From: Nesterenkonia sp. E16_10
Lineage (GTDB): Bacteria > Actinomycetota > Actinomycetes > Actinomycetales > Micrococcaceae
Direction: 5' to 3'
Assembly (NCBI RefSeq): GCF_017347085.1
Contig: NZ_JADPSA010000002.1
Coordinates: 1 to 64,000 of the forward strand
Length of the DNA: 64,000 bases
Shown here: positions 1 to 64,000 of the stretch, in pieces
How positions within the stretch are numbered: the stretch's first letter is position 1
Layout of the letters: each line of letters opens with the position of its first letter
The notes under the pieces: generated by a model
Seen by the model: the letters and a program-made list of their open reading frames with translations, nothing else
Told to the model about the DNA's origin: nothing
Database searches by the model: none
Made by a program: the position numbers and the translations under genes

Positions 1-61
1 GCGCCGCGCTGCGCCGCCACTCCCCTGACACCCCCAGCCACCGAAGCGAGGTCCGACTCTC

Positions 62-1432
62 ATGTCCACTGATCCCACCGTCGAGAAGACCCATGCCCCG
101 CACCCCGACCAGTCCGACGCCACGTCCCCGGCGCCGGACGGTCCCGTGGTCGGATATGTGCTGAAGATGTATCCCCGCTTCTCGGAGACCTTCATCGTCT
201 CGGAGATCCTGGCCCGGGAAGCCGCCGGCGAGCGGATCGTGATCTTCTCGCTGCGGCCGAGCACCGATGCCCGCTTCCACCCGGAGCTGGCCCGGGTGAA
301 GGCCCCGGTGATCCAGGTGCCGCGCAGCTCCACCTCCTCGAAGCTGTGGACCCAGCTGGTCCTGGCCGCCGAGTGCCCCGCCCTGGCGTCCGGGCTGCAG
401 CGCAGCCTCCCGGAGCTGTTGGCCGCCGGCCACGACGACGCCCAGCAGGCTGTGGGTCTGGCCTACGCGGCGCAGCAGGCCGGGGTCACCCACCTGCACG
501 CGCACTTCGCCTCGATCGCGACGACCGTGGCCCGGCTGGCGGGTCTCATCAGCGGCCTGCCGTATTCGTTCACCGCCCACGCCAAGGACATCTTCCACCA
601 GGATGTGGACGAGCGTGAGCTCGAGGCGAAGCTGGCCGAGGCGCACCACGCGATCACGATCTCCGGCTACAACCTCGATGACCTGCGCGCCCGATTCCCG
701 GCCGCCACACAGCGACTGCATCTGGTCCGCAACGGGCTGGAGCTCTCCCGCTTCCCGTTCACCCCGAACCTCGGGGCTCGGCCCGCAGCAGACCCGGCGG
801 CCGGCGGCGGCGTCGAGATCACTCCGCGTCCCGCCCGGCTGCTGGGCATCGGACGGCTGGTGGAGAAGAAGGGCTTCCATCTGCTCATCGAGGCGGTCGC
901 CAGGCTGCGCGCAGAAGGTCTGGACGTGGAGGCCGACATCGCCGGGGACGGACCCCTGACGGCCCAGCTCCAGGAACAGATCGACGACGCCGGGCTGCGC
1001 TCCGCCGTGCGCCTGCTGGGGCCCTGCACCCAGCAGGAGGTCAGTGAGCTGCTGGGCTCGCATGACGTCTTCGTGGCCCCGTTCGTGATCGGGGCCGACG
1101 GGAACGCCGACGGGCTGCCCACCGTGCTGCTGGAGGCCATGGCGCGCGGCATCCGCTGCGTGGCCGCGGAGGTCACCGCCGTGGGCGAGGTGATCCGCAA
1201 CGGTGAGACCGGGTGGCTGGTGCCCACCGGTGACGTCGAGGCCCTGACCGCGGCGGTGGCCGAGGCGATCACCGCCGACCCGAGACACCTGCCCATGCTC
1301 GAGGCCGCGCGCACCCTGATCGAGCAGCGCTTCGACTCCGCGGCCCAGGCACGTCGGCTCCATGGCCTGGTCCGCGATCCAGGAGCCCCTGCGGCTCAGT
1401 CCCGGCTCGCAGCGGTGGAGGAGTCGGTATGA
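62..1432 (+). CDS. GT4-family glycosyltransferase, first gene of export cassette
   Basis: A 456-residue cytosolic glycosyltransferase of the GT-B fold. The N-terminal half opens with VGYVLKMYPRFSETFI (about residues 30-45), typical of exopolysaccharide-type GT4 enzymes. The C-terminal half has the nucleotide-sugar part: GIGRLVEKKGFHLLIEA near 260 and the E-x7-E region in PTVLLEAMARGIRC near 355. No membrane segment or signal peptide is visible. The ATG at 62 is the first usable start. The stop overlaps the next start by four bases (ATGA), so translation is probably coupled. Donor and acceptor sugars cannot be told from sequence; a role in building a surface glycan or glycolipid is inferred from the adjacent glycosyltransferase and exporter. 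Confidence 0.88.
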   Translation: MSTDPTVEKTHAPHPDQSDATSPAPDGPVVGYVLKMYPRFSETFIVSEILAREAAGERIVIFSLRPSTDARFHPELARVKAPVIQVPRSSTSSKLWTQLVLAAECPALASGLQRSLPELLAAGHDDAQQAVGLAYAAQQAGVTHLHAHFASIATTVARLAGLISGLPYSFTAHAKDIFHQDVDERELEAKLAEAHHAITISGYNLDDLRARFPAATQRLHLVRNGLELSRFPFTPNLGARPAADPAAGGGVEITPRPARLLGIGRLVEKKGFHLLIEAVARLRAEGLDVEADIAGDGPLTAQLQEQIDDAGLRSAVRLLGPCTQQEVSELLGSHDVFVAPFVIGADGNADGLPTVLLEAMARGIRCVAAEVTAVGEVIRNGETGWLVPTGDVEALTAAVAEAITADPRHLPMLEAARTLIEQRFDSAAQARRLHGLVRDPGAPAAQSRLAAVEESV

Positions 1433-2700
1433 GGATCGGATACCTGCTCGCTGACCCCGGCATCGGGATCTTCGGCTCCAAGGGTGCCAGCGTGCACGCT
1501 CAGGAGATGATCCGCGCCTTCCGGGCGCTCGGCCACGAGGTCACCGTGTTCTGCACCAAGCGCGGGGACAGACACGATGACCCCGCCACCGCCTCGGTCC
1601 CCGCCGATCTCGCAGACCTGCCGGTCTTCGTGGTCCCGGTCTCCGGGGTCAAGGGGGCGGCCGCCCGGGAGATCGCCGTCGGCCGGGCCGCCGCCAGGAT
1701 GGCCGATCTCTGCGTCGAGGGCCGTTTCGACCTGCTCTACGAGCGCTATTCCCTGTTCTCCACCGCCGGCGTCGAGGCCCGAGGGCGCAGCACCGCCCGG
1801 CTGGTGGTCGAGGTCAATGCTCCGCTGCTCACCGAGCAGCAGCGGCACCGCAGCCTCCACGATCTGGCATCGGCGGAACGGTCCACCCGCGAGACCTTCG
1901 GCCAGGCCGATCTGCTCTCCTGCGTCTCCACGCCGGTCGCGGACTGGGCACGCGGGATGCTCCCCGCAGATGCCCTCCAGGCGACTCCCACGGTGCGGGT
2001 CACCCCCAACGCGGTGGATCCCGCGCGATTCTGCGCCCGCCGCCCCGACTCCCCAGTCACAGCCGGGGAGACGCACCAGCGGCCCACCGTGACCATCGGC
2101 TTTCTCGGGACCCTGAAGCCGTGGCACGGCACCGACGTGCTGCTGCGCGCCTTCGCCGAGGTTCTGGAGCACCAGCGTTCCCGGGTGCCCGCCCACGAGT
2201 CTCCCCGGCCGGACCTGCGGCTGCAGATCATCGGCGGCGGACCGGAGCGGGAGAACCTCGAGGCCCTCGGCGCCGAGCTGGGCCTCGGTGCCCGCGTCCA
2301 GTTCAGCGGACCGGTCTCCCCGGCGCAGGTGCCACAGCTGCTGGCTGGCCTGGACATCGCAGCAGCCCCCTACCCCGCTCCCGGTGAGCCGGAGGACCAC
2401 TACTTCTCCCCGTTGAAGGTCTACGAGTACCTCGCCGCCGGGGTGCCGGTGATCGCCTCCGGGCTCGGTGAGCTGCCGGTGCTGCTCGAAGGCGATTCGG
2501 CGGAGGCCTGCGGCGAGACGGTGACCCCCGGCGACCCGGACGCGCTCGCGGCAGCGCTGATCCGGCTGGTCGAGGATCCCCATCGGCGCGCCAGGATGGG
2601 CGCAGCCGGGCGCAGCCTCGTGGAGGACAGACACAGCTGGATGCAGCGCGCCCAGGACCTGCTCGAGGAGCTGCCAGTCCTGGAGGTGACCCGAGGATGA
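1429..2700 (+). CDS. GT4-family glycosyltransferase, second gene of export cassette
   Basis: A 423-residue GT-B glycosyltransferase. The N-terminal acceptor domain starts MRIGYLLADPGIGIFGSKGA, a form common in GT4 enzymes. The C-terminal Rossmann half has TIGFLGTLKPWHGTDVLLRAF near residue 220 and the donor-binding stretch SPLKVYEYLAAGVPVIAS near 330, with the conserved Glu of the EX7E motif. It starts inside the previous gene (ATGA overlap) and ends overlapping the ABC exporter gene in the same way. It probably adds a second sugar to the same glycan or lipid as the upstream enzyme; the product is unknown. Confidence 0.88.
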   Translation: MRIGYLLADPGIGIFGSKGASVHAQEMIRAFRALGHEVTVFCTKRGDRHDDPATASVPADLADLPVFVVPVSGVKGAAAREIAVGRAAARMADLCVEGRFDLLYERYSLFSTAGVEARGRSTARLVVEVNAPLLTEQQRHRSLHDLASAERSTRETFGQADLLSCVSTPVADWARGMLPADALQATPTVRVTPNAVDPARFCARRPDSPVTAGETHQRPTVTIGFLGTLKPWHGTDVLLRAFAEVLEHQRSRVPAHESPRPDLRLQIIGGGPERENLEALGAELGLGARVQFSGPVSPAQVPQLLAGLDIAAAPYPAPGEPEDHYFSPLKVYEYLAAGVPVIASGLGELPVLLEGDSAEACGETVTPGDPDALAAALIRLVEDPHRRARMGAAGRSLVEDRHSWMQRAQDLLEELPVLEVTRG

Positions 2701-4673
2701 GTCGACGAACCGATGCCAAGTCCTCCCGGACGATGCACCGTCGCGGGGTCATGCGCACGCTGCGCATGGTGCTGCCGCACCTGGGTGAGCACAAGCTCCT
2801 GATCACCCTCGGGCTGCTGGCCCTGATGGGCGACGTCGCGTTCCGGGTGCTCGAGCCGTGGCCGGTGAAGTTCGCCGTGGACGCCGTGTCCGAGGCGTTG
2901 GGAGCACGTGTGGAGGAGACCATCGACTCCAGCCACAACGTGGAGGGGATGATCATCTTCTGGGCGTTCGCGCTGGCGCTGATCGTCGGCGGCCGGGCGG
3001 TGTGCAACTACGTCTCGACCATCGCCTTCGCCAAGACCGGGGTCAAGGTCGCGGCGAGGCTGCGCAGCCGAGTCTTCGACCACATCCAGTCGCTGTCGCT
3101 GCGATACCACTCCAAGGCCTCCATCGGTGACACCTCCCAGCGTCTGGTCGGGGACATGGGCCGGCTCCAGGAGGTCGCCGTGACCGCGGGGCTTCCCATG
3201 ATCGGGAACCTGCTCACCCTGGTGACGCTGCTGATCGTGGTGCTCATTCTGAACCCGCTGCTCGCGCTGATCGTGCTCCTCACCGGGGCCGGATACCTGC
3301 TCTCCAGCAGGGTGCTGACTCCGAAGATCACCTCGGCCTCCCGCTCCACCCGCAAGGGTGAGGGTCAGCTGGTCGGTGATGCCGCCGAGGCGCTGGGCGC
3401 GATTCGCGTGGTGCAGTCATACGGCCTGGAGGAGACCGTGGCCTCGGGCTTCGCCGCCGGCAACGCCAAGGCGCTCAAGGCCGGGATCCGAGCCCGGAAG
3501 CTCGCCGCACGCCTGGAGCGCTCCACCGATCTGCTGGTCGGCATCGCAACCGCCGTGGTGCTGGGCTTCGGAGGCTGGCAGGTGCTCCAGGGGCTCATGA
3601 CGCCCGGGGACATGGTGCTGTTCCTGCTCTACCTGAAGATCGCGATGAAGCCGCTGCGCGATACCGCGAAGTACACCGGCAGGATCGCGCGCGCCACGGC
3701 CTCCGGCGAGCGCATCGCGGATCTTCTCGACGAGGAGATCGAGATCCAGGATCCGAAGGATCCGCTGCCACTGGGACGCGCCTCCGGGGAGCTGACCTTC
3801 TGGAACATCAGCGCGAACGACCACCGCGGCACGCCGCTGTTCGAGAAGCTGAACCTGAGCATCCCGGCGGGCCAGCGCGTGGGGCTGCTGGGGCCCTCCG
3901 GTGCCGGGAAGTCCACTCTGGCCGGGTTCCTGCTGCGCCTCGCCGATCCAGACTCCGGGTCCGTGCTGGTGGACGGGTACTCGGCGCGCAACGTCACCCG
4001 CGCCGACCTGCGGCGCAACATCGCGATCCTGCTCCAGGAGTCGGTGCTCTTCAGCACCTCGGTGCGGGAGAACATCCGGTACGGCCGGCAGGACGCCACC
4101 GACGCCGAGGTCGAGGAGGCGGCCCGACGGGCCGGCGCCCACGACTTCATCATGGCACTGCCCGAGGGGTATGAGACCGAACTCGGCAACCGCGGGGACA
4201 CGCTCTCCGGCGGCCAGCGTCAGCGCGTGGCGATCGCCCGAGCCCTGGTCCGCGACGCGCCGATCGTGCTACTCGACGAGCCCACCACGGGTCTGGATCC
4301 CGCCTCACGCGGGGTGGTGGAGAACTCGATCCGCGAACTCACCCGTGGCCGCACCACCGTGGCGATCACCCACGACCTGAGCATGATCCAGGGTCTGGAC
4401 CGGGTGCTCTGGCTCGAGGCCGGACGCATCCACGAGGACGGAACCCCGACGGAGCTGCTCGCAGACCCCAGCTCGCGGCTGGCGCAGTGGGCGAGCGCCC
4501 AGCGCAGCGCGGCAGACTCCGGGACCGGGAGTGAGAAGGCCGGGAGCGAGAGAGCCGGGGAGCAGGGGCCGACCGAGGGCGCTGCGTGGATCGAGGACCC
4601 AGGCCCGCTCGACGACCCCGTGGCCACCACGACGTCGGGGTCGGCAGACCGGGCAGAGCAGGTGAGTCGATGA
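2697..4673 (+). CDS. ABC exporter, fused membrane and ATPase domains
   Basis: A 658-residue half-transporter of the ABC exporter type. Residues about 20-310 form the transmembrane domain, with hydrophobic helices such as LLITLGLLALMGDVAF and LLTLVTLLIVVLILNPLLAL. Residues about 360-590 form the nucleotide-binding domain: Walker A GPSGAGKST near 398, signature LSGGQRQRVAIARAL, Walker B IVLLDEPTTGLDP and switch His in AITHDLSMIQ. The last 60 residues are Ser/Gly/Glu-rich and probably disordered. It would work as a dimer in the membrane. Position after two glycosyltransferases suggests export of their product, but multidrug export cannot be excluded. ATGA overlaps tie it to both neighbours. Confidence 0.9.
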   Translation: MSRRTDAKSSRTMHRRGVMRTLRMVLPHLGEHKLLITLGLLALMGDVAFRVLEPWPVKFAVDAVSEALGARVEETIDSSHNVEGMIIFWAFALALIVGGRAVCNYVSTIAFAKTGVKVAARLRSRVFDHIQSLSLRYHSKASIGDTSQRLVGDMGRLQEVAVTAGLPMIGNLLTLVTLLIVVLILNPLLALIVLLTGAGYLLSSRVLTPKITSASRSTRKGEGQLVGDAAEALGAIRVVQSYGLEETVASGFAAGNAKALKAGIRARKLAARLERSTDLLVGIATAVVLGFGGWQVLQGLMTPGDMVLFLLYLKIAMKPLRDTAKYTGRIARATASGERIADLLDEEIEIQDPKDPLPLGRASGELTFWNISANDHRGTPLFEKLNLSIPAGQRVGLLGPSGAGKSTLAGFLLRLADPDSGSVLVDGYSARNVTRADLRRNIAILLQESVLFSTSVRENIRYGRQDATDAEVEEAARRAGAHDFIMALPEGYETELGNRGDTLSGGQRQRVAIARALVRDAPIVLLDEPTTGLDPASRGVVENSIRELTRGRTTVAITHDLSMIQGLDRVLWLEAGRIHEDGTPTELLADPSSRLAQWASAQRSAADSGTGSEKAGSERAGEQGPTEGAAWIEDPGPLDDPVATTTSGSADRAEQVSR

Positions 4674-5854
4674 GTCAGACGCAGACCGAGTGGACCGCGG
4701 CCGATGAGGCTGCGGCCCAGGCCGCAGGCATCCCGGGAGCCCGCACCCTGTTGGACTCCGGTGCGCTCTCGACGCTGCTGGACCAGCCGGCCAGCATCAC
4801 CCGGGTCCGGATCAAGACCGGGCATTCGGTGGTCGCCGCCTTCACCACGGACGACGCCGAACCGGGCTGGGCGATGCTCACCGTCGACCAGGACAAGCTC
4901 ACCAAAGCTCGCCAGCGAGCCGCCGACACCGAAGGCGCTGCGCGATTCCGCGTGTACTCGGAGCACCCGCCGCATCTGTTCAGCGGAAGCCTCTGGGCCG
5001 ATCCCGTGCTGGGCAAGGACCTGAGGGAGGCACGCCAGGCGATGGACGGCATGAGCGCCGCCGAGCTGCCCTGGAAGATCCTGCGTTACAACCCCAGACG
5101 CCGGGTCGTGGCGGCCGTGCCGCCCACCGGTGTCGGACACGGCGAGAAGATTCTGCGGGTCGCCGCCAGGGGCACCGCCCATGCCCAGGCGACGGCGCAG
5201 CGCTGGCGAGACCTCGGCCTCCCGCTGGTGCGCAGCACCCCGGTGGGCGGTCGCGGGACCGCCACGAGCGCGCCGCTGTGGGGCTGGGAAGACCTCAGCG
5301 GCGCGCCCTACGGTCCGGCCGCGACCACTGCGGGGGCGGCCCTGGGTCGGCTGCACCAGCAGACCGCCGGGTCGCGGCGGGACCGGCTCCCGCTGCGACT
5401 GAGCAGCTCAGCGAACGCCGTCGCCGCCCACGCCCCGTGGCTCGCCGATGCTGCCTGGGGCCTCGCCGACCGGGTGCGCGCCGCGATCGACGCGCTGCCC
5501 CCGACGCCGGGTTCCGAGCTGCACGGCGACCTCTCCCCCGACCAGGTGGTGATGGCCACGCCGGAGAGTCACAAGATCCGACTCATCGACTTCGACCGCT
5601 CCGGCGTCGGCGACCCGATGCGGGATCTGGGCAGCTGGAGCGCCTCCTGCCGCAGGCTGGGACTCGACCCCCTGATCAGCGCGTTTCTCCAGGGATACTC
5701 CGGGCACGGGATCCCCGACCTGCGTCGGATCGCTGTCTGGGAGGCCTATGCCCAGCTGAGCTCCGCCACTGATCCGTTCCGGCACCGCGAACCCGAATGG
5801 GCCGACCGCATGTGCACCACCCTGAGCCTGGGCGAGGAGGCCCTGAGACGATGA
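4670..5854 (+). CDS. APH-like phosphotransferase (variant Brenner motif)
   Basis: A 394-residue protein with the aminoglycoside phosphotransferase/choline kinase-like fold. The catalytic loop reads HGDLSPDQ (His285, Asp287), with Gln292 where the canonical motif has Asn; the metal-binding Asp is Asp307 in LIDFDRSG. An in-frame start exists upstream at 4586, but ATG 4670 gives the ATGA overlap seen at every other junction here, so I use it. The substrate is more likely a sugar or glycan precursor of this operon than a drug, which is inference. The next gene is a related kinase with the same Asn-to-Gln change. Confidence 0.8.
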   Translation: MSQTQTEWTAADEAAAQAAGIPGARTLLDSGALSTLLDQPASITRVRIKTGHSVVAAFTTDDAEPGWAMLTVDQDKLTKARQRAADTEGAARFRVYSEHPPHLFSGSLWADPVLGKDLREARQAMDGMSAAELPWKILRYNPRRRVVAAVPPTGVGHGEKILRVAARGTAHAQATAQRWRDLGLPLVRSTPVGGRGTATSAPLWGWEDLSGAPYGPAATTAGAALGRLHQQTAGSRRDRLPLRLSSSANAVAAHAPWLADAAWGLADRVRAAIDALPPTPGSELHGDLSPDQVVMATPESHKIRLIDFDRSGVGDPMRDLGSWSASCRRLGLDPLISAFLQGYSGHGIPDLRRIAVWEAYAQLSSATDPFRHREPEWADRMCTTLSLGEEALRR

Positions 5855-6930
5855 CCACGCTCCCGACGACGAAGCGCCCGCTGCCACCGGCAGTGCTCAC
5901 CGAAGACGGCCGCTCGCTGCCCGTCACCCGGGCCTGGCCCAGTCCCCATCACCCCGAGCTCAGCCTGGAGTGCCAGGACGCCGATCAACGTCGCGCGGGA
6001 AGCTGGGACGGCGAGCGCGCCCGCCTGCAGCCGCTGGGCGTCGACCCCCGGCTGGGCGACCTGCAGGAGCTCTCCCGCGACGGCGTCGTCGTCTCGCACC
6101 GGCCCGGCAAGCGCGCCGTGGTGCGACGCGAGGACCAGTTCATCAAAGTGGTGCGGCGCGGTCGCGCCGGAGACGTCCTGGACGGGATCGAGCGAGCCGG
6201 CACCTTCGCCGCGCACTTCCGCACCCCCGAGGTGCTGGCGCACACCAGGTCCACCGTGACCTTCGGCGCGCTGGAGGGGGCGAGCCTGCACCACCCGGGG
6301 GCCCTGGGGACCCGGCAGTGGCAACGGGCCTGGGCCGAGGTGCTCGATGCCTGGTCCCGGGCGGTCGCCTCCCCCGCGGCGACCGCCCCCGGCAGCGCCG
6401 GCCCAGACGATCCCGGCACCCCGGAACACACGGCGCAGCACGAGATCCAGGTGCTGACGCACTGGGCCGGGCTCGCCGCCCCCTATGTCAGCGCCACAGA
6501 AGAGCTGCGACGCGGCGTCGAGCGGGTGAGCCGACAGCTGGCCGGACTGCCGCAGGTGCCGCTGCGTCCGGCCCACCGCGACCTGCACGACAAGCAGCTG
6601 CTCTGGAGCCCGCAGCACGGACCCGGCCTGCTCGATGTGGACACCGCGTGTCTGGCCGATCCGGCTCTGGACCTGGGCAATCTGCGGGCCCATGCCCTTC
6701 TGCGGCGACTGCAGGGGATCTGGGAGCCCGCCGCGTCGATCACCGTGCTCCGCGGGATCGACGCGATGGCCGCGCGGCTGGAGATCCCCGACGAGTCGCT
6801 GGCCGTCTATGAGCGGGCCGCCGTGCTGCGTCTGGGGTGCGTCTATGCCGTGCGGCCGGCCTACCTCGACGTCGCGGCCGCGATGCGGGGCGCCGCGGCG
6901 CAGGTGTCGTGGAGCACCGGAGGAAGATGA
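5851..6930 (+). CDS. APH-like phosphotransferase, second copy in cassette
   Basis: A 359-residue kinase-like protein. The catalytic loop is HRDLHDKQ (His242, Asp244, Gln249) and the second metal ligand is Asp262 in LLDVDTACLAD. As in the preceding gene the loop Asn is replaced by Gln. Start ATG 5851 overlaps the previous stop by ATGA; an upstream in-frame start at 5797 would overlap the neighbour by about 58 bases and is less likely. This is the last gene of the five-gene operon. Its stop codon lies inside an 18-bp palindrome (6926-6943) that resembles a regulator site. Substrate unknown. Confidence 0.8.
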   Translation: MTTLPTTKRPLPPAVLTEDGRSLPVTRAWPSPHHPELSLECQDADQRRAGSWDGERARLQPLGVDPRLGDLQELSRDGVVVSHRPGKRAVVRREDQFIKVVRRGRAGDVLDGIERAGTFAAHFRTPEVLAHTRSTVTFGALEGASLHHPGALGTRQWQRAWAEVLDAWSRAVASPAATAPGSAGPDDPGTPEHTAQHEIQVLTHWAGLAAPYVSATEELRRGVERVSRQLAGLPQVPLRPAHRDLHDKQLLWSPQHGPGLLDVDTACLADPALDLGNLRAHALLRRLQGIWEPAASITVLRGIDAMAARLEIPDESLAVYERAAVLRLGCVYAVRPAYLDVAAAMRGAAAQVSWSTGGR

Positions 6931-6943
6931 GAGTCTTCTCATC
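6926..6943. promoter_or_regulatory. Palindromic operator-like site, copy 1 (two-component system)
   Basis: GATGAGA-GTCT-TCTCATC, a perfect 7-bp inverted repeat with a 4-base spacer. It matches the 18-bp site at 9858-9875 at 15 of 18 positions. It lies about 92 bp upstream of the repeat protein at 7035 and overlaps the stop of the kinase at 5851. Binding by the adjacent OmpR-type regulator is inferred from the shared motif around its own operon. Confidence 0.6.
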
Positions 6944-6974
6944 CTGGTCTCACCGGCTGCTCACCTGCGCACCG

Positions 6975-6996
6975 GATGATGGAAGATGAGATGAGG
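6975..6996. promoter_or_regulatory. Direct-repeat cluster of the GATGAG half-site
   Basis: GATGATGG at 6975, GATGAG at 6985 and GATGAGG at 6990 lie on one face upstream of the gene at 7035. The 10-bp step between the first two fits the tandem half-sites usual for OmpR-family regulators. Together with the palindrome at 6926 this makes the promoter of the 7035 gene the best candidate target of the local two-component system. Confidence 0.45.
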
Positions 6997-7034
6997 AACG
7001 GGAGAGCACCGTCGAGCAGAGAGGACCTCACGTC

Positions 7035-7499
7035 ATGGACAGGCAGACAGGCTGGATCATCACCGGGGCCCTGAGCATCGCGGCGCTCAGCGGCACCGTG
7101 GCAGTGGCCGAGCTCAGCGGTCCCGACCAGACGCAGGACCTGGGCGGCGCCCTGGAGGTGACCGGCGAGAGCGAGCCCGCCTCCTCCACCGATTCCGCCG
7201 CCGGGGATGAGGGCAGCGACGGCTCTGCCTCGTCAGCGACCTCTGCCCCGTCGCCGGGGCCCGAAGAGTCGGCCTCGGTCGAGGAGTCCGCGCCCGGGAG
7301 CCCCACGGCTGTCACTCCGGCGCCGCCGTCGAGCTACCAGCAGCCACCGCTGCAGTCGGCGTCCTCCTGGTCCCCGGTCAGTCCGCCCACCCCCGAGAGC
7401 TGGTCCCCGGTCACACCGGCCAGCTGGTCACCGGCCACGGCCGCGAGCTGGTCAGCCGCCTCCGCGGCGAGCTGGTCGGCGCCCTCGGCGCCCAGCTGA
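7035..7499 (+). CDS. Small surface protein with Trp-Ser 8-residue repeats
   Basis: A 154-residue protein of unknown function. A hydrophobic N-terminal segment (about residues 7-27, WIITGALSIAALSGTVAVAE) acts as signal or anchor. It is followed by an acidic Ser/Glu stretch (40-95) and a Ser/Pro/Ala/Trp-rich tail with SWS repeated, the last units having an exact 8-residue period. The ATG at 7035 has an AGAGAGG Shine-Dalgarno site about 10 bases upstream. It is convergent with the response regulator gene, and the regulator-type sites upstream (6926-6996) suggest it is an output of that system. Probably exported and cell-wall associated. Confidence 0.75.
   Translation: MDRQTGWIITGALSIAALSGTVAVAELSGPDQTQDLGGALEVTGESEPASSTDSAAGDEGSDGSASSATSAPSPGPEESASVEESAPGSPTAVTPAPPSSYQQPPLQSASSWSPVSPPTPESWSPVTPASWSPATAASWSAASAASWSAPSAPS
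7398..7499 (+). repeat. 24-bp coding tandem repeat
   Basis: AGCTGGTC recurs at 7398, 7422, 7446 and 7470, exactly 24 bases apart, encoding SW at 8-residue steps. The next unit begins at 7494 as AGCTGA, so the stop codon TGA stands where the repeat has the Trp codon TGG. Confidence 0.85.
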
Positions 7500-7536
7500 G
7501 TCCGGCTCCGCGAGCCGCCTGGCGGCGGAGGCCGGC

Positions 7537-8196
7537 TCAGACGTCGAGCCGGTACCCGACTCCGCGCACGGTCTGGATCGCCGCGGCGCCGATCTTCGCA
7601 CGCAGGTAGCGCACGTAGACGTCGACCAGGTTGGACCCGGGATCGAAGCTGTAGCCCCAGACCCGTTCGAGCAGCTGCTCGCGGGAGAGCACCTGGCCCG
7701 GATGCCGCATGAAGGTCTCGGCCAGGGCGAACTCTCGGGAGGACAGATCGTGCTGCTTCTGCCCCACGGTGATCCGCCGTCCATGCAGATCCAGTACGAG
7801 CGCGCCCGCGGTCAGCGTGGTCGGCTCCTCGGCAGAGCCTCCGCGCAGCCGCAGCCGGATCCGGGCCAGCAGCTCGTCGATGCTGAACGGCTTCGACATG
7901 TAGTCATCCGCTCCCGACTCAAGTCCGGCCACGGTGTCGGCCGGGGTGCTGCGGGCGGTCAGGATGATCACCGGCGCGGAGAAGCCCTGCCCGCGCAGCC
8001 GACCCAGCAGCCGCAGCCCATCCTCGTCGGGCAGACCGAGATCCAGGACCGCGAGGTCCACCGAGTTGTTCCGCGCGTACTCGAACCCCTCCGATGCCGT
8101 GGCGCCGCGCAGCACGGCGTACCCGGCCGCGCGCAGACCCTTCTCTACGAAGGACGCGATCCGGTCCTCATCCTCGATGAGCAGAATCTGGGTCAT
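7537..8196 (-). CDS. OmpR/PhoB-family response regulator
   Basis: A 219-residue two-component regulator. The receiver domain (1-115) has the acidic pocket IEDED and phospho-acceptor Asp52 in AVLDLGLPDEDG; the C-terminal winged helix (about 125-219) contains SSREFALAETFM and ends in TVRGVGYRLDV. I start at ATG 8196, which begins MTQILLIEDE and overlaps the kinase stop by ATGA; longer frames run back into the kinase gene. It is co-transcribed downstream of its kinase. Its likely sites are the GATGAGA palindromes at 6926 and 9858. Confidence 0.93.
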   Translation of the reverse strand: MTQILLIEDEDRIASFVEKGLRAAGYAVLRGATASEGFEYARNNSVDLAVLDLGLPDEDGLRLLGRLRGQGFSAPVIILTARSTPADTVAGLESGADDYMSKPFSIDELLARIRLRLRGGSAEEPTTLTAGALVLDLHGRRITVGQKQHDLSSREFALAETFMRHPGQVLSREQLLERVWGYSFDPGSNLVDVYVRYLRAKIGAAAIQTVRGVGYRLDV

Positions 8197-9812
8197 CCAT
8201 GGCTCCTTGTCTCGATCGGCTCCGGCGGCGGCGCGGCTGCGCCGTCGTCCTCGGGTGCGGCCTCGGCATCCCCTCCGAGCTCCTGGGCGGCAGCGGTGTT
8301 GTGCTCCAGCGGGATGACCACGGTGAAGCGTGCCCCGACTCCGGGCGCGGAGTCCAGGTCCACCCGACCGCCGTGGGCGGCTGCGATCGCGGCCACGATC
8401 GGCAGTCCCAGCCCGGACCCCGGCTTGGTGGCGTCGGTGCGCCCGAAGCGCTCGAAGATGCGGTGCTGATCCTGCGCCGCGATCCCCTCGCCCTGATCCC
8501 GGACGAAGAGGCGCAGCTCCGCGGCGCTGCGCGCTGACCCCAGCGCAATCACCGATCCCGGCGCGGAGAACTTCACCGCGTTGGCCGCCAGCTGAAGCCA
8601 GGCCTGGGTGAGCCGCTCCCGGTCCACCCAGCCGGCGGCCTCGGCGCGGGACTCCACGATCCATCGGCGCGGCCCCAGGGCCAGCGCCTTGTCATAGACC
8701 TCATCGGTCAGGGTGCCGATGTCGGTGGGGGCGCGCTGGAGGAAGTCCGGCCGGCCGGCCTGCGCCAGGGTGGTGAGATCGTCGATCACGCGGTTCATCC
8801 GGCTGAGCTCATCAAGGGTCAGCTCCCGGGTGGAGGTGACGTCCTCGCGGTCACCGACGTCGAGGACCTCCAAGTGTCCGCGCACGATGGTCAGCGGGGT
8901 GCGCAGCTCGTGGCTCACGTCGTGGATCAGCTGGTCCTGCGCCTGGAAGGACTCCTGGAGCCGGTCGAGCATCTCGTTGACCGATTTGGTCATCTCGGCC
9001 AGATCGTCCTTGCCCGTCACCGGGATCCGCTCGGAGAGGTCCTCGCGGCCGATGTGCCGCGCCGAGGAGGCCAGCACACCGACCGGGTGCAGCAGCCGGC
9101 CGGCGATCGCGCCGCCGACCATGGCCACCACACCCAGGGACAGCAGCGCCACCGCCGCGTAGATGAGGAAACCCTCGGCGAACACGCGCTTCTCCGCAGC
9201 GATGTCATAGGCCATGACCAGCGCCCCCACCTGCGGCTCCTCCGCGGCGGAGTCCGCGGCCTCGGCGGCGAGGCCTCCCTGGACCGGCACGATCGCCGCG
9301 CGGTAGCTCGTGGTCTCGGTCTCGACGGTCACCACCGTGGCCCGGTCGCCGAGCGCATGCGGCTCCAGGGCGCGCATCAGCTGCCGATCCTCCTCCAGCC
9401 GCACCGGCGTCACCGGGGAGGTGTAGGCCACCTGTCCATCGACCAGACCCACGATGCCCTCGTTGCGGGTGGGGATGATCCGCTCCATCGCGGTGCGCAC
9501 CAGCTCCTCCGGGGAGCTGAACGGCTCGCCGGTGGAGGGGTCCACCCCGACCTCGTGCAGCACCCGGAACTGTTCGGCGTCGGCCGCCAGCTCGGCGTCG
9601 ATCCGGCCTTCGATCTGTGCCTGCTGTATGGCGAAGGCGGTGTAGCCAGAGACCGCGAGCGCCAACGCCGCGAGACCGATGACGGCGGTAAGGATCCGCG
9701 CCCGCACGTTCAGCCGGCCCGAACGCCAGGCGCGGGGCAGGCCGCGCCGCGGGACCGGGGCCTCGGCGGACTCCGGGCCTGAGTCGGCAGCGGGCTGGTG
9801 TGAGTGGCGCAT
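8193..9812 (-). CDS. Membrane sensor histidine kinase
   Basis: A 539-residue sensor. Two membrane helices (about 40-62 and 213-240) flank a roughly 150-residue extracellular sensor region, followed by HAMP (240-292), the HisKA domain with phospho-His301 in HDVSHELRTPL, and a C-terminal ATPase with DQGEGI and GSGLGLPIV. The tail after 510 is Ala/Asp/Pro-rich. The start ATG 9812 gives MRHSHQ; the open frame continues far upstream but lacks kinase-like sequence and overlaps the divergent gene. It precedes its response regulator in one operon. The signal is unknown. Confidence 0.92.
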   Translation of the reverse strand: MRHSHQPAADSGPESAEAPVPRRGLPRAWRSGRLNVRARILTAVIGLAALALAVSGYTAFAIQQAQIEGRIDAELAADAEQFRVLHEVGVDPSTGEPFSSPEELVRTAMERIIPTRNEGIVGLVDGQVAYTSPVTPVRLEEDRQLMRALEPHALGDRATVVTVETETTSYRAAIVPVQGGLAAEAADSAAEEPQVGALVMAYDIAAEKRVFAEGFLIYAAVALLSLGVVAMVGGAIAGRLLHPVGVLASSARHIGREDLSERIPVTGKDDLAEMTKSVNEMLDRLQESFQAQDQLIHDVSHELRTPLTIVRGHLEVLDVGDREDVTSTRELTLDELSRMNRVIDDLTTLAQAGRPDFLQRAPTDIGTLTDEVYDKALALGPRRWIVESRAEAAGWVDRERLTQAWLQLAANAVKFSAPGSVIALGSARSAAELRLFVRDQGEGIAAQDQHRIFERFGRTDATKPGSGLGLPIVAAIAAAHGGRVDLDSAPGVGARFTVVIPLEHNTAAAQELGGDAEAAPEDDGAAAPPPEPIETRSHG

Positions 9813-9821
9813 CACGTTCAG

Positions 9822-9833
9822 TTTCTCATTCAG
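9822..9833. promoter_or_regulatory. TTTCTCATTCAG half-site upstream of the kinase operon
   Basis: This element resembles half of the GATGAGA/TCTCATC palindrome and lies about 10 bp upstream of the kinase start. It may be an additional regulator contact or part of the leader. Confidence 0.3.
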
Positions 9834-9857
9834 TCCCGCCGCAAGCGGCGCTCCGCC

Positions 9858-9875
9858 GATGAGAGTTCTTTCATC
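9858..9875. promoter_or_regulatory. Palindromic operator-like site, copy 2 (divergent promoter)
   Basis: GATGAGAG-TT-CTTTCATC, a nearly perfect inverted repeat that matches the site at 6926-6943 at 15 of 18 positions. It sits in the 84-bp divergent region between the kinase operon (minus) and the phosphotransferase at 9897 (plus). For the plus gene it would lie near -39 to -22 if transcription starts at the ATG (CAGGAT as a weak -10). Autoregulation by the neighbouring response regulator is inferred. Confidence 0.6.
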
Positions 9876-9896
9876 TGGGTGCGGCAGGATGGCGGC

Positions 9897-11219
9897 ATGG
9901 CTGAGCATGAGCTGCGCGGGGATCTGCTGGGGGTGCTTCGCGGCCCCGAGGCCGAGACCCTGCTGCGGCAGTCCCTGGAGACCTCCGGCATGAGGATGCG
10001 CGGCTGGGAGCTGGAGCAGATCCACCCCCGGTCCGGCGCCGAGGTCTCGGCGCGCTACCGGGTGCGGTGCGCGGTGCCTGACGCTGATGCAGGGGCCCGG
10101 CCGCCCGGGCAGCCCGATCCCACCGACCCCATCGAGCTCGCCCGCCTGGGCGAGTCCGCCGAGCTGACCATCGTGGCCAGCACCGTGGAGCTGACCCCGC
10201 AGCAGCGCTCCCACATGGGTGCGGTCCGGGCTGACTCCTCTCAGGGCACGGTGCACCTGTGGGTGCATCCGGTGGACCCGGAGCTGCCGGGCCTCCTCGT
10301 GGTGGAACGTCCCGCCGCCGGCGGAGAGGGTCACCACGCCACCGAGCTGGAGTCGCGACTCGGCCGGGTGCTCGGCGAGCAGTGCCGGCTGCAGAGCCTC
10401 CAGATGCTGGTGCTGCGCCCGCTGCGCCGCGCCGTCTACCGCGCGGTGGTGGTCTCGGCCCGGGGCCAGCGCGCGGTCTACCTGAAGGTGGTCAGACCCG
10501 CCCGGGCCCAGCAGCTGCTGGCGCGCCACGGCTGTTCCGAGCTGATCCCCGCCGTTGCCGATGCCGGGGACGGAATTCTGGTGCTCGACCAGGCCCCGGG
10601 GCTGGCGCTGACCAGTCTCCTCTACCGGCCCACCGCCCCAGCCGACGTCGTCCTGCCCGATCCTCAGGTGCTGATCTCCGCACTGGAGACGCTGCGCCCA
10701 GGGACCCTCGGGATGCCGCCCCGGGTGCCGCCGGCACAGCGGCTCGACGCCCTGGCGGCCTCCGCCGTCGCAGCCGGCGCCGATCGGCACCGAGTCCAGC
10801 AGCTTCGCGGTCGGATCGGCTCAGGACTGCGCGAGAGACCGGGACCGGTGGTGCCCACGCACGGGGACTTCCACCCGGCGAACCTGTTCCTGGACCAGAC
10901 GGGTCGGCACCCGACCGGTCTCATCGATGCCGACACGGTGGGGCCGGGATACCGGGTCGATGACCTCGCCACGATGCTCGGGCATCTGCTGACGCTGCCG
11001 AGCTTCGACGCCCAGGGGTATGCGGCCGTGCCGGAGTTCGCGCGGCGCTTCCACGTGCACGCTCTGCTCCACGCGGACCGTCAGGACCTCGGTGCGCGGA
11101 CTGCTGCGGTGCTGCTCTCGCTGCTGCCGGGTGCACACAGCGCCGATCAGCGTGAACACCACCTGCACTGGGCGGAGACGCTGCTGGGGCGGTTCAGTCC
11201 TGAGGATCCGCCTCGCTGA
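9897..11219 (+). CDS. Phosphotransferase-family protein (canonical APH loop)
   Basis: A 440-residue protein whose C-terminal half is APH-like: catalytic loop HGDFHPAN (His322, Asp324, Asn329) and metal ligand Asp344 in LIDADTVG. Unlike the two kinases at 4670 and 5851, the loop Asn is present. The N-terminal 200 residues are less typical and may bind substrate. ATG 9897 is chosen over the upstream in-frame ATG at 9804, since the earlier part would encode the regulatory palindrome. It is divergent from the two-component operon and shares its control region, so it may be part of that regulon. Its 3' end overlaps the convergent membrane-protein gene by 26 bp. Confidence 0.78.
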   Translation: MAEHELRGDLLGVLRGPEAETLLRQSLETSGMRMRGWELEQIHPRSGAEVSARYRVRCAVPDADAGARPPGQPDPTDPIELARLGESAELTIVASTVELTPQQRSHMGAVRADSSQGTVHLWVHPVDPELPGLLVVERPAAGGEGHHATELESRLGRVLGEQCRLQSLQMLVLRPLRRAVYRAVVVSARGQRAVYLKVVRPARAQQLLARHGCSELIPAVADAGDGILVLDQAPGLALTSLLYRPTAPADVVLPDPQVLISALETLRPGTLGMPPRVPPAQRLDALAASAVAAGADRHRVQQLRGRIGSGLRERPGPVVPTHGDFHPANLFLDQTGRHPTGLIDADTVGPGYRVDDLATMLGHLLTLPSFDAQGYAAVPEFARRFHVHALLHADRQDLGARTAAVLLSLLPGAHSADQREHHLHWAETLLGRFSPEDPPR

Positions 11220-11646
11220 GCCAGACCTGGGTGGGCCGGATGAAGAGCAGCACCAGCGCCACGGCGGCGGGCACCAGGAAGGCGAGCCCGATCAGGCTGG
11301 CGCCTCCGGAGAAGAAGCTGAAGGAGAGCACCACGATCAGGAGCTGCAACACCATCGCGGGGGTGCGGGCGCCCTGGACCCCGAGGAAGATTCTGAAGCC
11401 GAGCACCACCAGGATCAGTCCGAAGAGCACATAGAGCACCACCAGGGCGATCTGGCCCGCTGTGTCGAGCACCTGGGGCGGGGAGGCCACGGCGCTGGCG
11501 ATGGTGCTGAAGGCCACGGCCAGGCCTTGGACGAAGAGGATCAGAAAGATCACCCACACGGCCAGCGGACGGGGTCGCGCCTGGACGAAGCGGCGCGGCG
11601 GCCGAGGGGCGTTGAAATCCGGCTGGACGGAGTCTTCTGGGGCCAT
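11194..11646 (-). CDS. Small integral membrane protein, unknown function
   Basis: A 150-residue protein with a short charged N-terminus (PRPPRRFVQARPRP) and about four hydrophobic helices, for example LAVWVIFLILFVQGLAVAFS (near 32-52), IALVVLYVLFGLILVVLGF and LIGLAFLVPAAVALVLLFI. ATG 11646 gives MAPEDSVQPDF; the frame also continues 16 codons upstream, but those residues look non-coding. No recognisable domain. It is convergent with, and overlaps, the phosphotransferase gene. Positive residues before helix 1 predict a cytosolic N-terminus. Confidence 0.65.
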   Translation of the reverse strand: MAPEDSVQPDFNAPRPPRRFVQARPRPLAVWVIFLILFVQGLAVAFSTIASAVASPPQVLDTAGQIALVVLYVLFGLILVVLGFRIFLGVQGARTPAMVLQLLIVVLSFSFFSGGASLIGLAFLVPAAVALVLLFIRPTQVWLSEADPQD

Positions 11647-12065
11647 AGCTCCATTGAACCACCCGGGGGCCGCGGGCAGGACCGCAGCCCTCACTCCGCC
11701 GGTTTCCTAAGCCAACCCGCTGACCTGGAGCTTCTCCGAAGCCTGAGAATTCTGTGACAAAGTACACACTGTTTCGCGGCCATTTCCGTAGTGCGAACTC
11801 TTGTTTGCCAGCAGTTAACATGCCAGCCTTGATTGCGTACTTATTCGGGATGGCAGGAAACCTCACCCGAGGCCTGGAACCGTACAGCAGTCCAGGCACT
11901 GCGGATCGTCAGAACCGTGGAACATTCTGTCGCCTGGAAGCGGATGAGACTCCGTGGAGACTCATGCACGAGCACCTCATAGCGGGGCTCGGTCGTGGAC
12001 TTGCCGCTGAATGCCCAATGACCCGAACATCGGCGCCCACGAGGCGCCCTAGGAGTAGTGATCCC
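11647..12065 (+). promoter_or_regulatory. Long leader/promoter region of whiB1
   Basis: This 419-bp gap has no convincing gene. 11740-11850 is clearly richer in A+T than its surroundings, as expected for a promoter region. It contains the CRP-like site (11753-11768) and a hairpin at 11944-11965 (ATGAG-A-CTCC / GGAG-A-CTCAT around GT). AGGAG at 12051-12055 is the Shine-Dalgarno site. An in-frame reading upstream of whiB1 exists but does not resemble WhiB N-termini. Confidence 0.5.
11753..11768. promoter_or_regulatory. CRP/GlxR-like site upstream of whiB1
   Basis: TGTGACAAAGTACACA matches the CRP-family consensus TGTGA-N6-TCACA with one mismatch in the right half. It lies about 300 bp before whiB1, in an AT-richer stretch. 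In mycobacteria whiB1 is known to be controlled by the cAMP receptor protein; the assignment here is by analogy. Confidence 0.45.
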
Positions 12066-12314
12066 ATGGATTGGCGCAGCCGAGCAGCCTGCCTGGACAA
12101 GGACCCTGAGCTTTTCTTCCCCGTCGGCAACACCGGACCGGCCCTGCTTCAGATCGAAGAGGCCAAGAGCGTCTGCCGCAGATGTCCCGTGATGGACACC
12201 TGCCTGCAGTGGGCGCTGGAGACCGGTCAGGACTCAGGTGTCTGGGGCGGGATGAGCGAGGACGAGCGCCGGGCGCTCAAGCGTCGGGCCGCGCGCGCTC
12301 GCCGCGCCTCCTGA
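12066..12314 (+). CDS. whiB1: WhiB1-type iron-sulfur transcription factor
   Basis: An 82-residue Wbl protein. The four cluster ligands are Cys9, Cys37, Cys40 and Cys46, followed by the G[VI]WGG turn (residues 58-62) and a basic C-terminal tail (RRALKRRAARARR) for DNA binding. The N-terminus MDWRSRAAC and the run DPELFFPVGN closely match WhiB1 of mycobacteria. WhiB1 carries a nitric-oxide-sensitive 4Fe-4S cluster and binds region 4 of the primary sigma factor. ATG 12066 has AGGAG 10 bases upstream. Only four bases separate it from the convergent pdtaS gene, the same pairing as in mycobacteria. Confidence 0.96.
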   Translation: MDWRSRAACLDKDPELFFPVGNTGPALLQIEEAKSVCRRCPVMDTCLQWALETGQDSGVWGGMSEDERRALKRRAARARRAS

Positions 12315-12318
12315 GGCC

Positions 12319-14082
12319 TCACCCTCCAGTCTTCATCGACGCGGCGAGGATCGGCGCACGGAGCTTCACCCGTGTCCCGGCCCTCGCCGTTTCTGTGCCC
12401 GGCTCTGGGTCGGACCCGCCCTCGGCGCCGGTCCCGGCACCGCCCTGGGTCCCGCCCTCGGCCGGTCCGCTCGCGGTCTCCCATTCGATGGATCCGGAGA
12501 GCTCTCCGCGGACCAGGGTGCGCACGATCTGCAGCCCCAGGCCGGGTTCCCATTCCTGCTCTGGCAGCCCCACGCCGTCGTCGGTGAGCTCCAGCTCCAG
12601 GCGCTGACGTCCGGCGGCGTCGGAATGGCGCTGCACGCTCATGCTCACGTGCAGCTCCCGGCGCGCGGGATCCGGGCCGAAGCCGTGCTCCACCGCGTTG
12701 GCGACGATCTCGGTGATCACCAGCGCCAGCGGGGTGACCATATCGGGGGGAAGCTGCCCGAAGCTGCCCTCCAGCGCGGTGATCACCTGCCGGTCCGACT
12801 GCGCCATCTCCGCGGCCAGGCGGAGCTGGCGGCGCATCAGCTCATCGACGTCCACCGTCTCTTCGAGTCCCTTGGAGAGCGAGTCGTGGACCATCGCGAT
12901 GGTCTCCACCCGGCGCATCGCCCGACGCAGGCCCTCCCGACCCTCCTGCGAGTCCATCCGTCGCGACTGCATCCGCAGCAGCGCCGAGACGGTCTGCAGG
13001 TTGTTCTTCACCCGATGATGGATCTCCTTGATCGTGGCGTCCTTGCTCATCAGCTGCTTGTCCCGGCGGCGCAGCTCCGTCACATCGCGGCAGAGCACCA
13101 GCGCGGCGAAGCGCTCTCCGCCGCGGGCCTCGCGCGCGCCGCGGCTCGAGGTCGGCGGCGCAGGCGCCGCAGCGGTATGCGCGAAGGTCGGCACGGAGGA
13201 CGCGAAGTCATCCCCGTTGTCGAAGCAGCCCAGGTCAGAGGGCATCACCCCGGTCATCATGGAGGCGCGGGAGGGCGCGCAGAGCGGGATCGAGCGCAGC
13301 GTCACCGCGGCCCCGTGGGCCTCCAGCTCGGCCCGCATCGCGCGTCGCCCGGTGAGCATCATCGGCCGAGACTCATCCACGGCCACCCCGGTGGCGCGCT
13401 GCAGCTCGGACCCGATGCCGGCCAGCGAGCGTCCTTCCAGGGTGTCCGAGACGCCCAGGCGCAGCAGCGCCGAGACCGCATTGGGCGAAGCGAAGGTGAT
13501 CCGGCCCTCGACGTCGAGGCGCAGCAGCCCGTCGCCCACCCGTGGGGCTCCGCCGTAGCCGGTGAACTCCTGGCTCGCGTCGGGCCAGCGTCCTTCGGCC
13601 ACCATGACCAGCAGATCCTCGGCGCAGCGCCGGTAGGTCAGCTCCAGCCGGGAGGGGCTGCGCATCGCGGCCACCGCGAAATGCAGCGTGATCACCCCGA
13701 CCGTGCGACCGCGATGGATCAGCGGGATGGCCTGGACCCGCATCCGCGCCGGGGAGGGCTGACCCTGGTCCGAGGAGTTCGTCTCCACCTGGGAGGTCCA
13801 GGCCCGCTCCACCATCGGTTTGAGATCGGCCCGGATCCGGTCCCCGACCACGTCCCGGTGGATCAGGGTCTGCGTGGTCGAGGGGCGAGCCTGCGCGAGT
13901 GCGATGAAGGACCGCTCCTCCGAGGAGAGGAACCCCTCCTCGGTGTGTGGGAACCACAGCACCACGTCGGAGAACGCCAGGTCCGAGAGCAGCTGCCAGT
14001 CCCCCACCAGGGCATGCAGCCACTCCACGTCATCCTTGGAGAGGTGACGGTGCCCGACGAGCGGGTCCTGGAAGACGGCCAT
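12319..14082 (-). CDS. pdtaS: PdtaS-like cytosolic histidine kinase (GAF-PAS-HisKA_2)
   Basis: A 587-residue soluble kinase. The N-terminal GAF-like region (about 20-165) and a PAS domain (about 185-335) precede HisKA_2 with His355-His356 in IKEIHHRVKNNLQ and a C-terminal ATPase (440-587) with ITEIVANAVEHGF. No membrane helix. Such kinases signal to ANTAR-type RNA-binding regulators (PdtaR in mycobacteria); no PdtaR gene lies here. Two insertions stand out: about 50 residues in the PAS domain (270-322, Ala/Pro/Gly-rich) and a Gly/Glu-rich stretch near 540-570 in the ATPase. It is convergent with whiB1. Confidence 0.9.
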   Translation of the reverse strand: MAVFQDPLVGHRHLSKDDVEWLHALVGDWQLLSDLAFSDVVLWFPHTEEGFLSSEERSFIALAQARPSTTQTLIHRDVVGDRIRADLKPMVERAWTSQVETNSSDQGQPSPARMRVQAIPLIHRGRTVGVITLHFAVAAMRSPSRLELTYRRCAEDLLVMVAEGRWPDASQEFTGYGGAPRVGDGLLRLDVEGRITFASPNAVSALLRLGVSDTLEGRSLAGIGSELQRATGVAVDESRPMMLTGRRAMRAELEAHGAAVTLRSIPLCAPSRASMMTGVMPSDLGCFDNGDDFASSVPTFAHTAAAPAPPTSSRGAREARGGERFAALVLCRDVTELRRRDKQLMSKDATIKEIHHRVKNNLQTVSALLRMQSRRMDSQEGREGLRRAMRRVETIAMVHDSLSKGLEETVDVDELMRRQLRLAAEMAQSDRQVITALEGSFGQLPPDMVTPLALVITEIVANAVEHGFGPDPARRELHVSMSVQRHSDAAGRQRLELELTDDGVGLPEQEWEPGLGLQIVRTLVRGELSGSIEWETASGPAEGGTQGGAGTGAEGGSDPEPGTETARAGTRVKLRAPILAASMKTGG

Positions 14083-14108
14083 CTCAGGGCTCCTCGGTGC
14101 AGGCGGCG

Positions 14109-14138
14109 GTGCTGGTCAAGACGCTGCTGGTCAAGACG
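14109..14138. repeat. 15-bp tandem duplication between gdh and pdtaS
   Basis: TGCTGGTCAAGACG occurs twice head to tail in the 93-bp spacer, followed at 14141-14152 by the 12-bp palindrome GCCGTGCACGGC. It lies between the gdh stop and the pdtaS start, both on the minus strand; it may serve as a termination or spacing element. Confidence 0.5.
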
Positions 14139-14175
14139 GTGCCGTGCACGGCGGTGCCCAGACAACGACGTCGGC

Positions 14176-17100
14176 TCATGAGTCCACCAGCCCGCGCAGG
14201 TGCCGCAGCAGCACGGTCAGCGAGGCGATGTTGTCATCGGCGAGCGCGTCCACCTCGGCGACGAGCTTCTCGGCCCGCGCCAGCTTGGCTCCGTTGGCCT
14301 GCTTCCACTCCTCGAGCCGCTGCTCGGGAGCGGTCTCGCTGGAGGTGGTGCGCAGCACCGTGCTGGTGATCTCGGCCATCGCCCCGTAGAGCTCGTCCCG
14401 CTGGGCGCCGCGGGCCAGGGCCTGCCATTTGTCCTCACGGGGCAGGTTGGTGATCCGGTTCAGCAGCGAGTCTGCGCTGAAGTCGGCGTAGACCGCGTAG
14501 TAGACCCCGGCGACCTCGCGGGAGTCCAGCTCGAGGTCCCGGGCCAGGGTGGCGATGTCGAGCAGCGAGAACGCCTCGAAGAGCTGTGAGACCCAGGTCG
14601 CGAGCTGGGCGGGCATGCCCGACTCCAGTGCCTCCTCGTGGAGCCGTTCGACCCGTTCGCGGTCCTCCCCGCGCAGGTAGCTGGCGAGATCGCCGTAGAG
14701 CGGGGAGATATGGTCTGCGTAGGTCGCGACGTCCTCGCGGACCGAGGTGCCGCGGCTGACATGGTTGATGAACCAGCGCACCGCGCGGTCCAACAGCCGG
14801 CGCATGTCCCGGTAGGTGTTGGCCCAGGCGTCCCGGTCGAAGCTGACCGGCAGTTCACGCATGGCGTCGTCGAAGTCCTCCAGGGCGAAGAGCTCGCGCA
14901 CTGCCACGAAGGACCGGACCACCTGTTCCTCGGCGGCGAAGGTCTCCTCGATGGCACGGAACACGAAGGTGGCCCCGCCGACGTTGATCACGTCGTTGGC
15001 CACCACGTTGCCGATGATCTCGCGGTGCAGCGGGTGACGGGCGAGCTGATCGGAGAACCGTTCGCGCAGCGGTGCCGGGAAATACTGCTCGAGCGTGACC
15101 CCGAACCAGTCGTCATCAGGCACCGAGTTCTCCACCAGGGCCGCCTTGAGCTGGATCTTCGCATAGGCGGCGAGCACCGAGAGTTCCGGTGAGGTGAGGA
15201 TCCGCTGCTTGTTCGCGGCGCGTTCCTCGAAGACCCCATCGGTGGGCAGCACCTCGAGCTCCCGGTCCAGCCCCACGGTGTCCTCCAGCCAGCTGATCAG
15301 CCGCTGGAAGCTGGGCGACCACTCGCCCACCCGGTGCCGGTCGGTCATCAGCAGCATGTTCTGGTCCCGGTTGGTCTCCAGCACCAGCGCGGCCACGTCC
15401 TCGGTCATCGAGCTGAGCAGCTCGCTGCGCTCGTCCACCTCGAGATGACCCGATTCCACCAGCTGGTCGATCAGGATCTTGATGTTGACCTCGTGGTCGG
15501 AGCAGTCCACTCCGGCCGAGTTGTCGATGGCGTCGGTGTTCAGCAGCACCCCGTTCTGGGCTGCCTCGATCCGCCCGGCCTGGGTGAGTCCCAGGTTGCC
15601 GCCCTCGCCGACCACCCGGGCGCGCAGCGCCGCGCCGTCGACCCTGATGGCGTTGTTCGCGCGATCCCCGACCTGCTCGTGGGTCTCGGTGGAGGCCTTC
15701 ACGTAGGTGCCGATGCCGCCGTTGTAGAACAGGTCCACCGGCGCCTTCAGCAGCGCGTTGATCAGCTCCGGAGGCGTGAGCTGCTGCGCGTCGGGAAGGT
15801 CGAAGCGGCGCCGCATCTCCTCGGTGACCTCGATGGTCTTCGCGGTACGTGAGAAGACCCCGCCGCCGGCAGAGATCAGGTCCAGGTTGTACTCGCTCCA
15901 GCCGGAGCGCTGGGCGGCGAAGAGCCGCTGCCGTTCGGCGAAGCTGGCCGCGGCGTCGGGGTCCGGGTCGATGAAGATGTGCAGATGGTTGAACGCCGCG
16001 ACCAGTCGGATGTGCTCGGAGAGCAGCATCCCGTTGCCGAAGACGTCTCCGCCCATGTCTCCGATGCCCATGACGGTGAAGTCCTCGCGCTGGGTGTCCA
16101 GACCGAGCTCGGAGAAGTGTGACTTCACCGATTCCCAGGCGCCCCGGGCGGTGATGCCCATGGCCTTGTGGTCGTAGCCCACCGACCCGCCGGAGGCGAA
16201 GGCGTCGCCGAGCCAATGCCCGTATTCCTTGCTGATCGCGTTCGCGGTGTCGGAGAACGTGGCGGTGCCCTTATCGGCGGCGACCACGAGGTAGGCGTCG
16301 TCTCCGTCGTGGCGCACGACCCGCTCGGGATGGGTGATGACCATCTGTCCGTCGCGTTCGCTCTGGTTGTCGGTGATGTCCAGCAGCGCCCGGATGAAGA
16401 TCTTGTAGGCTTCCTGGCCGGCCTGCGACCACGCCGCGCGGTCGGCCGCCGGGTCGGGAAGCTGCTTCGGGAAGAAGCCTCCCTTGGCCCCCGAGGGGAC
16501 GATCACCGCGTTCTTCGCCATCTGCGCCTTGACCAGTCCCAGGACCTCGGTGCGGAAGTCCTCACGTCGGTCGGACCAGCGCAGGCCGCCGCGGGCGACC
16601 TTGGCGAAGCGCAGGTGCACCCCTTCCACCAGGGGCGAGTAGACCCAGATCTCGTGGGCCGGGCGAGGTGCGGGTGCCGCGTCGATGGTTGCCGGGGTCA
16701 GCTTCAGCGAGAGCCAGTCTCGGTCCTGGTAGAGGTTGGTGCGCTGCGTGGAGTCGATCAGGTTCAGCAGGGCGCTGAGCACCCGGTCCGCGTCCAGCGT
16801 GCGGACCTGCTCCAGCGCTTCGGTGACCCGCTCACGCGCGGCGGCGCTGAGCTGTTCCCGGTCACCGTCGAGGTCGGGGTCGAAGCGGGCCTCGAAATAG
16901 TCCACCAGGGCGGTGGCCATCTCGGGGTTGGCCAGCAGCGACTCCGCCACGAAGCTGTAGGAGTTGGTGCTCCCGAGCTGGCGGTAGTACTTCGCATAGG
17001 CGCGCAGCACGGTCACGCTGCGGATGCTCAGGCTCAGGCGCAGCACCAGCTGGGAGAAGATGTCCGATTCGGCCCGGCCGATCAGGACCTGCTGGTAGGC

Positions 17101-19017
17101 CTCTTGGAGCAGCCCGATGGTGGCGTCGGCGTCCACCGATTCGGGGTAGAACAGGCCCAGGTCGTAGAGGTGGAAGGTGGCTCCGTCGGGGCACTGCAGG
17201 GTGTAGGACCGCTCGTCGAGGACCTCGAGTCCGAAGTCGTCGATGACCGGCAGGGTGTCGGTGAGCGTCTTGGGCTCGGTGAGGTAGAGCTTCAGCCGCA
17301 TGTCCGCCACGCCGTTGTCCCCGGTGCGGTAGAAGCTCATCCGCGGCACCGCCTGGCCCTGCTCGGCGGACGCCTCCAGCGCCTCGAACTGGGCGGCATC
17401 GGCGAGTGCGTCTGGGACCTCGTAGAGCACCCGGTAGTCATCTGGGAACGCCTCGCCCCAGCGCGCCGCGACGTCGCGGGCATGGGAGGAGGAGTAGCGG
17501 TCCCCCGCCTCGGCGGCGATGCCTTCGGACCAGGAGCGCACCGCCCGGGTGAGGCGCTGTTCCAGGTCCTGCTGGGTGCCGGTCGGCTCGGCGGCGTCGT
17601 CGGCCAGCCGAAGCCGGAAGAACACCCGGGCCAGCACCGAGTCGGTGAGCCGGACGTTGAAGTCGATGGAGTCCGCCGCGATGTAGTCCAGCAGCTCCTG
17701 TTCGATGCGCCGACGCACCGCGGTGTTGTAGCGATCCCTGGGCAGATAGACCAGGGCGGTCATGAACCGGCCGTAGTGGTCCCGACGCAGGAACAGCTTG
17801 ACCCGGCGTCGTTCCTGCAGCTGCATGATCTGCCAGGTGGCCTGCTCGATCTCGTCGATCTCCATCTGCAGCAGCTCGTTGCGCGGATAGGTCTCGAGGA
17901 TCTGCATCAGGTCGTTGCCCGAATGCGAGTCCGGGGCGAAGCCGGAGCGGCGCAGCAGCTGCTCGGCCCGGGAGCGCAGCAGCGGGATGTTCACGATCGA
18001 CTCGCTGTAGGCGCGCTCGCTGAAGAGTCCGATGAAGCGGCGCTCGCCCTTGACGGTGCCGTCCGGGTGGAAGGTCTTGATCGCCACATAGTCCATGTAG
18101 GTGCGGCGGCGCACGGTGGAGCGCGAGTTGGCCTTGGTGATCACCAGGGCGCGGCGCTGCCCGGCGCGCTGCCGACCGGCCGCGGAGAGCTCGGTGGAGC
18201 GACGGGTGATCGGTTTGCCGTTCTTATCCGCCAGTATCCCCAGCCCGGTCCCGGTCAGCGGATCGAGGTGGACGGACCCGTCGGGGTAGTCGGCGAGCTG
18301 GTATTCGCGGTAGCCCAGGAACAGGAAGTTCCCGGAACCCATCCACTGCAGCAGGTCGGCTGACTCCCGGGACTCGGGCAGGTCACTGGCCTCGCGCAGC
18401 GCGCTGCCGGCGGCCTTGACCTGGGCGATCATCCGGTCCTGGTCGCGATGGCTGGCCTTGACGTCGAGCAGGATCCGGTGAAGCCCCGCGACCAGGGTCT
18501 GCGCGTCCTGCTCCGGGATCACCCGGTCCAGCTCGATGGTGATCCAGGACTCGATCTTGACCAGGTGCTGCTCGTCGAAGACGGCGGCGAGGTTGGGCAA
18601 GGTCTGGGTGTCTCCCGAGGAGACGCCGCGGTGCTCCGAGGGCAGAGACTTCACCGAGACCAGCTTGCCGGTGTCGGTGCTGCGGCTGCTCAGCAGGATC
18701 GGGTGCACCACCAGGGAGATGCCGTGGCCGTGGCGGGTCACCTCGGCGGTGACCGAGTCCACCAGGTAGGGCATGTCATCGGTGACGACCTGGACCAGGC
18801 TCTGCCCTCCGACCTGGACCACCTGGATCACCGGCGAGGAGTCGGTCCGGGTCTCGGCGAGGTGCAGGTGCTCGCGCACCCGCTGCTGCTGGCGGTCTGC
18901 GCTGACCTGGTGGCGATCCTCGCTGGCGATATGGGCGTAATACGCATCGGTCAATGTCTCAAGATCGGCGTCGTTGCTGGTCCAAAGAATTGTCTCGGCG
19001 GGCATGTGTACTCTCAC
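14176..19017 (-). CDS. gdh: NAD-specific glutamate dehydrogenase, large (180-kDa) type
   Basis: A 1613-residue enzyme that oxidises L-glutamate to 2-oxoglutarate and ammonium with NAD+. Length and layout fit the large GDH class: a long N-terminal regulatory region with ACT-like parts (about 1-700), then the catalytic core (about 800-1200) with RGGLRWSDRREDFRTEV, MAKNAVIVPSGAKGGF and MGIGDMGGDVFGNGM, and a C-terminal helical domain. The frame opens at GTG 19017; an ATG at 19005 (MPAETILW) is an alternative. It follows the CpaE-like gene after 78 bp on the same strand. No frameshift was noticed along the 4.8 kb. Confidence 0.95.
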   Translation of the reverse strand: MRVHMPAETILWTSNDADLETLTDAYYAHIASEDRHQVSADRQQQRVREHLHLAETRTDSSPVIQVVQVGGQSLVQVVTDDMPYLVDSVTAEVTRHGHGISLVVHPILLSSRSTDTGKLVSVKSLPSEHRGVSSGDTQTLPNLAAVFDEQHLVKIESWITIELDRVIPEQDAQTLVAGLHRILLDVKASHRDQDRMIAQVKAAGSALREASDLPESRESADLLQWMGSGNFLFLGYREYQLADYPDGSVHLDPLTGTGLGILADKNGKPITRRSTELSAAGRQRAGQRRALVITKANSRSTVRRRTYMDYVAIKTFHPDGTVKGERRFIGLFSERAYSESIVNIPLLRSRAEQLLRRSGFAPDSHSGNDLMQILETYPRNELLQMEIDEIEQATWQIMQLQERRRVKLFLRRDHYGRFMTALVYLPRDRYNTAVRRRIEQELLDYIAADSIDFNVRLTDSVLARVFFRLRLADDAAEPTGTQQDLEQRLTRAVRSWSEGIAAEAGDRYSSSHARDVAARWGEAFPDDYRVLYEVPDALADAAQFEALEASAEQGQAVPRMSFYRTGDNGVADMRLKLYLTEPKTLTDTLPVIDDFGLEVLDERSYTLQCPDGATFHLYDLGLFYPESVDADATIGLLQEAYQQVLIGRAESDIFSQLVLRLSLSIRSVTVLRAYAKYYRQLGSTNSYSFVAESLLANPEMATALVDYFEARFDPDLDGDREQLSAAARERVTEALEQVRTLDADRVLSALLNLIDSTQRTNLYQDRDWLSLKLTPATIDAAPAPRPAHEIWVYSPLVEGVHLRFAKVARGGLRWSDRREDFRTEVLGLVKAQMAKNAVIVPSGAKGGFFPKQLPDPAADRAAWSQAGQEAYKIFIRALLDITDNQSERDGQMVITHPERVVRHDGDDAYLVVAADKGTATFSDTANAISKEYGHWLGDAFASGGSVGYDHKAMGITARGAWESVKSHFSELGLDTQREDFTVMGIGDMGGDVFGNGMLLSEHIRLVAAFNHLHIFIDPDPDAAASFAERQRLFAAQRSGWSEYNLDLISAGGGVFSRTAKTIEVTEEMRRRFDLPDAQQLTPPELINALLKAPVDLFYNGGIGTYVKASTETHEQVGDRANNAIRVDGAALRARVVGEGGNLGLTQAGRIEAAQNGVLLNTDAIDNSAGVDCSDHEVNIKILIDQLVESGHLEVDERSELLSSMTEDVAALVLETNRDQNMLLMTDRHRVGEWSPSFQRLISWLEDTVGLDRELEVLPTDGVFEERAANKQRILTSPELSVLAAYAKIQLKAALVENSVPDDDWFGVTLEQYFPAPLRERFSDQLARHPLHREIIGNVVANDVINVGGATFVFRAIEETFAAEEQVVRSFVAVRELFALEDFDDAMRELPVSFDRDAWANTYRDMRRLLDRAVRWFINHVSRGTSVREDVATYADHISPLYGDLASYLRGEDRERVERLHEEALESGMPAQLATWVSQLFEAFSLLDIATLARDLELDSREVAGVYYAVYADFSADSLLNRITNLPREDKWQALARGAQRDELYGAMAEITSTVLRTTSSETAPEQRLEEWKQANGAKLARAEKLVAEVDALADDNIASLTVLLRHLRGLVDS

Positions 19018-19095
19018 TCTTTCTGCAGGTTCTTCAGCACGCGTGGACCTCGGCCCCGGAGGGTCGGAGGCGGCGCGTTGCCTGTGCCGCTCAGC

Positions 19096-20547
19096 CTACC
19101 GTCTGCCCCGTGCGCGCAGGCCGCGGCGGCGCACCGAGAGATCGACGCCGGCCAGCCGGGCGATGCTGCGCCGCAGCGCGGAGTTCGGGGCGGCCTCGGC
19201 CAGGACCTGCCCGGCCAGCAGCCCGGCGTCGCAGCCGGCCGGATCCCAGGGCAGGAATGCCTGGATCTGGGCGGAGGGGCCGAGCCGGAGCCAGGTCTGG
19301 CTGAGCTGATCCCGCGGCGAGCGCCCGATCACCTCGCTGCGCACCTTGTTGATGATCACCTCCGGCGCTGCCAGCGGCGTGTCTTCGAGGGCGAGCTCCA
19401 GGGCCTCCACCGCCTTGACCAGCCGTGGAAAGCTCACCGGATCCGCGGCCCCGACGACGAGGAGCCGATCGGCCGCTCGAAGACAGGTCAGGGTGGCGGC
19501 GTTGCGCTGCGGGGCGACGGTGTCGAAGCTGAGCTCCTCGTCCTCCTCGACCGGGGCGGCGACGTCGATGATCACGTGGTCATAGCGGCTGCGGACCAGT
19601 TCCAGCACCGCGACGAGGCTGCGTTCCCGCAGCTCCGGCCAGCGCTGCGCCCGCGGCAGCCCGGAGAGCAGTCCCAGCCGGGCACCGCTGATCTGTACGG
19701 AGAGGGTTGCCGCCTCGAGCGCGGCCGCATCCAGTCGGCCCAGGTCAGCGGCGCGGCAGACCCTCGCCAGCCCGGCGGTCTCCTCCATGAGTCCCAGCTG
19801 CGCCACCAACGAGGCGGCGAAGGTGTCGGCGTCGATCAGCAGCACCGAGGCGCCGTGCAGCACCAGCTCGGCGGCGAGGTTGACCGCCACCGTGCTGCGA
19901 CCGGGACTGCCCGGCGCGCCCCAGACCACGGTGATTCCGGGCGCCGCTCGGGGCAGAGTGCGGCGCGCCGCGCCTCCGGGCTCCGACGGGACGTCCGGGG
20001 TGGTTGAGTTATCCGATGACTCTAGGGCCGCCGGGGTGCCTGAGGCGTCCTCGGCGGTGACGGTGTCCGGCGCGGGAGCACCGGCTGGCTCCGAGGTGCC
20101 GTTGCTCCGGTGATCCGCGCCGTGGGTCGGCTCGGCTGCCGCGGCGGGGCACCCGTGGGTAGAGCCCCAGGTGGGCTCGGGCAGGTCTGCTTCGGTCTCG
20201 TGGACCGGCTCGCGGCCCTGCAGCGCCCGCGCCAGCGCCGAGGGACTGACCTCGTCGCTGAAGGTGCGCGCTCCGAGCCGCTGCAGCCGGCTGCGCTCCT
20301 CCATGATGTGTGAGAGCACGACGACCTGCCTGCCACCGGACTGGAGCTCGCCGAGCACCGTGGCCGTGAGCTGCTGGGTCTCCCCGATGATCAGCGCGGC
20401 GTCGGCCCGTCCGGCGCGGCACACCGCGATCAGCTCGGGAAGGTCGGCGCAGCGGCGTTCGATCGTGACGGGCCCCTGGAGACCCTCGACGGCGGCGATG
20501 TGGTCCACGCCCAGCCGACCCATGGTCACCACCGCCCACCGGCCCAT
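19096..20547 (-). CDS. CpaE/MinD-like ATPase with deviant Walker A
   Basis: A 483-residue protein. Residues 1-130 form a receiver-like domain lacking an obvious phospho-acceptor; a low-complexity linker (about 130-210) follows; the C-terminal half is a SIMIBI-class ATPase with GAPGSPGRSTVAVNLA near 235 and LLIDADTF. The Walker A has Arg where the motif has Lys (GRST instead of GKST). In Tad/Flp pilus systems CpaE localises the machinery, but no CpaF ATPase, TadB/C or pilin gene is present here. Start ATG 20547 directly follows the stop of the SAF gene (TAGATG), so the pair is probably translated together. Confidence 0.8.
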   Translation of the reverse strand: MGRWAVVTMGRLGVDHIAAVEGLQGPVTIERRCADLPELIAVCRAGRADAALIIGETQQLTATVLGELQSGGRQVVVLSHIMEERSRLQRLGARTFSDEVSPSALARALQGREPVHETEADLPEPTWGSTHGCPAAAAEPTHGADHRSNGTSEPAGAPAPDTVTAEDASGTPAALESSDNSTTPDVPSEPGGAARRTLPRAAPGITVVWGAPGSPGRSTVAVNLAAELVLHGASVLLIDADTFAASLVAQLGLMEETAGLARVCRAADLGRLDAAALEAATLSVQISGARLGLLSGLPRAQRWPELRERSLVAVLELVRSRYDHVIIDVAAPVEEDEELSFDTVAPQRNAATLTCLRAADRLLVVGAADPVSFPRLVKAVEALELALEDTPLAAPEVIINKVRSEVIGRSPRDQLSQTWLRLGPSAQIQAFLPWDPAGCDAGLLAGQVLAEAAPNSALRRSIARLAGVDLSVRRRGLRARGRR

Positions 20548-21309
20548 CTAGGCCCCGTCCTCCGGTGCGGCTTCCGGCTCGGCATCCGGGACGGCTTCCG
20601 GGACGGAGTCCGCCGCGGCTCCCGCCGGGACCACGGACAGGGCGGAGGCCGAGCTGGTGGCGCCCAGCAACGCGGGCAGCTCCTCCGGGTCCACCAGCAG
20701 CTCCACGGTGACGCGATCCTGGGCCCCGAAGCTGCTGCTGGATTCGGTGATCACCGAGACCTGGGCAGCGGCGGCGATCTGTTGAACCTGGACCTCTTCC
20801 TGGGCTCCCAGCGACCCGGCGTCGGCGGACCAGACATCGACCAGGCGTCCCGGTTCCACACCTCGGGCCAGGGTGTGCTCCACCTCGATGGTCAGCGCCT
20901 GTCGCCCCTGCGGGTCCTCCTCGGCCAGCGCGCGGCGCGGGGTCAGCTCGCCCTCCTCCACCAGGGCGATGAATGCCGTGTCTTCGGGCAGCGGCTCGTT
21001 GACCGGGAGGTAGGCCCCGGAGAGCTCGTCGATCTGCACCTGGACCACGCGCAGGTCCTCGGTGCTGAGCCGGTCCCCCACGGTGAGCAGGCGGTCCGCC
21101 GCGTAGACCTGGGTGGTCTGGTTCTGCGCGGTGAGCAGAGCGATCACCCCGGAGACCGAGAGCGCCACGATGAGCGCTCCGGCCAACAGCCGGGGATCTC
21201 GCCAGCTCGGTCGGCGCAGTCGCTGCGCGGCGGGTCCGGATCTGGGGGCGTCGGGGGTCCTTGGACGCGGCCCGGAGTCTGCGCTCGGCGGCGAATACGA
21301 CTCAGGCAT
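20548..21309 (-). CDS. SAF-domain protein, CpaB/RcpC-like
   Basis: A 253-residue membrane-anchored protein. One helix (about 44-63, LLAGALIVALSVSGVIALL) is followed by an extracytoplasmic SAF domain (VYAADRLLTVGDRLSTEDL onward) and an Ala/Pro/Glu-rich tail. SAF proteins of this type are CpaB/RcpC-like periplasmic parts of Tad pili; here the only partner is the adjacent CpaE-like gene. Two adjacent ATGs (21312 and 21309) follow GGGGAG; the second gives better spacing. The frame extends about 60 codons upstream without plausible sequence. It is divergent from the small HTH gene at 21515. Confidence 0.78.
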   Translation of the reverse strand: MPESYSPPSADSGPRPRTPDAPRSGPAAQRLRRPSWRDPRLLAGALIVALSVSGVIALLTAQNQTTQVYAADRLLTVGDRLSTEDLRVVQVQIDELSGAYLPVNEPLPEDTAFIALVEEGELTPRRALAEEDPQGRQALTIEVEHTLARGVEPGRLVDVWSADAGSLGAQEEVQVQQIAAAAQVSVITESSSSFGAQDRVTVELLVDPEELPALLGATSSASALSVVPAGAAADSVPEAVPDAEPEAAPEDGA

Positions 21310-21429
21310 CATCTCTCCCCGGCTGAGGGCCCGCCAGCGCGGGCGCACAGGCCTCAGCGTAGGTACAGCCTGCTCAGAAGACAACGGGTGGAGCAGAAGC
21401 AGTGGAGAGGAGTTTCTGGCTCTGCCGTG

Positions 21430-21467
21430 TGGGAGAACTCGGAATCCGTCCCGGGAACGTGGGAGAA
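21430..21467. promoter_or_regulatory. TGGGAGAA direct repeats in divergent promoter region
   Basis: TGGGAGAA is present at 21430-21437 and again at 21460-21467, a 30-bp step (three helical turns), in the 205-bp region between the SAF gene and the HTH gene. A shared operator is possible; the HTH protein itself could bind. This is inference from spacing only. Confidence 0.3.
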
Positions 21468-21514
21468 TCATGTGAAACGACATCAAACGTCACGCTGAAT
21501 CATGGAGGCTCACG

Positions 21515-21772
21515 ATGCGACGGTTCTTGACCCTGCCCGACGTCGCGGAGGCGCTGAACATCTCTATGTCGCAGACCCGGGCGCTGATCAAGACCGGGGA
21601 CCTTGAGGGGATCCAGATCGGGGGTCGCGGACAGTGGCGGGTCGAGGAGGCGAAGCTCGATGAGTACATCGAGCGCCAGTACGCGGCGCAGCGGGCCTCC
21701 CGCGCCACGGCGGCCCCGTCCGCCCAGCCCGCCTCGCCGGCCCAGGACGAGGCAGGGTCGGTGCGATCCTGA
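21515..21772 (+). CDS. Small excisionase/BldC-like helix-turn-helix protein
   Basis: An 85-residue protein that starts MRRFLTLPDVAEALNISMSQTRALIKTGDLEGIQIGG-like, a MerR/excisionase-type winged helix (residues 4-55) of the BldC class. The rest is an Ala/Ser/Pro-rich tail. GGAGG lies six bases before the ATG at 21515. BldC-type proteins bind direct repeats in promoters and control development in Streptomyces; the target here is unknown. It is divergent from the SAF/CpaE-like pair and has no integrase nearby, so a role as a phage excisionase is unlikely. Confidence 0.85.
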   Translation: MRRFLTLPDVAEALNISMSQTRALIKTGDLEGIQIGGRGQWRVEEAKLDEYIERQYAAQRASRATAAPSAQPASPAQDEAGSVRS

Positions 21773-21791
21773 GACGGACCCGGGTCTGGGG

Positions 21792-22358
21792 TTAATCGAG
21801 GTCGACCCGTTCGCTTCGGAACCAGGCCACTGCGTGCAGCGGGATGACCCGGGACGACCGCTCTCCCCCGCCCCGTCGCGGCCGCTCATCCTGCGGTGCC
21901 GGGCTGATCTCGACGAAGTCCCGCCCGACCACGGCAATGAGGCCTGAAGCCAGAAGACCCTCGGCTCCCCAGGCGCTCACCGGCGCCCGGTCCCTCGCCA
22001 GCCGCCGCAGCGGAGCCGTGATGCCCAGTCGCCGTCGCGTGGCACTGGGTTCTCTGCGTGCCGCCGCGCGGTCCATGCCTTCCACGGCAAGGATCCCGCC
22101 CACCGGGACGAGAACGCTGTGCGCGGATGCCGTGCCAGCCAGCCAGTCGGCGCCAACGGCCACGATGCGGACCTCCAGGCGCTGACCGCCCACGACCTGC
22201 AGGACCACCGGCCGGTCCTGATGTGCCCGCAGGCGCTCGGCGAACTCGAGCCTGGAAGACTCCAGCCTGGACGCGTCTGCCAGCGCCGCGTCGAACTCTG
22301 CGGTCTGGGCGGCCTCCAGCTGAGCCTCAAGGTCCGCGAACAGTGCATCCCAACGCAT
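21792..22358 (-). CDS. Unknown cytosolic protein, 188 residues
   Basis: Not assigned to a family. The N-terminus is a predicted helix (MRWDALFADLEAQLEAAQ through LRAHQD, residues 1-50, Glu/Ala-rich), then a beta-rich part with VVLQVVGGQRLEVRIVAVGADW and a C-terminal part ending VIPLHAVAWFRSERVDLD. No signal peptide or membrane helix. ATG 22358 with GAGGGC seven bases before it is preferred to the longer frame from 22460. It is convergent with the HTH gene (19 bp) and divergent from the LysM gene, in the conserved neighbourhood between whiB1 and secA. Confidence 0.65.
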   Translation of the reverse strand: MRWDALFADLEAQLEAAQTAEFDAALADASRLESSRLEFAERLRAHQDRPVVLQVVGGQRLEVRIVAVGADWLAGTASAHSVLVPVGGILAVEGMDRAAARREPSATRRRLGITAPLRRLARDRAPVSAWGAEGLLASGLIAVVGRDFVEISPAPQDERPRRGGGERSSRVIPLHAVAWFRSERVDLD

Positions 22359-22499
22359 AGCGCCCTCATCTCCACGACCTGCTTCTCGGCCCGAGGCTAC
22401 ACGATCCTCCTCAACTCTATCCTGGATCTGTCGATGCTGTGTACACTCTAAAAACATCAAAAGAACTCAAATGACATTCTAGCGAACCAGGTCGACATC
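22359..22499. promoter_or_regulatory. AT-rich divergent promoter region before LysM gene
   Basis: The spacer between the 188-residue gene and the LysM gene contains, at about 22430-22490, the most A-rich stretch of this neighbourhood (for example CTCTAAAAACATCAAAAGAA). It is likely to contain both divergent promoters, although no unambiguous -35/-10 pair could be fixed. Confidence 0.4.
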
Positions 22500-23396
22500 A
22501 TGGGCAGTCGCAGCGAAGCATCACCCTCGCCGGTCTCAGAAGACACCGGTGCCCGCCACCGGCTCGGGGACCTGATGCTGAGCCTGGTCTTCATCGCCAG
22601 CGGCCCCGTCCTCTGGTCCTTCGGAGCGGCGATCCTTGACCAGCAGCCTGACCTGGGGACACGCGTGGACCAGGCGCCGAACCAGCACGGCATCGACGCC
22701 GCGGAGACCCTGCTGGGCCTGCTCGCCGCGGCCTCTGGGCTCTTGATCAGCGGCGGCGCGCTGATCGCGGTACTGGCGATCCTCGCCCAACACATCGCCC
22801 ACCGGTGCGGCGCGTGGCGGGTCGAAGGACTCCTCACGCGGTGCAGCCCGGGGTTCATGCGGCGCAGTGCAGCGCTGACCCTGGGAGCCGGGCTCGCGCT
22901 GACCACGATGGCCGCGGGCCCCTGGCAGCAGCCCCAGACCACCGAGACGGTGCAGAGCGTCACCACTCCCGCCGAGATCCCCGCGCAGAACCTGGATCCG
23001 AACGGCGAGATCGATGACGATGTGGATGGGTCTCCCGAGGAAGTGCCGGACTCCGTCTTGTTCGACACCACCGAACCCGAGGTCGACCCGGGCGCTCCGG
23101 GAAGCGCCGACCACCCCGACCACCCCGACCCAGGGCACCCCGGCCCTGGGACCCCGGCGCCGCACCCGGACCGGCTTGGCGGCCTGCCCACCCGGCCGGG
23201 TTCAGGTCCTGAACAGATCGTGGTCCGGCTCGGTGATTCGCTGTGGGACATCGCGGCAGAGCACCTGGGCCCCGACGCCACGGACTGGGAGATCGCGGCG
23301 AGCTGGCCCGAATGGTACGCCGAGAACCGAGACCGCATCGGCGCCGATCCTGGCCTCATTCTGCCCGGGATGATCCTCACCGTTCCTGCGATCTAG
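22500..23396 (+). CDS. Membrane protein with C-terminal LysM domain
   Basis: A 298-residue protein. Three hydrophobic segments lie at about 22-45, 77-100 and 118-140. A Pro/Asp/Glu-rich linker (about 160-235, with DHPDHPDPGHPGPG) leads to a LysM-type peptidoglycan-binding module: VVRLGDSLWDIAAEHLGP to PGLILPGMILTVP at the C-terminus. The LysM would lie outside the membrane and contact the wall. The ATG at 22500 is preceded by a weak Shine-Dalgarno site. Tandem repeats follow its stop, then the Rv3235-like gene; no catalytic wall-hydrolase domain is visible. Confidence 0.82.
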   Translation: MGSRSEASPSPVSEDTGARHRLGDLMLSLVFIASGPVLWSFGAAILDQQPDLGTRVDQAPNQHGIDAAETLLGLLAAASGLLISGGALIAVLAILAQHIAHRCGAWRVEGLLTRCSPGFMRRSAALTLGAGLALTTMAAGPWQQPQTTETVQSVTTPAEIPAQNLDPNGEIDDDVDGSPEEVPDSVLFDTTEPEVDPGAPGSADHPDHPDPGHPGPGTPAPHPDRLGGLPTRPGSGPEQIVVRLGDSLWDIAAEHLGPDATDWEIAASWPEWYAENRDRIGADPGLILPGMILTVPAI

Positions 23397-23426
23397 CCGG
23401 CCGTCGGCGGCGAATCATCACCCCGC

Positions 23427-23540
23427 GATTCAGCGACTCGAAGAATCAGCGACCCCAAGAATCAGCGACCCCAGAGCCAGCGACCCCAGAATCAGCACCG
23501 AGCATCAGCGACCCAGGCACCATCGCCCCTCACCAGCGAC
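23427..23540 (+). repeat. Degenerate 15-16-bp intergenic tandem repeat
   Basis: Units of the type GAATCAGCGACCCCAA run head to tail: 23427, 23443, 23459 and 23474 are well preserved, with decayed copies to about 23540. The array fills the space between the LysM gene and the next gene and ends just before the Shine-Dalgarno site GGGAG. It contains no palindrome typical of a terminator. Confidence 0.85.
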
Positions 23541-23555
23541 CCTTCGGGAGAGATC

Positions 23556-24284
23556 ATGTCAGTGAACCCAGCAGGTCAGCAGCCGCCATCACAGCCGCGC
23601 GGCCGCAATGAGGGCCGTGACGGAGCTCAGCACCGCGCTCGGGACGACGCGCGGGAGGATCCGCTGGATTCACTGCGCGCCTTCCTGGACGCGGATCCAC
23701 AGCTGCGCGGACGCACCACGGTCATCCCGGCGCCTGGCTCCTCGGAGCAGGCGCGGGGCTCGGCCGAGCGGGGAGGGTATCGACTCCAGCGCGAAGACGA
23801 GGTTCCAGCCCTGATGCGACGGCTTCGCGGGGAGCGCAGAACGACTGCGGAGCGCGGGGCTCCGGGCGAGCCGCCCACCACGCTGGCCAGCTACCGCGAG
23901 GAGCGTCGGCAGATCTGTGCGATCTCTCGGATCGTGTGCCAGGTCACCACAGAGGTCCTGCAGGGCCTGCGCCCGGCCAGCCAGCTGCAGCGCTGGCTCG
24001 ATCCCGAGGTGCAGCAGAAGGTGACCGAACGCGCCAGGCTCATGGCGGAGACCCGCCGACCCTCAGCTCGAACGGCGGCCGGCCCCGGGAACCGAGGCGC
24101 CGGAACCGAGACGATTCCCCGGCCACAGCCGTTGACCTTCGGGCACCTGCGAGCCGAGCGCCTCGCTCGTGGAGTGTGGGAGGTCTCGGTGGTGTTCGGA
24201 GACGGCAAGCGGGTTCGGGCCTGCGCGCTGCGGATCGAAGCTCACCGACGGCGCTGGCGCGTGGTCGCGATGGAGCTTGGCTGA
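23556..24284 (+). CDS. Rv3235-family protein (DUF6459-like)
   Basis: A 242-residue protein. The first 110 residues are polar and probably disordered (many Arg, Gly, Gln, Glu). The C-terminal half is conserved in type: EERRQICAISRIVCQVTTEV, a helical part, then RPQPLTFGHLRAERLARGVWEVSVVFGDG ending in WRVVAMELG. I recognise this as the family named after Rv3235 of M. tuberculosis, which also lies near secA; the function is unknown. ATG 23556 has GGGAG upstream. The stop codon forms part of a hairpin shared with the convergent secA gene. Confidence 0.75.
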   Translation: MSVNPAGQQPPSQPRGRNEGRDGAQHRARDDAREDPLDSLRAFLDADPQLRGRTTVIPAPGSSEQARGSAERGGYRLQREDEVPALMRRLRGERRTTAERGAPGEPPTTLASYREERRQICAISRIVCQVTTEVLQGLRPASQLQRWLDPEVQQKVTERARLMAETRRPSARTAAGPGNRGAGTETIPRPQPLTFGHLRAERLARGVWEVSVVFGDGKRVRACALRIEAHRRRWRVVAMELG

Positions 24285-24296
24285 CCCCCCCCTGGG

Positions 24297-24302
<6 letters not shown>
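24279..24302. terminator. Bidirectional hairpin across two stop codons
   Basis: GGCTGACCC-CCCCCT-GGGTCAGCC is a perfect 9-bp inverted repeat. The left arm holds the TGA stop of the plus-strand gene (24282-24284) and the right arm holds the TGA stop of secA on the minus strand (24297-24299). It probably terminates both convergent transcripts. Confidence 0.75.
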
Positions 24303-26909
<2,607 letters not shown>

Positions 26910-26976
26910 AGCCAGTTCTCCATCGGTGTCTACTGGTTCGGCGGAGACTCACGATAGGCATGAATCACCATCAATC

Positions 26977-26982
26977 ATTCTA
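26977..26982 (-). promoter_or_regulatory. Putative -10 box of secA
   Basis: TAGAAT on the minus strand, about 68 bp before the secA GTG, fits the actinobacterial TANNNT -10. No good -35 was found 17 bp upstream. Confidence 0.4.
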
Positions 26983-27035
26983 CGCGCTCCCTCCCGGAGC
27001 CCCGGAACACATGCGCGCAGCCGCTCCCCCACAGC

Positions 27036-27106
27036 GTTGAGGGGCGGATTCTCCGAGCATCTCGGCCCGATCGGGCATGAAGTACCCGGAGAATCCGCCC
27101 CTCAAC
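27036..27106. repeat. Perfect 20-bp inverted repeat between hpf and secA
   Basis: GTTGAGGGGCGGATTCTCCG at 27036-27055 is repeated exactly in inverted orientation at 27087-27106, with a 31-base spacer holding the inner palindrome CCCGATCGGG (27066-27075). It lies just after the hpf stop on the minus strand, before the secA promoter. It could terminate hpf, but no T-run follows, and the large loop is unusual for a terminator; a MITE/REP-like element is an alternative. Confidence 0.8.
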
Positions 27107-27130
27107 ATAGGGGTTTGGGTGGAGTGGGGG

Positions 27131-27820
27131 TCAGGAGGCCTGGTAGGCCAGTTCCTCGACCACCGGCTCATGTTGATCGTCGCTGTTCTGATCCAGCGAG
27201 ATCACGCCGTAGGTCCAGCCGCGGCGGCGGTAGACCGCAGAGGGCTGACCCGTCGCGGCATCCACGAAGAGGTAGAAGTCGTGGCCGACCAGCTCCATCG
27301 CATCCACGGCGGCGTCGACGGTCACCGGCTTGGCCGGGAAGACCTTGCGCCGGATCTTGATGCTGGACTCCGCCTCATCCTCGGTGGGCGGCACGTCGTC
27401 GGCCGCCTCGGCGTCGAGGACCTGCTCATAGAGCGGCCGGTCGGTCGCGACCGGCGGGATGCTGGCCATCGCGGCGGCCACATCGGCGGCTCCGTTGTGC
27501 GAGGCGTGGGCGCGGGACTTCTTCTTGTCCAGGGTGCGCCTCAGCCGCTCGGTGAGCTTGTTCAGGGCGATCTCAAAGGCGGCGAACTTGTCCCCGGCCT
27601 GCGCTTCGGAACGAATGACCTTGCCACGGCCGATGACGGTCAGCTCGACGGTCATGCTGGTGTCGGCTCGGCGGTGGGAGTTCTCGCTGGAGACCTTGAT
27701 CTCCAGGCGATGCCCCTTGTCGGTGAGCTGCTCGATCTTCTCGAGCTTCCCTTCGACGTGCTCCTTGAAAGCGGAGGGGATCGCGATATTTCGGCCAGTG
27801 AAGTTGACCTGCAGAGTCAT
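27131..27820 (-). CDS. hpf: Ribosome hibernation promoting factor, long form
   Basis: A 229-residue HPF. Residues 1-105 form the S30AE domain (MTLQVNFTGRNIAIPSAFKEH), then a linker rich in Ala/Lys/Ser, and the C-terminal dimerisation domain (about 170-225: KIRRKVFPAKPVTVDAAVDAME, GHDFYLFVDAATGQPSAVYRRRGWTYGVI). The long form joins two 70S ribosomes into inactive 100S particles in stationary phase or stress. ATG 27820 has GGAGGA upstream and is better than an in-frame start at 27850. It lies between the comF-like gene and secA, as in mycobacteria. Confidence 0.96.
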   Translation of the reverse strand: MTLQVNFTGRNIAIPSAFKEHVEGKLEKIEQLTDKGHRLEIKVSSENSHRRADTSMTVELTVIGRGKVIRSEAQAGDKFAAFEIALNKLTERLRRTLDKKKSRAHASHNGAADVAAAMASIPPVATDRPLYEQVLDAEAADDVPPTEDEAESSIKIRRKVFPAKPVTVDAAVDAMELVGHDFYLFVDAATGQPSAVYRRRGWTYGVISLDQNSDDQHEPVVEELAYQAS

Positions 27821-27890
27821 TCTGTCCTCCTCGTATCCGATATCAGACACAGCGGGGAGGGGAACGATCTCCCTTCGCCGCTGCGATGGG

Positions 27891-27896
27891 ACTATA
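27891..27896 (-). promoter_or_regulatory. Putative -10 box of hpf
   Basis: TATAGT on the minus strand, 71 bp upstream of the hpf ATG, in an AT-rich spacer after the comF-like gene. It suggests that hpf has its own promoter and an untranslated leader of about 65 bases. Confidence 0.45.
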
Positions 27897-27946
27897 AGAA
27901 GTTACCCATACCTCACACTAATCCCCCGAGCGACCCACGTCACCAT

Positions 27947-28867
27947 TTACGCCTCGGGCGAAGCTCTCCCACCCTGGAACTCCGATCCAACCCCAGGTCC
28001 AGGGGCTGCCGCGAAGACTGCGGCGCCGTGGACCTGGGCTCCGGATGCGGTGAGCACCCGGTGCAGCTCCGCCAGGGTCGACCCGCTGGTGAGCACGTCA
28101 TCGACCAGCAGCACCTGGGCACCGGGAATCAGGCTCCGACCCCGCGGTGTCAGCTCGATGCTTCCTACCGAGCGGCGACGCCGAGCTCGTGCTCCACGGG
28201 TCTTCTGCCGGCCGTGCCGAGGGTTCAGGGAGCTCAGCGCCGCGGCACGGGAGGCGCGCAGCAGCCCCGGAACCCGCATCGGCCTCACCCCGATCCGGAG
28301 CAGCTCCGGCTCGGAGATCGCAAGAGCACGGTCGAGCAGCAGCTGCACCGGATCAAAGCCGCGGGTCAGCCGGGACCGCAACGACGGCGGCGGACTCACC
28401 AACAGCCAGTCGGGCAACCCACCGGGCTTCGCAGCAGGCCCCGCGCCGGGCTCCGCGAGGGCGCGCGCCGCGGCCAGGCGCAGCGCGCGGGCCAGCCCGG
28501 GTCCCAGCGCTGCGCTCAGTCCGATGGCCCCGTGGTCCTTGAATCCCAGGACCGCTCGAGCCAGCAGTCCCTCGTAGCGCCCGGCGGCGCTGACCGGCAG
28601 CACCGTGAAACCCTGCCTCTCGAACAGGAGCGGCAGGGCCAGGGCCTGCTCCTCCGCCGGGAACGGCATACGGGTCGCCAGGTGCAGTTCCTCCGCGCAG
28701 GGTGCGCACAGCACCACATCCTGCTCGGCGCAGCCGATGCACCACACCGGGGAGACCAGCCCCGCCGCTCCGCGCAGCGCCGTGCGCACCGCCACCCCGG
28801 TGGGACCGAACCAGATCCGGTCCACGGAGCCGGCGAGCCGGGCCGGGCGCTGGGGCATCGAACTCAT
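27947..28867 (-). CDS. ComF-family phosphoribosyltransferase-like protein
   Basis: A 306-residue protein. The N-terminal zinc-ribbon-like part has Cys pairs CIGC and CAPC; the C-terminal phosphoribosyltransferase fold has the PRPP loop VLLVDDVLTSGSTL near 263-276. ComF proteins take part in DNA uptake in competent bacteria, but in actinobacteria the role is not settled. A basic insert (ARARRRRSVGS) precedes the PRPP loop. ATG 28867 (MSSMPQRPARLAG) is preferred; the longer frame adds 34 residues without homologous look. It lies downstream of mtrA-mtrB-lpqB on the same strand, after a 139-bp gap. Confidence 0.88.
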   Translation of the reverse strand: MSSMPQRPARLAGSVDRIWFGPTGVAVRTALRGAAGLVSPVWCIGCAEQDVVLCAPCAEELHLATRMPFPAEEQALALPLLFERQGFTVLPVSAAGRYEGLLARAVLGFKDHGAIGLSAALGPGLARALRLAAARALAEPGAGPAAKPGGLPDWLLVSPPPSLRSRLTRGFDPVQLLLDRALAISEPELLRIGVRPMRVPGLLRASRAAALSSLNPRHGRQKTRGARARRRRSVGSIELTPRGRSLIPGAQVLLVDDVLTSGSTLAELHRVLTASGAQVHGAAVFAAAPGPGVGSEFQGGRASPEA

Positions 28868-29006
28868 GCACCGATCTTCGCGGCACCGCGGCCCCAGAAG
28901 CGCAGCACCGGTGCGGCTGGGGAGAACGGCCGTGCCCCCGCCGAGTCCTCCGAAGCGGGGGCGGACCACTTGCGGCTGCGGCGCGGCAGCTATCCGTCTC
29001 TGCGAC

Positions 29007-30731
29007 TCAGCCCGGGAACGCCAGGTCGCGAATCTCGATATCCTCCGAGGCCACCCAGGCGTCGACGGAGAGGTTCTGGAACGGCACGTCCACGGTCTCG
29101 GCGAAGACCCTCTGCTGACCCTCCCCCACGGAGATGTTCAAGAGTCCCAGCAGCGGGCTGTCCACCCGATTCGAGCCGGTCAGGGTGACCCGTTCCGGGG
29201 TCATGGGCTCCTCCTCGGAGTTGGCCCAGACGTAGAGCGCGTCGGGTCCCTGCCAGCGCACCTCTTCAAGCTTCACCGAGGTCTCCAGTCGCATGGGCTG
29301 ACCCAGTCCGCGCGGTATCCCGCTGGAATCGCGGATGACACCGGCCACGTAGAGGTCCCGTTCGCCGTCGTCGTCGAGGATCAACGCGGCCCGAGCGCCA
29401 TCTTGGGCGATGCGCAGCGAGGTGATCGTGCGGCCTTCGAGCCAGTCGGCGCTGACCTCCGCGGTGGCGGGCTCCAGGGACTCGTCGTAGGCCAGGGAAT
29501 GGACCGTGGCCTCATCGCCCTGTGCGGAGGCGGTCCAGGTCCAGCCGTAGTTGTCCATGGAGGGGCGGGTGAGGTCCGGGGCCTCCAGCACCAGGTCTTC
29601 GGCGCGTTCCGGGCGCAGGTGGTAGAGCTGGTCTCCCTCGCCGTTGAGAAACGCGAAGACGTCCTCCGAGAAGGACCCCGGGAGCGCGGGCGCCTGGGGG
29701 TCGAGGTCCGCGATATCGGGCAGGCTTCCGATGGAGAGCGTGACCTGGTCGTTCTGCCAGCGCAGGGTGTCATTCTCGATGCCCACCTGGGTGGAGTCCA
29801 CCTCGGGTGCGACCTCGATGCGCAGCCGGTCCTCCTCGGGCAGGTCCGACGCGACGGGGATCTCGAGCTCCCGCTGCGCCACGGTGATCTCGACCTCGTT
29901 GATCCGGGTCAGCGAGGTCAGTGCGAGCTCCAGCTGTTCCTGCATCAGGGCCCGTTCCGCCGGGTCGGCGTCCTCCACGCCCTCCGGGGCGAGGTCCACC
30001 GCGGCGGTGCTGTTGTCCACCGGCACCGAGGCGCGTTCGAGCATGACGTCCTCGCCGAAGGCCGAGACCACGGCAGGCTCCAGGTAGGGCGCCGGACCGG
30101 CGAGCAGCGCGCCGACGATCTCCGAGGAGATGCCCGGGCGGTTGAGGAACCAGCGCTGGTCCGGCACCGCGTAGCGCAGCTGCGGGTCGAAGTAGTAGAG
30201 CGTATGGGCCTGGTAGGCCTGCTGAAAGGAACCGTCGTTGAGCATGGTGCCGTCCGGTGCGTCGGTGATCCGCCACTCACCCTCGATCTCCTCCACGGTG
30301 AAGTCCAAGACCTCGGTGGAGTTCTCGGGCAGCCGGGTCAGAATCCCAGCCCCGTCCACTACGGAGTCCACCTGGAACTGGGCGCTCCAGGTGTTCTCCC
30401 CGGAGGCCAGCACCTGATGCTCGGCGGAGTAGACCACGGTCCGGGCATCCGGTCGCCAGTCCCTGGCCGCCTCCGGCGACATGAACTCCCGGGCGACGGC
30501 GTAGTCGTCCTGGGCGCCGGCGCCGGCGCGGATGAATCCGGAGACGATCTGTTCGGCGCTGGCTCCGGTCTGCGGCGGCTGGGCCTGCGGGGTGTAGGTG
30601 CGCTCCTCGCCCGACTCCGGGGCGGAGGTGCCCACCGGCCCGTCCGTGGGCAGCAGCGGCGAGCAGGCGCTGAGCGTGAGCATCAGTGCGAGCAGCCCTG
30701 TGATCAGGGCGAGAAGTCGACGGCGGATCAT
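29007..30731 (-). CDS. lpqB: Lipoprotein LpqB, MtrB accessory
   Basis: A 574-residue lipoprotein. The N-terminal signal MIRRRLLALITGLLALML leads to lipobox LSAC with Cys23. A GerMN-like domain (about 55-310, sporulation/germination type) is followed by a beta-propeller-like C-terminal half. LpqB acts outside the membrane with the MtrB sensor and affects MtrA phosphorylation in mycobacteria. It overlaps the mtrB stop by four bases (ATGA), so the two are coupled. Confidence 0.95.
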   Translation of the reverse strand: MIRRRLLALITGLLALMLTLSACSPLLPTDGPVGTSAPESGEERTYTPQAQPPQTGASAEQIVSGFIRAGAGAQDDYAVAREFMSPEAARDWRPDARTVVYSAEHQVLASGENTWSAQFQVDSVVDGAGILTRLPENSTEVLDFTVEEIEGEWRITDAPDGTMLNDGSFQQAYQAHTLYYFDPQLRYAVPDQRWFLNRPGISSEIVGALLAGPAPYLEPAVVSAFGEDVMLERASVPVDNSTAAVDLAPEGVEDADPAERALMQEQLELALTSLTRINEVEITVAQRELEIPVASDLPEEDRLRIEVAPEVDSTQVGIENDTLRWQNDQVTLSIGSLPDIADLDPQAPALPGSFSEDVFAFLNGEGDQLYHLRPERAEDLVLEAPDLTRPSMDNYGWTWTASAQGDEATVHSLAYDESLEPATAEVSADWLEGRTITSLRIAQDGARAALILDDDGERDLYVAGVIRDSSGIPRGLGQPMRLETSVKLEEVRWQGPDALYVWANSEEEPMTPERVTLTGSNRVDSPLLGLLNISVGEGQQRVFAETVDVPFQNLSVDAWVASEDIEIRDLAFPG

Positions 30732-32509
30732 GACTCCCCCTTCCTAGGCCGGTCGAGCGCCTGTTCGTTGATCCGGTCATGCTCCGGCTCGGCCTCGGAG
30801 AGGTCTTGGATGCTTTCGATGCGGTACCGGTCGGTCGCCCGGTACACCGGCGGCAGCGCCATCGGCGAGGCGCGGTAGGGCACCGACTGGCGTCGCGGCA
30901 GCACCAGACGGAAGCAGGAGCCCTGACCCTTCTGTCCCCAGGCGTCCAGCGCCCCCTGGTGCAGCCGGGTGTCCTCGGTGGCGATGGAGAGGCCCAGCCC
31001 GGAGCCGCCGGTGGTGCGGGCTCGGGCCGGATCGGCGCGCCAGAACCGGTCGAAGACGTGGGCCACCTCGGAGGGGCTCATGCCGATCCCGTGGTCCCGG
31101 ACCGCGATGCCGATGGCGGTGGGGCTGGAGGAGACGATGACATCCACCGGGCGGGCCTCGGCATGTTCGATCGCGTTGTTGATCAGGTTGCGCAGGATTC
31201 GGCTGATCCGACGAGCATCGACCTCGGCGCGGAAGTTCTCCCCCTGGACCACCAGGCCCAGTGGCGTGTTCGAGTTCTCCGCCAGCGGCTTGGAACTGAT
31301 CAAGACCTCCCGGGTGAGCGCCAGCAGGTCAACCTCGGCGGTGGCCAGCTCCGCGGCGCCGGCGTCGAACCGGGACATCTCCAGAAGGTCCGAGAGAAGC
31401 GCCTGGAACCGTTCCACCTGATGGTGGAGCAGCTCGGTGGAGCGTCGGTTGATCGGGTCGAAGTCGTCCCGGGACTCATGGAGCACCTCGGCGGCCATCC
31501 GGACCGTGGTCAGCGGGGTGCGCAGCTCGTGGGAGACGTCGGAGACGAAGCGCTGCTGCATCTTGGAGAGGTTCGCCAGCTGGGTGATCTGCTCCTGAAG
31601 GTTTGAGGCCATCCGGTTGAAGGACAGTCCGAGGCGGGCGATCTCGTCCTCTCCGCGCACCGCGAGGCGTTGGTCGAGCTGGCCGTCCGCGATCCGCTCC
31701 GAGACCTCGGCGGCCTGGGAGACCGGACGGACCACCGAGCGGGCCACCCAGGCGGCGATGGCCATGTTGATCAGCAGGATCGCGACGCCGGCCACCAGCA
31801 TGGTGCGGAAGACGAAGGCGACGTTCTCCTGCACCGGGGAGAAGTCGTAGACGAAGTAGAGCGCATAGGGGTTGCCCTGGACGTCGACCTGCGTGCCGAA
31901 TGCGATCCCGGGCGCGTCGGAGTCCCCCTCGACCCGCAGTTCCACGGCCTGCCAGTACTGTCCGGTGTCTTCGGCGACGGCGGCGGTGAGCTCCTCGGAG
32001 ATCACGCCCTCAGATATGCCCCCGGAGGTGATGCCGTCCACGTAGAGGTTCTCGCCGCCCTCGAGCGGAGTCAGGATGACGTCTCGCTGGATCTGCGTGG
32101 AGGATTCACCCACGTCGTCGAGGATCGACTGGATGTCCTGCTGCGCCTCGGTCCGGCTGCTGGTGCTCAGCGCCGCGAAGCTGCTGCGGATCGAGTCAAG
32201 CCCTCCAGCGGCCTCCAGCTCCGCCTGGTCGAAGCGCTCTTGGAAGAGCCCGGACGTGACCTGCTGCACCAGGAACGCCGCCACGGCCATGGTGCTGATC
32301 ATGGTGAGCAGGCCGGTGAAGAACACCGCACGGATCAGCAGCGAGCGCGCCCACAGGCGGGGCAGCCCGCTGATCCTGCGGGCGGTGCCGGCGAAGCTGC
32401 GCTTGGCCCCGGGCTGGAGCCCTGCCTGGGAAGTCTCGGCCTCGTTCTCGGCCGGCTTGGCGGTCGCCGGACTCGCCTCCTGCGGGCCCTGGGCGCGGTC
32501 CCGGATCAC
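30728..32509 (-). CDS. mtrB: Sensor histidine kinase MtrB
   Basis: A 593-residue membrane kinase. Helix 1 (about 57-82) and helix 2 (about 232-255) flank a 150-residue extracellular domain; HAMP follows (256-310), then HisKA with phospho-His327 in FVSDVSHELRTPLTTV, and an ATPase with RDHGIGM and GSGLGLSIA. MtrAB controls cell-wall metabolism, cell division and osmotic response in actinobacteria. The start is taken as GTG 32509, 77 bp after the mtrA stop; the Shine-Dalgarno site is weak, so the start is uncertain. It is coupled to lpqB by an ATGA overlap. Confidence 0.95.
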   Translation of the reverse strand: MIRDRAQGPQEASPATAKPAENEAETSQAGLQPGAKRSFAGTARRISGLPRLWARSLLIRAVFFTGLLTMISTMAVAAFLVQQVTSGLFQERFDQAELEAAGGLDSIRSSFAALSTSSRTEAQQDIQSILDDVGESSTQIQRDVILTPLEGGENLYVDGITSGGISEGVISEELTAAVAEDTGQYWQAVELRVEGDSDAPGIAFGTQVDVQGNPYALYFVYDFSPVQENVAFVFRTMLVAGVAILLINMAIAAWVARSVVRPVSQAAEVSERIADGQLDQRLAVRGEDEIARLGLSFNRMASNLQEQITQLANLSKMQQRFVSDVSHELRTPLTTVRMAAEVLHESRDDFDPINRRSTELLHHQVERFQALLSDLLEMSRFDAGAAELATAEVDLLALTREVLISSKPLAENSNTPLGLVVQGENFRAEVDARRISRILRNLINNAIEHAEARPVDVIVSSSPTAIGIAVRDHGIGMSPSEVAHVFDRFWRADPARARTTGGSGLGLSIATEDTRLHQGALDAWGQKGQGSCFRLVLPRRQSVPYRASPMALPPVYRATDRYRIESIQDLSEAEPEHDRINEQALDRPRKGES

Positions 32510-32586
32510 CGGGATGCTGCCGGTGGAGCTCGCCGAGGATCGAGACGCGGCGCGATCCGCGGAACGATCAGCTTCGCCTGGAATGA

Positions 32587-33276
32587 CTACCCCTGCCCTC
32601 CGGCCTTGTAGCCGACGCCGCGCACGGTCTGCACGATCTCGGGGTTCTCCGGATCCTTCTCGATCTTTGAACGGAGCCGCTGCACATGGACGTTGACCAG
32701 CCGGGTGTCGGCCTGGTGGCGGTAGCCCCAGACCTCCTCCAGCAGCATCTCGCGGTTCCAGACCTGCCAGGGCTTCTTCGCCAGCGCGGTGAGCAGGTCG
32801 AACTCCAGGGGGGTCAGCGAGATCCGATGCTCGCCGCGGCGGACCTCGTGGCCGGCCACGTCGATGCTGAGGTCACCGATGGTCAGGTTCTCGCCGTCGG
32901 GGCGAGCATTGTGGTCGGCTGGGCGCAGCCGGGCGCGGACCCGGGCGACCAGCTCCGCCGGCTTGAAGGGCTTCGGAACATAGTCATCGGCGCCGGCCTC
33001 GAGGCCACGCACCACATCAGCGGTGTCGGACTTGGCGGTGAGCATGATCACCGGGGTGTCCGCTTCCTCGCGGATCTCGCGGCAGACCTCGATGCCGTCC
33101 TTGCCGGGCAGCATCAGGTCGAGCAGGACCACGTCCGGCTTGGAGCTGTGGAAGGTCTCCAGGGCATCCTCGCCGTTGAAGCAGAAGGTGGGCTCGAATC
33201 CCTCATTGCGCAGCACAATGCCGATCATCTCTGCGAGCGCTTCGTCGTCGTCGACGACCAGGATTCTGGCTTTCAT
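32587..33276 (-). CDS. mtrA: Response regulator MtrA
   Basis: A 229-residue OmpR-family regulator, nearly the same length as mycobacterial MtrA (228). The receiver has Asp8-Asp11-type acidic residues (LVVDDDEA) and phospho-acceptor Asp53 in VVLLDLMLPGKDG; the winged helix ends in TVRGVGYKAG. ATG 33276 follows GGAGAG at good spacing; an upstream in-frame ATG at 33291 gives five extra residues. First gene of mtrA-mtrB-lpqB. A -10-like TATCCT on the minus strand (33365-33360) suggests a leader of about 75 bases. Confidence 0.96.
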   Translation of the reverse strand: MKARILVVDDDEALAEMIGIVLRNEGFEPTFCFNGEDALETFHSSKPDVVLLDLMLPGKDGIEVCREIREEADTPVIMLTAKSDTADVVRGLEAGADDYVPKPFKPAELVARVRARLRPADHNARPDGENLTIGDLSIDVAGHEVRRGEHRISLTPLEFDLLTALAKKPWQVWNREMLLEEVWGYRHQADTRLVNVHVQRLRSKIEKDPENPEIVQTVRGVGYKAGGQG

Positions 33277-33376
33277 CTGCTCTCCATCCATAGGGGGCCT
33301 GCGGTGCAGTGCGTCTTGCGCGCGCAGGTTCGGGCCCAGTTCCAAGCGGCACCGCACTCAGGATATATGAGAGCGG

Positions 33377-33382
33377 TAGGCT
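33377..33382 (+). promoter_or_regulatory. Putative -10 box of the MoxR-type operon
   Basis: TAGGCT matches TANNNT and lies 42 bp upstream of ATG 33425 in the 148-bp divergent region between mtrA and the membrane-protein gene. A strong GAGGAGGGG Shine-Dalgarno site follows before the ATG. Confidence 0.4.
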
Positions 33383-33424
33383 GAGCGCAGAGGGCAGTCG
33401 CGCAGAGGCGCTTGAGGAGGGGCG

Positions 33425-34567
33425 ATGACCCATACAGCGGAGACACACCGTGGTGCCAGGCCGTGGCCGGGCACCGGTTCCGCGCCCTCCCGCGCCGCGC
33501 AGGATCCGGCGCTGACCCCGGGATCGGTCTTCCCGCTGCGCCGGATGGTCGCCGACGAGCTGTTCAGCGCCGCCGTGGCCGTGATCCGCCGGTCACCAAA
33601 GGCGGTGCTGGGGGTCCCGTTCCTGGCCGGGCTGGTGAACTTCGGGCTCACCCTGGTGATGATGCTGGTGCTTCCCTCCTCTTCCTATATGCGCATGCTC
33701 ACCGACCCGGGCGCCTTCGAGGACCCGGACCTGGCGCTGGGCGTGGCCGCCGACGCCGCGTTCCTCTGGGTGACCTTCGCGAGCTCCGCGCTGACCTCAC
33801 TGGTCATCGCGGTGGCCACCGCCTATATGGTGCTGCCCACGCTGCGCGCCGCCTACGGGCTGCACACCGGGATGGGCCAGACGGTCCGGCTGCGGCTGGG
33901 CCGGCTCGGCCCGACCGTGGTCAACCTGCTGGTGCTGGGGCTGATCCTGACCGTGGTGGCGCTGCCGGTGTTCTTCGTGGCCGTGCTGCTGCTGGTGATC
34001 ACCCTGTTCCTGGGAGCCGTGGTGGTGCTGCCCGGACTCTTCCTGGCCCTGTGCTGGATCACCGCCGCGGTGATGTACGCCCCGCTGACCGTGGTGGTCG
34101 AGCGGCGCGGTCCCTTCGCCGCGATCGGACGGTCCTGGCAGCTCAACCGAGGCCGCTGGTGGCGCAACATCGGGCTGGTCGCGCTGCTCTACGTGATCCT
34201 GGGACTGGTGTTCACGATCGCGTCGATGCCTCTGATGGTCACCGTGGCGGCCGCCGAGCTGCTCGAGGGCTCCCCGCTCCCCGGCGGAGAGTGGGCCGGC
34301 TTCGCGGTGTTCGCCCTCACCGAGCTCTACGGCACCGTGCTGAGCACCTTATTCATCGGTGTGGTGGGCACGGTGATCTCGCTGATGTATCTCAACGCCC
34401 GGATCCGGCAGGAGGCCCTGGACGTGACGCTGCTGGCAGCGGCCGATCCGGTGCGCCTGCCGCTGCACTCCGCCCGAACCCCTGCCGAGCGTCTGGTCCC
34501 CGGCTCGATCGAGCATCTCCACGAGCACTTCACGGAGGTGGACCGCGGTGCAGCCCGAACCCGATGA
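33425..34567 (+). CDS. Polytopic membrane protein, first gene of MoxR operon
   Basis: A 380-residue protein with about six hydrophobic segments, for example VPFLAGLVNFGLTLVMMLVL, LTSLVIAVATAYMVLPTL, LLVLGLILTVVALPVFFVAV and GLVALLYVILGLVFTIASM. The central region SWQLNRGRWWRNIGLV resembles the membrane domains found beside glycerophosphodiesterases, a weak similarity. GGAGG precedes ATG 33425. The next gene starts 20 bases inside it. In this context it probably belongs to the same envelope-related complex as the DUF4129, DUF4350, MoxR and DUF58 products. Confidence 0.75.
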   Translation: MTHTAETHRGARPWPGTGSAPSRAAQDPALTPGSVFPLRRMVADELFSAAVAVIRRSPKAVLGVPFLAGLVNFGLTLVMMLVLPSSSYMRMLTDPGAFEDPDLALGVAADAAFLWVTFASSALTSLVIAVATAYMVLPTLRAAYGLHTGMGQTVRLRLGRLGPTVVNLLVLGLILTVVALPVFFVAVLLLVITLFLGAVVVLPGLFLALCWITAAVMYAPLTVVVERRGPFAAIGRSWQLNRGRWWRNIGLVALLYVILGLVFTIASMPLMVTVAAAELLEGSPLPGGEWAGFAVFALTELYGTVLSTLFIGVVGTVISLMYLNARIRQEALDVTLLAAADPVRLPLHSARTPAERLVPGSIEHLHEHFTEVDRGAARTR

Positions 34568-35195
34568 GGCCCGTCAGCTCCTGGAGCAGGAGCTCAGCGA
34601 TCCGCGCTACCAGCGCGACGCCACCGGACCGCTGCGCGAGGCCGCAGACCGCTTCCTCGCCTGGCTGGACCAGCTGAGCCTGAATCTGGGTCCATTGAAC
34701 CTGCCCCTGGGGCCGGTGCTGCTGCTGGTGCTGCTGCTCGCCGCGGTGATCCTCTGCATCGTGCTGGTGCGGCCCCGGCTGCAGCGCGGCGCCGACGGCG
34801 GCGAGCTGCTGACCAGCCCGGCCGGGGTGACCGCGGAGCAGCTGCGCCGGCGGGCCGAGTCCCACGCCCAGGCCGGACGCTTCGACGAGGCCTGCCGGGA
34901 GCTCTTCCGCGCCGTGATCCGCGCCGCAGAGGAGCGCCAGGAGCTCGCCGAGCAGGCCGGCCGCACCGCCACCGAGGCCGGCACCGCGCTGGCGCGGGCC
35001 CACCCGGGCCAGGCCCGGCAGGCGATGCATTCCGCCGAGCTGTTCAACTACTCCCGCTACGGAGGCGGCTCGCTGAACCGGGCCGCCTACGACACGCTGC
35101 TGGCCCTGGCGGAGCGGCTGCAGTCCCCGCCCGAGGCCCGGCAGCCTGAGCAGCAGCAGCCCGAGACCCAGCAACATCAGGGGGCGCGCGGATGA
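34548..35195 (+). CDS. DUF4129-domain membrane protein
   Basis: A 215-residue protein. The N-terminal part is soluble (residues 1-50), one helix follows (about 52-76, LGPVLLLVLLLAAVILCIVLV), and the rest is the DUF4129 region with RRAESHAQAGRFDEACRELFRAVI and AELFNYSRYGGGSLNRAAYDTLL. The start is GTG 34548, inside the end of the previous gene. It overlaps the next gene by ATGA. DUF4129 proteins accompany MoxR/DUF58 systems; the biochemical role is unknown. Confidence 0.82.
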   Translation: MQPEPDEARQLLEQELSDPRYQRDATGPLREAADRFLAWLDQLSLNLGPLNLPLGPVLLLVLLLAAVILCIVLVRPRLQRGADGGELLTSPAGVTAEQLRRRAESHAQAGRFDEACRELFRAVIRAAEERQELAEQAGRTATEAGTALARAHPGQARQAMHSAELFNYSRYGGGSLNRAAYDTLLALAERLQSPPEARQPEQQQPETQQHQGARG

Positions 35196-36482
35196 CCACG
35201 ACGACGGCGACGCTCGGCTCCACGCTGCGCAGCGGGTTCCAGCGGTGGCAGTTCTGGCTGCTGCTGCTGGTCCTGGGGCTCCTCTCGGTGGCGCTGATCC
35301 AGTCGCTCAACGACGAGGACATGGATCGCTTCGGTCTGCAGAACACCGCGCTGGACGGCTATGCCGCCCTTGCGGGGGTGCTCGAGGATCAAGAGGTGCA
35401 GATCCACTCGGCGGCCTCGGCGGAGATCGCCCGAGACCTGATGACCGAGCACCCCGAGGCCCCGCTGGTGGTCCTCTCCACCGGCGACATCCCCGAGGCC
35501 GCCTTCAGCGAAGGCCTCCGCGGGCGCGACCAGCGTCCGGTGGTGCTGCTCAGCGAGGGGCCCGAGCTGCTGGGTGCGCTGTACCCCGAGGGTCCGGCGA
35601 GCTACGCCGGAAACCACCCCGGCGGCGGCTCCAGCGCGGCCCTGGAGGCCGGGGCGCAGTGCCCGGTGGATGCGGCGGTCAACGCCGCCACGGTCCAGGC
35701 CCCGGGGGCGCTGTTCTTCAGCGACGCACCGGGCTGCTTCACCGGGTTCACCGAGGACACCGGCGCGGCGCAGATGCTGATCGAGACCGAGGCCGGCCTG
35801 CTCTTCGGCGGACCGGCGGCGTTCACCAACCAGAACATCACCGACGCCGGCCATGCGGCGCTGGCGCTGTGGCTCTTCGGCGCCGAGGATGACCTGATCT
35901 GGTACACCCCGATGGGCCTGGACACGCTCGACGAGCAGCAGTGGGCCTCCCCCATGGACTTCCTCCCCGACTGGGTCATCCCGCTGGCCTGGTGGCTGCT
36001 GCTCTGCGTGCTGGTGATGATGCTGGTGCTCGGGCGACGTCCCGGTCCGGTGGTCGGCGAGCCGCTGCCGGTCCAGGTCCCCGGGGCCGAGACCGCCGAG
36101 GGACGCGGCCGGATGTATCAGAGCGCCAACGCGGTGGACGCCTCCGCGCGCACCCTGCGCAGCGCCCATCTGATCCGGCTCGCCCGACTGCTCCGGCTCG
36201 GCGCCGCTCCGCAGGAGGCCAGCATCGTCGACGCCGCCGCCCGGCAGATCCGCCGCGACCCGGCACAGCTGGAAGGGCTGCTCGCCCGGCAGCCGCGCAG
36301 CAACTCAGAGCTGGTGGCCTACGCCCAGGCGCTGGCGCAGCTCGAGGACGAGGTCCAGCGCGCCGCGCTGAACCCCCACTCCCTCGCCCACCCGGCCGGC
36401 GGAGCACGCACCGGGCTCGGCGCCGAACAGACCAGCACAGACCGTACCCACCCGAACCGCCAGCAAGGGAAGAACACCAGCA

Positions 36483-36490
<8 letters not shown>
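35192..36490 (+). CDS. DUF4350-domain membrane protein
   Basis: A 432-residue protein. Helix 1 is near 20-38 (FWLLLLVLGLLSVALIQSL) and helix 2 near 262-284 (WVIPLAWWLLLCVLVMMLVLG); between them lies the DUF4350 domain, outside the cell, with NTALDGYAALAGVLEDQEVQ. The cytosolic C-terminal part is helical, with repeated Arg/Ala/Gln. The start overlaps the previous stop by ATGA and the 3' end overlaps moxR by eight bases. Unknown biochemical role; part of a MoxR-type envelope operon. Confidence 0.8.
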
Positions 36491-37499
<1,009 letters not shown>

Positions 37500-37512
37500 T
37501 CGGCGCCGACCC

Positions 37513-38856
37513 ATGGTTCTGACCCGACGATTCCTCTACGTGGCGCTGGGACTCAGCGCCGTCGTCGTCGTGTTCCCGACGCCGGGCGCGCTGCTCGGCT
37601 GCGCGGTGCTGCTGATCCTGCTCGCCGCGGCGGACATGGTGCTCGCCGGCTCGCCGCGCAGCGTGCGGGTCGAGCGGGTGCCGACCGCCGGCGTGCGGCT
37701 GGGCCAGACGACGACGGCGAGCACCGTCGTCCACCAGGAGGGGGCGCGCCCGCTTCGGGGTCAGGTCAAGGACGGCTGGCAGCCCTCCGCCGGTGCACGC
37801 GCGCAGATCAGTCCGATCCGGCTGGGACCGGTCCGATCAACCGGTCCCGGCGGGTCAGCCGCCAAGATCCAGACCGCCCGGATCCAGACCGCGCTGCGCC
37901 CCACCCGGCGCGGAGACCTGCACAGCGAACATCTGAGCCTGCGCTCGATCGGGCCGCTGGGCCTGGCCGGGCGCCAGGTGACCCACCGGGTGCGGCACAC
38001 CCTGCGGGTGCTGCCGCCGTTCCATTCGCGGCGGCACCTGCCCTCGAAGCTGCAGCGGCTGCGTGAGCTGGACGGTGCGACCGCGGTGCAGATCCGTGGC
38101 GCCGGACATGAGTTCGATTCGCTGCGCGACTACGTGCGCGGCGACGATGTGCGCTCCATCGACTGGCGGGCCACCGCCCGGCGGCAGTCCTCCCAGGGTC
38201 AGCATCTGGTGGTGCGCACCTGGCGGCCTGAGCGGGACCGGCGCGTGATCATCGCGCTGGACTCCTCGCGCACCTCCGCGGTGCGCATCGAGGATGAGCC
38301 TCGGCTGGACTCCGGGATGGAGGCCGCGCTGCTGCTCGGTGCTCTCGCCGCCGGGGCCGGTGACCGGGTGGACTACTTCTCCTTCGACCGCGGCATCAGC
38401 TCGCAGGCCCGCTCCGGGATGCGCGGAGACCTGCTGCATCAGATGGCCGAGGCGATGTCCACGGTGGAGCCCCGCCTGGTGGAGGCGGACTTCTCCCAGC
38501 TGCCGGGCCAGATCCGAGCGATCAGCTCGCAGCGCAGCCTGCTGGTGGTGCTGACCTCGCTGGACTCCGGTTCACTGGAGGAGGGTCTGCTGCCTGTGCT
38601 GCCGGCGCTGACTCAGCGTCATCTCGTGGTGCTCGCCGCGGTGCGCGACCCGGAGCTGGATCGGCGGGCCCGCGCCCGGGAGACCGCCGGGGAGGTGTAC
38701 CGGGCGGCCGCCGCCGAGCGTGCGCTGATCGAGAAGGAGGCGCTGCGCCGCCAGCTGGCCTCGCTCGGGGTCGAGGTCGTCGAGGCCGCCCCGCACCAGC
38801 TGCCCCCGCAGCTCGCCGACACCTATATCCGGCTCAAGGCCTCGGGACGGCTCTGA
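37513..38856 (+). CDS. DUF58-domain protein
   Basis: A 447-residue protein. Two N-terminal hydrophobic stretches (about 6-22 and 24-40) anchor it. The DUF58 motif is GHEFDSLRDYVRGDDVRSIDWRA near 200, followed by a VWA-like domain with IIALDSSRTSAV and no complete MIDAS (DxSxS reads DSSRTS). It follows moxR by 13 bp; MoxR-DUF58 pairs are commonly co-encoded. It closes the operon that began at 33425. Confidence 0.88.
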   Translation: MVLTRRFLYVALGLSAVVVVFPTPGALLGCAVLLILLAAADMVLAGSPRSVRVERVPTAGVRLGQTTTASTVVHQEGARPLRGQVKDGWQPSAGARAQISPIRLGPVRSTGPGGSAAKIQTARIQTALRPTRRGDLHSEHLSLRSIGPLGLAGRQVTHRVRHTLRVLPPFHSRRHLPSKLQRLRELDGATAVQIRGAGHEFDSLRDYVRGDDVRSIDWRATARRQSSQGQHLVVRTWRPERDRRVIIALDSSRTSAVRIEDEPRLDSGMEAALLLGALAAGAGDRVDYFSFDRGISSQARSGMRGDLLHQMAEAMSTVEPRLVEADFSQLPGQIRAISSQRSLLVVLTSLDSGSLEEGLLPVLPALTQRHLVVLAAVRDPELDRRARARETAGEVYRAAAAERALIEKEALRRQLASLGVEVVEAAPHQLPPQLADTYIRLKASGRL

Positions 38857-38993
38857 GGCCGCTGCTGGGATGCTCACTGACCGGCGCTGACCGGCGGGAA
38901 TGCATCGACCCCCGGGAGTGCTGAATACTGGGCAGCAGAACCAGCTCGGCGCACACGGGTGCGCAACCACTACAGGGAACCGGGAAGAGATTC

Positions 38994-40148
38994 ATGAAGG
39001 TATTGGCAGCCATGTCCGGCGGAGTGGACTCCGCCGTGGCCGCGGCGCGCGCCGTGGACGCCGGCCACGAGGTCGTCGGGGTGCACCTGGCGCTGAGCCG
39101 GATGCCCGGCACGCTGCGCACCGGGTCCCGCGGCTGCTGCACCATCGAAGACTCCTCCGACGCCTGGCGCGCCTGCGAGAAGCTCGGAATCCCGTTCTAC
39201 GTCTGGGACTTCTCCGAACGCTTCAAGGCCGATGTGGTCGATGACTTCATCAGCGAGTACGCCGCAGGCCGCACCCCGAACCCCTGCATGCGCTGCAACG
39301 AGAAGATCAAGTTCGAGGCGCTGCTGGACAAGGCCATCGCGCTGGGCTTCGACGCCGTGGCCACCGGGCACTACGCCAAGGTCTTCCGCGACGCCGAGGG
39401 CAGCCCCGAGCTGCACCGGGCGGCCACCTGGACCAAGGACCAGTCCTACGTGCTCGGGGTGCTCACCACCGAGCAGCTCGAGCACTGCATCTTCCCGCTG
39501 GGCGAGACTCCCTCGAAGGACCTGGTCCGCGCCGAGGCGGCCGAGCGAGGACTCTCGGTGGCGAAGAAGCCGGACTCCCACGACATCTGCTTCATCCCCG
39601 ACGGCGACACCCGCGGCTGGCTCGCCGAGCAGATCGAGCTGCGCAACGGCCCGATCCTCGACGCCGAGGGTGAGCAGATCGGCGAGCATCAGGGCTCCGA
39701 GGCCTACACCGTGGGCCAGCGCCGCGGTCTCAAGCTCGGCCACCCCGCCCCGGACGGCAAGCCCCGGTTCGTGCTGGAGATCCGGCCCAAGGACAACACC
39801 GTGGTCGCCGGGCCGCGCGAGCTGCTCGAGATCGATCGGCTCACCGGCATCCGGCTCTCCTGGGCCGGTGCCCCGGTCACCGAGGCCGCCACCGGGGAAT
39901 GGTTCTCCCTGGACCTGCAGATCCGCGCCCACGCCGACCCGGTGCCCGCCCGCGCCCGGGTCGAGGCCGAGCACCCGGAGACCGAAGACGGCGCACCCCG
40001 GCTGATGGTGGAGCTCCAGGACGCGCTGCAGGGTGTCGCCCCCGGTCAGACCGCCGTCATGTACCAGGGAACCCGGGTGCTGGGACAGGCCACCATCGAC
40101 ACCGCCCGCTCGAAGAACTACCAGCCGGTGGCCTCCGCCGCCCAGTAG
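38994..40148 (+). CDS. mnmA: tRNA-specific 2-thiouridylase MnmA
   Basis: A 384-residue enzyme that thiolates U34 of Lys, Glu and Gln tRNAs. The PP-loop SGGVDS is at 8-13; the catalytic cysteines are Cys101 in [12 protein letters not shown] and Cys199 in [17 protein letters not shown] and YVLGVL are in their usual places. Sulfur comes from a cysteine desulfurase, and such a gene lies at 42673. ATG 38994 has GGGAAGAG upstream. It is followed nine bases later by the chorismate mutase gene, which however seems to have its own -10 box. Confidence 0.96.
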
Positions 40149-40151
40149 GCT
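40146..40151 (+). promoter_or_regulatory. -10 box for leaderless chorismate mutase mRNA
   Basis: TAGGCT fits TANNNT and ends six bases before ATG 40158, placing the transcription start at the A of the ATG. There is no Shine-Dalgarno site. It overlaps the mnmA stop (TAG at 40146-40148) and decides between ATG 40154 and ATG 40158. Confidence 0.55.
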
Positions 40152-40157
40152 GGATGC

Positions 40158-40562
40158 ATGAGCACAGATCCCCGCGCCGGCGAGGCCGGCACCCAGGTAG
40201 AACCCGAGATCCTCGATGAGCTGCTCTCCATGCGAGCCAGCATCGACAACATCGATGCGACGCTGGTCTACCTGCTGGCCGAGCGGTTCAAGGCCACCCA
40301 GCGCGTCGGAGTGCTCAAGGCCAAGCACCAGCTCCCCGCGGCGGATCCGGCCCGCGAGAAGAACCAGATCTCGCGGCTCAAGCGGCTGGCGAATGAGGCT
40401 CAGCTCGACCCGGAGTTCGCCGAGAAGTTCCTGAACTTCATCATCGAAGAGGTCATCCGCCATCATCAGGCGATCTCCAGCGCCGGCCTCGGCTCCGCAG
40501 CGGTCGCCCCGGGAGAAACCGCCGACGACGCTGCCGCACCCCACGAATCGACCGACCGCTGA
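40158..40562 (+). CDS. AroQ-type chorismate mutase
   Basis: A 134-residue protein converting chorismate to prephenate for Phe/Tyr synthesis. The helical AroQ core is about 18-105: LLSMRASIDNIDATLVYLLAERF, the active-site RVGVLKAKHQLP and FIIEEVIRHHQAI. The 25-residue Ala/Glu/Thr-rich tail is probably disordered. Cytosolic; no signal peptide. It overlaps the next gene by one base (TGATG) and appears to be translated from a leaderless mRNA. Confidence 0.9.
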   Translation: MSTDPRAGEAGTQVEPEILDELLSMRASIDNIDATLVYLLAERFKATQRVGVLKAKHQLPAADPAREKNQISRLKRLANEAQLDPEFAEKFLNFIIEEVIRHHQAISSAGLGSAAVAPGETADDAAAPHESTDR

Positions 40563-41701
40563 TGCCGCTGCGCTCCGCCGCGGCCGGTGTGATGCCCGGG
40601 ACCGATCTGTTGCACAGCGCAGAGCTGCAGGCCGCCGAGCTGCCGGCACCACATCTGCCGGGACTGCCTGAACTTCCCGGACGCGGACTGCACTCGCAGC
40701 TGCTGGGCCGCAGCCTCGCTCAGCTCTCCGAGCTCGCCACCGAGCTGACCTCCTACGGATGGCGGCTCACCCAGCGACCCGGCGCCGATGACCAGCGCGC
40801 CCGCGGCTGGCTGCGCTCGGATGTGGACACCTTGGCCGATGTCCGCGGGCGGCGCCGCGAGGCCGGCCTGGACGCCGCCGACGAGAACGGACTCGCCGCT
40901 CCCCTGGTGCTGGAGCTGCTGGGACCGATCAGCCTGATGGCGAGCCTCGCGCTGCCGTCCGGCGAGAAGGTGCTCACCGATCATGGAGCACGCCGAGACC
41001 TGGCCGGCTCGCTGGCCGCGGGGGTCGCCGAACACCTGAGCCATGTGCGGCGAGCCTGCGCGCCGTCGTCGTTGACCGTGATCATCGCCGAACCCGACTA
41101 CACCCGGGCTCGCGGGGGGCTGATCCCCACGGTCAGCGGCTACCGGACGATCCGGGCGCTGGACCGCGAGGAGGCCCGCGGCCACCTCGGCCTCATGATC
41201 GAGACCCTCCAGCGCGGCGGTGCCGAGGAGATCTTGCTCGACCTCGGCGGCGTCGTGGAGGCGGAGCATCTGCAGGACTTTCGGGCGGCCCAGGGCCCGA
41301 AGGTCAGCGGCTTCGGAGTCGATCTCACCGTGATGCAGGCACAGGGTTGGGAGCGCACCGCCGAACTGGTCGAATCTGGGGCCACCATGCTCGCCTCCAC
41401 ACTGACCGCCGCGGATGCCGCAGCCGCCGCGCGGCCCTACTCTTCCGAGGCCTCACGCCGCGGGGAGACTCAGCTCCCCCAGGTCAGCGACCTGGCACGA
41501 AGGCTGCGTGGGCCTTGGGACCGGATCGGGATGCCGCTGACCAGTCTGGAGAACTTCATCCTGGTCGGCTCCGCCGCGCGGCACCAGGCAGAACCGGCCC
41601 GCTCGCAGTTCGCCTCGCTCACCGAACCCGCCGCGATGCGGGTGCTCACCCGGGTGCGCGACACCGCCGAGGCGCTGCGCGACCAGCTCCGCGAGGCCTG
41701 A
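40562..41701 (+). CDS. MetE C-terminal-domain-like orphan protein
   Basis: A 379-residue protein related in layout to the C-terminal (catalytic, UROD-like barrel) half of cobalamin-independent methionine synthase, without the N-terminal half. Visible parts are the start GTDLLHSAELQAAELPAPHLP, the barrel strands APLVLELLGPISLM and EEILLDLGGVVEAEH, and a C-terminal Arg-rich helix. The Cys/His zinc ligands of MetE are not evident, so catalysis is doubtful. A similar orphan (Rv3015c) lies near the iscS/mnmA region in mycobacteria. Its start overlaps the chorismate mutase stop by one base. Confidence 0.7.
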   Translation: MPLRSAAAGVMPGTDLLHSAELQAAELPAPHLPGLPELPGRGLHSQLLGRSLAQLSELATELTSYGWRLTQRPGADDQRARGWLRSDVDTLADVRGRRREAGLDAADENGLAAPLVLELLGPISLMASLALPSGEKVLTDHGARRDLAGSLAAGVAEHLSHVRRACAPSSLTVIIAEPDYTRARGGLIPTVSGYRTIRALDREEARGHLGLMIETLQRGGAEEILLDLGGVVEAEHLQDFRAAQGPKVSGFGVDLTVMQAQGWERTAELVESGATMLASTLTAADAAAAARPYSSEASRRGETQLPQVSDLARRLRGPWDRIGMPLTSLENFILVGSAARHQAEPARSQFASLTEPAAMRVLTRVRDTAEALRDQLREA

Positions 41702-41736
41702 GCGGGGTGCGCGCCCGGTCCGCGCCCCCTTACACT

Positions 41737-41837
41737 TTCCCTCCCCTTACACTTCCCTCCTCTCACACGTTCCCTCCCCTTCCACCTTCCCTCCCCTTCC
41801 ACCTTCCCTCCCCTTCCACCTTCCCTCCCCTTCCCTC
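41737..41837 (+). repeat. 17-bp polypyrimidine tandem repeat
   Basis: Six units of about 17 bp: three perfect TTCCCTCCCCTTCCACC copies at 41770, 41787 and 41804, a partial at 41821, and two divergent ones at 41737 and 41753. The plus strand is almost free of purines; the complementary strand is G/A-rich with many GGG and GGGG runs. It lies between the MetE-like gene and a REP-like element. Confidence 0.9.
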
Positions 41838-41839
41838 AC

Positions 41840-41900
41840 TGGGGCGGAAACGGGTGGAATGCGGCCGTAGGAAGACCTCAGAGCACCTGGATGCGCCCCA
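41840..41900. repeat. REP-like element, copy A
   Basis: A 61-bp element bounded by TGGGGCG and CGCCCCA in inverted orientation. It matches copy 1 at 42446-42506 at 54 of 61 positions, both including GGGTGGAATGC and CTCAGAGCACCTG. The arms allow an imperfect long hairpin. It lies between the polypyrimidine array and the VOC gene. Confidence 0.85.
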
Positions 41901-41951
41901 CGGATGCGCTTCGCCCCGGCAACTCAAGCCCCCTACCCGAAAGAGGCCCCC

Positions 41952-42365
41952 ATGGAGCAGCGACTCTCACTGATCACCCTCGCCGTGGCCGACCTGTCGG
42001 TGACCCGACGCTTCTACGTCGAGGGTCTCGGCTGGGCGCCCAGCGTGGAGGCCCCCGGGGTGCTGATGCTGCGCGCCGGCGAGCATCTGCTGCTCTCGCT
42101 CTGGGATCGGGCCGAGTTCGAGGCCGAGGTGGGCCCGATCATGACCGGTCCAGGGGTGGCGCCGCTGACCCTGGCGCACAACGTCGCTGAAGACGCGCAG
42201 GTCGATGAGGTCCTGGACCTGGCGCGCGCGGCCGGAGCCACTGAGATTCAGCCCGCCGAGCGTCGCGAATGGGGCGGCTACAGCGGATATTTCGCCGACC
42301 CTGACGGATTCCGCTGGGAGATCGCCTGCGCGCCGGGCGAGGTCAACGACATCGTCCTGCCCTGA
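41952..42365 (+). CDS. VOC-superfamily (glyoxalase-like) protein
   Basis: A 137-residue protein with the two beta-alpha-beta-beta-beta modules of the vicinal oxygen chelate fold: LITLAVADLSVTRRFYVEGLGW at the N-terminus and GYSGYFADPDGFRWEIA at the C-terminus, including the usual metal-ligand Glu. No His is seen at the first ligand position (LAVAD instead of LxVxH-like), so the exact chemistry is uncertain. ATG 41952 with AGAGGCCCC upstream is preferred to an in-frame ATG at 41904. The gene is bracketed by REP-like elements on both sides. Confidence 0.85.
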   Translation: MEQRLSLITLAVADLSVTRRFYVEGLGWAPSVEAPGVLMLRAGEHLLLSLWDRAEFEAEVGPIMTGPGVAPLTLAHNVAEDAQVDEVLDLARAAGATEIQPAERREWGGYSGYFADPDGFRWEIACAPGEVNDIVLP

Positions 42366-42445
42366 GCCGAAGCCACCCCGCCTCACCCCCGCCCCCGCCA
42401 CGCGCACCCGCCTCGGGCACCTCGCGCGCTCGCCCGAGCCGTCGC

Positions 42446-42630
42446 TGGGGCGGCAACGGGTGGAATGCAGCCGTATAGAGAGCTCAGAGCACCTGTATGC
42501 GCCCCAGGAACGCCGGGACACAGGGAATGCAGCCGCATAGAGGGCCGGAAGCACCTGTATGCGCCCCAGAGACGCCGGGACACAGGGAATGCGGCCGCCT
42601 AGAGACCTCAGAGCACCTGTATGCGCCCCA
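42446..42630. repeat. Three tandem REP-like elements, copies 1-3
   Basis: Copies lie head to tail at 42446-42506, 42507-42568 and 42569-42630 (61, 62 and 62 bp). Each ends with GCACCTGTATGCGCCCCA; copies 2 and 3 begin with a shared CGCCGGGACACAGGGAATGC stretch in place of the TGGGGCGG start. A partial unit continues to about 42650. They fill the space between the VOC gene and the cysteine desulfurase stop. Apparent reading frames here repeat the translation of the element and are not genes. Confidence 0.9.
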
Positions 42631-42672
42631 GGAACGCCGGGTTACGGGCGAAACGCAGGATCCTGCCCTCGT

Positions 42673-43905
42673 TCAGCGTCGGGCGGCGGCCATTCCGGCG
42701 GTGCGCGCCTGGGCGATCACTGCGGGCAGCGCGGCGGCCAGCGCGGCCACATCCTGCTCCGTCGTCGTCCAGCCCAGGCTGAAGCGCTGGGCGCCGCGGG
42801 ACTGTTCCTCGCTGAGACCCATCGCGAGCAGCACGTGGGAGGGGCGCGGGACCCCGGCGGTGCAGGCCGAACCGGTAGCGGTGTCGAAGCCCGCCATGTC
42901 CAGCATGAACAGCAGCGAATCGCCCTCGGCCTCGTCCACGGTGATGTGCAGGTTGTTCGGCAGCCGCAGCTCCGGGTGGGTCCGCGGGTCCGGTCCGCGC
43001 AGCGTGACCCCCTCGAGCCCGACCACCGCGTCCAGCAGCTGATCCCGCAGCCCTGCCAGTCGCTGGGACTCCTGCTCCTGGGAGGCCACCAGCTCCTGGG
43101 CCACCGCGGCGAAGGAACAGATCCCGGCGACGTCGAGCGTGCCGGAGCGGATGTCGCGCTCCTGCCCGCCGCCGTGCAGCACCGGGGTCAGCGCCACGTC
43201 GCGTCGGACCAGCAGCGCGCCGATGCCCACCGGGGCGCCGATCTTATGGCCGCTGATCGCCAGGGTCGCGGCACCGGAGTCGCGGAAGCTCATCGGCGCC
43301 GTACCGGCAGGAAGCGATCCGAAGGCCTGGACCGCGTCGGTGTGCAGCGGCACCCCGTAGCGCGCGCAGAGCTCGCCGATCGCAGCGATCGGCTGGATCG
43401 CGCCGGTCTCGTTATTGGCCCACATCACGGTGACCAGCGCGACCGAGTCCGCAGACTCAGCCAGCTGTGCCTCCAGGGCAGGCAGATCCACGATCCCCTG
43501 CGCATCCACGGCAATGATGTCCAGCGCGGCGCCCTCGTGAGCCTCGAGCCATTCAGCCGTCTCGAGCACCGCGTGGTGCTCGATCCCGGGCAGCAGGATC
43601 CGACGCCGGGCCGGGTCCTGCGCGCGGCGCTGCCAGTAGAGCCCCTTGACCGCGAGGTTGTCCGCCTCGGTGCCCCCGGAGGTGAAGATCACCTCGGAGG
43701 GGTGCGCTCCTGCGGCACGGGCGAGCTGCTCGCGGGCGGAGTCCACCGCCAACCGGGCGCGGCGGCCGGAGCCGTGCAGCGAGGAGGGGTTCGACAGGGC
43801 CGGCATGACCTCGGTGAGCACCCGCATCGCGGTGGGCTTGATCGGAGTGGTGGCGGCGTGGTCGAAATAGGTTCCGCCCGGCAGGGCCTCAGGTGCAGAT
43901 GACAT
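42673..43905 (-). CDS. Cysteine desulfurase (IscS/NifS family)
   Basis: A 410-residue PLP enzyme that takes sulfur from cysteine for tRNA thiolation and Fe-S clusters. The N-terminus has YFDHAATTPIKPTAM; TSGGTEADNLAVKG binds the cofactor; the Schiff-base Lys is in ISGHKIGAPVGIGAL; the catalytic Cys is in GSACTAGVPRPSHVL. ATG 43905 is chosen; a GTG at 43914 adds three residues. It probably supplies sulfur to MnmA (38994); the two genes are close in mycobacteria as well (iscS-trmU). It is divergent from the J-domain gene by 43 bp. Confidence 0.93.
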   Translation of the reverse strand: MSSAPEALPGGTYFDHAATTPIKPTAMRVLTEVMPALSNPSSLHGSGRRARLAVDSAREQLARAAGAHPSEVIFTSGGTEADNLAVKGLYWQRRAQDPARRRILLPGIEHHAVLETAEWLEAHEGAALDIIAVDAQGIVDLPALEAQLAESADSVALVTVMWANNETGAIQPIAAIGELCARYGVPLHTDAVQAFGSLPAGTAPMSFRDSGAATLAISGHKIGAPVGIGALLVRRDVALTPVLHGGGQERDIRSGTLDVAGICSFAAVAQELVASQEQESQRLAGLRDQLLDAVVGLEGVTLRGPDPRTHPELRLPNNLHITVDEAEGDSLLFMLDMAGFDTATGSACTAGVPRPSHVLLAMGLSEEQSRGAQRFSLGWTTTEQDVAALAAALPAVIAQARTAGMAAARR

Positions 43906-43948
43906 CGTGTCCACGATTCTACGCTTTTGGGGCTATCGTGAATCCTCG

Positions 43949-45007
43949 ATGAGCAGTCACTCCGGAGATCTCTACAGCGTGCTGGGCATCGGCCCCGACG
44001 CCGACGCCCAGGCCGTCCGCGCGGCCTACCGCAAGCAGGTCAGGCGGGCCCACCCCGACGCCGGCGGCACCGCGGAGGAGTTTCACGAGGTGCAGTCGGC
44101 CTGGGAGGTCCTCGGCGATGAGGCGGCCCGGGCCGCCTACGATCGGAGGCTGCGCCAGCCGCAGGGCGCCGGCGCGGAAGCCGACTCCGAGAACGAGGGG
44201 CCCACCTACGGCCGTCCCGGGTTCGGCGGCTTCGGCGGAACGGGGGCGGCATTCCGGACCACCGCCTCGGGCAGCACCTCGGCGCGCTCCGGCAGCGCCG
44301 ATTCCGCCCGTACCCCCTCGGGGACCGCCCACCTGGCCCCGATCTACATCCCTGACCTCTCCCAGCCCGAGCCGCTCTCTCTGCCGCTGACCAGTCAGCG
44401 CACGCATGGTCGCTTCGCCTCGAAGGGGCTCTTCGGCGGAGGCCGCACCCGCCGCGCCGAGCGGATGGCGGCGCTGCTGGAGAAGCACGTACTCTCCGAG
44501 CTGCCCACCGCGCGACTCTTCAACGCCGTCGCCCTGGAACCGGCGGGCAAGGACCGCCGCGGATCCAGCCGTCCCCCGCGCGGGCCGGCGGTGGATCACG
44601 TGCTGGTCTGCGGGGACACCCTGGTGGTGGTCTCCTCCTTGGAGGTGCCCGCTGCGGCTGCGTCCTGGGACGGCCGCCGGCTTCACGCCGCCGGACGCTC
44701 GCTGACCCTGCCTGACCTCACCGGAGACTCCCGGCTGCTGCGCGCCACCGTGGAGGCCGCGATGCGGGAGACCGGCCGCGAGACCAGCCTGAACCTGGGG
44801 CAGCAGCTCGTGCTGCAGTCCCCCGACGGCGGCATGCAGAGCCCGGTGGTGGAGTCCCGAGGGACCGGCATCGCGCGGGCCCCGCTGGCCCCGGCGCGTG
44901 CCTTCCGCAGCATCCGCGAGCAGCTCGCCGCCTCCGCCCAGGCCAACGTGATCGACCGGCACCTGCTTGCCGCGCTGCGCCGTCAGCTGCAGCACCCGCT
45001 GGAGTGA
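43949..45007 (+). CDS. J-domain protein with unknown C-terminal domain
   Basis: A 352-residue protein. Residues 6-65 are a J domain with LYSVLGIGPDADAQAVRAAY and the HPD motif in RRAHPDAGG. A Gly/Ser/Ala-rich linker follows (80-140). The C-terminal 200 residues (about 150-352) are globular, with DHVLVCGDTLVVVSSLEV, and are not recognised. It lacks the Gly/Phe and zinc-finger parts of full DnaJ, so it is a type III J protein that may recruit DnaK to a special client. ATG 43949 follows a possible -10 TATCGT nine bases upstream; the frame from 43907 is less likely. Confidence 0.82.
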   Translation: MSSHSGDLYSVLGIGPDADAQAVRAAYRKQVRRAHPDAGGTAEEFHEVQSAWEVLGDEAARAAYDRRLRQPQGAGAEADSENEGPTYGRPGFGGFGGTGAAFRTTASGSTSARSGSADSARTPSGTAHLAPIYIPDLSQPEPLSLPLTSQRTHGRFASKGLFGGGRTRRAERMAALLEKHVLSELPTARLFNAVALEPAGKDRRGSSRPPRGPAVDHVLVCGDTLVVVSSLEVPAAAASWDGRRLHAAGRSLTLPDLTGDSRLLRATVEAAMRETGRETSLNLGQQLVLQSPDGGMQSPVVESRGTGIARAPLAPARAFRSIREQLAASAQANVIDRHLLAALRRQLQHPLE

Positions 45008-45040
45008 CCGCTCCCTGAGCCCAGCCGGTTCCGTCGCCGG

Positions 45041-45046
45041 TAGGAT
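45041..45046 (+). promoter_or_regulatory. -10 box for leaderless trmL mRNA
   Basis: TAGGAT (TANNNT) ends seven bases before GTG 45054, so transcription probably starts at or next to the start codon. The TAGGA could also act as a weak Shine-Dalgarno site for the same GTG. Confidence 0.4.
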
Positions 45047-45053
45047 GACGGGC

Positions 45054-45527
45054 GTGAACACTCCGATTCGGGTGCTGGTGGACCAGCCTGAGATTCCCGG
45101 CAACACCGGCAACCTGATCCGGCTCGCCGCTGTCACCGGGGTGGAGCTGCATCTGGCCGAACCGATCGGCTTCGACTTCGCCGACGCCAAGCTGCGCCGT
45201 GCCGGTCTGGACTACCACGATCTCGCCGTGATGACCGTGCACCCGAGCCTGGAGGCCGCCTATGCGGCACTGGCTCCCCAGCGCATCTTCGCCTTCACCG
45301 GCGAGGGCACCGTCACCCACACCTCGATCACCTACCGCCCCGGCGATGTGCTGCTCTTCGGCCGGGAGTCCACCGGGTTGGACGAGGCGGTGAAAGCCGA
45401 TCCGCGGATCACCGATCGGGTGCGGATCCCGATGCTCGCCTCCCGGCGTTCGCTGAACCTGGCGAACTCGGTCTCGATCGCCGTCTACGAGGCCTGGCGT
45501 CAGGACGGTTTCGGCGGAGCCGTCTGA
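45054..45527 (+). CDS. trmL: tRNA (cytidine/uridine-34 2'-O)-methyltransferase, TrmL-like
   Basis: A 157-residue SPOUT methyltransferase, close to the family length. The N-terminus VLVDQPEIPGNTGNLIRLAA and the knot part LLFGRESTGLDE, followed by IPMLASRRSLNLANSVSIAVYEA, are diagnostic. It methylates the wobble ribose of Leu tRNAs with S-adenosylmethionine. I choose GTG 45054 (MNTPIRVLVDQ); ATG 45045 would add three residues. It follows the J-domain gene by 46 bp on the same strand. Confidence 0.93.
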   Translation: MNTPIRVLVDQPEIPGNTGNLIRLAAVTGVELHLAEPIGFDFADAKLRRAGLDYHDLAVMTVHPSLEAAYAALAPQRIFAFTGEGTVTHTSITYRPGDVLLFGRESTGLDEAVKADPRITDRVRIPMLASRRSLNLANSVSIAVYEAWRQDGFGGAV

Positions 45528-45571
45528 CGCTCATGAGGGTGTTGGTGACGCTGAAGCCCGCTGGGGCTCGC

Positions 45572-45577
45572 TACACT
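45572..45577 (+). promoter_or_regulatory. -10 box before sigma/anti-sigma fusion gene
   Basis: TACACT (TANNNT) ends eight bases before ATG 45586, and no Shine-Dalgarno site is present, so a leaderless or near-leaderless transcript is likely. Confidence 0.45.
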
Positions 45578-45585
45578 CACCAACC

Positions 45586-47238
45586 ATGGACACCGCCTCT
45601 GATCGCTCTGCATCGGCTCACCCCGAAGACCTCCCCGACGGCGACCTGACCCGCGCAGAACAGGGCCGCGGGTCCGTCCATGAGACCACCGGGAACGACG
45701 ACGCCGACGGCCGGCCCGACTCCGCCGAGGCCTCGAACGATCCGAGGCTGAGCGAGCTCCTCGCGGGTTCGGCCCGCGGCGACCAGCCCTCCTTCGCCAC
45801 CTTCTACGAGGCCACCTCCGATGTGGTCTACGGGCTGGCGCTGCTGATGCACGAAGATCCCGAGGGGGCGCAGGCCTCCATGTTGGCGGTCTACCACCAG
45901 CTCTGGGACCAGGCCGACGAGCGCGCCCAAGACCTCCGGCTGCAGTCCCAGGCCTCGGAGCTGCTCACCGACGAGCACGCCGCCGAGGAGCATCGCCCCG
46001 ACGACGCCTACCGGCCCACCGAGTACGAGCTGGTGCTGGAATGGCTGGTCCCGCTGGCGCACCGGATCTTCGTGGAGCGCTTCCGCGAGGGCCTGGCCAC
46101 ACCGATCCGCCTCACCGTGGTCCCGGCCGATGAAGGGGGCGGGATCGCCGGTCTTCCCGAAGAGATCATCGAGGACATCAGCGTGCTCTCGGACTCGCAG
46201 TCCCAGGCGCTGGCGCTGAGCTACCTCGCCGGCGACACCCACCAGCAGGTGGGCGCCGCGGTGGGCGCAGCCGTTCCGGCCGTGAAGTCTCGACTGCGTG
46301 ACGGCATGACCCGGATGCACACCAGGCGCACCACCCGCGAGGCGGAGCTCGATCCGATCCTGCGGGCCGCGGTGACGAAGAAGGACGTGGAACGTTCCGG
46401 CGCGGTGAACCGGAACTTCACCGAGGACATCGGCGCCGACGTCGAACACGGACTGCTCGTGGAGCTCGCCGAGGTCTACGCGCTGGACGCCATCGACAAC
46501 CGGGAACGCGCCGTGCTGGATGAGGCGGTCCTGACCGCCGATGAGGCCACCGCGCGCGCCTGGGACACCCGGGTGCTCTCGGCCCGGCGCACGCTCTCCG
46601 AGATCTTCACCGCCTACCCGGTGGTCCCGCCGGGCCAGCTGCTCGAGGAGGTGCTCTACAACCTCTCCGACCAGGAGGTCGGCATGGGAATGGTGGAGTC
46701 CATCTCGAGCCACACCGAGGTGACGCCCAAACGGGAACCGGTGGTGAAGCGCTGGATGATCGTCAGCGGCCTCGCTGTCGTCGTGCTGGCCGCGGTCCTG
46801 CTGATCTGGGGACTGACCATCGGCCAGGACGTGCAGGCCACGGCCGACGGGGACCCCGAGGCGCGGGTGGTCGACGGCATCGAGCTCGCCGAGGGCGGCA
46901 CCGCACGGGCGGTGATCTCCGAGGCCGAGAATGTGGGCTACGTGGACTTCTCCGAGGTCGGGGAGCTCGAGGGCGAGACCACCTACCAGCTGTGGCTGAT
47001 GCCGCGCGACGACGCCCAGCCCAGTTCGCTGGGAAACTTCACCGCCGCGGAGCTCGAGGAGGAGATCGTGACCCTGCGCGATGTCGAGTCGAACCGGGCG
47101 CTGCAGATCACGGTCGAGCAGATCCGCGGCGAGGAGCGCCCGATGGGCGAGACGGTCGGCGAGATCGAGATGCGTGAACGAGTCACCGACGGCCCGCAAT
47201 ACGGCGGGTCCACCGATCAGGAGGAGGACGAGGACTGA
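45586..47238 (+). CDS. ECF sigma-like and anti-sigma (RskA-like) fusion, membrane-bound
   Basis: A 550-residue protein with an unusual layout. After an acidic N-terminus (1-55) comes a sigma-2-like region (about 61-110, DQPSFATFYEATSDVVYGLALLMHE), then a sigma-4-like region (about 195-245, LSDSQSQALALSYLAGDTHQQVG and VKSRLRDGMTRM). A region like the RskA cytosolic domain follows (about 285-360, ELAEVYALDAIDNRERAVLDEA) without its Cys/His motif, then one helix (390-412) and an RskA-type extracytoplasmic domain with TTYQLWLMPRDDAQPSSLGNF. So sigma-like and anti-sigma parts are in one chain. The sigma parts look degenerate. It overlaps rraA by one base. Confidence 0.75.
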   Translation: MDTASDRSASAHPEDLPDGDLTRAEQGRGSVHETTGNDDADGRPDSAEASNDPRLSELLAGSARGDQPSFATFYEATSDVVYGLALLMHEDPEGAQASMLAVYHQLWDQADERAQDLRLQSQASELLTDEHAAEEHRPDDAYRPTEYELVLEWLVPLAHRIFVERFREGLATPIRLTVVPADEGGGIAGLPEEIIEDISVLSDSQSQALALSYLAGDTHQQVGAAVGAAVPAVKSRLRDGMTRMHTRRTTREAELDPILRAAVTKKDVERSGAVNRNFTEDIGADVEHGLLVELAEVYALDAIDNRERAVLDEAVLTADEATARAWDTRVLSARRTLSEIFTAYPVVPPGQLLEEVLYNLSDQEVGMGMVESISSHTEVTPKREPVVKRWMIVSGLAVVVLAAVLLIWGLTIGQDVQATADGDPEARVVDGIELAEGGTARAVISEAENVGYVDFSEVGELEGETTYQLWLMPRDDAQPSSLGNFTAAELEEEIVTLRDVESNRALQITVEQIRGEERPMGETVGEIEMRERVTDGPQYGGSTDQEEDED

Positions 47239-47738
47239 TGAGCGCAGAACCCAGGCCCACCACCGGCAGCGCTGACTTCGCGACCTGCGACCTCTACGAC
47301 GACGACGAGTCGCTGCAGTCGCTCTCGCTGCAGCTGCTGAACCTCGGCGGCCGCGCCCGATTCACCGGCCCGATCCGGACCATCCGCTGTCACCGGGACA
47401 ACGGACTGGTCAAAGAGCTGCTGAACTCCCCCGGTGATGGCGCCGTGCTCGTCGTCGACGGCTCAGGCTCGCTGGACTCGGCCCTGATCGGTGACATGAT
47501 CGCCGCCTCCGCGATCGAGAACGGCTGGGCCGGGGTGGTCATCCACGGGGCGATCCGTGACCGTGAGCAGCTCGCCGAGATGGACCTCGGTGTGCGCGCA
47601 CTGGGCTCGAATCCCCGGAAGTCGGTCAAGGACGGAGTCGGCGAGGTCGATGTGCCGGTCCAGTTCGGCGGCGTGAGCTTCGTGCCCGGGGCGACCCTGT
47701 GGTCCGACGCCGACGGCGTGCTCGTCAGCAACGTCTGA
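47238..47738 (+). CDS. rraA: RraA-family protein
   Basis: A 166-residue protein of the RraA fold: ATCDLYDDDESLQSL at the N-terminus, VLVVDGSGSLDSALIGDMIAA in the middle and GVVIHGAIRDREQLAEMDLGVRALG, which holds the usual RD pair. Members either inhibit RNase E or act as 4-hydroxy-4-methyl-2-oxoglutarate/oxaloacetate decarboxylating aldolases; in actinobacteria the function is unsettled. The start ATG shares one base with the previous stop (TGATG). Its 3' end is followed by a 16-bp tandem repeat. Confidence 0.92.
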   Translation: MSAEPRPTTGSADFATCDLYDDDESLQSLSLQLLNLGGRARFTGPIRTIRCHRDNGLVKELLNSPGDGAVLVVDGSGSLDSALIGDMIAASAIENGWAGVVIHGAIRDREQLAEMDLGVRALGSNPRKSVKDGVGEVDVPVQFGGVSFVPGATLWSDADGVLVSNV

Positions 47739-47739
47739 G

Positions 47740-47812
47740 TCACCGCCGGTCGAAATCACTGCCGGTCGAAATCACCGCCGGCCTGAGTCACCGCCGGCCT
47801 GAATCACCGGCC
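47740..47812. repeat. 16-bp tandem repeat between convergent genes
   Basis: Four full units of type TCACCGCCGGTCGAAA start at 47740, 47756, 47772 and 47788, and a partial at 47804. Units 3 and 4 have the variant TCACCGCCGGCCTGAR. It starts at the second base after the rraA stop and occupies the space to the convergent deacetylase gene. Confidence 0.9.
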
Positions 47813-47819
47813 TCCGAAG

Positions 47820-48656
47820 TCAGAACCCGCTGATCGTGTCCGGGGCGTTGACCGTGACCCAGTGGAACTCCTCGGCGAAGCCGCCGGCACCGTGGATCTC
47901 GCGCATCTGCTCCAGCACGAAGTTCTCCATCCGCGCGGCGTCGGGGTGCTGGCTGAAGTGGGCCCGCAGCGCGTCCAGCTTCACCGACTCCTGTCCCGAG
48001 ACGTCGAGCCGGAGGTTCACCCGCTCCTGCGGCGCGGTGGTCAGCAGCAGGTGACGGATCTTGAAGGCCTCCAGCCCCGCGGCCGCGAGCTCCGGGTAGG
48101 CGAAGGGGTTCTCCACGTAGGGGTAGGCGGCACGGACCACGGCCTCGCCGCAGGCCAGGTGATCGGGGTGTGACTTCTGCAGCCGGTCCCAGGCGCGTTC
48201 GGGATGCGGAGAGATGACCACCTCGGGCCGGACCTGACGCATGATCCGCACGATCTTTCCGACCAGCTCCGCGGTGGGCGCGACGAAGCCGTCGCGCTCG
48301 TCGAGCAGGATCACCTCGTGGACCCCCAGCGCCGCGGCCGCCTGACGCTGCTCGGCCTCCCGCACCCGGGCCAGCTCGGCCCCGTCGCGCCCGGGCTCGA
48401 AGCCCCCGGCGTCACCGGCGGTGAGCAGGCACAGGGTCACCTGCACCCCGGCCGCGGTGAACGCCGCGATGCTGCCGGCCGCGCCGAAGTCGATGTCATC
48501 GGGATGGGCCCCGAAGGCGAGCACCTGGCGGACCTCGTGCTCCGCCGCCAGCGCGGCGGGGCTGGTCAGCCCGGCCCGGCTGGAGGATCCGGGGGCTGCC
48601 GACATCGCGGTCCGCGAAGAACCGGCTGGGAACGACTCAGACTCAGGTCGCGCCAA
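47820..48656 (-). CDS. PIG-L/LmbE-family deacetylase
   Basis: A 278-residue zinc-dependent deacetylase-like protein. The metal site is in GAHPDDIDFGAAGS near 52 and in RLQKSHPDHLACGEAV near 170. Family members deacetylate N-acetylglucosamine derivatives (mycothiol MshB, Mca or glycolipid precursors). TTG 48656 has GAGG six bases upstream and overlaps the protease stop by 14 bases, suggesting coupling; the next candidate ATG (48605) has no ribosome site. The first 40 residues are not conserved in type. The length is near that of MshB-like enzymes, but the exact substrate is unknown. Confidence 0.85.
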   Translation of the reverse strand: MARPESESFPAGSSRTAMSAAPGSSSRAGLTSPAALAAEHEVRQVLAFGAHPDDIDFGAAGSIAAFTAAGVQVTLCLLTAGDAGGFEPGRDGAELARVREAEQRQAAAALGVHEVILLDERDGFVAPTAELVGKIVRIMRQVRPEVVISPHPERAWDRLQKSHPDHLACGEAVVRAAYPYVENPFAYPELAAAGLEAFKIRHLLLTTAPQERVNLRLDVSGQESVKLDALRAHFSQHPDAARMENFVLEQMREIHGAGGFAEEFHWVTVNAPDTISGF

Positions 48657-50394
48657 GGGTCACCTCGGTCTCTTCCTGCTGGCCGTCCCGCGTGTAGCTG
48701 ATCGTCACGGTCTCTCCGGCCGCGTACTCGCGGATCGTGGCGGTCAGCGCCAGCGAGTCTTCGATCCGCCGGTCGTTGACCGCGGTGATGATGTCACCGG
48801 TGGCGAGTCCCGCTTCCGCGGCCGGGGTGTTTCCCGGCACGTCATCGATCAGCGCGCCCACGGTGAAGCCGGGCATCACCGGAGCAAGCCCGGTATCGGT
48901 CTCGTCCGGAACCTCCTGGGAGCCGGCAGCCGCGACCGTGACGCCGAGCAGCCCGTGCGAGACCTCACCGGTCTCGATGAGCTCCTGCGCGACCCGCTGG
49001 GCATAGTCGATCGGCACCGCGAAGCCCACACCGATGGACCCGGCGTCGGACTCGGCCCCTCCCCCGGATGAGGCGATGGCCACGTTGACGCCGATCACCC
49101 GGCCCTCATCATCGACGAGGGCGCCGCCGGAGTTGCCACGGTTGATCGCGGCGTCGGTCTGGATCACGTTGAGATGAATCGAACCCTGGGTCGGGGATCC
49201 CTCCATGTCAGGGAAGTAGAACTCGAAGCCGTCCTCTTCGGCGCCCTCCTCGGGCGCCTCCGGGGCGTCGCCGCCCTCGTCCTCCACGGCGGAGGAGGCG
49301 ACGGAGATGGTGCGGTTCAGCGTGGAGACGATCCCGTCGGTGACCGTGCCGGCGAGGCCGAGCGGGGCACCGATGGCGATGCTCTGGTCCCCGACGTTGA
49401 GATCCCCGGAGGAGCCAAGCTCGGCCGGCTGGATCCCCTCGATGTCCTCGAGCTGGATCACCGCGAGATCACTCAGCGGGTCGGTGCCGACCAGGGTGGC
49501 GTCGGAGACCGATCCGTCGCTCATCCGGACCTGGATCTCGGGATCCGGCGCGGCCCCGCCGAGGGTGACCACGTGCGTGTTGGTCAGCACGTGGCCTTCC
49601 TCATCCAGGATGATTCCTGAGCCGGACCCGCCCTGGCCACCTTCGTTGACTGCCAGGGTGACCACCGAGGGAGAGGCCTTCGCCGCTGCGGCGGTGACCA
49701 CGGTGGCGGAGTCGGGGTTGTTGATCTCGATGCCTCCGGTGGAGGAGGTGCTGATGCTGCCGTCGTCGAGCACCGCCTGGGTGCCGGCCACCACACCGCC
49801 GCCGAGCAGGCCGGCGAGCAGCACCGCGAGCGCGAGACCGCCGACGCCCACGGTGCGCTTGGCCCGCGGCTGCTTCTGATCGGGGTGCCCGAAGGCGGCA
49901 CCCGAGCCGTACCCGCCGTAGGCGCCATAGCCCTCACCGCCATGGGAGGGGTCCTGATGGTGCTGCGGCTGGCCGTACTGGCCCTGCTGATCCTGGCCGT
50001 ACTGGCCGGTCTGCGGATGGCCGTACTGATCCTGACGGTACTGGGCGGCCTGCGGCTGACCGTACTGATCCTGGCCGTACTGATCCTGACCGTACTGGCC
50101 CTGGCCGTACTGGCCGTACTGGCCGGCCTGGTGCTGACCGTACTGCGGCTGGTGCTGTCCCTGACCTGGCTCGCCAGAGGCATAGCCGCCCTGCTCTGCG
50201 GTGTGATGCTGGGAGGCGGGGGTCCCTGAGGGCGAGGCGGGCCAGTCGGCGGAGTAGGACTCCACCCCGGACTGGGCCGGGGCATCAGCCTCGGGAGAGA
50301 CCGGTCCCGGCGGCACGGGATCGATCCGCGCTGTGGCGTCCTCCGGAGGGTCGACGTCGTCCCGGCGAGGGCCGTTGTGCGGATCTGGACTCAT
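48643..50394 (-). CDS. HtrA-like membrane serine protease with PDZ domain
   Basis: A 583-residue protein. The cytosolic N-terminus (1-178) is low complexity with YGQ-rich repeats at about 80-148. One helix (about 183-204) leads to an extracellular trypsin-like domain with His274 in LTNTHVVT, Asp309 in PLSDLAVIQLED and Ser422 in NRGNSGGALVD. A PDZ domain follows (about 480-580, TVGALIDDVPGNTPAAEAGL). An acidic insert lies at 366-402 in the protease domain. It likely degrades misfolded envelope proteins, and in mycobacteria relatives work with envelope-stress systems. It is translated with the deacetylase gene downstream. Confidence 0.94.
   Translation of the reverse strand: MSPDPHNGPRRDDVDPPEDATARIDPVPPGPVSPEADAPAQSGVESYSADWPASPSGTPASQHHTAEQGGYASGEPGQGQHQPQYGQHQAGQYGQYGQGQYGQDQYGQDQYGQPQAAQYRQDQYGHPQTGQYGQDQQGQYGQPQHHQDPSHGGEGYGAYGGYGSGAAFGHPDQKQPRAKRTVGVGGLALAVLLAGLLGGGVVAGTQAVLDDGSISTSSTGGIEINNPDSATVVTAAAAKASPSVVTLAVNEGGQGGSGSGIILDEEGHVLTNTHVVTLGGAAPDPEIQVRMSDGSVSDATLVGTDPLSDLAVIQLEDIEGIQPAELGSSGDLNVGDQSIAIGAPLGLAGTVTDGIVSTLNRTISVASSAVEDEGGDAPEAPEEGAEEDGFEFYFPDMEGSPTQGSIHLNVIQTDAAINRGNSGGALVDDEGRVIGVNVAIASSGGGAESDAGSIGVGFAVPIDYAQRVAQELIETGEVSHGLLGVTVAAAGSQEVPDETDTGLAPVMPGFTVGALIDDVPGNTPAAEAGLATGDIITAVNDRRIEDSLALTATIREYAAGETVTISYTRDGQQEETEVTLGAT
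49951..50157 (-). repeat. YGQ-rich coding repeat of the protease N-terminus
   Basis: Codons for QYGQ/DQYGQ units recur about a dozen times with short periods, giving a tyrosine/glutamine/glycine-rich cytosolic tail of about 70 residues. On the plus strand this appears as repeated GTACTG. Confidence 0.8.
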
Positions 50395-50646
50395 GGTGGA
50401 ACCTGCCTTTGTGGTCTTGCGCTGCGATAGTGGGGCGGCGAGATCGGGACACGCATGCTCTCGCGGGCTCGACTGCCATTGTCAGCGCCCATCCTGTATC
50501 GACGACGATAACGGCCTGGATGCCTCCTGGACGATTCCAGGAGACGGCGATCTGCCCCGGCACCCTCGGTCTGGCTCGCCGCGAACCCCGGCTACGCCCA
50601 CAGACGAGCTGACCGTTGGCTGATAGACGATGTCATAGGCCACTTA

Positions 50647-50652
50647 TAGACT
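50647..50652 (+). promoter_or_regulatory. -10 box for leaderless coiled-coil/pspA transcript
   Basis: TAGACT (TANNNT) is followed by exactly six bases and then ATG 50659; no Shine-Dalgarno site is visible. The rest of the 264-bp gap to the protease gene holds only a small inverted repeat TATCG-ACGA-CGATA (50497-50510). Confidence 0.55.
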
Positions 50653-50658
50653 CGGCCC

Positions 50659-52143
50659 ATGGTGCCCGACGTAGTCCTCAATCCACCCCTCACCCTCGGG
50701 ATGATCGTGATCGGCCCGCTGCTGATCGGCGCAGTCATCCTCGGTCTGATCGGGCTGGGCGCGGTGTGGCTCTCGGGCGGCAAGAAGCAGAACCGCCGGC
50801 TCCAGGGCTTCTCCAACAACCAGCAGCTCCCGGGCGGCAAGAGCTCCGGACACGAATCCGCGGAGCAGCGGCGGCTGGCTGCGATGAGCCTCGAGGAGCT
50901 TCGGCGCGAGGCCGGTTCACTGCTGATCGCGGCGGACAATGCGGTGAACTCCTCCGAGCAGGAGATCCTCTTCGCCAGCGCCGCCTACGGCGATGAACAG
51001 GTCGCCCCCTTCCAGAAGGACGTGGACGAGGCGCGGGAGCACCTGCAGGAGTCCTTCCGGATGCAGCACACGGTGGACCGCGATCCGCCGGAGGACGAGC
51101 GCGAGGCCCGCGAGCTGCTGGGCAAGGTCATCGAGAACTGCCAGCGGGTCAACGAGACCCTGGAGTCGCACCGCCAGGACTTCGAGTCCCTGCGCAGCCT
51201 CGAGCTGGACCCGCGTCCCGCCCTGGAGCAGCTGCGCCGTCGCATCGGAGAGCTCCGGGACCGCCGGGGAGAGGCCGAGAAGCGCCTCCCGAACCTGCAG
51301 TCCAAATACGACGACGAGGCGCTCACCTCCTTCACCGAAGGCCTGAACCACTCCGCGCGCAGTCTTCAGCACGCCGAAGGCTCGGCCCAGGAGGCCGAGC
51401 AGGCGCTCACCGATTCCCAAGCCTCCGATGCGGTGGTCGCGATCCACGCCGGAGAGGAAGCCGCCGGCGAGGCCGGGAAGCTGATCGAATCCCTCGAAGA
51501 GACCCAGCTGCGGCTGCGCAGCGCCGAGCAGAACCTCGGCATCGGCCTGGACCAGACCGAGCAGGACATCGCCCAGGCGCGCGCCACGATGCAGGCAGGC
51601 CAGTCCTCGGAGCTCGCCGGCCCCATCGCCGCGGCCGAGGCCGCGGTCCAGCAGGTGCGCCGGGCGCTGGAGGCAGAGTCCAAGACCAACCCCCTGGAGC
51701 TGTTGAACTCACTTGAGATCGCCCATCGCGAGCTCGACGAGCCCCTGAACGCGGTCCGGGACCAGCAGGCCCGGGATCGGCGGGCCCGTGAAGTGCTGCA
51801 GACCGAGATCCTCACCGCACGCCACCAGGTGCAGTCCTCCCGGGACTACCTGCGTTCCAAGCGCAGCGGCGCCACCTCGCGCACTCGCATGGCGGAGGCC
51901 GAACGCACCCTCGCCGAGGCGGAGGCCGTCGGAGACCGCGAACCGGCCAAGGCGCTGGAACTGGCCACCCAGGCCAAGACCCTGGCCGTGCAGGCCGCCC
52001 AGATCGCCCGGCAGGAATCGGCTGAGGACGCGCTCAGCGGAGGGGGCGGAGGCTACGGCGGCGGGTTCGGCGGATTCGGCATGCCGGGCGGCTACGGCCA
52101 TATGGGCGGGGGCGGCTTCGGGCGCCGTCGTCGGATGTTCTGA
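50659..52143 (+). CDS. Coiled-coil membrane protein, TPM-protein-like without TPM domain
   Basis: A 494-residue protein. One N-terminal helix (about 12-37, LGMIVIGPLLIGAVILGLIGLGAVW) is followed by a long Glu/Arg/Gln-rich helical region (about 65-450) of likely coiled coils and a Gly/Phe/Tyr-rich tail ending GRRRRMF. Relatives in actinobacteria usually begin with a secreted TPM_phosphatase domain before the helix; the 264-bp upstream gap is too short to hold it. Function unknown; it lies just upstream of pspA on the same strand, so a role in membrane stress is inferred. The start is fixed by the leaderless -10 at 50647. Confidence 0.75.
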   Translation: MVPDVVLNPPLTLGMIVIGPLLIGAVILGLIGLGAVWLSGGKKQNRRLQGFSNNQQLPGGKSSGHESAEQRRLAAMSLEELRREAGSLLIAADNAVNSSEQEILFASAAYGDEQVAPFQKDVDEAREHLQESFRMQHTVDRDPPEDEREARELLGKVIENCQRVNETLESHRQDFESLRSLELDPRPALEQLRRRIGELRDRRGEAEKRLPNLQSKYDDEALTSFTEGLNHSARSLQHAEGSAQEAEQALTDSQASDAVVAIHAGEEAAGEAGKLIESLEETQLRLRSAEQNLGIGLDQTEQDIAQARATMQAGQSSELAGPIAAAEAAVQQVRRALEAESKTNPLELLNSLEIAHRELDEPLNAVRDQQARDRRAREVLQTEILTARHQVQSSRDYLRSKRSGATSRTRMAEAERTLAEAEAVGDREPAKALELATQAKTLAVQAAQIARQESAEDALSGGGGGYGGGFGGFGMPGGYGHMGGGGFGRRRRMF

Positions 52144-52244
52144 GTCTGCACCGGGGCCGGGCCATGGCCGTGTGAAGAACCCGTGACTAGTATCGACCAC
52201 GTGAGCAATCGATAGACATTGATGCACAAGGAAAGGTGAACACT

Positions 52245-53066
52245 GTGAGCAAGCAGTCCATTTTAGGTCGCATGTCCCAGCTGGTCCGCGCGAACGTCAA
52301 CGCCATGTTGGATCGTTCCGAGGACCCGGAGAAGATGCTGGACCAGATGGTCCGAGACTTCACCAACAACATCGCGGAGGCCGAAGAGGCGATCGCCCAG
52401 ACCATCGGCAACCTGCGCATGATGGAGGACGACTACAGCGAGGACCTCGAGAACTCGCGGTCCTGGGGCCAGAAGGCGCTCGCAGCCTCCCGGAAGGCCG
52501 ACGAGTTCCGCGACGGCGGCAATGCTGAGAACGCACAGAAGTTCGACAATCTGGCCAAGGTCGCCATCCATCGCCAGATGGAGGCAGAGTCCTCGGCGAA
52601 GTCCGCCGAGCCGACCATCACCTCTCAGCGCGAGATCGTGGACCGGCTCAAGACCGGTCTCGAGCAGATGAAGACCAAGCGGCAGCAGCTGGTGTCCAAG
52701 CGCGACGAGCTGATCGCACGCTCCCGCGCCGCGCACGCCCAGTCCCAGGTCCACGACGCGGTGAAGTCCATCGACGTGATGGACCCGACCTCCGAGGTGG
52801 GACGCTTCGAGGAGAAGATCCGCCGCGAAGAGGCCCGGGTCCGGGGACAGAACGAGCTGGCCGCCTCCTCGCTGGACGCGCAGTTCGAGTCTCTGGAAGA
52901 TCTGGGCGAGCAGGCCGAGGTCGACGCCCGGCTCGCCGCGCTGAAGTCCGGCAGCTCCGCCCCGGCAGCGCTGGGCGCCGGTTCCTCGGAGGCCGGATCC
53001 TCCGATGCGCAGGCCACCGAGGACTACACCGCGCAGCTCGAGGCCCAGGAGCGCGACCGCGCCTGA
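52245..53066 (+). CDS. pspA: PspA/IM30 family membrane-stress protein
   Basis: A 273-residue peripheral membrane protein with the PspA/IM30 fold of long helices: SILGRMSQLVRANVNAMLDRSEDPEKMLDQM, then an extended coiled coil to about 220, and an Ala/Ser/Asp-rich tail. PspA oligomerises on damaged membranes and stabilises them. The frame opens at GTG 52236, but GTG 52245 (MSKQSILGR) with AAAGGTGA six bases before is preferred. A TAGTAT -10 candidate lies at 52187-52192. A strong hairpin follows the stop. Confidence 0.92.
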   Translation: MSKQSILGRMSQLVRANVNAMLDRSEDPEKMLDQMVRDFTNNIAEAEEAIAQTIGNLRMMEDDYSEDLENSRSWGQKALAASRKADEFRDGGNAENAQKFDNLAKVAIHRQMEAESSAKSAEPTITSQREIVDRLKTGLEQMKTKRQQLVSKRDELIARSRAAHAQSQVHDAVKSIDVMDPTSEVGRFEEKIRREEARVRGQNELAASSLDAQFESLEDLGEQAEVDARLAALKSGSSAPAALGAGSSEAGSSDAQATEDYTAQLEAQERDRA

Positions 53067-53110
53067 ACGCAGTATGACGTCGGTTCGGCAGCGGTGCTGA
53101 AGTGATGGAA

Positions 53111-53145
53111 CAATGGGGAGTGAACGCGACGTTCACTCCCCATTG
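53111..53145 (+). terminator. Perfect 16-bp hairpin after pspA
   Basis: CAATGGGGAGTGAACG-CGA-CGTTCACTCCCCATTG. A 16-bp perfect stem with a 3-base loop between pspA and pdxS; no T-run follows. It is probably a factor-independent terminator of the type common in actinobacteria, or a processing site in the pdxS leader. Confidence 0.65.
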
Positions 53146-53179
53146 TCGTCGCAGCAACCTAAACCTTCAGGAGACCTCC

Positions 53180-54091
53180 GTGACCACTGAGTCCACCACG
53201 CACACTGCTGCCGCCACCGGTGCCACCGCGGTGAACACCGGATTGGCCCAGATGCTCAAGGGTGGCGTGATCATGGACGTGGTCACCCGCGAGCAGGCGC
53301 GCATCGCCGAAGACGCCGGTGCCGTCGCCGTCATGGCGCTCGAGCGGGTGCCCGCCGACATCCGCGCCACCGGCGGCGTCGCCCGGATGTCCGACCCCGA
53401 TCTGATCACCGGCATCATCGATGAGGTCTCCATCCCGGTGATGGCCAAGGCCCGGATCGGCCACTTCGTCGAGGCGCAGATCCTCGAGCACCTCAAGGTC
53501 GACTACATCGACGAGTCCGAGGTCCTCTCCCCCGCGGACTACATCCACCACATCGACAAGTCCAAGTTCAAGGTGCCCTTCGTCTGCGGCGCGACCAACC
53601 TCGGTGAGGCGCTGCGCCGGATCACCGAGGGCGCCTCGATGATCCGCTCCAAGGGCGAGGCCGGCACCGGCGACGTCTCCGAGGCGATGAAGCACATCCG
53701 CACGATCAACGGTGAGATCGCCCGGCTGACCTCGCTGGCTGAGGATGAGCTCTACCTGGCCGCGAAGGACCTGCAGGCTCCCTACGCGCTGGTCAAGCAG
53801 ATCGCCCGCGAAGGCCGCCTCCCGGTGGTCCTCTTCGTCGCCGGCGGCGTGGCCACTCCCGCCGATGCCGCGATGATGATGCAGATGGGCGCCGACGGCG
53901 TCTTCGTCGGCTCGGGCATCTTCAAGTCCGGAAACCCCGCCGAGCGCGCCGCCGCGATCGTGAAGGCCACCACCTATTACGACGATCCCGCCGTGGTCGC
54001 AGAGGCCTCCAAGGGCCTGGGCGAGGCGATGGTCGGCATCAACGTCGCGGACCTCCCGGCCCCGCACCGGTTGGCTGAGCGCGGCTGGTGA
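53180..54091 (+). CDS. pdxS: Pyridoxal 5'-phosphate synthase, synthase subunit PdxS
   Basis: A 303-residue barrel enzyme that makes PLP from ribose 5-phosphate, glyceraldehyde 3-phosphate and ammonia. [11 protein letters not shown] and the catalytic lysine Lys90 in [17 protein letters not shown] are seen, with [14 protein letters not shown] and [22 protein letters not shown] 53180 with AGGAG six bases upstream is the start; the frame from 53102 covers the hairpin and is not translated. The stop overlaps the pdxT start (GTGA), so ammonia donor and synthase are made together. Confidence 0.97.
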
Positions 54092-54699
54092 GCACACCCC
54101 GCATCGGGGTCCTGGCGCTGCAGGGGGCCGTGGCCGAGCATGCCCGCGCCCTGCGCGCGGCTGGCGCTGAGGTCTCCACCGTGCGTCGACCCTCCGAGCT
54201 CGAGGGCCTGGACGGGCTGATCGTGCCCGGCGGGGAATCCACCACCATGGCCCGGCTGGCCGCCCCGGTGGGGTTGCTGGGGTCCATCCGGGAGCGGCAC
54301 GCCGAGGGCATGGCGATGTTCGGGACCTGTGCCGGGATGATCCTGATGGCGGATCAGATCCTCGACGCCGAGGCGCTCACCGGCTTCGAACGCATCGGCG
54401 GCCTGGACGTCGTGGTCCGGCGCAACGGCTATGGCGGCCAGCTGGAATCCTTCGTCGGACCGCTCGAGGTGGCAGGGCTCCCCGGGGAGGACAAGACCCC
54501 GTTGGAGGCCGTGTTCATCCGCGCCCCGGTGATCGAGTCCCTGGGCACCGAGGTGGAGGTCATCGCCTCCTGGCAGGACCGGCCGGTGGCGGTTCGGCAG
54601 GGACGGATCCTGGCGGCGAGCTTCCATCCAGAGCTGACCCCGGATCACCGGCTGCATCGATATTTCGTGGAGATCACCGCGGAGCACAAGGTCAGCTGA
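54088..54699 (+). CDS. pdxT: PLP synthase glutaminase subunit PdxT
   Basis: A 203-residue glutamine amidotransferase that feeds ammonia to PdxS. The nucleophile is Cys81 in [24 protein letters not shown] is the oxyanion-hole region and the His-Glu pair is in AASFHPEL near 177. GTG 54088 overlaps the pdxS stop. Two genes after the pspA hairpin form a complete de novo vitamin B6 operon. Confidence 0.97.
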
Positions 54700-54773
54700 C
54701 CTGAAAAACAGATCTGGTTCGGGCATGATGTCCCGAGGATGCCGTACGCGGAACCTTCGACCATGGAGAACAC

Positions 54774-55766
54774 ATGACTGACGGACCACATCAGAGCCCC
54801 ACCGGTCCCGCCGCCCGCGCGGCAGATCCGAACACGCCCCAGGTCCAGCTGCAGATGCTCGCCGGAGACCATCCCGAGCTTCGACCGCTGATCGCGCAGA
54901 ACCCCAACACCTATCCCGAGCTGCTCCAGTGGCTGGCCGAGCTCCACGATCCAGCCGTGGACGCCGCGCTGGCCCGACGCGCTGCCGGAACCGGCCCTCG
55001 CCCCGACCCCGGGGAGGATGAGTTCTCCGCCGTGCGCCAGGAGCGCCCGCAGGACTATGCCCCGTCGCAGCCACGTCACGGCTACTACCCCGCCGCCCCG
55101 ACCGGCCCGGCTCCATGGGAGTCCCGTCCCGGTCCCGCTCCCTGGGAAGCTCCGGCCAGCCAGGCGCCCTACGCCGAACCGGAGCCGCGCCGTCGTCACG
55201 GCGGCACCTGCGCGATCCTCTTCCTGATCCTGCTGGTCGCCGCGGCCGCCGTGGTGGCCGCCTACTTCCTGATCTTCAATGGGGTCTTCAGCGGCGATGA
55301 CGAGCCGTCCGAGGAGACCTCGATCTCCCAGGACCAGAACGAACAGGGCCAGGACCCGGAGGAGACGGGAGCTCAGGGCGCTGAATCCGAGGCCCCCGAG
55401 GAGGAGGACGCCGAGATCGTGCGTCCCGCACCCGAGGACGCCCAGGACATCCCGGCGTTCACCGCACCCTCGGGGAACATCAACTGCATCATCGGGGAGG
55501 ATGAGCTCGAGTGCAGCATCCTCGACTACAGCTTCGACACTGAAGAGAACTGTGACGGTCCCGCACGCTTCTCGGTGGGGTCCGAGGATCCGCAGCTGGG
55601 CTGCGGCAGCACCGAGGGCGAGAACTCGGCGACCCTGCAGTACGGCCAGTCCGCCGGCAATGGTCGGTTCGCCTGCGTCTCCTCGGAGTCAGGCTTCGAG
55701 TGTTGGAACACCGAGACGGGCGACGGGTTCTTCATGGCGCGCGAGAGCTATCAGCTGCAGAACTGA
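54774..55766 (+). CDS. Surface protein, LRV-like N-terminus and Cys-containing C-terminal domain
   Basis: A 330-residue protein and paralogue of the next gene. The N-terminus (about 18-68: LQMLAGDHPELRPLIAQNPNTYPELLQWLAEL) resembles variant leucine-rich repeats. A polar linker leads to a helix (about 143-165, CAILFLILLVAAAAVVAAYFLIF), an acidic linker (170-225) and an extracellular domain (about 230-330) with NINCI, LECSILDY, GCGST, FACVS and FECWN, whose cysteines could form disulfides. GGAGAA precedes ATG 54774. Function unknown. Confidence 0.75.
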   Translation: MTDGPHQSPTGPAARAADPNTPQVQLQMLAGDHPELRPLIAQNPNTYPELLQWLAELHDPAVDAALARRAAGTGPRPDPGEDEFSAVRQERPQDYAPSQPRHGYYPAAPTGPAPWESRPGPAPWEAPASQAPYAEPEPRRRHGGTCAILFLILLVAAAAVVAAYFLIFNGVFSGDDEPSEETSISQDQNEQGQDPEETGAQGAESEAPEEEDAEIVRPAPEDAQDIPAFTAPSGNINCIIGEDELECSILDYSFDTEENCDGPARFSVGSEDPQLGCGSTEGENSATLQYGQSAGNGRFACVSSESGFECWNTETGDGFFMARESYQLQN

Positions 55767-55877
55767 TCTGGATCCACCTCACCCGGTTCCTGCGACGAGA
55801 GTACACTTCGGACGCAACGAATTGTTCACACTGAACGGCTGGCCTGGTGCTGCGTCGTCGGAACTGAAAAGGAACGC

Positions 55878-57146
55878 ATGGCTTCGAACGATCACGAGCT
55901 CAGTGCCATCGCCGCCGACCCGCGCACCGATTGGGACACTCTGCACTCGATCGCGGAGAACCACCCGGCCCTGCGCCCGACCGTCGCGGAGAACCCTGCC
56001 ACCTACCCTGAGCTGCTCGAAGCCCTCGCCTCCCTCGGTGACCCGGAGATCGACGCGGCCCTGACCCGACGGCGCGACGCCCTGGCAGCCGCCGCGGCGC
56101 AGCCGGAGCCCACAGACCCGGCGACTCCCCCAGCACTTGCAGGCACCCCGGCACAGAGCGCGCCATCGGCTCAGACCCCCGCGGACCCGTCTCCCCCGCC
56201 CCCTCCCCCTGCCCCGGCACCCGGCCAGGACGGAACCGGCAACTCTCCGATCGCCGCGCCTGCCCGGTCCGGCGCAGTCAGGTCTGCCGCGCCGCCTCGT
56301 AGGCGCCGCTCCAGGGCTCCGAAGTTCCTGCTCACCGTGCTGCTGCCGGTCCTGGTGCTGATCGCCCTGAGCGCTCTGGCGCTGTCCCTGCTGGACGGAG
56401 GGTCCCCCGAGGACTCCACCGCCGCAGAATCCCCGGCGCAGGCCCAGTCTTCCCAGGAGCCTGAGGACGAACCCGCGGAGGAGCCTGAGCCGAGCCCCAC
56501 GGAAGAACCTCCGACTCCAGACGAGCGGCGCGCCGAGCTGGCCGCGCTTCCTCAAGAGTCCAGCTGCGACTCCCCCGCCGCGGACCGCGAGGTCTTCCTG
56601 GACCTGGCCTCAGCGGCCTCAGAGAACGGCAGCTGGGTCGAGTCAGAGGACGCCACCCTGGTTCGAGACGCACTCCTCGGGCTGCAGGACAGCTGCGACA
56701 ACACGCACGCGGCGGCGTTGTTCCTGGACCTGCGCGAGTCTGAGCAGACCCCCAACGCGCTGCGCGGCACCGTTGCAGACATGGGCTCCGCCTGGATCCA
56801 GGCGTCCTTCCCCGCGCAGGGCCAGCCGCTGAGCTCCTTCGTCTCCCCCGATGGCAATGTGGTCTGCGAGCTCGCAGACACGCTGCGCTGCCGGGTGCTG
56901 CAGCACAGCTTCAGCGCACCCGAGGGGTGCACCGAGGGTGTCACCTACGCCATCCGGGTGGACCGCACCGCCGAACCCGACTGCGAGAACCCGGTGCCCC
57001 AGCAGGGGCAGCAGGTGCTGGGCTACGGGCAGACGGCCTCGAACGAGTTCTTCGCCTGCACCTCCTTCCAGTCGCAGATGTCCTGCTGGAACCAGCTCAC
57101 CGGGGAAGGCATCAACCTCTCCGCGAGCCGCAACTTCACCTACTGA
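55878..57146 (+). CDS. Surface protein, paralogue of the preceding gene
   Basis: A 422-residue protein with the same plan: LRV-like N-terminus (about 10-68, HSIAENHPALRPTVAENPATYPELLEAL), Pro-rich linker, helix near 150-172 (FLLTVLLPVLVLIALSALALSLL), acidic linker, and a C-terminal domain with VVCELADTLRCRVLQ, EGCTEGV, YGQTASNEFFACTS and MSCWNQL. It has an extra middle domain (about 215-315) not in the shorter paralogue. AAAAGGAA precedes ATG 55878. The 3' end overlaps the convergent transporter gene by seven bases. Function unknown. Confidence 0.75.
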   Translation: MASNDHELSAIAADPRTDWDTLHSIAENHPALRPTVAENPATYPELLEALASLGDPEIDAALTRRRDALAAAAAQPEPTDPATPPALAGTPAQSAPSAQTPADPSPPPPPPAPAPGQDGTGNSPIAAPARSGAVRSAAPPRRRRSRAPKFLLTVLLPVLVLIALSALALSLLDGGSPEDSTAAESPAQAQSSQEPEDEPAEEPEPSPTEEPPTPDERRAELAALPQESSCDSPAADREVFLDLASAASENGSWVESEDATLVRDALLGLQDSCDNTHAAALFLDLRESEQTPNALRGTVADMGSAWIQASFPAQGQPLSSFVSPDGNVVCELADTLRCRVLQHSFSAPEGCTEGVTYAIRVDRTAEPDCENPVPQQGQQVLGYGQTASNEFFACTSFQSQMSCWNQLTGEGINLSASRNFTY

Positions 57147-58132
57147 GCCTGACCGGACCCCGGCACCGCTGATCGGCGGGAGTCCGGGAAGAGCACCCAC
57201 GGAATGAACCAGACGCAGAAGGTCATGCCCAAGAGCTCGATCAGAGACTGCATGACCACCACGATCGCGGCGGTCTCCCAGCCCGCGGGCAGCGCCAGCG
57301 CGAAGGGCAGCACGATGAAGGAGTTGCGGGTGCCCATCGAGAACGCCAGCGTGCGTCCCTGTGCCAGGTCCAGGCCTGCCACGCTGGCCAGGGTCCTCGA
57401 GAACAACAGGCTGGTCGCCAGGAACAGCGCCACCACTCCCAGGACGATCGGCAGCAGATGCAGGTCCGCCAGGACCGCACCGACGTTCGCGATGGCGACG
57501 AGCAGCACCACCACCGCCAGCAGCGGCACCGGTCCCCACCCCAGGCGGTCGACGGCGGCGGCCACTGCCGGTCGGCGTGCGGCCCAGGCCTCGGTCAGGA
57601 CGGCCAGTCCCAGCGGCAGCAGCACCACGACGACGGCGGGCCAGATGTCTGCCGGCGCGAACACCACCCGCAGGTCAGCATCTGAGATCAGCCACAGGTA
57701 CAACGGCAGGAGCAGCAGCTGGAGCACCAGCAGCACCGGGGTCAGTGCGGTCGCCCGGGCGGCGTCGCCTGAGCCCAGCTGGCTGAAGCTGATGAACCAG
57801 TCGGTGCACGGCACCAGCAGCACCAGGAGCAGGCCCAGCTGCAGGGCCTGATCATCCGGGAGGAACTGGACCATCACCCAGACCGCTGCCGGCAGCAGGA
57901 CGAAGTTCCCGAACAGGGCCGCCGCCATGAAGCGCCCCTCGGCGAACGCTGCGGGCACCGCCGCCATCGGCACCTGGGTGAACGTCGCGTAGAGCAGCAG
58001 CCCCAGGACCGGCCAGAGCAGCGCATCGGCGGTGCCGGCCAGCTGCGGTGCCAGCGTGCCCAGGACCAGTCCCAGCAGGACGGCGCCGAGGTAGAGCCAG
58101 ACCTGGTGGCGCTCGAGCTTCTGGCGTCTCAT
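57140..58132 (-). CDS. ACR3/BASS-family transporter
   Basis: A 330-residue polytopic protein with about ten hydrophobic helices. The run LLVLLVPCTDWFISFSQLGSGD (near 108-128) resembles the Cys-containing PCTDW helix of ACR3-type arsenite exporters, and the second repeat has AFSMGTRNSFIVLPFAL. The family exports arsenite or imports bile acids and other anions. No arsR or arsenate reductase gene is beside it, so the arsenic role is uncertain. ATG 58132 begins MRRQKLERHQVW. Convergent overlap with the gene on its left by seven bases. Confidence 0.82.
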   Translation of the reverse strand: MRRQKLERHQVWLYLGAVLLGLVLGTLAPQLAGTADALLWPVLGLLLYATFTQVPMAAVPAAFAEGRFMAAALFGNFVLLPAAVWVMVQFLPDDQALQLGLLLVLLVPCTDWFISFSQLGSGDAARATALTPVLLVLQLLLLPLYLWLISDADLRVVFAPADIWPAVVVVLLPLGLAVLTEAWAARRPAVAAAVDRLGWGPVPLLAVVVLLVAIANVGAVLADLHLLPIVLGVVALFLATSLLFSRTLASVAGLDLAQGRTLAFSMGTRNSFIVLPFALALPAGWETAAIVVVMQSLIELLGMTFCVWFIPWVLFPDSRRSAVPGSGQAQ

Positions 58133-58339
58133 CGGTCCGGCTCCTCCTGACTCTGCTCACCACCGTGTCGGTGCACGACACTCTGCCACAGGCCCGAGAC
58201 TCCGGCCGAGGGGACCTACGGCTCTACTCGCGCGGAGTGGTCCGCTGCATGGTGGAGAGACCAGCGGCCGTTCAGCCTCCGTCGATCCTCGCGCTGACGA
58301 TGAGTCCCGCCATCCTCCAGATCGAGAGGCGCAGAGCAC

Positions 58340-59719
58340 ATGGATCCCACAGAGACCCGGGACCAGGAGATCGCCAGGTTGTCTGAGGAGGTCGCCCGGC
58401 TGCGGTCGCGGCTCGAGACCCAGCAGGTGCAGCCGCCGCCCACACGCACACGCCGGGCCGCCAGAGGACGCGCGTTCCTCGCGACGCTGCTGATCCTGCT
58501 CGGTGTGGTCATGGCCCCGCTCGCCGTCGTCGCCGCGTGGACGAAGGCCGAGGTCAACGACACCGATCAGTTCGTCGCGACGATGGCACCGATCATCGAG
58601 GACCCCGCCTTCCAGGCCTTTCTGGTCGAGGAGATCACCGCGGCGATCAACGAGGAGATCGACATCGAGACGGTCACCTCCGACCTCTTCGACGGGATCG
58701 CGACGTTGGACCTTCCACCCCGGGCCTCCGACGCGCTCCAGCTGCTCGAACAGCCCGCAGTGGAAGGCGCGCAGTCCCAGATCCGGTCCACCACCGAGCG
58801 GCTCATCGCCTCTGACACCTTTGAGCAGGTCTGGGACCAGGCGCTGCGGATCAGCCACGCCCGGCTGATCGCCGCGCTCAGCGGAGACACCTCCGGCGCC
58901 GTCGTGATCAGCGAATCCGGCGAGGTAGGCATCCAGCTCGGACCCCTCGTCGCCTCCGTCAAGGAACAATTGACCGCGCAGGGGTTTGCGCTGGCCGAGC
59001 GGATCCCCGAGGTCGATCGGACACTCGTCGTCGCGCAGTCCGATGAGCTCGTCCAGGCACGAACCGCCTACCAGGCGGTGGATGTGCTCGGATTCGTGCT
59101 CCCCTGGGTGGGCATCGGCCTGATCACGCTCGGCGTCCTCGTCGCGGGGCGGAGGGCGAGGGCGTTGATCTGGGCCGGGGTCGGCCTGGCGTTCGCGATG
59201 GCCTTGCTCGCGATCGGCGTCGCGCTCGGACGTGTCCTCGCGGTCGCCGCGGTCTCGCCGCAGTACCTGCCCCCGGAGGCCGCCGAGGCGATCTACGACG
59301 CCCTGGTGCCCCTGCTCTACTCCACCGCGCTCGCCCTCGGCACGGCTGGCGTCACCCTCGCGGCCCTCAGCTACTTCGCCGGTCCGTTCCGCGGGGCCGT
59401 CGCGGTACGACGCCTGACCGTGGACTCGGCCGAACACCTCCGAGCGGCAGCGGAGAACGCCGGGGTGACCACGGGCCGGTTCGGCGCGTTCCTGCACCGT
59501 GCCCGCCGCTCCATCCGGATCGGCATCACCGTCATCGGCGCCGCGGTCGTGCTGCTTCTCAGGCCGTTGACCCCGGAGGTGATCCTGTGGACCGTATGCG
59601 GTGCGCTCCTGGCCATCGTGCTGCTCGAACTGCTGCAGCGGCCACCCTCCGTGGAGGCTGAGCCTGCGCAGCCTCGGGCGCCGGCAGCAGCGCATGGAGA
59701 GTCGGGGGCGGCGCGGTGA
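58340..59719 (+). CDS. Polytopic membrane protein with N-terminal coiled coil
   Basis: A 459-residue protein not assigned to a named family. Residues 6-30 are a short coiled coil (EIARLSEEVARLRSRLE). Helix 1 (about 45-68) is followed by a 190-residue extracellular alpha-rich domain (AEVNDTDQFVATMAPIIEDPAFQAF), then helices near 255-275, 285-305, 330-350 and two at 395-430. Many actinobacteria encode similar proteins, without known function. The TGA stop abuts the stop of the convergent antiporter (TGATCA). ATG 58340 is weakly supported by a ribosome site, so the start may vary. Confidence 0.72.
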   Translation: MDPTETRDQEIARLSEEVARLRSRLETQQVQPPPTRTRRAARGRAFLATLLILLGVVMAPLAVVAAWTKAEVNDTDQFVATMAPIIEDPAFQAFLVEEITAAINEEIDIETVTSDLFDGIATLDLPPRASDALQLLEQPAVEGAQSQIRSTTERLIASDTFEQVWDQALRISHARLIAALSGDTSGAVVISESGEVGIQLGPLVASVKEQLTAQGFALAERIPEVDRTLVVAQSDELVQARTAYQAVDVLGFVLPWVGIGLITLGVLVAGRRARALIWAGVGLAFAMALLAIGVALGRVLAVAAVSPQYLPPEAAEAIYDALVPLLYSTALALGTAGVTLAALSYFAGPFRGAVAVRRLTVDSAEHLRAAAENAGVTTGRFGAFLHRARRSIRIGITVIGAAVVLLLRPLTPEVILWTVCGALLAIVLLELLQRPPSVEAEPAQPRAPAAAHGESGAAR

Positions 59720-60958
59720 TCAGGGAAGCGGGATGTCGGAGGGCTGCTCCTGGCCGTTGCCGCCGTTGTGGCTCTCGGACCAGCGATGGTAGGCCGCCAC
59801 CAGCGGGACAGAGCTGAGTCCGTGAAGGACGACGCTGAGCGCGATGGTGACGACCACCGTGGTCAGCACCACCTCGCCCTCCGGGACCCCGCGCTGGAGA
59901 ACGATGAGCGCGAACACCAGCGAGGCCAGTCCTCGCGGACCGAACCACCCGATGAAGACCACCGTCTGCCACGGGACCCCACGGCCGGCGAAGGCGATCG
60001 CCACAGGGACCATCCGGATCAGGGTCAGACTGAGCGTGGCATAGAGGAGCACCTGCCAGGTGATGTTCGGGATGACCAGGGTGAAGGCGAGTGCTCCGAA
60101 TCCGATCCACACGACGGCTGCGAGGAGACCGCCGGTCTCCTCGGTGAGCGGAATGACGGCAGACGCTTGTGCCCCCGAGACGCTTCCAAAGGCGAGCCCG
60201 CCGACGAAGGCGGCGATGAACGCGCTGCCGCCGAGCGTCAGCGCCATCGTGTAGGCGAGCAGCGCCGTCGAGAGGAGCAGCACCTGACGCCACTCGCTCC
60301 TGATCCAGCCGCGTCGGTCGGCGAAACGAAACAGCAGCCCACCCAGGATCCCGGCGGCGATCCCGCCGGCGAGCCCCCAGCCGATCTGGGTGATCATGTT
60401 GCTGATCACCGCCGAGATGACTCTGGTCTGCAGCTCCGCGTTCGCGATCTCGAGCGCGACCAGGAAGAAGGGTACCGCCAGTCCGTCATTGAGCCCGCTC
60501 TCCACATCCAGCGAGTGCCGCACGCGGGTCACCACCGCCGGGTCGGAGACGACCTTCTGGCCCAGCGCCGCGTCGGTGGGGGCCAGCATCGTGGCAAGCA
60601 GGAACACGGAGGCCAGGGCCACGGTGGGGAAGATGAGCACCCCGACGCCGATCCCGGCGAGCATCGTCAGAGGCAGCCCGATCAGCAGGAGTCGTCTGGG
60701 CCATCCGAGCGTGTAGCGACGCGCGCCGAAGTCCAACCGGGTGGCGTCGCTGAAGAGGATGAGAACGAGCGCGAGCTCGGCCACCCGCTGGACCGCTTCT
60801 GATTCCACCGAGATGTCGAGAACGCCGAGCATCGACCCGCCGAACAGGAAGCCCGCGGCGGCGAGGAACAGCGCAGGAGTGATTCCGCGCCGGTCCAGCG
60901 GCCCGGAGAGCGCGCTCCAGAAGATGATGATCGCCAGTATCGTCGCTGCCACCACCAT
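59720..60958 (-). CDS. Cation:proton antiporter (NhaP/CPA1-like)
   Basis: A 412-residue protein with about 12 helices that fits the CPA superfamily. It has LAPTDAALGQKVVSDPAV, the signature of the ion-binding helix, and ESGLNDGLAVPFFLV, typical of NhaP-type exchangers, with Asp residues at the expected positions. It should exchange Na+ or K+ for H+ and help with salt and pH stress. Shorter than most CPA1 proteins because it lacks a C-terminal cytosolic domain. ATG 60958 (MVVAATILAII). It is convergent with the membrane protein on its left. Confidence 0.88.
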   Translation of the reverse strand: MVVAATILAIIIFWSALSGPLDRRGITPALFLAAAGFLFGGSMLGVLDISVESEAVQRVAELALVLILFSDATRLDFGARRYTLGWPRRLLLIGLPLTMLAGIGVGVLIFPTVALASVFLLATMLAPTDAALGQKVVSDPAVVTRVRHSLDVESGLNDGLAVPFFLVALEIANAELQTRVISAVISNMITQIGWGLAGGIAAGILGGLLFRFADRRGWIRSEWRQVLLLSTALLAYTMALTLGGSAFIAAFVGGLAFGSVSGAQASAVIPLTEETGGLLAAVVWIGFGALAFTLVIPNITWQVLLYATLSLTLIRMVPVAIAFAGRGVPWQTVVFIGWFGPRGLASLVFALIVLQRGVPEGEVVLTTVVVTIALSVVLHGLSSVPLVAAYHRWSESHNGGNGQEQPSDIPLP

Positions 60959-61161
60959 GGGGGTCCGCTTTCGCTTGCACCCGGTCCTGCCGCATCGAAG
61001 GGTTCCGCGGCCAGGATCCGGGGGTCTGGGCCCGAGGCTACCCGCGGCTCCACCGCCGAGACAGGGACCAAGTACCCGCGTCGCGGATTGCAGAGTCTCG
61101 ACGTTCAGCCCAAGCTGCTGAGCGACCCTTGCCAGAGCGTCTGAATGAACAGCATCTCGGA

Positions 61162-61950
61162 CTAGTCAGAAGATTCTTCGTCTTCGTGGCGCTCGAGGTC
61201 CTCCATCTGACGCGGGTTGTCTGGACCGAATTCCGCCTCACGTTCCTGGCGATTTGTCTCCAAGACGTGTTCGTAGGCGTCGAGCAGGGATTCGTCATCC
61301 GAATGTCGGGTTCGGTATCTGAGGCCTCCCACGTCCGGGGAGTCCCCCGTCAGGATGAAGACGCGTCCCTCTTCTCGCCCGGCACCGTAGTAGATACGCC
61401 CGTAGGGGCCTACACCGTTGCTGTTGTTCACATTCTCGGTGAGTCCCAGGTGCTTCGCGATCTCATCAGCAGTGGCATAAGCCTCCTCAAGGTCTGCCAA
61501 CTCCAGGTCAAAGTTCACGGCATGGCGGTACTTGTCACCCCCTCGCGGTCGAGCAGCGACTTCGGTATCGTGGCGTTCTGCAGTCCATCGTTCGCCGTCG
61601 ATGGTCGCCACGTCGTCACCGAAGTGTTCTCGCATGACCTCCACGACGATCTCCAGTTCTGCGAGTTGCTCTTCCTGGGTGTAGCCGCCATCGACATCGA
61701 TCAACCCCTCACGCGAGGCGCTCTCACCTGATGGTGATCCATTCTCTGGCTCCAGAGTCGCCTCCGAACCCTCATGGGCTGGACGGTCTGTCCCTGGTAT
61801 CTGTTCTGCTTCGGAGCATCCACTAAGCACGACCGATCCGACCAGAAGACATCCCACCAACCGGTCGGGCAGCAACCCCCTCCGCCGGTGCTGCCCTTCC
61901 AGGGACACCGGGTTTTCTTCTGGCTTAGCGGTCTTCACGGTTCGCTTCAC
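61162..61950 (-). CDS. Lipoprotein, tandem paralogue A
   Basis: A 262-residue predicted lipoprotein. Basic N-terminus (MKRTVKTAKPEENPV), then a helix and lipobox LSGC in LLVGSVVLSGCSEAEQ. The mature part is acidic: GGYTQEEQLAELEIVVEVMREHFGDD, VNNSNGVGPYGRIYYGAGREEGRVFILTG and a tail rich in Glu/Asp. GTG 61950 follows GGAGGAACC and matches the start of its paralogue; the frame from TTG 61971 is unlikely. It is closely similar to the gene at 62071. Function unknown; the codon use and base content look less GC-rich than the core genes. Confidence 0.8.
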   Translation of the reverse strand: MKRTVKTAKPEENPVSLEGQHRRRGLLPDRLVGCLLVGSVVLSGCSEAEQIPGTDRPAHEGSEATLEPENGSPSGESASREGLIDVDGGYTQEEQLAELEIVVEVMREHFGDDVATIDGERWTAERHDTEVAARPRGGDKYRHAVNFDLELADLEEAYATADEIAKHLGLTENVNNSNGVGPYGRIYYGAGREEGRVFILTGDSPDVGGLRYRTRHSDDESLLDAYEHVLETNRQEREAEFGPDNPRQMEDLERHEDEESSD

Positions 61951-62070
61951 GGTTCCTCCGGAGCCGGACAAAAGTTCTTGTCAGAACAGTAATCGTCTAT
62001 CAGCATCACGACCATAAACGACCCTGGGCTTCATCGAGACACTGGTCAGTCCCCCGGTCGGTGCAGCAGT

Positions 62071-62853
62071 TTAACCGGACTCCTCGTGGTCTATCTCAAG
62101 TTCTTCCGGATCGATAGGAGTATCCGGACTGTACTTTTCCCTGTTTTCCCGGCGAAACTCGTCAATTATGCGTTCATAGGTGCCAATGATGGATTCGTCA
62201 TCTGAAGGCCGGGTCTGGTACGTAGCTCCTGCTGGTTCCGAGGAGTCTGCGGTGAGGAGAAAGATACGTCCTTCTTCTCGTCCGGCACCGTAGTAGATAC
62301 GTCCATGGGGACCGATCCCGTTGCTGTTGTTCTCATTCTCGGTGAGCCCCAGTTCCTTGGCGATCTCATCTGCGAGGGCATAGGTTTCTTCCAGGTCCTG
62401 GGGTGAGATGTTGAACTCGATCCCGTGGCGATAGACATCGCCTCCCTGCGGCATCGCAGAGACCTCTGCGTCGTGGCGCTGTGCAGTCCAAGGCTCGCCA
62501 TCGATGGTCGCCACGTCACCACCGAAGTGTTCTCGCATGACCGCCACGACGATCTCCAGTTCTGCGAGCTGCTCATCCTGGGTGTAGCCGCCCTCGACAT
62601 CGACCAACCCCTCACGCGAGGTGCTCTCACCTGAGGGTGATCCATTCTCTGGGTCCAGAGTCGCCCCAGAACCTTGGTGGGCTAGATCGTCTGTCCCTGG
62701 CGGCTGTTCTGCTTCGGAGCATCCACTAAGCACGACCGATCCGATCAAAAGACATCCCACCAACCGGGCGGGCAGCAACCCCCTCCGCCGGTGCAGCTGT
62801 TCCGAGACCCCAGGGCTGCTTTCAGGCTTAGCGGTCTTCACGGTTCGCTTCAC
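62071..62853 (-). CDS. Lipoprotein, tandem paralogue B
   Basis: A 260-residue predicted lipoprotein with the same signal, lipobox LSGC and mature domain as its neighbour; over GGYTQ to the REHFGGDVATIDGE region the two are about 80% identical. The tail (YSPDTPIDPEELEIDHEESG) differs. GTG 62853 follows GGAGG. The gene pair probably arose by duplication, with recent divergence of the C-terminus. The GC content drops in both genes and the gaps around them, suggesting an accessory region. Function unknown. Confidence 0.8.
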   Translation of the reverse strand: MKRTVKTAKPESSPGVSEQLHRRRGLLPARLVGCLLIGSVVLSGCSEAEQPPGTDDLAHQGSGATLDPENGSPSGESTSREGLVDVEGGYTQDEQLAELEIVVAVMREHFGGDVATIDGEPWTAQRHDAEVSAMPQGGDVYRHGIEFNISPQDLEETYALADEIAKELGLTENENNSNGIGPHGRIYYGAGREEGRIFLLTADSSEPAGATYQTRPSDDESIIGTYERIIDEFRRENREKYSPDTPIDPEELEIDHEESG

Positions 62854-63259
62854 GGGTCCTCCGGTGCCGAGCAGTAGTCCTTGTCAGCGTAATACTCGTG
62901 GACCAGTCTCACGGCCTCACCCCGGGCTTTGACCTGTGGGAATGACCTTCTAGCTCAACCTCGTACGCCGTGACCCCACGCCCTGGATTATTCGTGACCT
63001 CCTCGATGCGCCGGTGCACGAGGAAAGCGCCACGCCCCTACCTCAAGAGTTCCGGAGCCGCGCCACCGCACTCGTGCGCGAGTTCAGACCGCTCGAACGG
63101 ACCGCGGGCGCCTCGGCCCCTAAGACGTCACCTTGCACTCCTAGCTCGTGAGGAGCCCTTGGACCCGGGCACGATCCGCGAGGCGTCTAGAGCAATGCTC
63201 CACTGGATTCTCGAAACAATCCCGAAGTCAGAATGGAGTCTAGAAACCGCAGGGCAAAG
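62854..63259. other. Gene-poor accessory stretch with possible coding remnant
   Basis: No complete gene is visible in these 406 bp. An open frame without a start codon runs 62954-63151 (begins LNLVRRDPTPWIIRDLLDAP) and a second plus-strand frame continues to 63326 with REEPLDPGTIREASRAML. The second runs into the tRNA terminator and tRNA, so it cannot be an intact gene. The switch of plausible sequence from one frame to the other suggests a decayed, frameshifted gene, but this is weak. Confidence 0.3.
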
Positions 63260-63300
63260 CAAAAGGCCCCCGACCCGGTTTATCCCCGGGTCGGGGGCCT
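63260..63300 (-). terminator. Intrinsic terminator of tRNA-fMet
   Basis: Stem AGGCCCCCGACCCG (63264-63277) pairs perfectly with CGGGTCGGGGGCCT (63287-63300), with one further G-C pair and a 7-base loop. On the minus strand it is followed by TTTTGC, a short U-tract. It lies eight bases after the tRNA 3' end. Confidence 0.9.
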
Positions 63301-63307
63301 CATCTCG

Positions 63308-63381
63308 TTGCGGGGGCAAGATTTGAACTTGCGACCTCCGGGTTATGAGCCCGGCGAGCTACCGAACTGCTCCACCCCGCG
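63308..63381 (-). tRNA. Initiator tRNA-Met (CAT)
   Basis: 74 bases on the minus strand without encoded CCA. The acceptor begins CGCGGGG and ends CCCCGCA, so the first pair is a C-A mismatch, the hallmark of bacterial initiator tRNA. The anticodon loop CTCATAA is closed by three G-C pairs (GGG/CCC), the other initiator mark. The T arm has GTTCAAATC. Flanked by a clear promoter and terminator. Confidence 0.97.
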
Positions 63382-63394
63382 TTGCGACTTGTTT

Positions 63395-63423
63395 AGTCTA
63401 CGCACACATTGACTGTGTGCAAA
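63395..63423 (-). promoter_or_regulatory. Promoter of tRNA-fMet
   Basis: On the minus strand a -35 TTTGCA (63423-63418), a 17-bp spacer and a -10 TAGACT (63400-63395). Transcription should start near 63388, about seven bases before the tRNA. The spacer holds a 7-bp inverted repeat GCACACA-TTGAC-TGTGTGC (63402-63420). Confidence 0.7.
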
Positions 63424-63463
63424 ATCAGAATGAACGACTTGGTGTGTGACCTCTGACACCCGC

Positions 63464-63498
63464 CTCCCCGTCCGGACCACGAGGGTCCGAACGGGGAG
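63464..63498 (-). terminator. Hairpin terminator after the UPF0182 gene
   Basis: CTCCCCGTCCGGACC pairs with GGTCCGAACGGGGAG at 14 of 15 positions around a 5-base loop, 32 bases after the stop codon at 63530. No T-run follows. It separates this transcript from the tRNA gene. Confidence 0.75.
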
Positions 63499-63529
63499 AT
63501 TCTGCGGGTTTCAGATCAGCTCCTGGGGA

Positions 63530-64000
63530 TCACTCCTCCAGGTCAGCCTCGGCCTGCAGGGCATCGTCGATGGCCTGCTGCAACCGCTCCTGGGCCTCGC
63601 CATAGGTGGCGAAGTCACCGTCGGAGAGTGCCTCATCCGAGTCCTGGAGCGCCTCGCCTGCGCGATCCAGGGCGTCGTTCAGACGCTCCTGAGCGGGACC
63701 GGTCGGCGCGGTGGGACCCTCGGTCTCCTCGGCGTCGGTCTCCTCCTCGGTGGTGGCCTCTTCCTCAGCCGGCTCCTCCTCGGTGGTGGCGTCGTCCTCC
63801 GCCGGGGCTTCACCCTCGGGCACGTCAAGCTCGGAGTCCACCGCGTCACCGGTGACGCCTGAGCCATCGGCCACGGCCGCACCGGAGTTGCCGCCGAAGA
63901 CCTGGTCGAGGGCCTCGTCGAGGGTGTCGGCGAAGCCGACCTCCTCGCCGTAGGCGACCAGCACCTTGCGCAGCGCCGGGTAGGCGGCCGCCGCGCCGGT
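63530..64000 (-). CDS. UPF0182-family membrane protein, 3' part
   Basis: The last 156 codons of a gene that starts beyond the window. The visible frame reads [34 protein letters not shown], the C-terminal part typical of UPF0182 (COG1615) membrane proteins, followed by a long acidic stretch rich in Glu/Thr/Ala and a terminal helix [15 protein letters not shown]. The frame has no start here; the GTG at 63964 is internal (Val). UPF0182 proteins have about seven helices and a large extracytoplasmic region; the function is unknown. Confidence 0.88.

Follow-up and report, generated by a model that had tools for sequence, protein, structure and literature searches.

The stretch of DNA analysed here (64,000 nucleotides from Nesterenkonia sp. 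E16_10, hereafter the window) contains an uninterrupted open frame, from ATG to TGA, whose 550-aa product carries SigK-like sigma2 and sigma4 regions, an RskA anti-sigma domain, a membrane helix and an RskA outer domain, in this order (Table 1). The Pfam matches to Sigma70_r2, Sigma70_r4 and RskA that a preliminary description of the gene had led us to look for were found in part. Both RskA domains scored over their cut-offs, RskA_C with 54.8 bits (cut-off 29.4; E = 1.5e-14, residues 398-520) and RskA_N with 38.8 bits (cut-off 27; E = 1e-9, residues 291-337), Sigma70_r4 fell just under its own (22.9 versus 24.1 bits; E = 6.2e-5, residues 199-244), and Sigma70_r2 gave no match to the protein; nor was the gene among the 13 places that Sigma70_r2 marked at E ≤ 0.001 in a scan of the genome. 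In NCBIfam, the SigK model PRK09646 matched in three stretches (1.6e-22; 80.1 bits, below the cut-off of 226) and the anti-sigma model NF052375 matched residues 295-519 (5.8e-21; 75.5 bits, below the cut-off of 100). The two chains of the Mycobacterium tuberculosis SigK-RskA complex matched the two halves in order, SigK (4nqw_A, 5.6e-11) in one sigma2 and one sigma4 stretch and RskA (4nqw_B) at 6.7e-5. Thus, the sigma2 part is recognised by comparison with whole SigK and not by the generic domain model, and the SigK matches bear out the sigma identity first assigned to residues 55-250. A single hydrophobic segment lies at about residues 388-412, as one does in each of 48 fused relatives, so that frame, matches and segment together confirm that sigma and anti-sigma parts are joined in one membrane protein. 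The missing Cys/His motif noted earlier is indeed missing (the protein has no Cys at all), but domains of the RskA type do not depend on it (PMC7406223).

Table 1. The fused gene, its parts and its conserved neighbours in the window.
Feature	Coordinates	Strand	Basis or remark
trmH-like RNA methyltransferase gene, conserved upstream neighbour	44967..45527	+	product name read from sequence
TACACT, -10-like hexamer, 8 bases before ATG	45572..45577	+	housekeeping type; putatively leaderless message
SigK-RskA fusion protein, 550 aa	45586..47238	+	Pfam, NCBIfam and PDB-sequence matches
Variable N-terminal extension, residues 1-52	45586..45741	+	dN/dS 0.57; mean pairwise identity 0.25 within genus
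sigma2.1-2.2-like part, residues 53-111	45742..45918	+	clamp pair QE replaced by L100 A101
Insertion of ~20-30 residues at site of sigma2 promoter-opening loop, residues 112-146	45919..46023	+	alignment
sigma2.4 equivalent, residues 147-168	46024..46089	+	HRRAVD of SigK is HRIFVE here
sigma4-like part, residues 195-246	46168..46323	+	recognition helix K234 S235 R236 R238 kept
Fusion linker, residues 247-287	46324..46446	+	last part aligns with start of separate RskA proteins
RskA_N class I anti-sigma domain, residues 288-360	46447..46665	+	Pfam, PDB sequence, alignment
Juxtamembrane stretch, residues 361-387	46666..46746	+	Q-[DEN]-V-G motif special to fused proteins
Single membrane helix, residues 388-412	46747..46821	+	hydrophobic segment
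RskA_C outer domain, residues 413-530	46822..47175	+	Pfam
PIG-L-type deacetylase gene, conserved downstream neighbour	47820..48656	-	product name read from sequence
HtrA-type protease gene, conserved downstream neighbour	48643..50394	-	product name read from sequence

The upstream neighbour is trmH and, in agreement with the preliminary description, no separate sigma gene precedes the fusion. The order dnaJ-like gene, trmH, fused gene, PIG-L deacetylase, HtrA protease is a recurring one: trmH, pigL and htrA were present in all 19 long fused loci from other groups (L089-L107) and, within the fetched flank of the loci with separate (split) sigK and rskA, trmH was found in 16/20 and pigL in 10/20, with an extra ORF between trmH and sigK in several. 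In the window, an rraA-like gene (47238-47738) starts on the last base of the fusion stop codon (TGATG); such a gene adjoins the fusion in only some Nesterenkonia loci (6/15; L030-L044). In the HtrA-like protease of the window, the membrane helix is preceded by a long N-terminal stretch of low complexity, of QYGQ type.

Analysis of the distribution of the fused protein showed a full-length frame, 55-100% identical, in 30/30 Nesterenkonia genomes searched, which makes unlikely the frame error joining two genes that had earlier been considered; in G025 and G010, the match includes a single stop codon, at or near the C-terminal end by ORF coordinates. In the family Micrococcaceae, 111 of 149 genomes matched the query at E ≤ 1e-5, and long matches across both halves came from six genus groups (g1, g2, g4, g14, g16 and g21) with, by count, 31 fused genomes. 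This number includes G162 (g14), where a 348-aa ORF at the same locus (L108, 4965-6011) matches the sigma part only; the copy may be broken or truncated, since its RskA part gave no match. Groups g5, g10, g18, g25, g26, g28 and g31 have separate sigK and rskA, spaced by 1-2 bases in 17/20 loci and overlapping in the other three (by first start codons). Judged by gene order, these separate genes, mostly at the same trmH locus, are the direct positional orthologues of the fused gene. As separate genes are the usual state, the fusion would be the derived one. A tree built from the trmH, pigL and htrA sequences of 47 loci (a quick search with arbitrary root, seven loci being dropped for lack of neighbours) grouped the 34 fused rows together, set apart by a single branch with full SH-aLRT support, so that a single fusion event is the simplest explanation.

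A search for fusions in 297 genomes at the order level gave two genomes with a match at E ≤ 1e-22, both of them Nesterenkonia. At the class level, an 11-row profile matched 113 of 394 genomes at E ≤ 1e-25 (three candidates scored in each), and, besides those of two Nesterenkonia, the only match that spanned both halves, in G522, was rejected because it crosses a stop and represents two genes in one frame. That locus (L123), from another order, has sigK and rskA in the same frame with one TGA between them, i.e. it is one stop codon from a fusion. Sigma-only matches in open frames of 469-849 codons (G301, G314, G421, G570, G574, G586 and G756) may represent further sigma fusions or simply GC-rich frames that happen to be open. 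No SigK-RskA fusion was found in the viral contigs searched.

Residues were counted in three sets of sequences. The fused set (n = 48) comprised proteins from 29 of the 30 Nesterenkonia genomes, eight from g4, one each from g2 and g16, five from g14 and four of seven from g21, and omitted the near-copy L016, G132 (g14) and G162. The split set consisted of 20 loci from seven groups, and the control set of 13 separate SigK-like paralogues, one per fetched locus (13 loci), from 12 fused genomes.

The QE/QD pair of sigma2.2, which we take to be the named beta' clamp contacts, is present in 20/20 split SigK proteins and 13/13 paralogues and in none of the 48 fused proteins. The latter mostly have hydrophobic residues at these sites, 39/48 at position 100 (Val, Leu, Ile or Ala) and 38/48 at position 101; position 97, occupied by D or E in the paralogues too, is still acidic in 19/48. 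In the HRRAxD motif of sigma2.4, which belongs to -10 recognition, the first Arg is kept in 33/48 fused proteins, the second Arg of HRR (20/20 split, 13/13 paralogues) in none, and the Asp of RAxD (likewise 20/20 and 13/13) in a single one. The Cys pair of SigK, found in all 20 split proteins, is absent at either position from all 48 fused ones. This pair is not universal, being present in 56% of ECF19, and its loss is described as accompanying altered RskA (PMC7509140). The sigma2.2 region is the one that binds the beta' clamp (PMC7406223). Having lost the polymerase-binding pair and the -10 residues, the fused protein has probably ceased to be a sigma factor.

Such losses bear on the first of two readings offered in the preliminary description, a tethered sigma factor released by proteolysis, the second being a degenerate sigma part that acts as a scaffold. 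According to the first, the protein would be a working membrane-tethered sigma factor whose cytoplasmic part, freed by site-1 and site-2 cleavage, would use a changed polymerase interface at new promoters, in the manner of IutY. Its fold and -35 helix residues are kept, its sigma domains are under purifying selection (see below), and fused, proteolysis-activated sigma factors, IutY among them, do exist (PMC8999054). RskA is reported to activate as well as inhibit SigK (PMC7509140), so that a SigK-RskA fusion would be tolerable and SigK would not need to be separated from RskA. M50 peptidases are encoded in the window genome, although they are also found in all 14 control genomes. Against this reading stand the clamp pair and the second Arg of HRR, both absent from all 48 fused proteins, the insertion in the promoter-opening loop, and the promoter and regulon data given below.

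Over the positions conserved in split SigK, retention in the fused proteins is 0.47 for sigma2, 0.51 for sigma4 and 0.71 for RskA_N. The first two values rule out that sigma4 is better kept than sigma2 overall; only its recognition-helix residues stand out and, with both regions retained alike, the loss of sigma features appears to be a matter of particular residues. In the -35 recognition helix, P231, K234, S235 and R236 are kept in 43/48 fused proteins and R238 in 48/48, the window protein having KSR.R. Thus, the promoter-contact residues of this helix, to which the preliminary description had drawn attention, are kept in most members of the set but mostly lost in the five g14 proteins (L099, L100, L105, L106 and L107), with R236 changed to L and K234 to R. 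Given this additional loss in g14, the sigma part may not serve the same role in every fused protein. The kept helix could also point to a membrane-bound DNA-binding regulator, in which the sigma4 helix-turn-helix would bind a CCATCC-type -35-like site and repress or help other promoters, with no sigma activity of its own. We regard such a regulator as quite unlikely: all five g14 proteins studied persist without the helix, a search beside the fused gene revealed no target site, and the residues may be kept for contact with RskA, since helix 1 of RskA normally covers the -35-reading face of sigma4 (PMC7406223).

The state of the face that binds the anti-sigma domain was assessed at positions known from four solved complexes to contact anti-sigma factors (PMC7406223, Table 2). 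F70, G83 and W107 are identical and Y74 and Y103 aromatic in 48/48 fused proteins; positions 79, 96, 100, 194 and 214 are changed or variable. F70, Y74 and W107 are kept by the control paralogues as well, and these three may in part be plain core residues and not anti-sigma contacts. The positions that match the contact between SigK L177 and RskA L18, 241 and 300 by a PDB-sequence alignment and an assumed tag offset, are hydrophobic in 45/48 (M, V, L, C or A) and 47/48 fused proteins, respectively. After anti-sigma helix 4, the fused proteins carry a Q-[DEN]-V-G motif (G366 in 47/48, Q363 in 43/48) that split RskA does not have in this form.

Upstream of split sigK (e.g. in L085, L080 and L079), the sequence CCATCC-N15-CCGAAT, presumably the mycobacterial SigK consensus, occurs with at most one mismatch in 17/20 cases (shuffles, 17/1360). 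It precedes none of the 48 fused genes at this stringency and six of them with two mismatches; in a wider window and with a slightly looser pattern, the counts were 18/20 for split and 0/48 for fused genes. Across the 149 family genomes, 67 have the strict form and two have the reversed control pattern. In 12 family genomes the promoter sequence lies upstream of a fasciclin-domain gene, so marking a small Micrococcaceae regulon of sigK-rskA and a fasciclin gene that resembles mycobacterial mpt70/mpt83, the fasciclin-type genes controlled by SigK (PMC7509140). Among the 31 fused genomes, the fasciclin gene is found in 10 of the 12 that have a strong separate SigK (E ≤ 1e-40) and in none of the 19 that do not (Fisher test, 1.5e-6, with related genomes counted as independent); some fused genomes, such as G042, contain weaker SigK-like genes below this cut-off. 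As the fasciclin gene occurs only where a strong separate SigK exists, the fused protein does not appear to replace SigK. The window genome (G000) has a second, separate pair of its own (L109, C48:101967-109494), sigK at 2833-3537 and rskA at 3534-4394, with a 4-base overlap; a fasciclin-domain gene (C48:104334-104699) lies just before the pair, and this SigK keeps the clamp pair.

A TAnnCT element lies before the in-frame start in 43/48 fused genes, 18/20 split genes and 36/960 shuffles. Its presence in the split genes rules out that it arose as a new housekeeping -10 element replacing the SigK box. The element being common to both kinds of gene, the fused genes have lost one of two ancestral signals. 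On the evidence of the residues and of the regulon alike, release of a tethered, working sigma factor by proteolysis is thus unlikely.

Estimates of dN/dS, obtained by simple counting and pooled over 17 close pairs (silent sites being saturated in some g21 pairs), were 0.12 for sigma2.1-2.2, 0.05 for the sigma2.4 equivalent, 0.10 for sigma4, 0.08 for RskA_N, 0.15 for RskA_C and 0.24 for the insertion, and reached 0.57 in the N-terminal 52 residues. By this measure, purifying selection acts on the sigma domains as it does on the RskA domain, and the sigma half is not decaying. This makes it very improbable that only the outer RskA_C domain and its anchor matter and that the sigma part is a passive spacer, as the lost sigma functions and the fast evolution of the N-terminus might suggest: the rates of sigma2 and sigma4 are as low as that of RskA_N and lower than that of RskA_C. 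The scaffold of the preliminary description is the better supported of its two readings, with the qualification that the sigma part has not undergone random decay; moreover, K234, S235 and R236 are kept more widely than a mere scaffold would need.

We therefore think it rather probable that a former sigK-rskA operon was fused into one gene whose product became a membrane sensor scaffold with a pseudo-sigma part, and not a tethered sigma factor. The fusion would have taken place in the ancestor of one Micrococcaceae branch, where the pseudo-sigma would have retained its fold and, for the most part, its anti-sigma-binding face while losing the residues for RNA-polymerase clamp contact and -10 reading. 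The predicted topology has the N-terminus inside, one helix and the RskA_C domain outside. In the cytoplasm, sigma2 and sigma4 would clasp RskA_N of the same chain, so that there would be no exchange with RNA polymerase. The outer domain may sense an envelope signal, which the membrane helix would relay, probably by way of site-2 cleavage as in RskA, to a cytoplasmic module other than a promoter-selecting sigma subunit. Both halves have probably been kept by evolution as such a membrane sensor. A conceivable, if doubtful, version of this scaffold is sigma mimicry in cis, in which the membrane anti-sigma factor would carry its own decoy: the pseudo-sigma would plug the RskA domain until an outer-domain signal or cleavage opened the clasp, and the exposed RskA would then sequester or assist a different sigma factor, which in many strains would be the separate SigK. 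Because a strong separate SigK is missing from 19 of the 31 fused genomes, those strains would need another partner. If true, this would be a case of an on/off sigma pair having become a sensor whose targets are sigma factors in trans.

PhyR of Alphaproteobacteria, a soluble response regulator, works in trans, whereas the fused protein has no match to the Pfam receiver domain up to E = 10 and its mimic would act in cis. The fused protein would resemble PhyR if its pseudo-sigma serves, as the sigma-like domain of PhyR does (PMC5830050), to engage an anti-sigma factor and not promoters. With SigK-RskA (ECF18/19 with AS19-1 anti-sigma; M. tuberculosis, PDB 4nqw) the fused protein shares the domain order and homology of both halves, and differs in being one polypeptide and in the loss of the clamp pair, the -10 residues, the Cys pair and the SigK-type promoter. 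IutY of Pseudomonas putida (ECF243) likewise joins a sigma factor to a membrane anti-sigma factor in one chain (PMC8999054); by its description, as distinct from its sequence, it becomes an active iron-starvation sigma once cleaved, whereas the sigma half of the protein studied here has no clamp pair. ECF48, ECF52 (SCO4117) and ECF53 of Actinobacteria also have a C-terminal anti-sigma-like membrane part, described as a zinc-finger anti-sigma (PMC8999054), in contrast to the RskA type found here, with its RskA_N match and no Cys. Neither an RskA-type fusion nor one with a disabled sigma factor is described in the passages on fused ECF sigma factors in that source. Searches of open-licence papers turned up no title or opening of an abstract that describes a SigK-RskA fusion, although the 2021 ECF re-classification may mention one.

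Fused sigma/anti-sigma proteins as such are thus already known, and those known are sigma factors awaiting release; what appears to be new here is a sigma half that has ceased to resemble a functional sigma factor. The fused proteins are also a trap for annotation, scoring both as SigK and as an anti-sigma factor. The hallmarks of sigma activity appear to have been lost from the fused pair a single time, in an ancestor, and selection to have maintained the pair ever since in all Nesterenkonia genomes searched. The family offers a natural series, from the separate pair through the fused pseudo-sigma to a fused pseudo-sigma that is also without the sigma4 helix, which lets one ask about the anti-sigma role apart from transcription and about whether sigma domains can be co-opted simply as partners for binding.
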